This document shows, one piece after another, positions 1 through 41,174 of a DNA stretch of 41,174 nucleotides. A model generated the notes under the pieces. That model had not been told where the DNA came from and made no database searches. It saw only the letters and a program-made list of their open reading frames with translations. Position 1 is the first letter of the stretch; each line of letters opens with the position of its first letter. The position numbers and the translations under genes are program-made. The DNA comes from an uncultured Bacteroidales bacterium (lineage in GTDB: Bacteria; Bacteroidota; Bacteroidia; Bacteroidales; Paludibacteraceae). The stretch covers positions 1 through 41,174 of the forward strand of contig CAIYOZ010000102.1 in the NCBI GenBank assembly GCA_903927945.1, in the 5' to 3' direction.

Positions 1-88
1 ACTTACAATTGTCTATGGTGTTATCGTTAGTATATATTCCCTTCATTCCTGTCTGATTAATATCTTCTGCAATTTTAAAATGAAACAT
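1..88 (-). CDS. Possible 5' end of a gene cut by the left edge
   Basis: On the minus strand an ATG at 88 opens a frame of 29 codons that stays open to the window edge and begins MFHFKIAEDINQTG. The composition looks protein-like, but the piece is too short to assign a family and no promoter or ribosome binding site is evident upstream. It may equally be a chance open frame in AT-rich DNA. Confidence 0.25.
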   Translation of the reverse strand, partial: MFHFKIAEDINQTGMKGIYTNDNTIDNCK

Positions 89-340
89 GAATACGTGTAG
101 AATTGTTTTTGATTTTTTGAATTATTAGTTACATTTTGATATTGAATTGTATTACTTTTCCGACTACCTGTTTGAATATTATCCTATTATGTTAAACATT
201 ATTTAATAATATATTCCTATTTCAAGAATACTTATTACATTTGCTAAGTAAAACAACAATACTCCCACTTTTGCCTAAACTGCAAAACGCACTTTCAGGA
301 CTTATTTCTTAAATAGTAATTCTAAAACTTTTATAAAATC
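89..340. other. AT-rich intergenic region, nothing recognised
   Basis: About 250 bases of AT-rich sequence lie between the possible partial gene and the alpha/beta hydrolase. I see no convincing TAnnTTTG box, hairpin or repeat here. Confidence 0.5.
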
Positions 341-1765
341 ATGAAAAAAAATCTATTCATCGGCTTATTTATGGCAATTACAGTATTGGCTTTTGGTCAG
401 GACATTACGGGCGATTGGAATGGCGCACTTAAAGTGCAGGGTATGCAACTGCGCATTGTATTTCACATCACTAAAACTGATGCGGGTTACAAATCCACTA
501 TGGATAGTCCCGATCAGGGAGCAAAAGATATCCCAATGAATAAAGCTACCTATGAAATGAATAAAGCTACCTATGATAATTCTTTGTTGACACTTGAAAT
601 GACGGCAGCTAAAATCGTTTATTCAGGGAAATTGGATAGTAACGGAATGGTAGTTGGTACTTTTACACAAGGGGGTTCATCATTCCCATTGAACTTGAGC
701 CGCAAGGCAGTTGAGAAAGTGGAAATTAAACGTCCTGACGAACCGGTAAAACCTTATCCGTATTATTCGGAAGAAGTCACTTTCGAAAACACAAAAGACA
801 ACATTACCCTGGCCGGCACCTTAACTTTACCTAAAAAGGAGGGTAAATTTCCGGTAGTGGTTTTAATTACAGGAAGCGGTCCGCAAAACAGAGACGAAGA
901 ACTGATGGGACACAAACCTTTTCTTGTGTTATCAGACTATCTGACCCGTCACGGTATTGGGGTGTTACGATATGATGATCGGGGTACATTTGCTTCGAAG
1001 GGCAATTTCGCTACATCAACGACATTCGATTTTGCCACTGATGTGGAATCAGCTGTAAAGTATTTGAAAACACGAAAAGAGGTTGATCAAAAACATATCG
1101 GACTGATCGGTCATAGCGAGGGGGGCATCATAGCTCCTATGGTAGCAGTCAATAGCAGTGACGTGAGTTTCATTGTTTTAATGGCAGGGACAGGTATTTC
1201 AGGTGGTGATATTTTACTATTGCAACAGGAATTGATCGGTCGTGCCTCGGGACTGAAAGAAGTTGATCTGGTTAAAACAAAGGAGATTAACCGTGATGCC
1301 TATAAAATAATTACGAATACAACAGATACAACAATTCTTAAAACTAACCTGACAAATTACTTGAAAAGTAAGTTCAAAGATATCCCGGGTATGGAAATAC
1401 CAAAGAATATGACTCAGGATGAGGTTATTCAGGCTCAAATAAACATACTTACTTCTCCATGGATGCTTAATTTCATCCGCTATACCCCGGCTCCCATGCT
1501 CGAAAAAGTAAAATGTCCCGTGTTAGCAATTAATGGTAGCAAGGATTTGCAAGTTCCTTCTGTTGTAAACTTACCTGCCATTGAAAATGCATTAAAAAAA
1601 GGGGGAAATACTAAATCTACCATAAAAGAATTGCCGGGATTGAATCACCTGTTTCAAGAATGCACCACCGGTTTGCCAAAAGAGTACAGCGAGATTGAAC
1701 AAACCATTTCTCCTAAGGCATTGGAAACTATGACTGATTGGATCCTGGATACGACTAAAAAATAA
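341..1765 (+). CDS. Secreted alpha/beta hydrolase with N-terminal extension
   Basis: A 474-residue protein with a typical signal peptide (residues 1-20, ending LAFGQ). Residues about 21-125 form a beta-rich N-terminal domain. The alpha/beta hydrolase domain follows from about 145, with nucleophile motif GHSEGG (Ser259), a likely acid in NGSKDLQV and a catalytic His in LPGLNHLF near the C-terminus. Proteins of this build are usually periplasmic serine esterases or peptidase-like enzymes; the substrate cannot be read from the sequence. Residues 66-79 carry a tandem duplication (MNKATYE then MNKATYD) from an almost perfect 21-bp repeat. The gene appears monocistronic. Family assignment is good, exact function unknown. 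Confidence 0.85.
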   Translation: MKKNLFIGLFMAITVLAFGQDITGDWNGALKVQGMQLRIVFHITKTDAGYKSTMDSPDQGAKDIPMNKATYEMNKATYDNSLLTLEMTAAKIVYSGKLDSNGMVVGTFTQGGSSFPLNLSRKAVEKVEIKRPDEPVKPYPYYSEEVTFENTKDNITLAGTLTLPKKEGKFPVVVLITGSGPQNRDEELMGHKPFLVLSDYLTRHGIGVLRYDDRGTFASKGNFATSTTFDFATDVESAVKYLKTRKEVDQKHIGLIGHSEGGIIAPMVAVNSSDVSFIVLMAGTGISGGDILLLQQELIGRASGLKEVDLVKTKEINRDAYKIITNTTDTTILKTNLTNYLKSKFKDIPGMEIPKNMTQDEVIQAQINILTSPWMLNFIRYTPAPMLEKVKCPVLAINGSKDLQVPSVVNLPAIENALKKGGNTKSTIKELPGLNHLFQECTTGLPKEYSEIEQTISPKALETMTDWILDTTKK

Positions 1766-1872
1766 ATAATCGCTTTTGGATAAGGGTTCGAAAAACAAGA
1801 TATTTCTATTTATTTGATTTTCTTATTGCGGTCCTAAAATTATTTAGAGTCGTAGGTTGTGTGTAATTCGAG

Positions 1873-1880
1873 TATCTTTG
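1873..1880 (+). promoter_or_regulatory. Bacteroidota -7 box (TATCTTTG)
   Basis: TATCTTTG fits the Bacteroidota -7 consensus TAnnTTTG and lies 21 bases before the ATG at 1902. No well-placed -33 TTG is visible. It argues against the upstream TTG codon at 1857 as start, because that codon would lie upstream of the predicted transcript. Confidence 0.5.
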
Positions 1881-1901
1881 TATTCAATTAAACCTTCCAA
1901 A

Positions 1902-2813
1902 ATGAAAGTTTCCAACGAAAATATCAACCAACACATCAAGCAACAAATAGCTTTCGACAGTGGTAAAAATCTGTTGACTGATGACCAGGTCAATTCGTTG
2001 AAATTGATTGATATCACTGTGACGTTAGTTGAAAAGATTAAAAACCTGGATAATGAAACAGAGAAATTGATGATCGACTTCCTGACCGATGAAGCACTTC
2101 AGGAATTTTGCCGGATCAATCAGTATTTTTCGTTCAATGCGGAATCAGTCAGTAAATTGAAAGACATTTTCGGCGCATTAAATCAAAATATACGTCAGTT
2201 AGATGATCATGCCGTTCAATCTGAATTAGATGCCATCGGACAGGAACATTATGTGAATCTTTGTAACTGGCTTGTTCGAACAAATGCCTTTGCAGGTAAG
2301 ATATATTCGAACGATCAGGAATATATTCAAGCAGTTGCCTGTTCGGAATATACACCCGATTTACAGCTTAAGATTCTTGAAGTGGATATAAATAACCTGC
2401 TAGAACCGGTTTTAGATGTTGGTTGTGGTCGTGAAATGAATTTGGTGAATTATTTGCGTGATCAGGGAATTGAGGCAACTGGCATTGATCGATTCATGAT
2501 TGAAAATCCGTATTATGAGAATACCGATTGGTTGGAATATAATTTTGAGCCGGCCAAATGGGGAAGCATTATCAGTCACCTGGGATTTTCCAACCACTTC
2601 ATTCATCACAATCTTAGGGCAGACGGGAATTTCCAGGCCTATGCCAAAAAGTATATGGAAATTATCAATTCACTCATAATAGGTGGTTCATTCTATTACT
2701 CACCGGATCTTCCTTTCATTGAAAAACATCTGGATAAAACGAAATATCAATTTACAGGTTTTCAAATTGAAGGATATGAGTTTAAATCAAGTCGCATTAC
2801 AAGGATTGCTTAA
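1902..2813 (+). CDS. Class I SAM-dependent methyltransferase-like protein
   Basis: A 303-residue protein starting at the ATG at 1902. The open frame reaches back to a TTG at 1857, but a -7 promoter box lies inside that extension. The first 160 residues or so are helical and unrecognised. The C-terminal half has a SAM-binding signature, VLDVGCGREMNLVNYL, followed by a second strand ending in GIDRF, as in Rossmann-fold methyltransferases. The usual later motifs are weak, so it could be a divergent or inactive member. There is no signal peptide, so it is cytoplasmic. It is followed by proS, which has its own promoter, so the two are probably not cotranscribed. Confidence 0.6.
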   Translation: MKVSNENINQHIKQQIAFDSGKNLLTDDQVNSLKLIDITVTLVEKIKNLDNETEKLMIDFLTDEALQEFCRINQYFSFNAESVSKLKDIFGALNQNIRQLDDHAVQSELDAIGQEHYVNLCNWLVRTNAFAGKIYSNDQEYIQAVACSEYTPDLQLKILEVDINNLLEPVLDVGCGREMNLVNYLRDQGIEATGIDRFMIENPYYENTDWLEYNFEPAKWGSIISHLGFSNHFIHHNLRADGNFQAYAKKYMEIINSLIIGGSFYYSPDLPFIEKHLDKTKYQFTGFQIEGYEFKSSRITRIA

Positions 2814-2841
2814 AAGAACCTGCTATCAACCTTCCAATCTG

Positions 2842-2874
2842 TTGAGAAAAATTACTGAAAATTGATTATCTTTG
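2842..2874 (+). promoter_or_regulatory. proS promoter (TTG, 22 nt, TATCTTTG)
   Basis: TTG at 2842-2844 and TATCTTTG at 2867-2874 match the Bacteroidota -33 and -7 elements, with a 22-nt spacing that is slightly long. The predicted start near 2880 gives proS a leader of about 65 nt. Confidence 0.6.
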
Positions 2875-2945
2875 CACTCCGAAAACAAATTATAGTAGTG
2901 CGTGGTGCATTCAAAGTGAAGCTCTCGCTAAAACAATAAAGTATT

Positions 2946-4427
2946 ATGGCAAAAGAATTGAAAGAACTGACTTCGCGCAGCGAGAACTACTCCCAGTGGT
3001 ACAACGATTTAGTAATTAAAGCTGATTTAGCCGAAAGTTCTGCTGTTCGCGGATGCATGGTGATCAAACCATACGGGTATGCCATTTGGGAAAAGATACA
3101 GGCTGAACTTGACCGTATGTTTAAGGAAACAGGTCATGTAAATGCCTATTTCCCACTGTTCATTCCGAAGTCTTTTTTAAGCAAAGAAGCCGAACACGTA
3201 GATGGTTTTGCCAAGGAATGTGCTGTTGTCACCCATCATCGTTTAATGGCTAGTCCTGATGGAAAAGGATTAGTAGTCGATCCTGAAGCTAAATTAGAAG
3301 AAGAACTCATTGTTCGTCCAACCTCCGAAACCATTATCTGGAACACCTACAAAAACTGGATTCAATCCTATCGTGATTTACCTATCCTGATCAATCAATG
3401 GGCCAACGTTGTACGATGGGAAATGCGTACCCGTTTATTCCTTCGTACCACCGAATTTCTTTGGCAGGAAGGCCATACAGCCCATGCAACAGAAGCAGAA
3501 GCCCTGGAAGAAACAAAGAAAATGCTTGAAGTATATGCCGACTTTGCAGAACGGTTTATGGCTGTTCCGGTTATTAAAGGCGTTAAATCGGCAAACGAAC
3601 GTTTTGCAGGTGCGTTGGAAACATTTTGTATTGAAGCCTTAATGCAGGATGGCAAAGCACTTCAGGCAGGGACTTCTCATTTCCTGGGTCAGAACTTTGC
3701 CAAGGCCTTCGATGTGACCTTTGTGGATAAGACAAATAAAATGGATTATGTATGGGCTTCTTCCTGGGGAGTATCCACCCGGCTGATGGGAGCATTGATC
3801 ATGACCCACTCCGATGATAACGGCTTGGTCCTCCCTCCTAACCTGGCACCGTTCCAGGTGGTGATAGTGCCCATCTACAAAACAGAGGAACAATTGGCTG
3901 CTATCTCAGAGAAAGTGGCTGAAATCACTTCCAAACTCAAAATTCAGGGCATATCTGTAAAGTATGACAACAACGACAACAAGAAACCGGGTTGGAAATT
4001 TGCCGAATATGAATTGAAGGGTGTTCCTGTTCGCCTGGCTATGGGTGCACGCGATCTGGAGAACGGAACTGTGGAGGTTGCCCGTCGTGACACCTTAACC
4101 AAAGAAACCGTTTCACTTGAAAACATTGATCTCTATATCAACGAACTTTTAAAAACAATTCAGGCTAATATTTACCAGAAAGCATTTGATTACAGGGCCT
4201 CAGTGACCCGTGATGTGAATTCTTATGAGGAGTTTAAAGTGGAAATTGAAAAAGGCGGATTCCTAATGTGCCATTGGGACGGTACACCGGAAACGGAAGA
4301 ACTGATTAAAGAAGAAACAAAAGCTACTATTCGTTGTATACCTTTAGATGGTGATACTACTCCAGGAGTATGCATGGTGACAGGGAAACCATCAGCACAA
4401 CGGGTAATTTTTGCAAGAGCCTACTAG
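2946..4427 (+). CDS. proS: Proline--tRNA ligase, type 3 (archaeal/eukaryotic-like)
   Basis: A 493-residue cytoplasmic enzyme that charges tRNA-Pro with proline using ATP. The class II synthetase core is clear: motif 1 around [17 protein letters not shown], motif 2 around [20 protein letters not shown], and motif 3 in the stretch ending [10 protein letters not shown]. The anticodon-binding domain follows ([11 protein letters not shown]), then the C-terminal zinc-domain-like extension that ends in the Tyr characteristic of this ProRS type. It lacks the YbaK-like editing insert of the E. coli enzyme, which fits the short type 3 form found in Bacteroidota. It is monocistronic, with a promoter upstream and a strong terminator 25 bases downstream. 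Confidence 0.97.
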
Positions 4428-4451
4428 ATCATAGGTTCTCAATAAGTATCA

Positions 4452-4486
4452 AAAAAAGCCTTCAATATGATCTTGAAGGCTTTTTT
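4452..4486 (+). terminator. Intrinsic terminator of proS
   Basis: A perfect hairpin with arms GCCTTCAA and TTGAAGGC, 7-nt loop, flanked by six A and six T. It follows the proS stop codon by about 25 bases and can also act on the converging minus-strand operon. Confidence 0.9.
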
Positions 4487-4508
4487 GTATCATAACTTTT
4501 TGTGTAGT

Positions 4509-4724
4509 TCACTTATGACTCCCATTTCGAAGTAATTCAGGAGCCCCCTGCCAGGAACAACCCAAACAATAGAGTAGATTCAAATCATAACCGGCCAATG
4601 AAACTCCGGCATGCACCGGTATAACTTCATAATGTTTATTGACTGTCACAACAATACTTTCACCTGACTCATTCTTCACAACAAATCGATGGATATCACA
4701 TTGGGGACATTTCAGGTTTTTCAT
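4509..4724 (-). CDS. Small zinc-ribbon-like hypothetical protein
   Basis: A 71-residue protein with two CxxC pairs, CPQC near residue 6 and CLGC near residue 53, spaced as in a zinc ribbon. Between them is a beta-rich stretch with no enzyme motif. Its start codon is only 5 bases past the stop of the FtsE-like gene, so it is almost certainly translated from the hisIE-ftsE transcript. I do not recognise a named family; a zinc-binding accessory or nucleic-acid-binding role is possible but unproven. Confidence 0.6.
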   Translation of the reverse strand: MKNLKCPQCDIHRFVVKNESGESIVVTVNKHYEVIPVHAGVSLAGYDLNLLYCLGCSWQGAPELLRNGSHK

Positions 4725-4729
4725 TCAAT

Positions 4730-5506
4730 TTATTCTGTGACTTCAGTCTTATGAAAAACCGAATCTGATTTATCAATCAGTTTTTCATCAACAATTGCTT
4801 CATTTACAATTATTTTTTCAATGCTGACAGCATCCGTCACTTCGGTAAGTTGTTCATCTTCGCAACGAAAGACACGACCTGGGAATTTATTCAACCAGTT
4901 CAGGTTATGAGTGGCCATGATAACAGTTGTGCCCGATAACCTGATTTTATAGAGTAATTCAACCAATTCAAACCCTGTTTCGGGATCCATGTTTCCGGTT
5001 GGTTCATCGGCCAGTATCATTTCAGGAGAATTGAGCAATGCCCTGGCTATCACGATCCGTTGTTGTTCACCCCCTGAAAGTTGATGAGGCATTTTAGTTC
5101 CTTTCGTGCTCATTCCAACCTGATTGAGCACATTAGCTATCTGTTCTTCAATAGCCGGTTGATCTTTCCAGCCCGTAGCCCGTAATACAAAGTCAAGGTT
5201 TTGATTCACGGTACGATCCGTCAATAATTGAAAATCCTGAAACACTATGCCTATTTTACGACGTAGAAAAGGTATATCATGTTGATTCAAGGCTCTCAAA
5301 TCGTATCCAAGAGCTCCGGCTACTCCAAATAGGATGGGGATTTCATGGTAAATTGACTTTAACAATGTACTTTTACCACTTCCTACTTTCCCAAGCAAAT
5401 AAATAAATTCGCCTGAATGTATTTCAAGTTGAACATCTTTAAGAACCAACGATTCCTGCTGGTAGATATCCACATCAACATATTTGATCAATAGCTTTTC
5501 TTCCAT
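4730..5506 (-). CDS. ftsE: FtsE-like ABC transporter ATPase
   Basis: A 258-residue ABC ATPase. Walker A is GKVGSGKST (residues 39-47), the signature is LSGGEQQR, Walker B is MILADEPTG, and the switch His is in MATHNLNWL. The sequence after Walker B (GNMDPETG) and the overall match are those of FtsE, the ATPase that pairs with FtsX to control peptidoglycan hydrolases during division. A C-terminal tail of about 35 residues goes beyond the core domain. No ftsX lies next to it, so the partner must be elsewhere. It is 29 bases downstream of hisIE and 5 bases upstream of the zinc-ribbon gene, in one apparent operon. Confidence 0.85.
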   Translation of the reverse strand: MEEKLLIKYVDVDIYQQESLVLKDVQLEIHSGEFIYLLGKVGSGKSTLLKSIYHEIPILFGVAGALGYDLRALNQHDIPFLRRKIGIVFQDFQLLTDRTVNQNLDFVLRATGWKDQPAIEEQIANVLNQVGMSTKGTKMPHQLSGGEQQRIVIARALLNSPEMILADEPTGNMDPETGFELVELLYKIRLSGTTVIMATHNLNWLNKFPGRVFRCEDEQLTEVTDAVSIEKIIVNEAIVDEKLIDKSDSVFHKTEVTE

Positions 5507-5510
5507 TTTT

Positions 5511-5541
5511 TAGATAGTAAATAGTAAATAATAAATTATTT
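5511..5541. repeat. Short-word array at the hisIE stop (TAGTAAA)
   Basis: Imperfect repeats of TAGTAAA fill the gap between the hisIE stop codon and the ftsE start, and take in the stop codon itself. The same words recur before thyA at 7907-7924. Confidence 0.7.
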
Positions 5542-6129
5542 ATGTCTTTTCTTTAATTCCCGAGCCAGATCATCAAGCGAATAACCTTTCGAAGTCAATA
5601 AAACAATCAAATGGTAAATCAGGTCAGAGGCTTCGTAAATGAATCCTTCTTCCGTTCCGTTGGTGGCTTCTATAACAGTCTCCACAGCTTCTTCCCCTAC
5701 CTTTTGAGCCATACGGTTCACTCCTTTTTTGAATAGTGAAGTTGTATACGATCCTTCCGGCATTTCGTTGAAACGAACGCTAATAAAATCCTGCAGGTAT
5801 TTCAGGAACGTGATATCCCCTTCATTGCTTTCACCCCAACAGGTATCTGTGCCGTTATGGCATACAGGACCAATGGGATGAACTTTTATCAACAAGGTAT
5901 CGTTGTCGCAATCGGGAGTAATGGAAACGACATTCAAAAAATTACCGCTCTCCTCTCCTTTTGTCCACAACCTGTTTTTGGTACGGCTGAAAAAAGTTAC
6001 CTGACCTGTTTCCTGTGTTTTTGCTAAAGACTCCTCATTCATATAACCCAGCATCAATACTTTGGATGTTAATTCATCCTGAATGATTGCAGGAACTAAA
6101 CCGGCCATCTTCTGAAAATCTATGTTCAT
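5536..6129 (-). CDS. hisIE: Bifunctional phosphoribosyl-AMP cyclohydrolase / phosphoribosyl-ATP pyrophosphatase
   Basis: A 197-residue fusion catalysing steps two and three of histidine biosynthesis. The N-terminal HisI domain (about 1-110) has the metal-binding cysteines in PDCDNDTLLIKV and GPVCHNGTDTCW. The C-terminal HisE domain (about 112-197) has the all-alpha pyrophosphatase pattern with KVGEEAVETVIEA and ASDLIYHLIVLL. The length is normal for the fusion. No other his gene is in the window; it heads a small operon with ftsE and a zinc-ribbon gene. Upstream a possible -7 box TACTTTCG (6173-6166) overlaps a region with a 15-bp palindrome. Confidence 0.95.
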   Translation of the reverse strand: MNIDFQKMAGLVPAIIQDELTSKVLMLGYMNEESLAKTQETGQVTFFSRTKNRLWTKGEESGNFLNVVSITPDCDNDTLLIKVHPIGPVCHNGTDTCWGESNEGDITFLKYLQDFISVRFNEMPEGSYTTSLFKKGVNRMAQKVGEEAVETVIEATNGTEEGFIYEASDLIYHLIVLLTSKGYSLDDLARELKKRHK

Positions 6130-6149
6130 TTTATACAGTTTTTACGTTT

Positions 6150-6173
6150 CAAACTATTAGTTTGCGAAAGTAC
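6150..6173 (-). promoter_or_regulatory. Possible hisIE promoter with palindrome
   Basis: On the minus strand TACTTTCG (6173-6166) resembles the -7 consensus with one mismatch. Directly downstream is the palindrome CAAACTATTAGTTTG (6164-6150), placed where the transcript would start. It could be an operator or an mRNA hairpin; neither is proven. Confidence 0.35.
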
Positions 6174-6240
6174 AAAAAATAGCTCTAAATCATGTCTAAA
6201 AACCTATTAATTTAAGATTTTGAATTGAATTGGTGGCAGT

Positions 6241-6384
6241 CTATACATAGAACTAATTCAAAACACATAGAACACATAGTTAAAAACACATAGTGACACA
6301 TAGTTTTACTATCAATAAAAAATTATCTGATTAAATATGAAATTAATCTATGTGGAACTATGTATCTATGTGGACTATGTGTTA
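6241..6384. repeat. Inverted CACATAG / CTATGTG word array
   Basis: Between folA and hisIE the left arm (6241-6304) has about five copies of CACATAG or ACATAG. The right arm (6347-6384) has about five copies of the reverse complement, CTATGTG. The arms could fold into a long imperfect stem with a loop of about 40 bases. The same word, in one orientation, recurs at 14629-14701. Confidence 0.75.
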
Positions 6385-6407
6385 TATTTCTTTTGAGCCA
6401 TTAAACT

Positions 6408-6441
6408 AAAAACGTCACCCAATGATTTGAATGACGTTTTT
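6408..6441 (-). terminator. Intrinsic terminator of folA
   Basis: Perfect 10-bp arms, AAAAACGTCA and TGACGTTTTT, with a 14-nt loop, start 17 bases after the folA stop codon. Reading on the minus strand the stem ends in a run of five T. Confidence 0.8.
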
Positions 6442-6457
6442 CAGTGAGTGGTGACTG

Positions 6458-6955
6458 TTATTTTCTTTTATATTCAGAAAACGTATAGGGGTATGGATTC
6501 TTTGTATCCGCTTCGAAATCTTCATGTTTTACCTCTTCCCAGTCATTAAAATCTATAGCCGGGAAATAAGCATCACCTGTAAAATTCTGATGTATCCAGG
6601 TGATATACATGTATTTTACTTTATTGATACATTGGTTATACACTCTTGCCCCACCAATAATAAACACTTTCTCTTCATGATCACAAAGAAATAATGCATC
6701 CTCCAGGGAATCCGCTTCAAAATAACCTTGGTTTACTCCTTCTGACATGACAGAAGTCAATACTATATTCTTACGATTGGGAAGCGGACCTTTGGGTAGG
6801 CTCTCAAAAGTATGTTTCCCCATGACGATGGCATGGCCCGTGGTAAGTTCTTTAAAATGTTTCAAATCTGCCGGCAAATTCCAGGGTAGATCATTTGATT
6901 TTCCGATAACAAAATTATCAGCGATAGCAGCAATAATTGAAATTTTTGACATCAT
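6458..6955 (-). CDS. folA: Dihydrofolate reductase
   Basis: A 165-residue enzyme that reduces dihydrofolate to tetrahydrofolate with NADPH. Family hallmarks are the N-terminal SIIAAIADNFVIGKSNDLPW, the following DLKHFKELT, the NADPH-binding GHAIVMGKHTFESLP and the later FIIGGARVYNQ. Length is normal. Either of two adjacent ATG codons could be the start. It lies 150 bases downstream of thyA on the same strand, the classic pairing since ThyA produces dihydrofolate. A terminator and a separate -7 box lie between them, so each is probably transcribed on its own as well. Confidence 0.97.
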   Translation of the reverse strand: MMSKISIIAAIADNFVIGKSNDLPWNLPADLKHFKELTTGHAIVMGKHTFESLPKGPLPNRKNIVLTSVMSEGVNQGYFEADSLEDALFLCDHEEKVFIIGGARVYNQCINKVKYMYITWIHQNFTGDAYFPAIDFNDWEEVKHEDFEADTKNPYPYTFSEYKRK

Positions 6956-7008
6956 ACTTGTTGAATAAAAAATCCTTTGGGTGGTTAGTATTCTATCTGA
7001 TAGGAATG

Positions 7009-7016
7009 CAAAACTA
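7009..7016 (-). promoter_or_regulatory. folA -7 box (TAGTTTTG)
   Basis: TAGTTTTG on the minus strand matches TAnnTTTG and lies about 54 bases upstream of folA, just beyond the thyA terminator. No clear -33 TTG is visible. Confidence 0.5.
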
Positions 7017-7018
7017 CT

Positions 7019-7053
7019 AAAAAAGAATGGACCATCTAAACAGATTGTCCATT
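7019..7053 (-). terminator. Intrinsic terminator of thyA
   Basis: On the minus strand the arms AATGGAC and GTCCATT, extended inside by ATCT and AGAT around a GTTT loop, are followed by a T-rich tail. The hairpin begins about 53 bases after the thyA stop codon. Confidence 0.75.
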
Positions 7054-7105
7054 TTAACTATATCTATTTCGGTCTGATAAATTCCAGCAGGATAATAATA
7101 ATCTA

Positions 7106-7900
7106 TTAAACAGCCACAATTCCTTTAATATGTGGATGAGGATCATAATTGATTAATTCGAAATCCGATATCTGAAATGAAAATAAATCTTTTACTTCAG
7201 GGTTGATGATCATGGTAGGTAACTGCCTTGGTTCCCGGGTCAGTTGCAGTTTAACCTGTTCCAGGTGATTCGTGTAAATATGGGCATCCCCCAGGGTATG
7301 GACAAAATCCCCTGCTTTCAATCCTGTCACCTGAGCCATCATTTGCAACAACAAGGCATAAGAAGCGATATTGAACGGAACCCCCAGGAAGATATCCGCA
7401 CTGCGTTGATAAAGTTGCAAGCTCAGTTTTCCATCAGCCACATAAAACTGAAAGAATGCATGGCAGGGTGGTAATTTCATATTGGGGATATCAGCCACAT
7501 TCCAGGCACTGACAATAATCCGTCGGGAATCAGGATTGTTCTTAATGGTATTTATAGCCTCTGTAATCTGATCAATATACCCACCGGTATAATCAGGCCA
7601 CGAACGCCACTGATAACCGTAGATATGTCCTAAATCGCCATTTTCATCGGCCCATTCGTTCCATATCTTCACGCCATTGTCCTGAAGATATTTGATATTG
7701 GTGTCACCGTTCAAAAACCACAACAATTCATAGATGATCGATTTCAAATGAAGTTTCTTGGTAGTCAGGCATGGAAATCCTTCCTCCAGGTTAAACCGCA
7801 TTTGATGACCAAACACACTGATAGTTCCTGTGCCCGTGCGGTCTTCCTTATGAACACCTTCTTCTAAAACCCGGTTTAATAAATCTAAATATTGTTTCAT
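7106..7900 (-). CDS. thyA: Thymidylate synthase
   Basis: A 264-residue enzyme that methylates dUMP to dTMP with methylenetetrahydrofolate, giving dihydrofolate. The catalytic Cys146 is in [14 protein letters not shown], the phosphate-binding Arg pair in [14 protein letters not shown], the nucleotide-binding stretch in [20 protein letters not shown], and the C-terminus is HIKGIVAV. Length matches the bacterial family exactly. It sits between the PorE-like gene and folA on the minus strand; the 104 bases upstream are filled by short-word repeats, so its promoter must lie within or beyond them. Confidence 0.98.
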
Positions 7901-7906
7901 TAATTT

Positions 7907-8007
7907 TTTACTATTTACTATTTAAGAAACTTTGGAAAAGTCAAAGAAACTTTGGAAAAGTCAACTAATCAACTTAATCAACCAATTAACCAATTAACCA
8001 ATCACTA
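7907..8007. repeat. Word arrays between the PorE-like gene and thyA
   Basis: Three blocks fill this gap. At 8007-7961, reading from the PorE-like gene's stop codon on the minus strand, words such as GGTTAATT and GGTTGATT repeat. At 7924-7963 there is a perfect 20-bp tandem duplication of AAGAAACTTTGGAAAAGTCA. At 7907-7924 TACTATT words lead up to the thyA start. The core ACTTTGGAAAAGT is also found in the hairpin at 22084-22116. Confidence 0.85.
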
Positions 8008-9987
8008 ATAAAGCTTATACGTCGTCTTCAGCACCCTGAACTCAGTGCGCCTGTTGATTTGATTGGCTATTTCCTGTTGATCGGGAGTCAGTTTTGTGAT
8101 ATAAGCCTCATCCAACACATCATCTTCATGGATAAATTTATATTTCTGCGCTAATGAGGCATCCACCACAACCGGTTTTTCTTCCCCATTACCCACGGAG
8201 GTCAGCCTGTCTTTGGCGATTCCCTTGGATATCAGATAATCTACCACTGACTTCGCTCTTTTTTGAGATAAGATTTTATTTGATTCGTTATTTCCAATGA
8301 AATCGGTATTTGCAGTAATCTCTATCGTGATATTTGGATTATCGTTTAATAATTTCACCAACACCTGCAAACCGCTTTCTGAAGCCGGTGTCAATTCCCA
8401 TTTCCCGAATTCATAGAAGATATTGTCTATTTGAATGGGTTTAGAGATTGCCGACAATTTAAAGTTCACGGTAAATGTCTTGCTATCAGTTAACCCTTGA
8501 GTGCTTACTTCATTTTTTTGATTCAGATAACCCCGCGATGAGGCCAACATGACACAGTCCATGTTCTTATCGAGTTTGAGTCGGTAAGTTCCATCCTTTT
8601 TCGATTGTACCCGGGCATTCACTCCGGTGTTACTGATCATTCGTATGTTGGCATCCGGAATTACATTCCCTTTTTCATCCGTCACTTTTCCTTCAATGCT
8701 GTAGGCTAGTTCAGGCAATTCAAAGCTCCAGATGGCATCATTTCCCTTTGTTTCACTGCGGTTGGATGAAAAATAACCTTTTTGTTCATTTCCGGCAAAG
8801 GTTATTCCAAAATCATCCCCTGAGGAATTGATAGGTGCTCCCATATTTTCAACGATCCAGCCACCCTCTTTTTTCGGGGTTGCCTTGAACAGGTCCAATC
8901 CACCAAAGCCGGCATGCCCGTTCGAAGCAAAATACAAAGTTCCATCGGCCCGTACCGTAGGAAACATTTCATCTCCCGAAGTATTTATGTCGGGTCCCAG
9001 GTTTTCGACAAATTTACATTCCCCGTTTACCAGTGTACCTCTCCAGATATCTTTTCCTCCGAGCCCTTTTTTTGAATCGGACACAAAATACAAGGTAGTA
9101 CCATCGGGTGACATAGCGGGGTGGGCTACTGAAATAGTGCTGTCTTTAAATACCTTGATTTTCTGTGGAGTACTCCACGATCCCCCGGCTCTGTTAGTCA
9201 TCAGGATATCGGTACCTCTCACTCCATCTTCCACATAAGCTGAGCGCGTGTAATACATAATTTTACCGTCAGCACTAAACGAACAAACCCCTTCGTCGTT
9301 CACTGTATTGATATCTCCTTCAAGCACTTCAGGCACTTCCCATTTGCCGACCACATTCTTCCGAGACATAAACAGGTCATTATTAGGCAACCCGGTGATG
9401 GCACTGCTTTTTTGGATGGTTTTCTTATTAAATGGCCTGTTAGATGTAAAAACGATCATATCGGAGGCAGAGCTCGTAAAAGCCGGGCTGAAACTGGAGG
9501 AGCGCCGTAAATTAAATTCCGTCGAACGCTTCACCACATACCTGCTGGCAACATTCTTCCATTCAACTACATTGTTACAGGCAATGATGCCATTTTTAGC
9601 AACCTCATTTGAAGAATCTTTTGTCTGGTAGAGTTGATAGTTCCTTAGTGCATCGGCGTATTTTCCGTTTTGTTGCAACACCTGGGCATACCGTAGATAC
9701 ACAATGGAATCGGTGTAATTATATCGAATGGCATTCTGGTAAGCCTGCTCCGCCCTACCCTGGTTGGTCAGCCTGTAACATTCGCCCATGCGGAAAGCAA
9801 TCCTTCCCCGTTGATTCTTTTCTTTGGCTGTCAATCCCGAATAAGCCCGTTTGTATAAATTACCGGCCGCAAAATACTCCCCAATCTCATACCGCTTATC
9901 GGCCTTTTTTATAAGCGCAGCAATGCCGCAACCCTGTAACAGTATTGCGGCAATAAGAATTAAAAAAACGGATGATTTTGATCGCAT
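8005..9987 (-). CDS. porE: PorE-like OmpA-family lipoprotein (type IX secretion)
   Basis: A 660-residue outer-membrane lipoprotein starting at the ATG at 9987, which gives a clean signal peptide ending in lipobox LLQGC (Cys20). The order of domains is TPR-like repeats (about 25-130), a WD40-like beta-propeller with PD40-type repeats such as SPDGTTLYFVSD and RADGTLYFASNG (about 170-420), a carboxypeptidase-regulatory-like fold (about 430-500) and a C-terminal OmpA domain with the peptidoglycan-binding pattern NTDFIGNNESN. This order is that of PorE, which tethers the type IX secretion machinery to peptidoglycan. No other secretion gene is nearby; Bacteroidota have several paralogues of this build, so the exact role is likely rather than certain. 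Confidence 0.8.
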   Translation of the reverse strand: MRSKSSVFLILIAAILLQGCGIAALIKKADKRYEIGEYFAAGNLYKRAYSGLTAKEKNQRGRIAFRMGECYRLTNQGRAEQAYQNAIRYNYTDSIVYLRYAQVLQQNGKYADALRNYQLYQTKDSSNEVAKNGIIACNNVVEWKNVASRYVVKRSTEFNLRRSSSFSPAFTSSASDMIVFTSNRPFNKKTIQKSSAITGLPNNDLFMSRKNVVGKWEVPEVLEGDINTVNDEGVCSFSADGKIMYYTRSAYVEDGVRGTDILMTNRAGGSWSTPQKIKVFKDSTISVAHPAMSPDGTTLYFVSDSKKGLGGKDIWRGTLVNGECKFVENLGPDINTSGDEMFPTVRADGTLYFASNGHAGFGGLDLFKATPKKEGGWIVENMGAPINSSGDDFGITFAGNEQKGYFSSNRSETKGNDAIWSFELPELAYSIEGKVTDEKGNVIPDANIRMISNTGVNARVQSKKDGTYRLKLDKNMDCVMLASSRGYLNQKNEVSTQGLTDSKTFTVNFKLSAISKPIQIDNIFYEFGKWELTPASESGLQVLVKLLNDNPNITIEITANTDFIGNNESNKILSQKRAKSVVDYLISKGIAKDRLTSVGNGEEKPVVVDASLAQKYKFIHEDDVLDEAYITKLTPDQQEIANQINRRTEFRVLKTTYKLY

Positions 9988-10003
9988 ATGAAATATTAAG
10001 AAT

Positions 10004-10110
10004 GTTTCGTGTTCCACGTTCCGCGTTCCGGGTTAAAGAGTTTAAGAGTTTGAAATGTTCCGTGTTTCGTGTTCGACGTCAACTATTCCGCGTTACTTAT
10101 TCCGTGTTTC
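10004..10110. repeat. TTCCGTGTT / GAGTTTAA word array
   Basis: Directly upstream of the PorE-like gene the plus strand holds degenerate repeats of GTTCCACG, GTTCCGCG and GTTTCGTG, interrupted by GAGTTTAAGAGTTTGAA. The second word family recurs after the DUF4290 gene at 35321-35398. Confidence 0.75.
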
Positions 10111-10195
10111 ATATTCAAACCATCTACTTAATCAACAAGATCCAAGCTGTCTCTTATATTTATCAACAAACTAAATCTAAATATAGCGCTCTTAA

Positions 10196-10311
10196 CATCC
10201 CCTTCAGGGGCTTGGGGCGGGATACTTATCAACCAATCTACTTAATCAATCGATTAACCAATCAACCAATTAACCAATTAGCCAATCAACTAATTAACTA
10301 ATCAACCAACT
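10196..10311. repeat. CCAATTAA word array over the DUF1015 stop codon
   Basis: About ten imperfect copies of AACCAATT or AATCAACC occupy 10227-10311 and extend into the last codons of the DUF1015 gene, so that its ELVD-stop end is itself made of array words. Beyond it, CCCCTTCAGGGG (10199-10210) is a small palindrome related to those at 11754-11845. Confidence 0.8.
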
Positions 10312-11548
10312 CATGAATAACCAGTCCACTCCGTAACTTTGGTTCAAACCAGGTAGTCTTAGGGGGCATGATATTCCCTGTATCGGCAATGGTGATCAAT
10401 TGGTCCATCGATACCGGATAAAGTGCCAGGGCTACCTTCATCTCACCGCTATCCACGCGACGTTTCAACTCTCCCAATCCACGGATACCACCAATGAAAT
10501 CAATTCGTTTATCGCTTCTCAGGTCCTTGATGCCTAGTATGTCATCCAAAATTAAATTGGACGAAATGGTCACGTCCAACACCCCGATAGGATCGTTGTC
10601 GTCGTAGGTTCCCGGTTTAGCAGTCAACGAGTACCAGTTTCCGGATAAGTATAACGCAAAATTATGTAATTTATTAGGCTTATAGGTTTCTGTCCCTTTA
10701 TTTTCCACTACAAAACTCACCGATAATTTTTCCAGCAATTCTTCCGCCGACAGGTTATTCAGGTCTTTCACCACCCGGTTATAATCGATAATGTTCAACT
10801 GGTTATCGGGGAAGCACACCGCCATGAAATAATTGTATTCTTCGTCACCTGTATGATGGGGGTTCTGATTCCTTTTCTCTACTCCTACCAGGCATGCAGC
10901 TGCACTCCGATGATGTCCGTCGGCTATATAAAGCGAAGGTATGGCAGCAAACAGCTCCGTGATGCGTGCAATCGTTTTTTCGTTGTCGATGATCCAGAAT
11001 TGATGACCAAAACCATCACCCGGAGCAATAAAGTCATAAACCGGAGTTCCTTTTACCGTTTCGTCCACGATAGCGTCCAGTTCATCCTGATGCGGATAGG
11101 CAAAGAATACAGGTTCTATGTTGGCATTGTTCACCCGTACATGCTTCATGCGATCTTCCTCTTTGTCGCGACGGGTCAGTTCATGCTTCTTGATATTCCC
11201 GTTGATATAATCCTCCACGTTGGCACAAACCACCAGTCCGTACTGCGTCTTTCCGTTCATCGTCTGGGCATACACATAGTATTTCTCCACCGCGTCCGTC
11301 ACCAGCCAACCTTCCGCCCTGAAGTGGGCAAAGTTCTCAGCAGCTTTAGCATACACCTTTTCCTCATGCTCATCCGTTCCCGGCTCAAAATCAATTTCAG
11401 GTTTGATAATGTGGTACAACGACATCGGGTTACCCGCAGCTTCCGTGCGTGCTTCCTCCGAATTCAATACATCATAGGGGCGTGACGCCACTTTTTCTAC
11501 CAGATTCTGAGGTGGACGAATGCCCTTAAAAGGTTTAATAATAGCCAT
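10298..11548 (-). CDS. DUF1015 family protein
   Basis: A 416-residue cytoplasmic protein starting at the ATG at 11548 (MAIIKPFKGIRP). An upstream extension of 13 codons is rejected because a -7 promoter box lies close before 11548. Family hallmarks are the start IKPFKGIRPP and SRPYDVLN, the central LYIADGHHRSAAA and later ISSNLILDDILGIKDLRSDKRIDFIGG. DUF1015 proteins are widespread and often sit near serine-biosynthesis genes; no such gene is here and no reaction is established. The conserved DGHHR suggests a metal or phosphate site. The gene is bracketed by inverted word arrays (10227-10311 and 11619-11756), and its last codons belong to one of them. Confidence 0.9.
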   Translation of the reverse strand: MAIIKPFKGIRPPQNLVEKVASRPYDVLNSEEARTEAAGNPMSLYHIIKPEIDFEPGTDEHEEKVYAKAAENFAHFRAEGWLVTDAVEKYYVYAQTMNGKTQYGLVVCANVEDYINGNIKKHELTRRDKEEDRMKHVRVNNANIEPVFFAYPHQDELDAIVDETVKGTPVYDFIAPGDGFGHQFWIIDNEKTIARITELFAAIPSLYIADGHHRSAAACLVGVEKRNQNPHHTGDEEYNYFMAVCFPDNQLNIIDYNRVVKDLNNLSAEELLEKLSVSFVVENKGTETYKPNKLHNFALYLSGNWYSLTAKPGTYDDNDPIGVLDVTISSNLILDDILGIKDLRSDKRIDFIGGIRGLGELKRRVDSGEMKVALALYPVSMDQLITIADTGNIMPPKTTWFEPKLRSGLVIHELVD

Positions 11549-11584
11549 GACTGTTCTGTTAAGAGTTAATTTTATATTTGACCA

Positions 11585-11592
11585 CAAATGTA
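11585..11592 (-). promoter_or_regulatory. DUF1015 gene -7 box (TACATTTG)
   Basis: TACATTTG on the minus strand fits TAnnTTTG and lies 36 bases upstream of the ATG at 11548. A -33 TTG is not obvious. Confidence 0.55.
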
Positions 11593-11618
11593 CAAAAAAT
11601 CTTTTGAAATTAGAATTA

Positions 11619-11756
11619 TTGGTTGATTTGTTGATTGGTTAATTGGTTAATTAGTTAACTGGTTAATTAGTTGATTAGTTAACTGGTTGATTAGTTAATT
11701 GGTTAATTGGTTGATTAGTTAACTGGTTAATTAGTTTAATCGGTAATTGGTTGATA
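11619..11756. repeat. TTGGTTAATT word array, inverted relative to 10227-10311
   Basis: About seventeen imperfect 8-base words (TTGGTTAA, TTAGTTGA, TTAGTTAA, CTGGTTAA) run for nearly 140 bases upstream of the DUF1015 gene. On the plus strand they are the reverse complement of the array at the 3' end of that gene. Confidence 0.85.
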
Positions 11757-11845
11757 CTGCGTCTTTAAGCCTCTTTAGGGGATTTAGGGGTTATTTGGTT
11801 AATTCAGATACTGGTCTTTAAGTCCCCTTTAGGGGATTTAGGGGT
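11754..11845. repeat. Direct repeat containing CCCCTTTAGGGG
   Basis: Two copies of a 38-39 bp unit (11754-11792 and 11808-11845) read ATACTG, GTCTTTAAG, then CCCCTTTAGGGG (CTCTTTAGGGG in copy one) and ATTTAGGGG. Each copy holds a small palindrome followed by a repeated TTTAGGGG. Confidence 0.8.
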
Positions 11846-11880
11846 ACTTTATACCGCTCCTTATCCGCTCCTATATCGAT

Positions 11881-12019
11881 TTTAGGTAAAAAGATACGAA
11901 AACCAAGTATAAATAAACTATAATCCAGAGATAATCCATATCTATATATATACGGGTTATCCTTGGGTTATCCTTGGGTTATCCTTGGGTTATAGTTGGG
12001 TTATCCTAAAATCAGGTAA
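11881..12019. repeat. Phased 11-bp repeat element, copy 1
   Basis: The element opens with TTTAGGTAAAAAGATA. From 11921 it runs in exact 11-bp register: TAATCCAGAGA, TAATCCATATC, TATATATATAC, three GGGTTATCCTT, GGGTTATAGTT and GGGTTATCCTA. The same head, at the same offsets, occurs at 31111 with a different 11-bp tail. The left TAATCC units and right GGnTTA units face each other and could base-pair. Confidence 0.9.
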
Positions 12020-12370
12020 AGTTGAGTATAGGATCGACATAGGATGGATGATAGTTGGAATGAGTTAATATTGTAATCGATGTGCGGAAGATGAACTTCC
12101 TTTTGCTTCCCTTTTTATTTTTACACCAATGGTCAAAATTAAAAACACATTAGGCTTAATTTTTAGTTTTAAAGAAAAATATGAGAGATATACAATTTTT
12201 GAACTCCAAGGGAGATCATCTAATTTTTAGTGTGGCATTGCAAGACCATAAATGGCATGATTTTCTTTATTAAACAGGTTTAATTTTAAAAAAAAACATA
12301 TCTTTGTTGCTTCATGTTTCTCATTGGCTGATCTTTGATTTCAAACTATTAATCAATAAATAGGTTTACT
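12020..12370. other. AT-rich intergenic region upstream of the galactanase genes
   Basis: Apart from the -7 box at 12299 I see no gene, strong hairpin or repeat here. Several TTTTTAG and AATTTTTA stretches occur without clear order. Confidence 0.5.
12299..12306 (+). promoter_or_regulatory. Galactanase -7 box (TATCTTTG)
   Basis: TATCTTTG matches the Bacteroidota -7 element after a run of nine A. The predicted transcript would have a leader of about 58 nt before the first GH53 gene. Confidence 0.55.
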
Positions 12371-13423
12371 ATGAAACACACTTTAAAAAATTCATTCATC
12401 TTGCTGGTAATGTTCGGTTTAATTGCGTTGTCATTGACCTGTAAAGGGGAAAGTCCAGTGGCGACTCCGCCTGTAACTACCTTTGCAAAAGGCGCGGACA
12501 TCAGCTGGCTGCCTCAGATGGAAGCGAGCGGATACAAGTTTCTGAACGCTCAAGGCGTACAGGAGGATTGTTTTAAGATACTGAAAGATCATGGTATCAA
12601 CGCCATCCGGCTCAGGACCTGGGTAAATCCGTCGGACAGTCCCGGTAGCGGACATTGCAGCAATGAGGAAACGGTGGCTATGGCGCTCAGGGCACAAAAA
12701 TGGGGCATGCAGGTGATGATCGACTTTCATTACAGCGACTCCTGGGCCGATCCTTCCAAACAAGTGAAGCCCAAAGCATGGGAAGGACATGATTTCAAGC
12801 AATTGCTGAATGATGTATACAATTACACGCTGGAGGTGATGACAGCCCTGAAAACAGCAGGCGTCACCCCGGCATGGGTGCAGGTAGGGAATGAGACGCG
12901 TACGGGCATGATTTATCCCGAAGGAAACACCGACAACTGGGGGCAGCTGGCACAACTGATCAATAAAGGATACGATGCCATCAAAGCAGTGAGCCCGGAT
13001 ACGAAGGTAATCCTTCATGTCGACCAGGGAAATAACAAAGCCCTGTTTCGTGGGTGGTTCGATAATGCGCAAAAATACGATGCAAAATATGATGTGATCG
13101 GGATGTCGTATTACCCCTATTGGCTGGATGGCAATCCCGATTACACGCTATCGATTGAGGACCTGGGGAGCAACCTGACAGACATGGCGACGCGATACCA
13201 CAAGGAAGTCATGGTGGTGGAAGTGGGCGGCGAAGACTTTAAGATACAAAACACCTATGACATGCTGAAGGCAGTGCTGACGAAAGTACAAGCGGTGCCG
13301 AACGGGAAAGGATTGGGAGTATTCTATTGGGAACCTGAAGGTGCCAGAAGCTGGAGCCATTACGGATTGAGTGCGTGGGGAGACGACGGAAAGCCTACCA
13401 TGGCACTGGACGCTTTTAAGTAA
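12371..13423 (+). CDS. GH53 endo-beta-1,4-galactanase lipoprotein, copy 1
   Basis: A 350-residue enzyme predicted to cleave beta-1,4-galactan side chains of pectin (arabinogalactan type I). The signal peptide ends in lipobox LSLTC (Cys24), so it is membrane-anchored and likely surface-exposed or periplasmic. The (beta/alpha)8 barrel starts at FAKGADISWLPQME. The acid/base Glu175 is in WVQVGNE and the nucleophile Glu284 in VMVVEVG. Other family patterns are NAIRLRTWVNPSD and MIDFHYSDSWADP. The second copy starts 41 bases after its stop codon, so they form one transcript. No SusC/SusD transporter pair is next to them, unlike usual polysaccharide loci. Confidence 0.93.
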   Translation: MKHTLKNSFILLVMFGLIALSLTCKGESPVATPPVTTFAKGADISWLPQMEASGYKFLNAQGVQEDCFKILKDHGINAIRLRTWVNPSDSPGSGHCSNEETVAMALRAQKWGMQVMIDFHYSDSWADPSKQVKPKAWEGHDFKQLLNDVYNYTLEVMTALKTAGVTPAWVQVGNETRTGMIYPEGNTDNWGQLAQLINKGYDAIKAVSPDTKVILHVDQGNNKALFRGWFDNAQKYDAKYDVIGMSYYPYWLDGNPDYTLSIEDLGSNLTDMATRYHKEVMVVEVGGEDFKIQNTYDMLKAVLTKVQAVPNGKGLGVFYWEPEGARSWSHYGLSAWGDDGKPTMALDAFK

Positions 13424-13443
13424 GTGATTAGTGATAAGTGACA
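13421..13443 (+). repeat. GTGATTA word array from the GH53-1 stop codon
   Basis: The stop codon TAA runs directly into GTGATTAGTGATAAGTGA, a short array of GTGAT words that also supplies more stop codons. Confidence 0.6.
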
Positions 13444-13464
13444 GACTCATCAAAAACAACTTTT

Positions 13465-14526
13465 ATGAAATCAATCATTCTTAAGACAGCTTTTTTAGTC
13501 ATTGGATTTGCATGGATGATCATTCCAACGGGGTGCAAAGATAATAATCCGATAAAAAGTTCGCAATATACGCCTCCAACAGATACCACGAAGGCTGCTA
13601 TCTTTGCCAATGGTGCTGACGTGAGTTGGTTGACACAAATGGAGCACGATGGCAAGCTGTTTTACAATGCAGCGGGCACTCAAATGGAATGCATGGCTTT
13701 GTTGCAGAGCCTGGGGATGAACTCAATACGGCTCAGGGTATGGGTAAATCCTTCGGATGGGTGGTGCAACGCCCAGGATGTATTGACGAAAGCCTTGCGA
13801 GCCAAAAACCTGGGAATGCGCGTCATGATTGACTTCCATTACAGTGACAGCTGGGCAGACCCTGGAAAACAAACTAAGCCTGCAGCCTGGGTAAACCTAA
13901 GTTTCACGGATCTGGAAGCAGCACTCGCTAAACATACAACCGATGTGCTGAGTTTATTGAAAACGAATGGGATAACACCTGAATGGGTTCAGATAGGGAA
14001 TGAAACCGGGAATGGAATGTTGTGGGAAGATGGGAAAGCATCGACCAATATGGCCAACTATGCGGCCCTCAACAATACCGGATATTATGCGGTGAAGGCA
14101 GTATTTCCTACGGCGAAGGTGGTTGTACATGTACAAGACGGAAACGACAACAGCTTGTTCCGGTGGCTGTTCGATGGATTAAAGAACAACGGAGGCAAGT
14201 GGGATGTGATTGGCATGTCGCTTTATCCCGGTACATTGAATTGGTCGACTATGAATACGGATTGCCTGGCGAATATGAATGACATGGTGTCACGGTACGG
14301 AAAAGAAGTGATGATTTGCGAAACAGGCATGCCCTGGGATTCGTGGGACATATCGAAAAACTTTTTAACCGACCTGATAGCGAAAACCAAATTAGTGACC
14401 GATCATAAGGGAATCGGGCTTTTCTATTGGGAACCGGAATGCGAATCCCTGTGGAATAATTATACCAAGGGTGCTTTTGATAACTCGGGGAAACCTACCG
14501 TGGCGCTTGATGCGTTTAAAAATTAG
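13465..14526 (+). CDS. GH53 endo-beta-1,4-galactanase lipoprotein, copy 2
   Basis: A 353-residue paralogue of the preceding gene, started at the ATG at 13465 because that places a signal peptide with lipobox PTGC (Cys24) at the N-terminus. An upstream GTG at 13438 would disrupt it and lies in repeat sequence. The barrel begins at FANGADVSWLTQME, the acid/base Glu180 is in WVQIGNE and the nucleophile Glu286 in VMICETG. It keeps MIDFHYSDSWADP, and both copies end with PTMALDAFK or PTVALDAFK. The copies have clearly diverged, so the duplication is old and they may prefer different chain lengths or side chains. Confidence 0.93.
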   Translation: MKSIILKTAFLVIGFAWMIIPTGCKDNNPIKSSQYTPPTDTTKAAIFANGADVSWLTQMEHDGKLFYNAAGTQMECMALLQSLGMNSIRLRVWVNPSDGWCNAQDVLTKALRAKNLGMRVMIDFHYSDSWADPGKQTKPAAWVNLSFTDLEAALAKHTTDVLSLLKTNGITPEWVQIGNETGNGMLWEDGKASTNMANYAALNNTGYYAVKAVFPTAKVVVHVQDGNDNSLFRWLFDGLKNNGGKWDVIGMSLYPGTLNWSTMNTDCLANMNDMVSRYGKEVMICETGMPWDSWDISKNFLTDLIAKTKLVTDHKGIGLFYWEPECESLWNNYTKGAFDNSGKPTVALDAFKN

Positions 14527-14570
14527 AAATGAGGAATTAGGAGTAAGAGGTAAGAGGCAAGAGGCAAGGA
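14521..14570 (+). repeat. GAGGTAAGAGGCAAG word array at the GH53-2 stop
   Basis: From the stop codon AAT-TAG the plus strand continues with GAGGAATTAGGAGTAAGAGG and then AAGAGGC words, purine-rich and degenerate. Confidence 0.7.
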
Positions 14571-14628
14571 ATGGGGTATTATATTGATTTTTATGTCTTT
14601 AAATGATCAATGAAATTTCCGTGATTTT

Positions 14629-14701
14629 ACTATGTGTACCTATGTTTCTATGTGTTCTATGTGTGTTTTCTTGATTTTTGCTATGCGGACTATGTTTCTA
14701 T
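14629..14701. repeat. CTATGTG word array upstream of ccsBA
   Basis: About seven imperfect copies of CTATGTGT or CTATGTTT lie here in a single orientation. They use the same word as the right arm at 6347-6384. A continuous open frame runs through the array but is rejected as coding. Confidence 0.7.
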
Positions 14702-14744
14702 TCACGATAAAACAAATAATATTAAACTATTAATTACTTCCTAC

Positions 14745-17700
14745 ATGAAGAAACTGAACGATATTTTCTTTTCAATGCTTACTTCGGTCATTTTATTGGT
14801 TATTTTCGGAGCGGCGATTGCTTATGCCACCTTTGCCGAGAATAGTTTGGGGACAGAATATGCGCGTCAGATAGTCTATAATGCCAAATGGTTCGAGGTA
14901 CTGTTACTTGTGCTGATCATTAATTTAGTGGGGAGTGCGGTGAGGTATCAGCTTTTCAAGAAACGTAAGTTCAGCGTCTTGCTGTTTCATCTGGCATTTA
15001 TCTGCATCCTCATAGGTGCTGCCGTCACGCGTTATTTTGGTTCGGAAGGTGTCATGCATATCCGTCAGGGCGAAACGAGCAACGAGATATCCTCGGATAA
15101 GAATTCAGTCAAAGTGGTGGCAGAATATAAAGGAGAAAGGGTAGAAAAAACCGCGGAAGCCAGTTTCTCAGAAACAGGTTCGAATACATTCTCATCATCA
15201 TTATCCATTGGAGGAAAGACCATAACAGTTGAAAACGAGCTCTTTATTCCTAATTCCGTGGAAACCATCGTTCCGGATGAACAGGGAGAGCCGGCATTGT
15301 CACTCTTTGTAATGAACGGACAAAATCAAGGGATGGATTTCATCCTGTTAAAAGGCGAATCCAATTCATTTGGGGATGTAACCTTTGCCTTCGCAGATTC
15401 GACTCACAAAGCGGATATTTCATTTAATCAGGTTGGAAGTGAGCTGTTTATTAAAACATCCCTCCCACTTTCAAAAATGAGCATGATGCTAAAGACTGAA
15501 TCCTTGATGGTGCCCGGGGCAATTGTACCGGCAGAGCAACAAACTATTTATAAGGCAAATAATATTGTCTTCGTGTTAAAGACATTTATGCCAAAAGCCA
15601 AAAAGAATTTGACTCAGGCGAACACTGAAATGGAAAAATCAGGTATCACCCGAAAAGGAAGAGATGGGATTATTTTCAAAGTCAGCGATGGTAATTCTAC
15701 AAAACGAGTGAATGTTCTGAGTTCCGAAAATGAACTGTCACAACCCGGCAGTTGCCAGTTAAACGATGTAAAAGTCTCTGTATCCTATGGAATGTTGCAA
15801 CATAAATTGCCATTCAGCATCACATTGCGATCATTCCAGCTTGACAGGTATCCGGGATCAAATAGTCCATCGTCGTATGCCAGCGAAATTACCGTAACCG
15901 ATCCTGAAATGAAGAGTGTCCGTCCATTTAGAATTTTTATGAACAACATTTTAAATTATAGGGGATACCGATTCTTCCAGTCATCGTATGATCCTGATGA
16001 AAAAGGGACTATCTTGTCGGTGAGCCATGATTACTGGGGGACTATGATCTCTTATATGGGCTATTTCTTCATGGCGTTGGGAATGATTCTCACGTTATTC
16101 AATAAAGACAGCCGCTTCCGTACAGTACTGAGGCTGAGCAATGACTTGCAAATGAAACGAAAGGCAGGCAAGGCAATTTTACTGGCGGGACTCATCATGG
16201 CCTCGGGAACAATGGTTGCTTCGGGAAACAACAATACAAAAAAATCGCATCTGGAGGCACTGAACAGTTTGCTCATTCAGGATGAGGCACAAGGCAGGAT
16301 AGAACCATTCAACACGTATGCATCCGATGTGGTGCGGAAAATAACAAAAAAAACAACTTTTAATGACTTATCGGCGACCGAAGTATTGCTGGGTATGAGT
16401 GCAAATCCTGTCAACTGGCAAAACGAACCGTTGATAAAGGTAGCCAATCCACAGCTGGCCAAGGAACTGGGTGCTGTGAATGACTATGTATCATTCAATC
16501 AGCTATTCGATTTTGATAACGGAGGTGCTTATCGGTTGAAAGATAAGATTGATAAGGTCTATCAAAAGGAACAATCCACCCATAACAAATATGATAAAGA
16601 AATTGTGAATGTGGACGAACGTGTCAATATCTGTTATCAGATTTTTAATGGAGATATGCTGGCTTTGTTTCCTGTTCAGGGTGATACAGCAGGGAAATGG
16701 ATAACGGCTAAAACTGTTTTAACCCAATTAAATCCTCACACAGGTATGGGTGGGATGAATGGTCAATCAAATCCTCACACAGGAATGGGTGACATGTCGA
16801 ATCCTCATACAGGAATGACAGGCATGCCTAATCCCGGAATAGGTGGAATGGATAGCACATCAGTTCAGGGAGAAATGCCTTCGAATCCTCACATGGGAAT
16901 GAGTGGAATGTCGAATCCCCATGCTGGAATGTCACAAGATCAACTCAATTCAATGATGGGAAAAAGCCAGGGGACACCAGCTTTATCGAATGATTCACCT
17001 GAAATGTTGCTGGCAAATTATTTGAAGTCAGCCGGTGAAGCCATGACCTCAGGGAATTGGGAAACAGCGAATGAACAATTAATGCGCATTAAAAGCTATC
17101 AATTGATGAACGGAGGCACAGACTTACCCTCAAAAAGTAAAATAAGCCTTGAAATATTTTACAATCAGGTAAATATCTTTGGCAGTCTGGCCATCATTTA
17201 CGCCATCATGGGCTTTCTCTTGTTAATGCTTCATCTGGTCGATATTTTCAATGTGAAATCAGGTCTTGAAAGATACCTGAATTATGCTATTTATCCATTT
17301 CTGCTGGTTTTCCTTCTCTATACAGCAGGATTAGCCATCCGGTGGTATATATCGAGCCATGCACCGTGGAGCAACGGGTATGAAACCATGATATTTGTGG
17401 GATGGGCAGCTTCCTTGTCAGGGTTATTATTCGCCCGTAAATCACCGATCACCCTTGCCGTTACAGGTATATTATCAGCCATAACACTCTTTGTAGCAGG
17501 CATGAGCTGGATGAATCCTGAAATAACCAACCTGGTCCCCGTATTGAAATCATATTGGTTAATTGTACATGTGGCCATCATTACTTCGAGTTATGGATTT
17601 CTGGCCATGGGTGCGTTGCTGGGAATGCTTAATCTGATTTTGATGATTGCCCGTACGAAAAAGAATGAACTGAGATTAAAAAACAACATTCAGGAGATCA

Positions 17701-18095
17701 GCTACATCATTGAAATGGCCTTAATCATTGGATTATTCATGTTATCGATTGGTTGTTTCATTGGAGGTGTCTGGGCAAACGAATCCTGGGGTAAATACTG
17801 GGGCTGGGATCCAAAAGAAACCTGGGCATTGGTCAGCATATTGGTTTATTCGGCTATCCTGCATTTACGCAATGTGCCCAAAGCCAACAATCAATTTGTG
17901 CTGAGCAGTCTGGCATTAATCGGTTTCAGTACCATCATCATGACCTTCTTTGGAGTGAATTATTATCTTTCGGGCATGCATTCGTATGCACAGGGAACAC
18001 CACCTCCAATACCGGGATTTGTATATTTTATTATCCTTGGTGTCATTTCATTGGTATTACTGGCTTTAAATTCGGAAAAGAAAAAAAGGATATAA
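14745..18095 (+). CDS. ccsBA: ResB-CcsA fusion, system II cytochrome c synthetase
   Basis: A 1116-residue membrane protein starting at the ATG at 14745; 37 upstream codons come from a repeat array and are rejected. The N-terminal half is ResB/CcsB-like: three early membrane helices (FFSMLTSVILLVIFGAAIAY, WFEVLLLVLIINLVG, FHLAFICILIGAAV), then a large periplasmic domain and another helix near YMGYFFMALGMILTLF. The C-terminal third is CcsA-like, with several helices and the heme-handling WWD-type motif in ESWGKYWGWDPKETWAL. Such fusions bring heme across the membrane and attach it to CxxCH apocytochromes. Residues about 662-735 are a Met/His/Asn-Pro-rich stretch with repeated NPHTGM. The gene lies directly before a cluster encoding a 20-heme cytochrome, a likely client. 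Confidence 0.92.
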   Translation: MKKLNDIFFSMLTSVILLVIFGAAIAYATFAENSLGTEYARQIVYNAKWFEVLLLVLIINLVGSAVRYQLFKKRKFSVLLFHLAFICILIGAAVTRYFGSEGVMHIRQGETSNEISSDKNSVKVVAEYKGERVEKTAEASFSETGSNTFSSSLSIGGKTITVENELFIPNSVETIVPDEQGEPALSLFVMNGQNQGMDFILLKGESNSFGDVTFAFADSTHKADISFNQVGSELFIKTSLPLSKMSMMLKTESLMVPGAIVPAEQQTIYKANNIVFVLKTFMPKAKKNLTQANTEMEKSGITRKGRDGIIFKVSDGNSTKRVNVLSSENELSQPGSCQLNDVKVSVSYGMLQHKLPFSITLRSFQLDRYPGSNSPSSYASEITVTDPEMKSVRPFRIFMNNILNYRGYRFFQSSYDPDEKGTILSVSHDYWGTMISYMGYFFMALGMILTLFNKDSRFRTVLRLSNDLQMKRKAGKAILLAGLIMASGTMVASGNNNTKKSHLEALNSLLIQDEAQGRIEPFNTYASDVVRKITKKTTFNDLSATEVLLGMSANPVNWQNEPLIKVANPQLAKELGAVNDYVSFNQLFDFDNGGAYRLKDKIDKVYQKEQSTHNKYDKEIVNVDERVNICYQIFNGDMLALFPVQGDTAGKWITAKTVLTQLNPHTGMGGMNGQSNPHTGMGDMSNPHTGMTGMPNPGIGGMDSTSVQGEMPSNPHMGMSGMSNPHAGMSQDQLNSMMGKSQGTPALSNDSPEMLLANYLKSAGEAMTSGNWETANEQLMRIKSYQLMNGGTDLPSKSKISLEIFYNQVNIFGSLAIIYAIMGFLLLMLHLVDIFNVKSGLERYLNYAIYPFLLVFLLYTAGLAIRWYISSHAPWSNGYETMIFVGWAASLSGLLFARKSPITLAVTGILSAITLFVAGMSWMNPEITNLVPVLKSYWLIVHVAIITSSYGFLAMGALLGMLNLILMIARTKKNELRLKNNIQEISYIIEMALIIGLFMLSIGCFIGGVWANESWGKYWGWDPKETWALVSILVYSAILHLRNVPKANNQFVLSSLALIGFSTIIMTFFGVNYYLSGMHSYAQGTPPPIPGFVYFIILGVISLVLLALNSEKKKRI

Positions 18096-18249
18096 TTTAA
18101 TTTATTTATTTCGGAACAAGACAATTATAGATTTGTTATAAAGATAATTACGCTGTAACTATCTCAATTTGATTATATATAAAGATTTAAAACAGATGTA
18201 AGTATTTATAAATTAATCTTTAGATTATAACTAAACCAAAATAATTCCC

Positions 18250-18257
18250 TATATTTG
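18250..18257 (+). promoter_or_regulatory. Cytochrome operon -7 box (TATATTTG)
   Basis: TATATTTG matches TAnnTTTG and lies 42 bases before the cytochrome b start codon, suggesting that the three-gene cluster is transcribed separately from ccsBA. Confidence 0.55.
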
Positions 18258-18291
18258 AGATTGTTTCATAGAATTGCAAAATAAAGTATAA

Positions 18292-19077
18292 ATGACTCGA
18301 TTTATTCATAGTTTATCATTAACACTGTATTCACTCATTGTTATTATATCGATCATTGTGCTGACGTATATTGGATTCTCCTATTATAACAAGCCAATTG
18401 AATTACGTTATTTTGATCCAAACTATGATTTATTAAAGCCAAGCGGAATCCTTGGACATGGACTGGGCGTTATAGGTTCATTCCTGATAGTGGTTGGTCT
18501 GTTTTCGTATATGATTCGAAAGAGGTTTAAAGTATTTGCACGCGTAGGAGTATTAAAATACTGGCTTGAATTTCATATTTTCCTTTGTACATTGGGGTCT
18601 GTGTTTGTACTATACCATACAACCTTTAAATTCGGAGGAATCGTATCTGTAGGGTTCTGGAGCCTGGTCATTGTGTGGATGAGCGGTGTGATTGGACGAT
18701 TTATTTATATACAGATTCCTCATACCATTCAAGGACGTGAGCTGAGCCTGCGGGAAGTACATAATTACAAGGCACAAATCGGCTTGGAATTAAGAGATAA
18801 CTATCAGGTTGAGATTACAGAGATTGAAGCGTCCAGGTATTCATCTCAAAAAATAAACCAATACGCTGAAAACAGAGATGCTGCCGATTTCAAGAAAATC
18901 AAACATTTGATTCATACTCAGAAGAAGATCAGCAAACGGATTGAACGATTGGATACGATGCAAAACATGTTTAAACACTGGCACGTTGCCCATTTGCCCT
19001 TTGCGCTTATCATGTTAGTAATAATGGTCATACATATAGCAGTGGTGCTCACGTTTGGCTACAAATGGATTTTCTAA
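18292..19077 (+). CDS. Predicted di-heme membrane cytochrome b
   Basis: A 261-residue integral membrane protein with about five helices (near 10-31, 53-75, 90-112, 117-141 and 232-255). His95 and His109 lie on the third helix, and His234 and His248 on the last. The two pairs each have a 14-residue spacing, the arrangement seen in four-helix di-heme b cytochromes. A hydrophilic loop of about 85 residues (143-229) separates helices four and five. I do not recognise a named family. Its stop codon is one base before the next gene, the Fe-S flavoprotein, so they are translationally coupled. The likely job is to pass electrons from that cytoplasmic flavoprotein to the periplasmic multiheme cytochrome, or in reverse. 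Confidence 0.65.
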   Translation: MTRFIHSLSLTLYSLIVIISIIVLTYIGFSYYNKPIELRYFDPNYDLLKPSGILGHGLGVIGSFLIVVGLFSYMIRKRFKVFARVGVLKYWLEFHIFLCTLGSVFVLYHTTFKFGGIVSVGFWSLVIVWMSGVIGRFIYIQIPHTIQGRELSLREVHNYKAQIGLELRDNYQVEITEIEASRYSSQKINQYAENRDAADFKKIKHLIHTQKKISKRIERLDTMQNMFKHWHVAHLPFALIMLVIMVIHIAVVLTFGYKWIF

Positions 19078-19078
19078 A

Positions 19079-20413
19079 ATGACAGATCAACTCATTGAAA
19101 TATCTATATATGGTTTTGCCTTCTTACTCATTTTGATTGTATTGATTGTATATATCAAAAAACAGAAAAGGGAATCGAAAGAGGTAGATGATAAAATAGA
19201 ACTGGCCAAGGAAGATGGCAAACATGAACCGGTATCCATATACCCGTTTGTCGATCCGGGCAGGTGTATAAAAAGCGGTGCATGCATTGAAGCATGTCCT
19301 GAAAAAGATGTATTGGGTATCCGAAATGGCAAGGCAACCCTGATCAATGCCTCACATTGTATTGGACATGGAGCATGTTTTCGGGCTTGTCCTACGGAAG
19401 CTATCTCCTTATGGATCGGTACCGAAAAAAGGGGGGTTGATTTGCCTGATGTAAGTCCTACCTTTGAAACCAATATACGGGGAATCTATGTAGCCGGTGA
19501 ATTAGGCGGTATGGGGCTGATAAAAAATGCAGTGGTTCAGGGTAAAGAAGCTGTAGATAACATTGCAAAAACCATAAAAAAAGATATAAAGGCAGAATAT
19601 GATTTAATAATAGTTGGAGCTGGACCGGCGGGTATCTCAGCTACATTATCAGCTAAAAAACACAATTTAAAGGTCTTGACCCTTGAGCAGGACACCTTGG
19701 GAGGTGCTATTTATACATTTCCCCGTTCTAAGATAGTCATGACAACTCCGGTGGATTTGCCCTTGTATGGCAGAGTGAAATTTCGTGAATCGTCAAAGAC
19801 AGAATTGCTTGAATTGTGGCATACTGTCTTAAACAAAAACAATATCAAAATAAAAGAAAATTCAAAAGTTGAGGCCATCATTCCTGAAGGCGACATTTTC
19901 AAAGTAGAGACTGTTGCTGGTGAGATATATACTACAAAAACTGTTCTTATTGCCGTTGGTCGCAGGGGAACGCCACGAAAGCTGAATGTGGAGGGAGAAA
20001 ATTCGGAAAAAGTAGCCTATAGATTGCTTGAACCGGAAGAAATAAAAGAAAAGAATATCCTGGTGGTTGGTGGTGGAGATTCTGCCATAGAGTCCGCATT
20101 ACTTTTAGCAGGACAGAATCATGTCACGCTATCTTATAGAAATAATGCATTTACCAGGATTAAAGCAAAAAATGCAGAAAAAATAAATGAAGCAATCAAA
20201 AGTGGATTGGTTGACGTAAAGTTCAATTCAAATGTATTATCAATAGAACCTGATTCAGTATCTTATAAAATAAATGATTCCAATGAGATCATGAAACTGA
20301 AAAATGATCTGGTTTATATATTTGCAGGCGGAGAACTTCCGACTCAGTTTCTAAAAAAGATTGGGATCGATGTCACCACAAAGTACGGTGAAAAGATCAT
20401 GAAACACAGATAG
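19079..20413 (+). CDS. Membrane-anchored Fe-S flavoprotein oxidoreductase
   Basis: A 444-residue protein started at the ATG at 19079, one base after the cytochrome b stop codon; this start gives an N-terminal membrane helix (about 9-26) followed by KKQKR, placing the rest in the cytoplasm. Residues 57-110 form a ferredoxin-like domain with Cys63, 69, 73 and Cys94, 100, 104. Each motif lacks the usual second Cys (Ser66 and His97 there). Residues 175-444 are thioredoxin-reductase-like with FAD motif GAGPAG (180-185) and NAD(P) motif GGGDSA (331-336), but no redox CxxC, so disulfide reduction is unlikely. A segment normally C-terminal in that fold (IRGIYVAGELGG, 133-144, through NAVVQGKEAV) lies before the FAD domain, suggesting circular permutation. 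Probably oxidises NAD(P)H and feeds cytochrome b. Confidence 0.75.
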   Translation: MTDQLIEISIYGFAFLLILIVLIVYIKKQKRESKEVDDKIELAKEDGKHEPVSIYPFVDPGRCIKSGACIEACPEKDVLGIRNGKATLINASHCIGHGACFRACPTEAISLWIGTEKRGVDLPDVSPTFETNIRGIYVAGELGGMGLIKNAVVQGKEAVDNIAKTIKKDIKAEYDLIIVGAGPAGISATLSAKKHNLKVLTLEQDTLGGAIYTFPRSKIVMTTPVDLPLYGRVKFRESSKTELLELWHTVLNKNNIKIKENSKVEAIIPEGDIFKVETVAGEIYTTKTVLIAVGRRGTPRKLNVEGENSEKVAYRLLEPEEIKEKNILVVGGGDSAIESALLLAGQNHVTLSYRNNAFTRIKAKNAEKINEAIKSGLVDVKFNSNVLSIEPDSVSYKINDSNEIMKLKNDLVYIFAGGELPTQFLKKIGIDVTTKYGEKIMKHR

Positions 20414-20463
20414 AAAAAACTGTCAATACCATACCCTAATTACAAAATTATATTAACGAATTA

Positions 20464-22065
20464 ATGCCAGAGATGAAATTAAAAGAATTACTACTTATTC
20501 TTGGATTATTCTTTTTGTGCACGTATCAGGTTACGGCTCAAATATCACCAGGTGATCTGAGTAATTCGCATGCCTATCTGGAAGGGGTAAGTAATTGCAC
20601 CAAGTGTCATGATGTGGGCAATAAAGTAACCAAAGAGAAATGCCTGGCCTGTCATCAGATCATTAAAACAAATATCCTGGCAAAAAAAGGCTACCATGCA
20701 TCTGCGGAAGTAACCGGGAAAGAATGTGTTGTATGCCATAATGAACACCATGGACGTACTTTTCAAATGATTCGTTTTGACAAGAAATCATTTAACCATA
20801 ATAAAACAGGTTTTGAATTAAAAGGTGTGCATGCCCGTAAGGAGTGTACTGCCTGCCACAAAGCGGATTTTATAAAAGATCCACGACTGAAAAAGAAAGC
20901 AACTACTTTTATGGGATTGAATCAGGCGTGTCTTACTTGTCACGAGGATTTTCATAAAGGCAGCATGTCCTCCAAATGTAATACATGCCATAACTTTGAA
21001 TCATTTAAAAAAGTAACAACGTTTGATCACAATACAACCAGATTTCCACTGTTGGGGAAACATAAAACAGTAACCTGTGAAAAATGTCATCCTACCGAAA
21101 TGGTTAATGGCAAGCCTGTACAAAAACTCAGAGGTATTCAATTCAACAATTGTACCGCTTGTCATAAAGATGTGCACGACAACAAATTTGGTCAGAATTG
21201 CAAGAAATGCCATAATGAAGAGTCATTTCATGTAGTAAAAGGAATGAAAACATTCGATCATGATAAGACTAATTTCAAACTTGTCGGGAAACATGCTTTG
21301 CTGGCCTGTAAATCGTGTCATAAAACATCATTGACAGCACCGATCAAACACGATCATTGTTCAAGCTGTCATGCTGATTATCATAACAAGGAGTTTGCTA
21401 AAAATGGCATATCACCGGACTGTAATCAATGCCATACAAATGATGGATTTACTCCAAGCCTGTATACTGTTGAAGATCATAATCGGACGAAATTTCCGCT
21501 TGAAGGTGCCCATCTGGCAACACCATGTATGGCATGCCATAAATTACAAGGCAGGTGGACTTTTGCAAATATGGGGGAAAATTGCAATGATTGTCATCAA
21601 AATATACATAGAGGATTTATTGGGGATAAGTTTATGGCGAATAACAATTGCAAAGCATGCCACACTGTAACCGGCTGGAAGAATGTCACTTTTGATCATA
21701 ATAAAACTAATTTCAAGCTTGATGGTGCACATGCCAAACTACAGTGCAGTGACTGCCATTTTAAGAAAAACGATAAGGGAGTTAGAGTACAACAGTTTAA
21801 GGGGCTATTGACTGATTGCGCAAGCTGTCATAAAAATAACCATAGGGGACAATTTGAAGTAAATGGTAAGACTGATTGCTTAAGATGCCACAGTACTGAA
21901 AGTTGGGAGAAGACAAAGTTTGATCACAACACCTCCAGATTTAAGCTGGAAGGGGCACATTTACAGGTGAGTTGCAAGGAATGCCATAAGGAAGTTACTG
22001 ACGAAAAAGGTAAATATATTCAGTATAAATTCAAAAGTATTGAATGCGTGGTATGCCATTCATAA
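20464..22065 (+). CDS. Periplasmic 20-heme cytochrome c with internal repeats
   Basis: A 533-residue secreted protein with a signal peptide ending at VTAQ (about residue 26); an ATG three codons later is an alternative start. I count 20 CxxCH motifs, the first at Cys45 and the last at Cys529. Six repeats start near residues 110, 187, 264, 337, 410 and 486, spaced 73-77 residues. Each carries FDHN-T-F-L-G-H followed about ten residues later by CxxCH, and most enclose three hemes. The layout suggests an extended heme wire related to cytochrome c3/c7-type proteins. It is the third gene of the cluster, 50 bases after the flavoprotein. There is no lipobox or membrane anchor, so it is probably soluble or docked to a partner. 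Confidence 0.9.
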   Translation: MPEMKLKELLLILGLFFLCTYQVTAQISPGDLSNSHAYLEGVSNCTKCHDVGNKVTKEKCLACHQIIKTNILAKKGYHASAEVTGKECVVCHNEHHGRTFQMIRFDKKSFNHNKTGFELKGVHARKECTACHKADFIKDPRLKKKATTFMGLNQACLTCHEDFHKGSMSSKCNTCHNFESFKKVTTFDHNTTRFPLLGKHKTVTCEKCHPTEMVNGKPVQKLRGIQFNNCTACHKDVHDNKFGQNCKKCHNEESFHVVKGMKTFDHDKTNFKLVGKHALLACKSCHKTSLTAPIKHDHCSSCHADYHNKEFAKNGISPDCNQCHTNDGFTPSLYTVEDHNRTKFPLEGAHLATPCMACHKLQGRWTFANMGENCNDCHQNIHRGFIGDKFMANNNCKACHTVTGWKNVTFDHNKTNFKLDGAHAKLQCSDCHFKKNDKGVRVQQFKGLLTDCASCHKNNHRGQFEVNGKTDCLRCHSTESWEKTKFDHNTSRFKLEGAHLQVSCKECHKEVTDEKGKYIQYKFKSIECVVCHS

Positions 22066-22083
22066 TCTTATATATAAGTTATA

Positions 22084-22116
22084 AACTTTTCCAAAGTTTG
22101 GATCTTTGGAAAAGTT
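22084..22116. repeat. Perfect 13-bp dyad AACTTTTCCAAAG
   Basis: Arms AACTTTTCCAAAG and CTTTGGAAAAGTT flank a 7-nt loop between the convergent cytochrome and uvrB genes. There is no long T run on either side, so it may be a weak bidirectional terminator or a repeat. It shares its core with the tandem duplication at 7924-7963. Confidence 0.7.
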
Positions 22117-22147
22117 ACATTTAATCAGTGCGAACCTAATCCTGCAC

Positions 22148-24148
22148 TTATTTCAATTTCAACAATTCTTCAAGTTTAATCAATTCATCCCGTAGTTGTG
22201 CAGCTTCCAGGAACTCAAGTCTTTTAGCTGAATCCTGCATAGATTTCTTAGTCTTGGCAATCGCTTTCTCCAATGCAGTTTTTGTCATATACTGCACTAC
22301 CGGATCAGCAGCCACACTTTTTGACAATTCAGGTTCTATGTAAGCATCAGGTTCAATTTTAGCGAACGAGTTCCTTTCCCCTTTTATAATGGCAGTAGGT
22401 GTTATTCCATGTGCTTCGTTATAAGCCATTTGTTTTTCCCGGCGCCTGTTGGTTTCGGAAATAGTCTTGGCCATGCTGTCAGTCATCTTATCGGCATACA
22501 TGATAACCCTTCCATTCAGGTTACGGGCTGCACGTCCCGCTGTTTGAGTCAACGAACGGTGCGAACGTAAGAATCCTTCTTTATCGGCATCCAGTATAGC
22601 CACTAAAGACACTTCAGGTAAATCAAGACCTTCGCGCAATAGATTGACACCAATCAGCACATCATAGACTCCTCGTCTTAAATCTTCCATGATAATCACA
22701 CGGTCCAACGTATCCACATCAGAATGTATGTAATTGCAACGTACCCCCATTTTGCTCAGATAATCCGTTAATTCCTCAGCCATGCGCTTTGTTAAGGTAG
22801 TCACCAGCGTTCGTTCATCCTTTTCTGTTCGTTGTGCAATTTCTTCCAACAAATCATCTATTTGATTTAGACTCGGACGCACATCAATGATCGGATCGAG
22901 TAATCCGGTAGGTCGTATCAGTTGATCGACTACAACACCTTCGCTCTTTATTAATTCATAATCGGCCGGAGTAGCACTCACATAAATGGTTTGCGGGGTC
23001 AGCGTTTCAAATTCCTCAAAGCGCAAGGGCCTGTTATCTTTGGCTGATGGTAGACGGAATCCATATTCAACCAGGTTTTGTTTACGGGCTGCGTCGCCTC
23101 CGTACATAGCACGTATTTGGGATATGCTCACATGACTTTCGTCGATTACCAGTAAGAAATCTTCAGGAAAATAATCCAGTAAGCAGAAGGGTCTGCTTCC
23201 GGGTGGACGACCATCAAAATAACGGGAATAATTTTCAATGCCTGAACAATATCCAAGCTCCTTAATCATTTCCAGATCATACTTCACACGTTCGTAAATC
23301 CTCTTGGCTTCATAATTTTTGCCAATAGACCTGAAATAATCAACCTGCACAACCAAGTCGGCTTCGATAAACTGGATGGCTTGAGCTATTCGTTCCTTGG
23401 TGGTCACAAAGATACTGGCCGGATAAATCTTATAGGATTCAAAAGTACCAATGACTTTGAACGTCAATGGATCAACTGTTTGAATTTCTTCTATTTCGTC
23501 TCCCCAGAATACTACCCGAAGTACAAAGTCAGCATAGGCCAGAAAGATATCAACCGTATCCCCTTTCACCCTGAAATTTCCTCTGTTCAGCTCAATCTCA
23601 TTGCGGGAATATAAGCTGTCTACCAATGTTCTTAAGAAAACATTCCTCACTACTTTTTGTCCCCTATAAATTTCAATCACATTGCTGGTGAAGTCTTCGG
23701 GATTTCCGATACCATACAGACAGGACACTGATGAAACTACTAACACATCCCTCCTACCCGATAGTAAAGCTGATGTTGTGGCAAGCCTAAGCTTTTCAAT
23801 TTCCTGATTGATGGATAAATCCTTTTCGATATAGATATCACTGACGGGCAAATAAGCCTCCGGCTGATAATAATCGTAGTACGAAACGAAATACTCTACA
23901 GCATTTTCGGGAAAAAAAGATTTGAATTCACTGTATAATTGAGCTGCCAGTGTTTTATTATGACTCAAAACCAGTGTAGGCCGTTGAATTTTTTCAATGA
24001 CATTGGCAATGGTAAATGTTTTACCTGAACCGGTTACCCCTAATAAAGTTTGAAAAGGTATATCTGCATTCAATCCCTCTACTAGCTGCTTGATAGCCTC
24101 GGGTTGATCACCGGTGGGGCGATAAGGTGAAATAAGTTTAAAAGCCAC
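22148..24148 (-). CDS. uvrB: Excinuclease ABC subunit B
   Basis: A 666-residue DNA-repair helicase-like ATPase that receives damaged DNA from UvrA and positions UvrC for incision. Walker A is GVTGSGKT (37-44). The beta-hairpin region that clamps DNA has the family stretch FVSYYDYYQPEAYLPVSD. Further helicase motifs are LLVIDESHVS and the C-terminal GRAARNLNGRVI. A UVR domain with the family pattern (AKRLEFLEAAQLRDELIKLEELLKLK region) ends the protein. Length is normal. The gene converges with the multiheme cytochrome gene and has no operon partner in the window. Confidence 0.98.
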   Translation of the reverse strand: MAFKLISPYRPTGDQPEAIKQLVEGLNADIPFQTLLGVTGSGKTFTIANVIEKIQRPTLVLSHNKTLAAQLYSEFKSFFPENAVEYFVSYYDYYQPEAYLPVSDIYIEKDLSINQEIEKLRLATTSALLSGRRDVLVVSSVSCLYGIGNPEDFTSNVIEIYRGQKVVRNVFLRTLVDSLYSRNEIELNRGNFRVKGDTVDIFLAYADFVLRVVFWGDEIEEIQTVDPLTFKVIGTFESYKIYPASIFVTTKERIAQAIQFIEADLVVQVDYFRSIGKNYEAKRIYERVKYDLEMIKELGYCSGIENYSRYFDGRPPGSRPFCLLDYFPEDFLLVIDESHVSISQIRAMYGGDAARKQNLVEYGFRLPSAKDNRPLRFEEFETLTPQTIYVSATPADYELIKSEGVVVDQLIRPTGLLDPIIDVRPSLNQIDDLLEEIAQRTEKDERTLVTTLTKRMAEELTDYLSKMGVRCNYIHSDVDTLDRVIIMEDLRRGVYDVLIGVNLLREGLDLPEVSLVAILDADKEGFLRSHRSLTQTAGRAARNLNGRVIMYADKMTDSMAKTISETNRRREKQMAYNEAHGITPTAIIKGERNSFAKIEPDAYIEPELSKSVAADPVVQYMTKTALEKAIAKTKKSMQDSAKRLEFLEAAQLRDELIKLEELLKLK

Positions 24149-24283
24149 TCTATAAATTCGTTTGAATTGTTTTTATTTAAAATTCCCGGAACACAAAAAA
24201 GAATAATCTAATACAATAGTTCTATACCCGGCCTGGTTCAGGCAGGTAAAACGATTCACAGATAAATGTCTCAGGTGTAAATG

Positions 24284-24481
24284 CTAGATGTCCTCTCCTT
24301 CTAACGGCATCACAACCCATAACACAATATACAAAATTAAACCGGGAAAGCCTGCAGAAAAGATGCTTAACAAGGCATAAATCACACGCACCAGCGTCAC
24401 ATCCCAGCCCATATATTCAGCAAATCCTGCACAGACACCAGCTACAATCTGGTTTCTCGAACGTCTAAGTTTTTTATCCAT
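24284..24481 (-). CDS. Small PspC domain protein
   Basis: A 65-residue protein started at the ATG at 24481, giving MDKKLRRSRNQIVAGVCAGF, a typical PspC N-terminus; the longer frame from 24619 covers a terminator region and is rejected. The PspC core is VAGVCAGFAEYMGWDVTLVR, followed by a membrane helix (about 35-58, ending VLWVVMPLE). PspC-domain proteins are associated with envelope-stress responses in other bacteria; a stand-alone copy of this size is common in Bacteroidota and its role is not established. It is separate from uvrB and malQ. Confidence 0.85.
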   Translation of the reverse strand: MDKKLRRSRNQIVAGVCAGFAEYMGWDVTLVRVIYALLSIFSAGFPGLILYIVLWVVMPLEGEDI

Positions 24482-24621
24482 AATATTAGTATGAGTTTTT
24501 ATGAGATAACAAAGTAACAAAAAATATGTTGAATTAAAAAAAGGTAAAAAGAAGAATAGAACTCTTGGAAGAATCAAAGATCCTTTTAAACCCGAAATAA
24601 TGCAGTCAAACCACTCCAAAT

Positions 24622-24656
24622 AAAAAGAGTGAATTAGATACTAATTCACTCTTTTA
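24622..24656 (-). terminator. Intrinsic terminator of malQ
   Basis: A perfect 15-bp dyad (AAAAGAGTGAATTAG and its complement, 3-nt loop) starts 6 bases after the malQ stop codon and ends in T-rich sequence on the minus strand. Confidence 0.9.
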
Positions 24657-24662
24657 TTCAGG

Positions 24663-27356
24663 TTATCTACCTGATTGTACAATATAATTTTTTAATTCTG
24701 CATTGAATTCATCTTTTTCGAGTAGGTCCTCCATATTGATATGAACCCTGTATCGCCAGCTATACATGGAATTAGAGGGAACATTCACCCGTTCGTCATG
24801 AGGATTCGGCCGGCGTATCTGTTCCGAAATGCTTAATAAATCCTGCATCTGAAAAATACTCCACATAGCAGGAGAATACAAATGTTGCAATAAAATATCC
24901 CGGCATATCCACCAGTCACAAAAGTATGGTGCCTCACCCCAATGTCCAAGCACTGAATTAAAGAATCGCTGGGTGACTCCCCGGTCCTCTTCCCACCAAC
25001 CCCGGATGGTACTCATATCGTGGGTGGATGGAGTCACCACCGACAAATAGGGTGCATTATCCGGATGGAAGAATTCTATTTTATTTGATTTAGGGGCCCG
25101 TTGAACTTCCAGGCTCAATATGCCCAGCTCATTCATGGCAGTGGTCACGCAGGCTGTCATCATTCCAAGGTCTTCCCCGCAAATCATCATGTTTGTAGCC
25201 CGTTTAAGAGCCGGTAATTTCTCCATGCCCGATTGATACCACTTGGCATCCTGACGGCGGTAGAAGTAGTCTACGTACAGTTCACGAAGCCTGTCCCTTG
25301 TATAGGTGTCCAGATCGGCATACGAACGCAGGGCATCCATTCCAAAACGTGGATAAAATTGGGTGCCATGACTTCCTTCCACTTCAAAAAACAACACATC
25401 GGATATGATATCAAACAATCCCCATTTCACCTTTTCGGAAAACTTGCCTTCTTTATATAGTTTCTCCACATCGGCCTGGGTCTGATAAGTGCTTTTTAAC
25501 CTGAGTACCCATCCGTCCTCTATTTGCAGGCAATTTGCCTTTACCCACGGGGCATCTTCACCCATGATATCATTTAATATGGCATCGGTTATATAGGGTT
25601 TGCAGAACCGGTTATAGTCGAACCACAACCCTTTCTCAGCAAATTCGTTTATATAGATCGGGATTGAAGGGTTTAAATGTCCCATAATACCTTCTACCTG
25701 CTGAATAGGAATTTGCCATATTCGGAAAAACCCTAAAATATGGTCGATACGGAAGGTATCAAAGTAATTAGACATTTGCGAAAACCGTTTTTTCCACCAG
25801 TCAAACCCTGTACGTTCTATTACATCCCAGTTATAAGTGGGTAACTCCCAATTCTGCCCTTTCACGGAGAACATGTCAGGAGGTGCTCCTGCCTGCATAT
25901 CCATATGAAAGAGTTCGGGCGAAACCCAGGTATCCACACTGTTTCGATTGACTCCGATCGGTATATCCCCTTTCAATACCACACCGTGTTCATGGGCATA
26001 TGCTGCAGCCTCTGACAACTGAATATGCAAGTGATACTGCCTGAAATAATTGACGGCTATTTCATCATAATGAAGGGAATCAGAAGCAGCATATTCTTTT
26101 ATTTTCGTTGCATCATACAACGCAAATTCTTCCCAAAGTCTGTAGTCGGGTGTATCATACTTATCCCGTAACAGACAGTACACTGCATAGGGTACCAACC
26201 AAAACTCGTTGGCTGAAAAGAAAGTGTTGAAATCTTTATTTTTAAGGAAATTATCTTTTTGCAACAGGTATAGTTCCTTTGAATAGTCCAATTTATAATT
26301 CACCGCATCAAGAAAGGAGATCAGGTCCATTGCATTCAGCTCTGCCTGTTTAGATTTATATGCTTTTTGTAACGGATGAGTTGCAGGCAATTTACCCATG
26401 GAGGGTAAGCTCAAAAAAAGCGGATTCAGCGCAAAAGCGGATATGGCAGCATACGGCAATACGTCGGCATCGGTATGAGTCCCAATGGTATCATTTAAGG
26501 GCAGCACTTGAATAAGCTTCAAACCCACCTTTTCAGCCCAGTCAACAAATAGTTTCATATCATTGAAATCACCTACTCCGAAACTCGTTTTGGTACGTAT
26601 GCTGAATACAGGCAAGCCCACTCCTGCCCCTTTCCACGAATGATTCGATTTACGCACGAATCCGTCGGATAGTTGTACGATCGTTTTTTTAGAATTAAAG
26701 ATAGGCGCTGTACGATCTGGTCCAGTCTCAAAATAAAGGAACTGCTTTATTTCAGGATCATATACTCCGTATTTGTAATGCACCTCCACTTTAATCTTCG
26801 ATAAATCTACTTCTGTGCTCCACCAGTTACCTTCAGTCTGACTCAGGAGCATTGGTTTTTTTGTCGACCAGTTTCCCAGGGCTTCACAATCACCAATCAG
26901 GCAGATGACTTCATTTTTATTCAACATGGGCAACTTCACTTTGAAAATATGGGTATACTTTAAAGTTGAATTAACCTTCGCTGTAAAATGATCATGACGT
27001 AACAATACCTGTTGAAAGGGTGCTGTCAGAAACACATTTTCAACACCGGCCGGTGAATTCCATACATCTATGCAGAAGAAATGGTCTACTTTCGTTGGAT
27101 CCAGTCGTAGGATACGATCATCACCCCATTCTTCCGAGTATTGATCATTCTGTTCGGTTAACAACACATATTTGTAAGTCAATTCTACAGGGGCATCAGC
27201 ATTGATCTCTATTTCAGCAGACCAATCCTCGGGTGCCTGATAGATGAGTGTTAATGCCTTGGTCAAGTCACCATTTCCCAATTCAGGGATATTCCCGCTC
27301 ACCAGCATTCGTTGACCCCAATAAGTATAATAGGGTATTTTAAAGTGTATTTTCAT
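24663..27356 (-). CDS. malQ: 4-alpha-glucanotransferase with two CBM20 domains
   Basis: An 897-residue GH77 enzyme started at the ATG at 27356; a TTG seven codons upstream is rejected. Two starch-binding CBM20-like domains lie at the N-terminus (about 1-110, with YYTYWGQRMLVSGNIPELGN, and about 120-235, with VICLIGDCEALGNWS). The GH77 catalytic domain follows. Its nucleophile Asp is in FDTFRIDHILGFFRIW, the acid/base Glu in MICGEDLGMM, and the third acid in PSTHDMSTIRGWW. It transfers glucan chains between maltodextrins during glycogen or maltodextrin metabolism. There is no signal peptide, so it is cytoplasmic. It is monocistronic, with a -7 box upstream and a strong terminator downstream. 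Confidence 0.96.
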   Translation of the reverse strand: MKIHFKIPYYTYWGQRMLVSGNIPELGNGDLTKALTLIYQAPEDWSAEIEINADAPVELTYKYVLLTEQNDQYSEEWGDDRILRLDPTKVDHFFCIDVWNSPAGVENVFLTAPFQQVLLRHDHFTAKVNSTLKYTHIFKVKLPMLNKNEVICLIGDCEALGNWSTKKPMLLSQTEGNWWSTEVDLSKIKVEVHYKYGVYDPEIKQFLYFETGPDRTAPIFNSKKTIVQLSDGFVRKSNHSWKGAGVGLPVFSIRTKTSFGVGDFNDMKLFVDWAEKVGLKLIQVLPLNDTIGTHTDADVLPYAAISAFALNPLFLSLPSMGKLPATHPLQKAYKSKQAELNAMDLISFLDAVNYKLDYSKELYLLQKDNFLKNKDFNTFFSANEFWLVPYAVYCLLRDKYDTPDYRLWEEFALYDATKIKEYAASDSLHYDEIAVNYFRQYHLHIQLSEAAAYAHEHGVVLKGDIPIGVNRNSVDTWVSPELFHMDMQAGAPPDMFSVKGQNWELPTYNWDVIERTGFDWWKKRFSQMSNYFDTFRIDHILGFFRIWQIPIQQVEGIMGHLNPSIPIYINEFAEKGLWFDYNRFCKPYITDAILNDIMGEDAPWVKANCLQIEDGWVLRLKSTYQTQADVEKLYKEGKFSEKVKWGLFDIISDVLFFEVEGSHGTQFYPRFGMDALRSYADLDTYTRDRLRELYVDYFYRRQDAKWYQSGMEKLPALKRATNMMICGEDLGMMTACVTTAMNELGILSLEVQRAPKSNKIEFFHPDNAPYLSVVTPSTHDMSTIRGWWEEDRGVTQRFFNSVLGHWGEAPYFCDWWICRDILLQHLYSPAMWSIFQMQDLLSISEQIRRPNPHDERVNVPSNSMYSWRYRVHINMEDLLEKDEFNAELKNYIVQSGR

Positions 27357-27405
27357 AGTATGTTGAATAATAGACAATTAGGAAGTGAGGATAATAATCA
27401 CATTT

Positions 27406-27413
27406 CAAAAGTA
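27406..27413 (-). promoter_or_regulatory. malQ -7 box (TACTTTTG)
   Basis: TACTTTTG on the minus strand matches TAnnTTTG and lies 49 bases upstream of the malQ start codon; it helps to choose the ATG at 27356. Confidence 0.55.
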
Positions 27414-27534
27414 AGGTTATTTTTTTAAGCTACATTTTGAAATCTCTGAAAATAAGCTAAAATTGATTTCAAACGTTTGCGGAAATTTATTGAAGTAAAT
27501 TGGTCAGTTCCGATTCATGCCCTATCCATGAAGT

Positions 27535-27557
27535 AAAAGCATCTTTTATGCTTTTTT
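27535..27557 (+). terminator. Orphan terminator-like hairpin
   Basis: Arms AAAAGCAT and ATGCTTTT with a 5-nt loop are followed by more T residues on the plus strand. No plus-strand gene precedes it in this gap. Confidence 0.45.
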
Positions 27558-27737
27558 AGTCGGGTCATTTTCTTCAGTCTTCTTTGTGAATACTCTACGT
27601 TTTTGTGCCTGAAAATCAATGATAAAATTCACTGGAATTTTTCACAACTTCATTCCCGTTTCAGGTGTTATATTTAACTCATAAATATTCATTGATTATT
27701 CTGGGTCATAAATGACCTGTTTTAAAATTATAATCCG

Positions 27738-27745
27738 TACTTTTG
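27738..27745 (+). promoter_or_regulatory. prs -7 box (TACTTTTG)
   Basis: TACTTTTG followed by CA matches the Bacteroidota -7 element and lies 35 bases before the ATG at 27781. The open frame extends upstream through the box, so the ATG at 27781 is preferred. Confidence 0.65.
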
Positions 27746-27780
27746 CAGAAAATTCTACAATACTTAACTACACTTCAATT

Positions 27781-28725
27781 ATGTCAACTACAAGTGCACC
27801 ATTTAAAGTGTTTTCGGGCACAAAAAGTCGTTATCTTGCCGAAAAAATTTGTCAGAATTTAGGGTGTCCACTAGGGAAAATGAATATACAGCATTTTTCG
27901 GACGGTGAATTTGCAGTTTCATACGAGGAGTCAATCCGTGGCCAGTACATTTATTTAATTCAATCCACTTTTCCCAATTCGGATAATCTGATGGAATTAT
28001 TACTGATGATTGATGCTGCAAAACGTGCTTCTGCCTATAAGGTTATCGCTGTCATTCCCTATTTCGGGTGGGCACGTCAGGACCGTAAAGACAAACCGCG
28101 TGTATCTATCGGAGCAAAACTTATTGCCGATATGCTCAGTGTAGCAGGCGTCGACCGGATCATTACCATGGACCTGCATGCCGATCAAATTCAGGGCTTT
28201 TTTAATATCCCAGTGGATCACTTATATGCCTCCACGATTTTTGTTCCTTACATCAAATCATTAAAACTCAAGAATCTGGTCATTGCTTCCCCTGATGTGG
28301 GTGGTTCAAAACGTGCCGGATCCTACTCAAAATACCTGGGAGTACCCATGGTCATTTGTTACAAGACCCGTGAAAGGGCCAATGTAGTTGGCGAAATGAC
28401 CATTATCGGTGAAGTATACGGCAAGGATGTGATCATTGCCGATGACATGGTGGACACTGCAGGTACATTGTGCAAGGCTGCCGATTTAATGCTTAGCAAA
28501 GGGGCCCGAAGTGTACGTGCCATCGTTTCACATGGTGTCATGTCAGGTGAAGCTGCCGAAAGGATTAATAACTCAGCGCTAACCGATATCGCCTTCACCG
28601 ATTCCATTCCATTTGACATTTCTAGATGCGATAAAGTGAAAATACTTTCCATAGCCGAAATGTTTGCCGATACCATTAATCGCGTTCAGGAACATAAATC
28701 CATTAGTGAACAATACCTTCTTTAA
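27781..28725 (+). CDS. prs: Ribose-phosphate pyrophosphokinase (PRPP synthetase)
   Basis: A 314-residue enzyme that makes PRPP from ribose 5-phosphate and ATP for nucleotide, histidine and tryptophan synthesis. Family features are the start FKVFSGTKSRYLAEKI, the ATP loop ARQDRKDKPR, the metal- and ribose-binding DLHADQIQGFF, and the PRPP-binding loop VIIADDMVDTAGTL. Length is typical. The start at 27781 is chosen because a -7 box lies in the upstream extension. The gene is monocistronic and followed by a word array and then a strong terminator. Confidence 0.98.
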   Translation: MSTTSAPFKVFSGTKSRYLAEKICQNLGCPLGKMNIQHFSDGEFAVSYEESIRGQYIYLIQSTFPNSDNLMELLLMIDAAKRASAYKVIAVIPYFGWARQDRKDKPRVSIGAKLIADMLSVAGVDRIITMDLHADQIQGFFNIPVDHLYASTIFVPYIKSLKLKNLVIASPDVGGSKRAGSYSKYLGVPMVICYKTRERANVVGEMTIIGEVYGKDVIIADDMVDTAGTLCKAADLMLSKGARSVRAIVSHGVMSGEAAERINNSALTDIAFTDSIPFDISRCDKVKILSIAEMFADTINRVQEHKSISEQYLL

Positions 28726-28800
28726 TAGTCGGTAGTCGGTAGTAAATAGTCGGTAGTTAAAAATAAGTAAGTAGTAAGAAAGAAAATAAGAAAGTAAGTT
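28723..28800 (+). repeat. TAGTCGG word array from the prs stop codon
   Basis: Starting at the TAA stop codon, the plus strand repeats TAGTCGG and TAGTAAA words, then AAGTAAG and AAGAAAG words, for about 75 bases, ending at the prs terminator. The same TAGTCGG vocabulary follows the helicase stop codon at 29166-29205. Confidence 0.8.
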
Positions 28801-28808
28801 ATCTAATT

Positions 28809-28845
28809 AAAAAAGTTCCCGAATCAATCGATCCGGGAACTTTTT
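28809..28845 (+). terminator. Intrinsic terminator of prs
   Basis: Arms GTTCCCG and CGGGAAC, preceded by six A and followed by five T, form a standard terminator about 90 bases after prs, beyond its word array. Confidence 0.9.
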
Positions 28846-28939
28846 GTATAATGTAATTACTATACTTTTTTTATTTGTCGATATTATCCTCATACTATTT
28901 ATCTAACTTAAAGAACAATTACAATTTCTTTAAATGTTT

Positions 28940-29112
28940 ATCCCCTAACGGGGAAATTGTTTAAAGGCTGATCATTATTCTATTGATATTGATCACCTAA
29001 CGGTGAAAAGAATTGGGTTGATTTAGATTACTTTTTTTATCCATTTTTTCCCGTAGGGAATTAATATCAATAGAAAGTTTCATAATTCTACCATTATTCC
29101 CCGTAGGGGATT
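28940..29112. repeat. Four-unit dyad cluster with CCCCTAACGGGG cores
   Basis: Four small palindromes lie here: CCCCTAACGGGG (28942-28953), CACCTAACGGTG (28994-29005), CCCGTAGGG (29050-29058) and CCCCGTAGGGG (29100-29110). The first two and last two are in opposite orientation. The inner pair is flanked by inverted copies of TCTATTGATATT (near 28978 and 29077). The whole forms a 170-bp dyad between the convergent prs and helicase genes. Confidence 0.85.
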
Positions 29113-29165
29113 CACATATTGATTTGTTAGATTTATTTTTTTAGTCCAGTATTTCTGGACTGGTA

Positions 29166-29205
29166 TGCCTACTTCCTACTACCGACTACTTACTACCCAC
29201 TATTC
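29166..29205 (-). repeat. GTAGTCGG word array at the helicase stop codon
   Basis: On the minus strand the helicase stop TAG runs into TGGGTAGTAAGTAGTCGG and GTAGGAAGTAGG, again a degenerate array anchored at a stop codon. Confidence 0.75.
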
Positions 29206-30525
29206 CGCCACGTCTATCTTCGTCTTCATATTTTTGATCTTCTCATGCTGGATCAACCGAATCACTTCTTTGATCTTACCCGATTTGATCGCCACATACG
29301 AAAAATACTCCTTCACTTCCACCATTCCCAAATCTTCTTTGGCCACGAGTCCTTTTTTAAACATGAAACCCACCACATCCATCTTGCTCAGCTTATCTTT
29401 CTTTCCTTTTCCGATATAGATAGTCGACCATTCAGGCTTTGGAGGAGCCGAGGTGAGCACAGGCAACGGATAGTTTGCGGGCAACGGAAGAATAAAGGCG
29501 GGTAGCTTTTCATTGACAGCCAGCAACAGGAATGACGATCCTTCGGCTTCCATACGGGCTGTACGTCCATTCCGGTGCACAAACTCATCGGCCCGTACCG
29601 GAGGATCAAAATGAATGATATTTTTTATTTCGGGTATATCCAACCCACGGGAGGCCAGGTCGGTGGATATAAAGGCGGTACAACTCCCGTTGCGGAACTT
29701 CGAAAGTGCTCGTTCCCGCTCGGGTTGTTCCAGTTTGCCATGGAAAAACTCATTTGCCAGCTTACGGTCAGTCAGGTAGGCATTCACCTTCTCCACGGTA
29801 TCACGCTGGTTGCAAAAGATCAACGAGGAATCATTGCCCAGGTAACACAACAGCTTATACAGCAAATCCATTTTATCGTTGTTCTCCCCCTTCACCGAAA
29901 AGATCTTCAATCCCTTCAGCACATTGTCTTTTTCGGAGTAGTCAAGTTTTATGGGATTCTTAATACCTGTAAATTCAGGTATCGCCACAGCATCGGTGGC
30001 AGAAGTCAGAAAACGTCGTTTAAGTGCCGGAATCATGGAGATGATCGTTTCCATTTGTACCGTGAAGCCCATCTCCAGGGACTTGTCAAATTCATCCAAC
30101 ACCAGGACCTGAATGTTCGCTACTTCAAAATTATTTCGTTCAATATGATCCTGTATACGTCCCGGAGTTCCTATTAACAAGGTCGGCGGTACTGCCAGAT
30201 CTCTCTTTTCCCCGTTCGAAGGACGTCCTCCAAAGCAGGTATTCACCTTGTATCCGGTGCCCATACTGCGCCATACCTGTTCAATCTGTTGGGCCAACTC
30301 GCGCGAAGGGGCCAGTATCAATGCCTGTACAGTTTGTATCTCAGGTTTCAGGCTCATAAGCACAGGCAACAGATAGGCCAGTGTCTTTCCCGATCCGGTA
30401 GGAGATAACAGGATAATGTCTTTTTCGTTTTCGTTTGCTTCAAGGGTAGCCAATTGCATGGCGTTGAGCAATTCGATACCCATGCTTCTCAGCGTATTAT
30501 CGATGGTGGTGGAATTATGTTGCAT
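29200..30525 (-). CDS. DbpA-like DEAD-box RNA helicase
   Basis: A 441-residue ATP-dependent RNA helicase started at the ATG at 30525. Walker A is SPTGSGKT (41-48), Walker B is VLVLDEFD in place of DEAD, motif III is TSAT, and the C-terminal RecA motifs include STDLASRGLDIPEI and HRNGRTAR. Residues from about 365 match the DbpA RNA-binding domain (YIGKGKKDKLSKMDVVGFM), which in DbpA recognises 23S rRNA hairpin 92, so a role in large-subunit ribosome assembly is likely. The Q-motif is present but degenerate (ELLNAMQLATLEA). The -7 box ends 5 bases before the start codon, suggesting a leaderless mRNA or a later start. Confidence 0.92.
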   Translation of the reverse strand: MQHNSTTIDNTLRSMGIELLNAMQLATLEANENEKDIILLSPTGSGKTLAYLLPVLMSLKPEIQTVQALILAPSRELAQQIEQVWRSMGTGYKVNTCFGGRPSNGEKRDLAVPPTLLIGTPGRIQDHIERNNFEVANIQVLVLDEFDKSLEMGFTVQMETIISMIPALKRRFLTSATDAVAIPEFTGIKNPIKLDYSEKDNVLKGLKIFSVKGENNDKMDLLYKLLCYLGNDSSLIFCNQRDTVEKVNAYLTDRKLANEFFHGKLEQPERERALSKFRNGSCTAFISTDLASRGLDIPEIKNIIHFDPPVRADEFVHRNGRTARMEAEGSSFLLLAVNEKLPAFILPLPANYPLPVLTSAPPKPEWSTIYIGKGKKDKLSKMDVVGFMFKKGLVAKEDLGMVEVKEYFSYVAIKSGKIKEVIRLIQHEKIKNMKTKIDVAE

Positions 30526-30529
30526 GATG

Positions 30530-30537
30530 CAAAGATA
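30530..30537 (-). promoter_or_regulatory. Helicase -7 box (TATCTTTG), very close to ATG
   Basis: TATCTTTG on the minus strand ends 5 bases before the ATG at 30525. With the usual distance from box to transcription start, the RNA would begin at or next to the A of the start codon. Confidence 0.6.
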
Positions 30538-30570
30538 CGACAATATAACGGAAATACTCACGGCACACAT

Positions 30571-30686
30571 CGACGGGGTGGCTCGATACTATTTTTCAGT
30601 ACTGTAAGCCACCCTGTCGTTGGCAGCTGATGTACCGACGGGGTGGCTTAGCAACATTTTTTTAGTTACTGGTAGCCACCCCGTCG
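30571..30686. repeat. Two tandem REP-like hairpins (CGACGGGGTGGCT)
   Basis: Each unit has arms CGACGGGGTGGCT and AGCCACCCCGTCG (one base differs in the first) around a loop of 23-25 bases: 30571-30619 and 30636-30686. The GC-rich arms stand out in AT-rich surroundings. The loops differ but keep AGTTACT- or AGTACT-like ends, which extend the stems. Confidence 0.9.
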
Positions 30687-30703
30687 ATAATTGAAGAATT
30701 AAA

Positions 30704-30805
30704 TTATTTCTTCGCTTTTTTCTCTCTTTTCATTTCTTTCTTTTCTTTCGCCGTTTTCAGGGGCTCCTTCTTGAGGTTTTTCTTTGCATCTTCACTTTTT
30801 GCCAT
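30704..30805 (-). CDS. Tiny Lys/Glu-rich protein (33 residues)
   Basis: A 33-codon frame starting at the ATG at 30805 encodes MAKSEDAKKNLKKEPLKTAK and a tail rich in Lys and Glu. About half the residues are Lys, and it contains no Cys or aromatic residue. Its well-formed start and stop and its strongly biased composition argue for a real gene; I have the impression that similar tiny basic proteins occur in Bacteroidota, but cannot check here. It precedes the helicase on the same strand, separated by two REP-like hairpins. A nucleic-acid- or ribosome-binding role is a guess. Confidence 0.55.
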   Translation of the reverse strand: MAKSEDAKKNLKKEPLKTAKEKKEMKREKKAKK

Positions 30806-31110
30806 GACAGTTTATTTTAAAGGGTTGTTATTTCAATTTGGGGGAATGGAATATTAATCGCGATGTAAAAATACAGAATTTATTTTAAATAAGTATCAAT
30901 GCGTATCTGTGTTATTCATAAAACGTCAGAAATGAAGTATTAAACATCCCCTTTTATTCCTGACCAATTTCAAGAACATTTCGAGTTTCATCATGCTTTT
31001 ACCTATTCCTCTGAGTATAGGATATAAATTATATCCACCCGGCATTACCTTGCTTATAATTTTAATTGAGAGTTCCTCCACTTTTGGTTCTAATATCATC
31101 CTCATTCTCA

Positions 31111-31248
31111 TTTAGGTAAAATGATATATAAATAACTGGTCATCCTATTGTAATCCATAAATAATCCATATCTAAATAGTAATGGATTATATATGGATCA
31201 TATATGGATCATATATGGTTTATATATGGATTATATAAAAATACAATA
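31111..31248. repeat. Phased 11-bp repeat element, copy 2
   Basis: Opens with TTTAGGTAAAATGATA as in copy 1 at 11881. From 31151 it runs in exact 11-bp register: TAATCCATAAA, TAATCCATATC, TAAATAGTAAT, GGATTATATAT, two GGATCATATAT, GGTTTATATAT and GGATTATATAA. The rest of the 700-bp gap between 30806 and 31507 holds no gene I can support. Confidence 0.9.
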
Positions 31249-31507
31249 AGAACCAATTATAGAGCAAACCTATAGGACTACTGAACGAGAATACATTAAG
31301 GGGAAAACTACATTTAGATTTTTTCTGAAAAAGTGAAATGCTTTCCATACCATGTGGAAAGGGACTTAGAGTGGATTAATAGTCTTCTGGACGATCTGAA
31401 CATTAAAAAAAATAATCTGTTATAATTTTGAGAAAATAAACTATAACAACTACTAACAATTTCAACTGTTCTGTACTGACCATGTTGAACTTTAAAAAGC
31501 AATTAAT

Positions 31508-31957
31508 ATGTCAAACAACAGCGTAACATTACACAGAGTTCTTAAAGCAACTCCCGAAAAGGTATATCGTGCCTTTACTGAACCGAATGCACTTGCTTCA
31601 TGGATTCCACCGTATGGATTTTTGGGTGTTGTTCATGCTATGGATGTAAAAATTGGTGGGAGTTATAAAATGTCTTTTATCAATTTTTCTACTGGTACAG
31701 GACAGTCATTTGGCGGGAATTTCCTGGAAATCAAGCCAAATGAATTCATAAAGTACACCGATGTATTTGACGATCCAAACTTACCGGGAGAAATGATCAC
31801 TTCAGTTTGGCTCCGGAAAGTTATTTGCGGTACAGAACTTAAAATCACACAGGAAAACATTCCATCTGTTATCCCACTTGAAATGTGTTATCTGGGATGG
31901 CAGGAATCGTTGGAAAAATTGACAAAATTAGTTGAACCTGAAATTCCGGATGAATAA
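31508..31957 (+). CDS. SRPBCC / AHSA1-like domain protein
   Basis: A 149-residue single-domain protein of the START-like SRPBCC superfamily, AHSA1 group. Family features are the start LHRVLKATPEKVYRAFTEP, ALASWIPPYGF, KIGGSYKMSF and the C-terminal GWQESLEKLTKLVE. Members bind hydrophobic ligands or act as stress-related accessory factors; no ligand can be read from the sequence. It is monocistronic, with a possible -7 box TAATTTTG at 31423-31430 and a terminator about 75 bases downstream. Confidence 0.9.
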   Translation: MSNNSVTLHRVLKATPEKVYRAFTEPNALASWIPPYGFLGVVHAMDVKIGGSYKMSFINFSTGTGQSFGGNFLEIKPNEFIKYTDVFDDPNLPGEMITSVWLRKVICGTELKITQENIPSVIPLEMCYLGWQESLEKLTKLVEPEIPDE

Positions 31958-32033
31958 TTTGGAGTTTATCGAAGCGTCTTGATTATTTGCAGTTAATCGG
32001 TTGTTTTAATGATTAAACGCTCCTACCCTATAG

Positions 32034-32064
32034 AAAACCGTCCGGATAATCAGGACGGTTTTTT
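32034..32064 (+). terminator. Intrinsic terminator after the SRPBCC gene
   Basis: Arms AAAACCGTCC and GGACGGTTTT, 9-nt loop, end in a run of six T. Confidence 0.9.
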
Positions 32065-32130
32065 GCATTTATATCTACAGAATAAAAAAGAGAGCTTTTG
32101 CATTTATTTAAAATAAATCCATAGAATGCA

Positions 32131-32763
32131 GTGGATGTTAAAATTAGTTTGTACTTTTGGAACGAAAATCCATTAACAGGTACTATCTATGAAAAGGGAA
32201 AAATAACGGTAAAAGGAAAAGAAATCACGATTATATAATTTTAAGAAGTTGAATCAATGAACTAATTATTATTTGGAAAAAAACGAATTGATAGTAATCA
32301 TTCTGGAACCTCTACCTATTCATGGAATTCATCCACATTTCCAAAATATACATCATCTGGAATAGTTGCGTCTGGCATAGAATTTAATCATGTCAGGTTG
32401 TCGCTTGAATATTTGTTTGCTTTACCAACAACAACTATTGATCTTAAAAAAGGTACAGGGAGTATGAATGGTGAATTCTACACAGATGGTACTAGCACTC
32501 AACGTATTTTTATGAATCGTTTGTCACTCAAAATAGGTTTCTTCATTGGTGGAGGAAGTTGGAAAAAAAAACTAAGTTAAACTGAAGGTGATACTTATTC
32601 CATTACAGCCAATATTGAACAACTATTGAGATCATCGAAGCAGGTCAGAGAATTGACTTGTTCACACCAATCAGGGGAAATTATTTATAATAATATCATT
32701 TGGACTTCTCAACACAACAACTTTGGACTTTTAAACAAAGCTGACTATGATTTTTATGGATAA
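32131..32763 (+). pseudogene. Decayed gene fragments, including an outer-membrane beta-barrel end
   Basis: Three protein-like pieces lie in a row without proper starts. 32131-32238 reads WNENPLTGTIYEKGKITV and ends in a stop. 32266-32580 reads about 105 residues ending LSLKIGFFIGGGSWKKK, which resembles the last strands of an outer-membrane beta-barrel, but its frame is closed by a stop just upstream and has no start codon in the right place. 32581-32763, in the same frame after that stop, reads IIYNNIIWTSQHNNFGLLNK. The best explanation is remains of one or more disrupted genes. Confidence 0.5.
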
Positions 32764-32768
32764 CTTTG
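32761..32768 (+). promoter_or_regulatory. SDR gene -7 box (TAACTTTG)
   Basis: TAACTTTG fits TAnnTTTG and lies 46 bases before the SDR start codon. Its TAA is also the stop codon of the last decayed fragment. Confidence 0.5.
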
Positions 32769-32814
32769 CAGTATAAAAATTTTAAAACAATTTAATCCAT
32801 AAAAATTTCAGATA

Positions 32815-33846
32815 ATGGAAAATTCAGAAACAGTTTTAGTAACAGGTGGAACAGGTTATGTAGCCATACACACTATTTTTCAACTGATGAAACAAGGTTA
32901 CAAGGTAAAAACAACAGTTCGTAATTTAAACAGAAAGAGCGAAGTAATTGAAATGCTGAGTAGTGCCGGCATTAACTCATTTGAAAATCTTGATTTTGTT
33001 GAAGCAGACTTAAGCAATGACAATAATTGGAACGAAGCTGCAAAAGGCTGTAAATATATTTTACACGTTGCTTCGCCTTTTCCGTCAAAAGAGCCAAATG
33101 ATGAAAACGAACTGATACGTCCTGCAGTTGACGGTACTCTACGTGTTTTGAAAGCGGCAAGCAATGCGGGAGTGAAACGGGTTGTGATGACATCTTCGTT
33201 TGCAGCAATTGGCTATAGTATCAATCCGAAAAATCATATTTTTACAGAAGTAGATTGGACAGACCCAAATGCAAAAATTGCCACCTATATAAAATCCAAA
33301 GTATTAGCTGAACAAGCGGCCTGGAATTATATTAAAAATGAAAGTGGTAAACTGGAATTAACGGTGATCAATCCTGTTGGAATTTTTGGACCTGTTTTCG
33401 GTAAAAGCGTTTCAAGTTCTATACAAATAATAGAGCAGTTATTAACCGGAAAAATGTCCTCAACGCCTAAATTAAGTTTTAGTGTGGTGGATGTTCGCGA
33501 TGTGGCTGACATTCACATAAAAGCAATGAAAAGCCCTGAAGCTAATGGACAGCGTTTTTTAGCCGCTTCGGACGGTTCAACTTCTTTACCTGAAATTGCC
33601 AAATTGCTTCATTCACAACCAAACGAATATGCCAAAAAGGTTACTACAACAGTGTTGCCTGATTGGGTTGTAAAAATTGTGGCTTACTTTAAACCCGAAC
33701 TAAAATCGGTCTCAACTCAATTAGGAAAAGTGAAAGTTTTATCTAATAAGAAAGCAAAAGAAATGTTAGGTTGGCAACCAAGAGATAAAGAAACGACTAT
33801 AATTGATACAGCAGAAAGTTTAATCAAATTTGGTATTATCAAATGA
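32815..33846 (+). CDS. Extended SDR, dihydroflavonol-4-reductase-like
   Basis: A 343-residue NAD(P)-dependent oxidoreductase of the extended short-chain dehydrogenase family. The nucleotide motif is VTGGTGYVA near the N-terminus, the active-site Ser lies in VVMTSSFAAIG, and the catalytic Tyr and Lys are in YIKSK. NPVGIFGP follows. Enzymes of this group reduce aldehydes or ketones; the substrate here is unknown. Its stop codon overlaps the start of the AraC-type regulator by 4 bases (ATGA), so they are coupled and the regulator may control this enzyme. Confidence 0.9.
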   Translation: MENSETVLVTGGTGYVAIHTIFQLMKQGYKVKTTVRNLNRKSEVIEMLSSAGINSFENLDFVEADLSNDNNWNEAAKGCKYILHVASPFPSKEPNDENELIRPAVDGTLRVLKAASNAGVKRVVMTSSFAAIGYSINPKNHIFTEVDWTDPNAKIATYIKSKVLAEQAAWNYIKNESGKLELTVINPVGIFGPVFGKSVSSSIQIIEQLLTGKMSSTPKLSFSVVDVRDVADIHIKAMKSPEANGQRFLAASDGSTSLPEIAKLLHSQPNEYAKKVTTTVLPDWVVKIVAYFKPELKSVSTQLGKVKVLSNKKAKEMLGWQPRDKETTIIDTAESLIKFGIIK

Positions 33847-34640
33847 CAGAAATGGACATTAAATCGTGTTATATCGGATCTGAAATTTCACCCGAACAAT
33901 TTATTCCCGAACACCTGTTTTTATTTCTGGCAAAAGGATCAATGCAGGGTTATGACGGGAACAAAAACTATAGGCTGAATCCCGGCGATTATTGTTTAAT
34001 TAGAAAGAATCGCCTGGCACGATATAATAAGCAAAAGCAGCATGATGAATTTGAAAAAGTAATTATTATGCTTGATGAAACATTTCTCAGAAAATTTCAG
34101 GAAAAACATAAAATCACAACAACAAAATTCCAATCGGAGGAAGCGTTTCTACGCATAAACAAAAACGAATTAATACCTGATTTCATTCATTCATTGATTC
34201 CTTATTATAGTGCAGGTGGTAAAATTGATGATAAATTTGCGGACGTTAAACGAGAAGAACTACTTATCATTTTATTGCAATCGCAGCCTGAATTGTCAGG
34301 TCTGTTTTTTGACTATGGCATTCCTGAAAAAATAAATTTAGAAGCATTTATGAACCGAAATTATACATTCAATGTAAACATTCAAAGGTTCGCTTATTTG
34401 ACAGGACGCAGTCTGTCAGCATTCAAACGTGATTTTAAAACAACTTTCAATGAAACGCCCAATCATTGGTTGGTGCAAAAACGATTACAAGAGGCTCATT
34501 TTCTAATAGATAAAAAACAAAAAAAACCTTCAGAAATATATCTTGACCTGGGTTTTGAAGACTTATCCCATTTTTCATTTGCATTCAAGAAACTTTTCGC
34601 CTACACACCTACTGAATTAATGGAAGGAAAGAATACCTGA
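33843..34640 (+). CDS. AraC-family transcriptional regulator
   Basis: A 265-residue protein. The N-terminal half resembles the cupin-like ligand-sensing domain of AraC regulators (LFLFLAKGSMQGYDGNKNYR, LNPGDYCLIRKN). The C-terminal 100 residues carry two helix-turn-helix motifs: FAYLTGRSLSAFKRDFKTTF and the conserved second motif DLGFEDLSHFSFAFKKLFAYTPTE. It starts inside the SDR stop codon, a pairing typical of a local regulator of a detoxifying reductase. The inducer is unknown. Confidence 0.93.
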   Translation: MTEMDIKSCYIGSEISPEQFIPEHLFLFLAKGSMQGYDGNKNYRLNPGDYCLIRKNRLARYNKQKQHDEFEKVIIMLDETFLRKFQEKHKITTTKFQSEEAFLRINKNELIPDFIHSLIPYYSAGGKIDDKFADVKREELLIILLQSQPELSGLFFDYGIPEKINLEAFMNRNYTFNVNIQRFAYLTGRSLSAFKRDFKTTFNETPNHWLVQKRLQEAHFLIDKKQKKPSEIYLDLGFEDLSHFSFAFKKLFAYTPTELMEGKNT

Positions 34641-34698
34641 TACCTGTCATTTTCTATCTTCCGATCATTAAAAAACATGATATCTGAAAATAAATTGC

Positions 34699-34706
34699 TA
34701 CTTTTG
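34699..34706 (+). promoter_or_regulatory. DUF4290 gene -7 box (TACTTTTG)
   Basis: TACTTTTG matches the Bacteroidota -7 element and lies 26 bases before the DUF4290 start codon. Confidence 0.6.
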
Positions 34707-34732
34707 TACTTTATCATCCTATTCAACTTAAT

Positions 34733-35320
34733 ATGGAATACTCAACCTTACAAGGAAAATTGATTATGCCCGAGTACGGGCGCAATATACAACAAATGGT
34801 GGCTCATGCCCAGACCATCGAAGACCGGGAAGAACGCACGCGCTGCGTGAAGACGATTATCAACATTATGGGAAATCTGTTTCCCTATCTACGTGATGTA
34901 AACGATTTCAAGCACAAGCTTTGGGATAACGTGGCTATTATGTCGGACTTCAAACTGGATATTGATTTCCCGTATGAAATATTACTGGAAGAAAACCTGT
35001 ACACCCGCCCGGATAGTATCCCGTATAAAAAATCGAGGATACGATACCAACACTATGGCCGCACATTGGAAGAAATGATCGAAAAAGTCGCCATCTATCC
35101 GGAAGGGGAAGAAAAGAACGAATTGATTCGTCTGATTGCCAATCAAATGAAGAAATGTTTCCTGACCTGGAATAAAGAAGTGGTGGATGACCGCAAGATA
35201 TTTGACGACTTGCGTGAACTCTCAAAAGGCAAACTTGATATCCCTGAAGATTTCTTCAAACTGGTGGAATCAAGGGATGTGTTGTTCAACAAAAAGAACA
35301 AGCCTAAGAAGAAGAAATAA
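34733..35320 (+). CDS. DUF4290 family protein
   Basis: A 195-residue soluble protein recognised by its N-terminal LIMPEYGRNIQQMVAHA and its position just before murA, an arrangement I know as common in Bacteroidota. It is mostly alpha-helical, with a highly basic C-terminus (NKKNKPKKKK). No catalytic motif is visible and its function is not established; gene order suggests a link to cell-wall synthesis. A -7 box lies upstream, and a GAGTTTGAA word array separates it from murA. Confidence 0.88.
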   Translation: MEYSTLQGKLIMPEYGRNIQQMVAHAQTIEDREERTRCVKTIINIMGNLFPYLRDVNDFKHKLWDNVAIMSDFKLDIDFPYEILLEENLYTRPDSIPYKKSRIRYQHYGRTLEEMIEKVAIYPEGEEKNELIRLIANQMKKCFLTWNKEVVDDRKIFDDLRELSKGKLDIPEDFFKLVESRDVLFNKKNKPKKKK

Positions 35321-35398
35321 ACTGAAGAGTTTGGAAAGTTTGGAAAGTTTGAAGTTTGAAAGGTTTGAAGAGTTTAAGAGTTTGAAAGATTGGTACTG
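35321..35398 (+). repeat. GAGTTTGAA word array after the DUF4290 stop
   Basis: Immediately after the stop codon about eight imperfect copies of GAGTTTGGAAA or GAGTTTGAAAG run for nearly 80 bases. Related words occur at 10035-10055. Confidence 0.8.
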
Positions 35399-35485
35399 AT
35401 ACTTTTCACTAATCACTAATCACTTCCCATAATATCTATATCCCATTTTCTTTTCTTTTAACGCAACAATCGAAACTAAAGAAAT

Positions 35486-36793
35486 ATGTCGTCATTTCAA
35501 ATAGAAGGTGGTCGCCGACTATCAGGATCCATCACTCCACAGGGAGCCAAGAACGAAGCATTACAGGTTATTTGTGCTGTTCTGCTTAGTCCCGAGACAA
35601 TAACCATCAGCAACATTCCGGACATAGTGGATGTCAATAACCTGATTGACTTGCTCCGGGATTTAGGCGTTGAAATCAACCGGATAAGTTATGACACTTA
35701 TTCGTTCAAAGCTGAAAACATAAAGTTAGACTATCTTGAAACTGACGAATTCTACCGGAAGAGCGCTTCATTGCGGGGTTCGGTAATGATCGTGGGTCCA
35801 ATGATTGCACGTTTTGGCAAAGCCATTATTCCTAAACCGGGGGGTGATAAAATAGGACGCCGAAGATTGGACACCCATTTTATAGGCATACAGAAACTGG
35901 GAGCTGACTTTCATTATGATCCGGTTACGAAACGGTATGAAATTGAAGCTGAGAAACTAACCGGTTGCTACATGTTACTGGACGAAGCTTCTGTTACCGG
36001 AACAGCTAATATCCTCATGGCCGCGGTGATGGCAGAAGGAACTACTACCATTTATAATGCTGCTTGCGAACCTTACCTGCAACAACTCTGCAGGATGTTG
36101 AACAAGATGGGTGCCCACATAACCGGTGTCGGCTCAAATTTACTGACTATTGAAGGGGTTACCTCATTCAACGGTTGCGAACATCGCATACTGCCCGATA
36201 TGATAGAAGTGGGCAGTTTCATTGGAATGGCTGCCATGACTTCTTCCGAATTAACCATTAAGGATGTGGCATACAATGAACTGGGCATGATCCCGGATAG
36301 TTTCCGTCGCATGGGAATAATACTGGAACAACGGGGCGATGACATCTTTATCCCACAGCAGGATAGCTATACGATAGAATCGTTCATTGATGGATCCATC
36401 ATGACCATAGCCGATTCACCATGGCCCGGACTTACACCCGACTTATTGAGTGTATTGCTGGTGATTGCTACCAGGGCACATGGAAGCGTACTGATCCATC
36501 AGAAAATGTTTGAAAGCAGGCTGTTCTTTGTTGATAAACTTATTGACATGGGTGCCCAGATCATATTATGCGATCCTCACAGGGCTACAGTCATTGGCCA
36601 GGGCGATCATTGCCACTTAAGGGGCGCTGTAATGAGCTCTCCGGACATCCGTGCCGGTATAGCCTTGTTGATAGCCGCACTCTCAGCAAAAGGGACCAGT
36701 GTGATTCATAACATTGACCAAATTGACCGTGGTTACCAGAACATCGAAGAACGGTTGAATGCCCTGGGAGCGAATATCAAAAGAATTGAATAG
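35486..36793 (+). CDS. murA: UDP-GlcNAc 1-carboxyvinyltransferase with Asp in place of the active-site Cys
   Basis: A 435-residue enzyme of the first committed step of peptidoglycan synthesis, transferring enolpyruvate from PEP to UDP-GlcNAc. EPSP-synthase-family inverse alpha/beta folds are evident. The N-terminal substrate motif is GAKNEALQV, and DEASVTGTANILMAA follows in the first half. The loop that in E. coli carries Cys115 reads PKPGGDKIGRRRLDTH, with Asp121 at that position. Asp-bearing MurA enzymes are active but not alkylated by fosfomycin in species where this has been tested. It follows DUF4290 and ends in a strong terminator. Confidence 0.96.
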   Translation: MSSFQIEGGRRLSGSITPQGAKNEALQVICAVLLSPETITISNIPDIVDVNNLIDLLRDLGVEINRISYDTYSFKAENIKLDYLETDEFYRKSASLRGSVMIVGPMIARFGKAIIPKPGGDKIGRRRLDTHFIGIQKLGADFHYDPVTKRYEIEAEKLTGCYMLLDEASVTGTANILMAAVMAEGTTTIYNAACEPYLQQLCRMLNKMGAHITGVGSNLLTIEGVTSFNGCEHRILPDMIEVGSFIGMAAMTSSELTIKDVAYNELGMIPDSFRRMGIILEQRGDDIFIPQQDSYTIESFIDGSIMTIADSPWPGLTPDLLSVLLVIATRAHGSVLIHQKMFESRLFFVDKLIDMGAQIILCDPHRATVIGQGDHCHLRGAVMSSPDIRAGIALLIAALSAKGTSVIHNIDQIDRGYQNIEERLNALGANIKRIE

Positions 36794-36841
36794 ATTTTTT
36801 ACAATATACTTACCCAATTCATCTAAATATAAAAACAAACC

Positions 36842-36886
36842 ACAAAAGGACCACAAAAGAAGCAATTTCTTTTGTGGTCCTTTTGT
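36842..36886 (+). terminator. Intrinsic terminator of murA
   Basis: A perfect 19-bp stem (ACAAAAGGACCACAAAAGA and its complement) with a 7-nt loop lies 48 bases after murA. The stem is unusually long for a terminator in this window. Confidence 0.85.
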
Positions 36887-37141
36887 ACTATCAATAAAGA
36901 TCATCTACGTAAATATCTATCAAAATCTCCCGTAACCCATTTATTATTTCAACCCCCTACCCGATAGATTTACACTTCAACCTTGTTCTCCAATTTCTTA
37001 TCAATTGTTTCATCAAATGCAGAAAACTTCGAAACTTTTATAGGAATTAAATTGTTTGAATATTGATAAAAATTATATTCAATTCACAGTTTTAACTTAT
37101 TGAGAGTAATTTAACAAACAATAAATCAGGAGGAAAGCGCT
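36887..37141 (+). other. Ferritin upstream region with strong Shine-Dalgarno
   Basis: About 250 AT-rich bases without a gene. The only clear signal is AGGAGG at 37128-37133, 8 bases before the ferritin ATG, a strong ribosome binding site that is unusual here. No TAnnTTTG box or obvious regulator site is visible. Confidence 0.6.
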
Positions 37142-37657
37142 ATGTTAAACAAAAAGATTACTGAATTGTTGAATAGCCAAATCAACAAAGAGTTTTATTC
37201 TTCGTATTTGTATCTGGATATGTCCAATTATTACTTTGAGAGTAACCTGAATGGTTTCGGGAAATGGTTTGCCATCCAGGCTCAGGAGGAATATGAACAT
37301 GCCATGTTGTTTCTGAAATATATTTTAAACAGCAGTGAAAAGGTGGAATTGAACGATATTGTTTCTCCAAACAAGCACTATACAGACTTCAAACAACCGC
37401 TGGAAGGATCCATGGAACATGAAATCTATATTACCACTGCGATCAACCATATTTTTGATGAGGCTTATTCGCTAAAAGATTTTAAGACCGTTCAATTCCT
37501 GGAATGGTTTGTCAAGGAACAAGGGGAAGAAGAAAAGAATGCGGATGACTTGCTTAAGCGATTTGAGATGTTTGGTACTGATCCCCGCGGACTCTATTTA
37601 TTAGACGCCGAACTTGGAACCCGGGTATTCAAATCACCATCGATAAAAGTAAAATAG
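37142..37657 (+). CDS. ftnA: Ferritin
   Basis: A 171-residue FtnA-type ferritin that oxidises Fe(II) and stores iron in a 24-subunit shell. The ferroxidase ligands Glu17, Glu50, His53, Glu94, Gln127 and Glu130 fall at the positions known for bacterial ferritins, along with Glu126 and Glu129. The four-helix pattern is intact. It is monocistronic, with a strong Shine-Dalgarno upstream and a terminator about 25 bases downstream. Its strong ribosome binding site suggests high translation. Confidence 0.96.
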   Translation: MLNKKITELLNSQINKEFYSSYLYLDMSNYYFESNLNGFGKWFAIQAQEEYEHAMLFLKYILNSSEKVELNDIVSPNKHYTDFKQPLEGSMEHEIYITTAINHIFDEAYSLKDFKTVQFLEWFVKEQGEEEKNADDLLKRFEMFGTDPRGLYLLDAELGTRVFKSPSIKVK

Positions 37658-37681
37658 TTCACTATTTATGGTGTTTTTTTG

Positions 37682-37714
37682 AAACGCTCGGGAGTAATAC
37701 TTCTGAGCGTTTTG
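37682..37714 (+). terminator. Intrinsic terminator of ferritin gene
   Basis: Arms AAACGCTC and GAGCGTTT, with a further imperfect GGAGT/ACTTC inner stem, follow the ferritin stop codon by about 25 bases. Confidence 0.8.
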
Positions 37715-37773
37715 TTACTTAAACATGTAACCGTTGTATAAAAAAACAGAGAACATTATTCAAAGTCACAAAT

Positions 37774-37803
37774 AAAAAACAGAGCCCATAAAATGGGCTC
37801 TGT
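37774..37803 (-). terminator. Intrinsic terminator of the OmpA-family gene
   Basis: Perfect 11-bp arms ACAGAGCCCAT and ATGGGCTCTGT with a 3-nt loop are followed on the minus strand by six T. Confidence 0.9.
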
Positions 37804-37854
37804 CCTCCTACTAATAAAACGCAAACAAAAAAGAAATGTAAACAGACAGAAATC

Positions 37855-39903
37855 TTATTGTTTAGGTATTATATCAATTATTACCGTGCGGTTATAAGCA
37901 CGTTCTTCAGGATTTTTATTTTCGAAAGGCGATAATTTCTGATCACCTCCAAATCCTAATACCTGGAAGGTTACATCGGAACGACCAGACTTTTTCAACC
38001 CATTTTCTAAAATACTGCGCACATCATTTGAACGGTTTAATGACAATTGTTGGTTGTAGCTTGAATCGCCAATAATATCGGTATGCCCATGGATGATTAC
38101 AGTAGCTCCCTGAGGAATTCTTGGAATAACCTTTTCAGTCAGATACTTTTGATACATTTTGACTGCTACTGATTTATTGAATTCATAGATAATACTGAAT
38201 CTCATGCCGCCATTTTCTTTCGGGGCAACCCAAAGAACCATGTGGACTTTCGCTTCTTTAATAACTGATTTACCATCTTTGGTCTGACCTATCATTTTTA
38301 CCTTATAATCGCCCTCAGGAGTTGTTCCTAAAATAGATTTACCGGGGATACTTACTTCTTGGGTTGTGTATGGTCCAAAATTCTGAACTTTCCCTGCATC
38401 ATCGGTAACTTCTAAGTACCATGAAGTAAATGCCTTGTCTGCACCTTTATTATTGAAAGTTACATAACTATCCAGTGGTGCTTCCTGCACAACATTAATT
38501 TCAACCGGTCTTAGCTGAGCATCACGGCCAGACTGGAATTCCATTAACAATGCCGGAGAATTACTTTCGATAGAGACACGACGGTCACCTTCACGCAACA
38601 AGACTAGTTCTTTTGTTCCACCATTTTGCAAGGATGGATTGATTGGTTTAATACGTCCTTCAATTGTTATTCTGGAAGGATTGATTTCAAAAACAGTTAC
38701 CAGATAATTTTTAACTGATAGAGCCATTTCCCTTGCATCAGCCGGTCCTTGTTGAGACGAACCTATTAATAATACTGAAGTAGCGGGATTCTTGCTCATT
38801 CTGTCACCCAGGATATTCAAAATGTTATAATACACTTTCATTTGACGTTCAGAGCGACCCGACAAGTTTTCAGGTGCATTCATCGAAAGGTCATTTTCTT
38901 TGAAGTCAGCTACCTGATTTTTCCTAAGTAATACATAACGTGATGGAATTTTAGTAGAACCTAAATCGAAATAAACATAATTACTCATTGGAAATATTTC
39001 CCTGACATTACGTTCATCCACTATATTTTTAGGTGAATTAACTGTAAATGTAACTTCAGGAACCACAACAACAACTGTTGGTACAAATGCATCCGTCTTA
39101 ACTTTGGCTGGCACCCGGTGTCCTGAACCCAACTTAAGGGCCGCTCCCACTCTGACGGTTGTTATATTCCAGGTATCAATACTCCGGGGATCTTGTCCAA
39201 AATAAGGTTGGAAAGATACAAAAGGTGACAATACAAATTGTCTTCTGCTATTTTGTGAACTTAGCGGAATATCGTATCCTGCACCAATTTGCATGGAAAG
39301 CAGCATGTCATTCACATTGCTGAAATCACCCTTTACTGCTGCGCTTGGCAATTGATTCGGATAGGCTGGGTTTATTCCAACCTGATAAGTAAAGGCTTTA
39401 GAGATATTGAACGCCAAACGGGGACCTGCATACAGATAGAAGTTTGATTTGAAAGGTGCCAGCCTTACGCTAGGTTCAACTGTCAGATAACTAAGATCCG
39501 TGATTAAGTCAGCAGGGCAATTACATGGCGTTAAAACGCCGTTAAAGGCACCTCTACGGCTATCGTAACCCGCCTGAAGCATAACACCCCATCTGGAATT
39601 GGCAGGCCTGTATTCGATCAGTGGAGCGACAAACAAACCAACGCCACTTCCATCATGAAATGTGGTAGGTACTGTCAGGTCAGCATTTAATTGCTGAGTA
39701 GAACCACGGTAGAAGTTGATGTTTCCACCTGCTGCCACTCCGAAATACCAGGAAGGTTTGGTATATTGAATAGAATCCTGAGCCTGAACGGTTGACAATA
39801 ACCCGACCAAAATAAAGGTGCAAAAAAGGATACTTTTTATGCTTAGGGCATAACGGAACCGCGTCGTACGCGATTCCTTTTTAAACATATTATTTGTTTT
39901 CAT
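37855..39903 (-). CDS. OmpA-family outer-membrane protein with N-terminal beta-barrel
   Basis: A 682-residue protein with an N-terminal signal (hydrophobic core ILFCTFILVGLLS, cleavage after VQAQ). Residues about 45-255 are an outer-membrane beta-barrel-like domain (WYFGVAAGGNINF, MLQAGYDSRRGAF). The middle part (about 290-540) has extended beta-rich segments and an additional OmpA-like region. The C-terminal OmpA domain binds peptidoglycan, with GHTDIIGDSSYNQQLSLNR as the key stretch. It lies 64 bases downstream of the DUF3494 gene on the same strand, so the two are probably cotranscribed, and it may anchor or export surface components. The last base of the gene is followed by a strong terminator. 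Confidence 0.88.
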   Translation of the reverse strand: MKTNNMFKKESRTTRFRYALSIKSILFCTFILVGLLSTVQAQDSIQYTKPSWYFGVAAGGNINFYRGSTQQLNADLTVPTTFHDGSGVGLFVAPLIEYRPANSRWGVMLQAGYDSRRGAFNGVLTPCNCPADLITDLSYLTVEPSVRLAPFKSNFYLYAGPRLAFNISKAFTYQVGINPAYPNQLPSAAVKGDFSNVNDMLLSMQIGAGYDIPLSSQNSRRQFVLSPFVSFQPYFGQDPRSIDTWNITTVRVGAALKLGSGHRVPAKVKTDAFVPTVVVVVPEVTFTVNSPKNIVDERNVREIFPMSNYVYFDLGSTKIPSRYVLLRKNQVADFKENDLSMNAPENLSGRSERQMKVYYNILNILGDRMSKNPATSVLLIGSSQQGPADAREMALSVKNYLVTVFEINPSRITIEGRIKPINPSLQNGGTKELVLLREGDRRVSIESNSPALLMEFQSGRDAQLRPVEINVVQEAPLDSYVTFNNKGADKAFTSWYLEVTDDAGKVQNFGPYTTQEVSIPGKSILGTTPEGDYKVKMIGQTKDGKSVIKEAKVHMVLWVAPKENGGMRFSIIYEFNKSVAVKMYQKYLTEKVIPRIPQGATVIIHGHTDIIGDSSYNQQLSLNRSNDVRSILENGLKKSGRSDVTFQVLGFGGDQKLSPFENKNPEERAYNRTVIIDIIPKQ

Positions 39904-39967
39904 ATTTATATTTGTTGTAGAAATTATTAATTCTTTTAAATTCAGTTTTTAGAAATATAATTTCTAA

Positions 39968-41174
39968 TTATGGTCTGTTGATAATATTTGTACTGGTTAG
40001 AACCACTGAGCCGTTACGGGCAAGCATTCTGCCTGTAGCCACTGCATATGAATCCATTGTAATGGATTGCAATGCTAATATGCTGCCATAGAAAGTGGTA
40101 TAAGTTCCGATGGTAGCTGAGCTACCGGTTTGCCAGAAGATGTTCTTTGCCTGGGCTCCACCAATTAATTTGATATTACCTCCGGTTGTGGTGGTAAGTG
40201 TGGAAGCTACCTGGAAGATCCAGTAAGCATTTGGATTACCCTGTGCATCGAGGGTCAGATCACTTCCATCAACCGATAATGTTGAAGTCGATTTATAGAT
40301 ACCCGGTGCGAGTGTCTTGCCACCTTGATTTCCAGATACAGTCTGAGGGGCCATGGCAATAGATGATTCTGCAAACAGATAAGCTGCCACTAAGTCCAGT
40401 TTGGCTTGTTTAAGCATGGCTGCTGTAGCGGCACCATCGTCGGCTGCATACATTCCACCATTCACAATAATTGCAGGTGGGAAACCGGTAATAGAAGAAC
40501 GGGCTCCGGGATAAATACCGACATCCATGTTGTTTATCACACTGGCACCTGCATTGTTGCTCACTCCGACTCCTGAAATGATGGCAAAATGTGCTACTGA
40601 TCCAAGGTTCACGAATGAAGGAGATCCTGCTATGAGTGGTGTACTAAACATCCAGGTAAAATCATTGGACAATGGAGTATTCGCGATGTTTTTTGCACCG
40701 GTTGTAATGGTAGCCGTATAGGTCTTACCGGCAACTAACGGGCTGTTTGGTTTGAAACTTGCTGTTGATCCGCTATAAGTTACCACCCCGGCAATAGGAT
40801 TAACTCCTTGTGTTAAGGTAAAAGTTGAACCGGTGATTGTTAGAGGGTTCATAACAATACTGAAGGTTGCAGATATCGTCTTATTCAAATCGACATTTCC
40901 ATCAAAATTTACCGGGTCCGTAAAAATCACCATGGGTACAATGACCGAAGAAGTCTTAAAATTCCAGGTAGTGTCTTTAGCTAATGTTGAACCATCTAAA
41001 TTCTTGATTCCGGTGGTTAAGGTTGCTGTGTAGGTGGTATTGATCGACAAATCATTGTCGGGTGTAAAAGATGCGGTTGTTCCACTGTATGATACGGCTC
41101 CTGATACATTTGTAACCCCTTGTTTCAAGGTAAAGGATGTCCCGGTAACGGTTGAAGGGTCCAGTAACATGTTA
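39968..41174 (-). CDS. Ice-binding-like (DUF3494) protein with Big_5 domains, 5' end missing
   Basis: The frame is open to the right edge, so the start and signal peptide lie outside; about 402 residues are seen. Residues from about 1 to 170 hold two bacterial Ig-like Big_5 repeats (second one from IFTDPVNFDGNVDLNKTIS, with ATFSIVMNPLTITGSTF). The C-terminal 220 residues are a DUF3494 domain: FVNLGSVAHFAIISGVGVSN, ALQSITMDSYAVATGRMLAR. DUF3494 proteins include ice-binding antifreeze proteins and ice adhesins; many homologues in non-polar bacteria have not been tested for ice binding. The downstream OmpA-family gene follows after 64 bases. Confidence 0.9.
   Translation of the reverse strand, partial: NMLLDPSTVTGTSFTLKQGVTNVSGAVSYSGTTASFTPDNDLSINTTYTATLTTGIKNLDGSTLAKDTTWNFKTSSVIVPMVIFTDPVNFDGNVDLNKTISATFSIVMNPLTITGSTFTLTQGVNPIAGVVTYSGSTASFKPNSPLVAGKTYTATITTGAKNIANTPLSNDFTWMFSTPLIAGSPSFVNLGSVAHFAIISGVGVSNNAGASVINNMDVGIYPGARSSITGFPPAIIVNGGMYAADDGAATAAMLKQAKLDLVAAYLFAESSIAMAPQTVSGNQGGKTLAPGIYKSTSTLSVDGSDLTLDAQGNPNAYWIFQVASTLTTTTGGNIKLIGGAQAKNIFWQTGSSATIGTYTTFYGSILALQSITMDSYAVATGRMLARNGSVVLTSTNIINRP

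Follow-up and report, generated by a model that had tools for sequence, protein, structure and literature searches.

A three-gene operon downstream of ccsBA in the 41,174-nucleotide stretch of DNA that was analysed (the window) probably encodes one half, in the inner membrane and periplasm, of a PCC3-like conduit of the porin-cytochrome type that would carry electrons from the cytoplasm to the outside of the cell (extracellular electron transfer). The operon comprises genes for a cytochrome b, an Fe-S flavoprotein and a 20-heme cytochrome (Table 1), and in relatives it usually extends to genes for another multiheme cytochrome, with 10 to 64 motifs, and an unclassified outer-membrane barrel protein of ~535 aa. 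Gene neighbourhoods were compared in 80 named loci and in 38 loci of a phylum-wide sample, with counts taken only where enough DNA was present.

The three open reading frames proposed in the initial annotation were all recovered on the forward strand, with gaps of 1 nt between the cytochrome b and flavoprotein genes and 50 nt between the flavoprotein and 20-heme cytochrome genes, and the upstream ccsBA was borne out by its two Pfam domains. However, ccsBA was found within 5 kb upstream at only 14 of the 62 named loci whose upstream DNA was long enough and at 0 of 35 loci of the phylum sample, indicating that this neighbourhood is a trait of some lineages and not of the system. A -7 box had also been assigned to the operon, and a match, TATATTTG, is indeed present at 18250. 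However, the window contains 55 occurrences of TANNTTTG where 46 would be expected, and 11 of 100 shuffles contain at least as many; as this is near chance, the match is no evidence of a promoter.

Table 1. Features of the operon and the region upstream of it in the window
Feature	Position	Strand	Basis
ccsBA, System II cytochrome c heme-attachment protein, 1117 aa	14742..18095	+	Pfam ResB and Cytochrom_C_asm
-7-like Bacteroidota match TATATTTG, 5' of the cytochrome b gene	18250..18257	+	present; chance-level frequency in the window
Cytochrome b, 261 aa, five TM helices	18292..19077	+	motifs and AlphaFold2 helices
Membrane-anchored Fe-S/FAD flavoprotein, 444 aa	19079..20413	+	Pyr_redox_3, Fe-S region, N-terminal TM helix
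Secreted 20-heme c-type cytochrome, 533 aa	20464..22065	+	20 CXXCH, signal-peptide-like start

The AlphaFold2 model of the cytochrome b (mean pLDDT 81.5) contains five long helices, with W91-x3-H95-x13-H109 on TM3, S131-G-x-x-G135 on TM4 (within helix 120-141) and W230-x3-H234-x13-H248 on TM5, and a long loop at 142-229. An alignment of 15 sequences shows no variation at H56, H95, H109, H231, H234 and H248, and in 65 sequences the same residues are invariant with the exception of H56, which is nearly so. The helices and the conserved histidine set agree with the di-heme membrane cytochrome b predicted earlier. Relatives are mostly 255-340 aa long, and in motif counts that include some genomes twice, two WX3HX13H motifs were found in 93 of 95 set 1 relatives and in 31 of 38 cytochromes b of the phylum sample, and SGXXG in 95/95 and 38/38, respectively. 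No Pfam or NCBIfam family scored above its cut-off, and a Foldseek search of the PDB with the model returned no match at E <= 0.001; the likeness to b561 and NarI (E 2 to 3.3) is not evidence of relationship.

The flavoprotein combines a single hydrophobic helix at the N-terminus with a dicluster Fe-S region and a Pyr_redox_3 domain (E 2e-43). The second Cys is replaced in both ferredoxin motifs, by Ser in motif I and by His97 in motif II, and no CXXC pair was seen by eye outside the Fe-S motifs. The FAD and NAD(P) domains are YpdA/thioredoxin-reductase-like, and among solved structures the protein is closest to chains of thioredoxin reductase and YpdA/Bdr. The protein scored 161.2 bits against the bacillithiol disulfide reductase model TIGR04018, below the cut-off of 339.9; its FAD/NAD(P) part is related to YpdA/Bdr, whereas the Fe-S and TM parts are extra. 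KKQKR directly follows the helix and two acidic residues precede it, and in the cytochrome b, loop 2-3 carries 5 basic and 0 acidic residues and loop 4-5 carries 16 basic and 12 acidic residues. Together, these charges place those parts in the cytoplasm, in agreement with the cytoplasm-facing Fe-S flavoprotein of the initial annotation.

At 75 of 76 named loci, no more than 2.5 kb separates the cytochrome b gene from a gene for the flavoprotein, and at the single exception (L084) the flavoprotein gene is present in a separate gene listing. None was found nearby at 3 of the 38 phylum-sample loci (L165, L180 and L188); L195 is absent from the sample because its cytochrome b was overlooked by the ORF picker, and L176, which was anchored on a second, weak cytochrome b, does have the flavoprotein. 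These counts bear on a conduit that depends on quinol, in which the cytochrome b oxidises menaquinol and the flavoprotein serves elsewhere, for example in regulation or thiol reduction. It differs from the preferred reading solely in the electron donor. He et al. suggest, in the available part of their paper, a quinone-active cytochrome b that oxidises menaquinol in PCC3 (PMC5566968), and the thioredoxin reductase and YpdA/Bdr kinship of the flavoprotein would also fit. However, this arrangement is unlikely given that the flavoprotein is in the operon at almost all loci, is anchored in the membrane and has Fe-S motifs.

The third product, described earlier as a secreted 20-heme cytochrome, does carry 20 CXXCH motifs (mean 0.26 and maximum 3 in 2000 letter shuffles), which account for 20 of its 44 His residues, at about 26 residues per heme, and from its signal-peptide-like start it is predicted to be periplasmic. 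Motif spacing recurs every three hemes over most of the protein, at ~75 aa per repeat, and no tandem repeats were found in the DNA of this gene. In the class of first cytochromes, which was restricted to 18-24 motifs, all 94 proteins have 20 or 23, the only numbers found within that range. The heme number of the large second cytochromes steps by three even among close relatives; the close pairs L070/L078 and L060/L083 differ in heme count. Among second cytochromes with at least 14 motifs (68 of 91; median 31), the motif number is 1 mod 3 in 60 of 68, or in 67 of 68 when CX3-4CH is counted. The other 23 are smaller: 14 carry 10 or 13 motifs, and the 9 with 11 or 12 depart from this pattern; counting CX3-4CH, 15 are on it and 8 off.

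These heme counts exclude copies cut by contig ends, identical copies, L025-L044 (which overlap in part with the named loci) and 16 proteins assigned to neither class by their N-terminus. Among the first-position cytochromes left out, L102 has 17 motifs (the protein ends at the contig end) and L168 has 14 (a stop splits the gene), L170 and L177 have 19 by the ORF picker but 20 with one more motif in the frame that is open upstream, L183, L184 and L189 have 20, and L084 has 23. A second cytochrome left out (L164) has 43. Tandem repeats were found in the DNA of L199, and as the copies match at only 72-76% of positions, a pure assembly artefact is argued against at this locus.

At the named loci, a first large cytochrome, in some cases cut by a contig end, was found in 61 of 63 cases, a second in 53 of 56 and the barrel in 41 of 48; the corresponding counts in the phylum sample are 35/38, 31/33 and 29/31. 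The initial annotation had proposed a search for co-occurrence across genomes, with failure to find the three genes together counting against the grouping, and they were found together in other genomes. In a phylum draw of 395 genomes, 40 had a strong cytochrome b match, 36 a barrel match and 34 both (Fisher p about 1e-40, ignoring kinship and with one cell of the table entered as 354 that should be 353). Of the 75 phylum genomes with any cytochrome b match, 35 have only weak ones, which were set aside in this count; many are ~190-220 aa long and some are beside genes with 7 to 14 motifs. In Emticicia oligotrophica, a plasmid carries a complete gene set. The genes for related cytochromes b from outside Bacteroidota are also flanked by one for a flavoprotein and one for a cytochrome c, and plasmid searches with cytochrome b, 20-heme and barrel queries revealed no PCC3 cluster outside this phylum among the matches listed.

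The barrel protein was modelled from the L047 copy (AlphaFold2; pLDDT 81.9), with 22 strands after residue 130 by our own count, and Foldseek matched this model to ushers, AlgE and porins (best E 6e-10). Two barrel proteins were scanned against Pfam, and no family scored above its cut-off. No lipobox or type IX-like end was seen by eye in the second cytochromes. The draft genome that includes the window also includes a contig, C380, on which a barrel match (E 9e-216) adjoins a second cytochrome with 12 heme motifs, one of them CX4CH. The lack of linkage between the two halves in this genome and the small size of the second cytochrome count against the conduit reading. C380 may also be foreign, as contamination of the draft genome is 4.63%, identity to the L025 counterparts is only 47% for its barrel and 48% for its cytochrome (the L025 20-heme cytochrome is 76% identical to that in the window), and in tetranucleotide usage it correlates with the window at 0.938, compared with 0.968-0.985 for pieces of the window and 0.961 for L025. 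Confidence in the conduit reading is lowered slightly for this reason.

As the C380 pair is in the same draft genome and the equivalent pair is beside the operon in most relatives, electrons are most likely carried past the outer membrane. The earlier remark that no terminal reductase adjoins the operon is true of the window; the partner genes that relatives have downstream had been missed. Alternatively, the flavoprotein, cytochrome b and 20-heme cytochrome could act in the periplasm only, as an electron store or a reductant of soluble or periplasmic substrates, with the pairing to a barrel secondary. The outer-membrane genes are unlinked in the window, where uvrB is directly 3' of the 20-heme gene as it also is in the close relative L045, and related cytochromes b are also found with 7-heme cytochromes where no barrel gene is annotated close by. 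However, this is quite improbable, as a barrel and second cytochrome are in the same draft genome and the co-occurrence of cytochrome b and barrel is near-complete in the phylum draw.

In the preferred conduit reading, NAD(P)H or reduced ferredoxin in the cytoplasm would reduce the FAD and Fe-S clusters of the anchored flavoprotein, which would pass electrons to the cytoplasmic-side heme b (H95/H234) and on to the periplasmic-side heme b (H109/H248). The 20-heme cytochrome, with its c-hemes presumably attached by CcsBA, would then serve as a wire of fixed length bridging the periplasm to a second cytochrome, held in or passing through the 22-strand barrel, and so to an outside acceptor. The C380 pair provides the candidate second cytochrome and barrel. 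A route from NAD(P)H to the periplasm or beyond had been suggested in the initial annotation, and topology, motifs and co-occurrence support a route across the membrane from a cytoplasmic flavoprotein through the cytochrome b to a periplasmic wire. The observations are of gene content, synteny, motifs, predicted helices and barrel, and heme-motif counts, from which we infer the path itself, its outward direction, the NAD(P)H donor, the placing of the second cytochrome in the barrel and the extracellular acceptor. The likely use in a presumably fermenting relative of Paludibacter is disposal of excess reductant.

The same conduit could run inward, taking up electrons from an external source such as Fe(II) or a partner cell and passing them to the quinone pool or NAD(P)+ via the cytochrome b and flavoprotein. 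In the available part of the published account, PCC3 is found in Fe(II) oxidisers and modelled in this direction (PMC5566968). The full set is also present on the Emticicia oligotrophica plasmid. This species is an aerobe, as are hosts in Emticicia, Saprospiraceae and Flavobacteriaceae, and in such hosts electrons could flow either way. However, cultured Paludibacter are anaerobic fermenters, electron flow to NAD(P)+ would oppose the membrane potential, and an NrfA-type nitrite reductase was not found in the draft genome, making inward flow distinctly unlikely here.

The literature search returned few extracellular electron transfer routes for Bacteroidota, and members of the phylum are reported on anodes in the available text of two papers (PMC8258643, PMC7399161). 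The five genes could serve as markers to map and test this capacity across Bacteroidota, the barrel and cytochrome b being the specific probes among them. The first cytochrome, fixed at 20 or 23 hemes, may span a fixed gap, whereas the second, stepping by three, may set reach. For a class of conduit whose inner-membrane chemistry has only been proposed so far, a cytoplasmic donor is suggested by the conserved flavoprotein. A broader picture, offered tentatively and with a little less than even confidence, is of export from NAD(P)H to the outside that bypasses quinones, with a periplasmic ruler fixed at 20 or 23 hemes and a surface wire whose length changes rapidly in evolution by gain and loss of trihemes (16 to 64 hemes), widespread in Bacteroidota as a respiratory outlet for fermenters to solids or partner cells.

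No paper recognisable as describing a Bacteroidota operon of this make-up was found in the literature covered, which took in few subscription papers and no preprints. A Bacteroidetes MAG enriched 39-fold on an anode carries a cluster for multiheme cytochromes and a beta-barrel, likely previously uncharacterised (PMC8258643); compared by description only, this Bacteroidetes_1 cluster has six cytochrome genes and one barrel gene, and no flavoprotein is mentioned in the available text. MtrCAB and MtoAB, as described in the sources available, similarly combine a porin with multiheme cytochromes across the outer membrane; the 20-heme protein scored 38.6 bits against the DmsE/MtrA-family decaheme model TIGR03508 (cut-off 192.2) and has 20 motifs, not 10. 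NCBIfam equivalogs of the Ext selenite/tellurite system were likewise not matched, with the 20-heme protein at 42 bits for ExtN (cut-off 200) and the L065 barrel protein at 18.8 bits for ExtJ (cut-off 52.5). Plasmid-borne triads in Alteromonas, Legionella fallonii and Spirosoma (L216, L218 and L219) include a related cytochrome b (22-27% identity), a flavoprotein gene upstream and a cytochrome gene downstream whose product has a PG-x-L start as in the 20-heme protein. However, that cytochrome has only 7 heme motifs, no barrel gene is among the annotated neighbours, and the L216 flavoprotein is of the FNR/2Fe-2S type, unlike that in the window.

By gene content and motifs, the Bacteroidota set resembles the published description of PCC3, clusters of which are from Alpha-, Beta- and Gammaproteobacteria in the sources available. 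The PCC3 inner-membrane protein is described, in the part of He et al. (2017) available, as ~300 aa with five TM helices, SGXXG on TM4 and WX3HX13H on TM3 and TM5 (PMC5566968). The window cytochrome b, at 261 aa with five helices, is of this kind and holds the whole PCC3/PCC4 signature (motifs starting at W91 and W230, and S131-G135). The same source gives medians of 21 hemes for the periplasmic cytochrome and 34 for the second, variable one, and in the available text on Gallionellaceae PCC3 (PMC10734462) periplasmic cytochromes have 21, 24 or 27 hemes and second cytochromes 10-18, 26, 28, 29, 33 or 35. The 20-heme protein in the window is close to 21 hemes with a low residue-to-heme ratio, and the two systems share a periplasmic cytochrome of ~20 hemes, a variable second cytochrome, a predicted outer-membrane barrel and about 26 residues per heme; in this draft genome the candidate second cytochrome and barrel are on C380 and not in the cluster of the window. 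The combination, which was unrecognised in the initial annotation, is therefore familiar in its cytochrome b, multiheme cytochromes and porin, but not in its flavoprotein, as the available PCC3 descriptions name none as a part, whereas an Fe-S flavoprotein is conserved in Bacteroidota. The Bacteroidota barrel also differs (~535 aa, with 22 strands predicted, whereas up to 42 are reported for PCC3), and the large second cytochromes step by three in heme number, unlike those listed for Gallionellaceae. The kind of conduit is thus already known, though uncharacterised, and what is novel here is the first cytochrome of 20 or 23 hemes, the second stepping by three and the flavoprotein in a PCC3-like set.

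The contig that bears the operon (C102) belongs to a draft genome of 4.47 Mb (completeness 97.66%, contamination 4.63%). Besides this genome, 59 were searched as relatives, 35 of them from the same genus, and the nearest named relatives carry the label Paludibacter sp. Examination of the window ORFs together with domain and motif scans bore out the initial annotation, which had described adjacent genes for a di-heme membrane cytochrome b, an Fe-S flavoprotein and a secreted 20-heme cytochrome c. The window cytochrome b matched no family over the cut-off in Pfam or NCBIfam, and in a cytochrome b tree it grouped with those of loci L045 and L062 (3 rows, support 100/99). The flavoprotein matched Pyr_redox_3 and ferredoxin families, and its best solved relatives were thioredoxin reductase and YpdA/Bdr chains. 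Upstream of ccsBA lies a tandem pair of glycoside hydrolase family 53 genes (a cluster of 17 members at 10 loci), and the window's end encodes bacterial Ig-like domains together with an ice-binding-like one (PF11999).

A single scan found 544 cytochrome b relatives, and the neighbours of the best 80 of these revealed a longer operon, in which the cytochrome b and flavoprotein genes are followed by those for two multiheme cytochromes, the first with 20 or 23 hemes, and for an unclassified ~535-aa protein. Among loci of these best 80 with enough downstream DNA, the flavoprotein was present in 75 of 76, the first cytochrome in 61 of 63 (some copies cut by a contig end), the second in 53 of 56 and the last gene in 41 of 48. 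Where the last gene was missed, other genes follow instead (L045, L054), it sits upstream (L103), or the locus stops inside or soon after a multiheme gene (L075, L077, L113, L120). Gene order was variable in the 38 loci of the phylum sample: the flavoprotein gene adjoins cytochrome b in 19 and is further downstream in 15 more, mostly 3' of the ~535-aa gene; L176 also carries it, and none was present in L165, L180 and L188 in the loci shown.

Additional genes were seen in some operons. One between the 20-heme and next cytochrome genes in L027, a copy on which the assignment as BspA-type leucine-rich repeat rests, has members of the same gene cluster in L030, L032, L037, L046, L057, L061 and L063. 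A ~200-aa TPR-like protein with an N-terminal hydrophobic stretch is encoded directly 3' of cytochrome b in L164, L165, L168, L171, L188 and L191; the single copy that was scanned, that of L164, has matches to TPR families, including TPR_CcmH_CycH below its cut-off. A similar-sized gene occupies this position in L169, L170 and L183.

Coordinates of features in the window and in related loci
Feature	Sequence	Coordinates	Strand
Tandem glycoside hydrolase family 53 genes	window	12371-14526	
Flavoprotein Fe-S motifs	window	19265-19400	
Ice-binding-like and Ig-like domains	window	39971-41170	
BspA-type leucine-rich repeat gene	L027	4923-6389	-
Complete gene set	L215, plasmid pEMTOL02	78197-90781	
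Three redox genes in a row	L220, plasmid pTomTYG65a	952758-957951	

The ~535-aa protein is, by its predicted fold, an outer-membrane barrel. Two scanned copies matched no Pfam or NCBIfam family over the cut-off. An AlphaFold2 model of the L047 copy (40 sequences, pLDDT 81.9) has a small N-terminal beta domain followed by 22 strands, counted manually from the listed elements, and Foldseek matched it to FimD, MOMP, AlgE and other barrels (best E 6e-10). A barrel match was found in 36 of the 395 genomes of the phylum draw, 34 of which also belong to the 40 genomes whose cytochrome b match was strong (both counts include the own genome); the remaining two (G275, G340) were marginal, with E above 1e-4. 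Six genomes with a strong cytochrome b match had no barrel match: in G278, G314, G349 and G399 a weaker local match adjoins the operon, in G420 the operon is close to where the contig ends, and in G439 there is a 605-aa gene with no assignment.

All 94 first cytochromes classed as complete, a class limited to 18-24 motifs, had either 20 (78) or 23 (16) CXXCH motifs. The 68 complete second cytochromes with at least 14 motifs ranged from 15 to 64, and the CXXCH count was 1 mod 3 in 60 (binomial p 7e-21, uncorrected for kinship), or in 67 when CX3CH and CX4CH were also counted, the exception being L182 with 15. Among 23 smaller second cytochromes, nine with 11 or 12 motifs break this rule. Length rose by 24.5 residues per heme, and the largest (L199; 64 motifs, 1661 aa) has a repeating spacing of 34-22-21. 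Near-identical neighbourhoods can differ by whole triheme units in the second cytochrome: 34 vs 49 in L070/L078 (cytochrome b 95.5% identical), 19 vs 16 in L060/L083 (92%) and 31 vs 25 in L048/L049 (87%), with 37 in both members of L076/L085 (93%) and L053/L056 (84%). Four single-contig genomes obey the same 1 mod 3 rule (G183, 43; G193, 22; G295, 28; G361, 37). Heme number has previously been described as varying in homologous large cytochromes of Burkholderiales and Chloroflexi (PMC7399161) and of Gallionellaceae (PMC10734462).

In L028, L047, L051 and L059 the barrel and second cytochrome pair sits between the 20-heme gene and uvrB, and is thus absent from that place in the window and L045. 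Elsewhere in the window's own genome, contig C380 encodes a 547-aa barrel homologue adjoining a 319-aa cytochrome (11 CXXCH and one CX4CH), at best 57% and 60% identical, respectively, to those of other genomes in the group. As these are only 47% and 48% identical to the L025 copies, although the L025 20-heme protein is 76% identical to the window's, the C380 pair may have a separate history, or the contig may be foreign to this genome, with sequence composition favouring neither.

Charge counts place cytochrome b loops 2-3, and less clearly 4-5, in the cytoplasm, together with the flavoprotein body. From motif spacing and helix direction, heme pair H95/H234 would lie on the cytoplasmic side and H109/H248 on the periplasmic side. 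The NAD(P) domain residues Y353-R354-x3-F358-x-R360, kept in at least 95% of 128 rows, would suit NADPH. In ferredoxin motif II, the second Cys is replaced by His in 128 of 130 flavoprotein copies (the remaining two gave no match to the pattern), and the equivalent position in motif I holds Ser in 81, Thr in 32, Cys in 14 and Ala in 1. This suggests either a [3Fe-4S] cluster or a [4Fe-4S] cluster with a His ligand. The membrane potential would pull electrons outward, which would fit a role in reductant disposal.

A complete set of ccsA, cytochrome b, flavoprotein, 23-heme, 40-heme and barrel genes was found on a plasmid of Emticicia oligotrophica (L215), an aerobe, suggesting that the gene set can travel. 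A sigma factor, a Rieske protein and a DUF5777 barrel are encoded next to this set. Outside Bacteroidota, related cytochromes b adjoin different flavoprotein genes and cytochrome genes with 7 or 10 motifs, which suggests a general flavoprotein-cytochrome b-multiheme module, recruited here into an outer-membrane conduit. In other lineages of the phylum (L204, L205, L206, L208, L210), cytochrome b-like proteins of just 186-193 aa adjoin cytochromes with 7 to 14 motifs, and no barrel or flavoprotein was flagged among the genes shown. On a Sphingobium plasmid (L220), genes for a cNMP-binding/FAD/4Fe-4S protein, cytochrome b and a 10-motif cytochrome with an FHA-like domain stand in a row, a redox cluster with no familiar counterpart.

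The porin-cytochrome conduit class PCC3, described by He et al. 2017 (PMC5566968), combines a porin with very heme-rich cytochromes in the periplasm and outside the cell. Its inner-membrane protein has five helices and carries WX3HX13H on both TM3 and TM5, and SGXXG on TM4. This signature is complete in the window cytochrome b (W91-H95-H109, S131-G135, W230-H234-H248). SGXXG was present in 95/95 relatives of a first set and 38/38 of the phylum sample, two WX3HX13H in 93/95 and 31/38, respectively, and two HX13H in 37/38 of the latter. On the basis of motifs and the published description, the window system is termed PCC3-like. The published PCC3 clusters are from Proteobacteria, and the sections consulted name no flavoprotein among the PCC3 components; PCC4 subgroup II includes an Fe-S protein.
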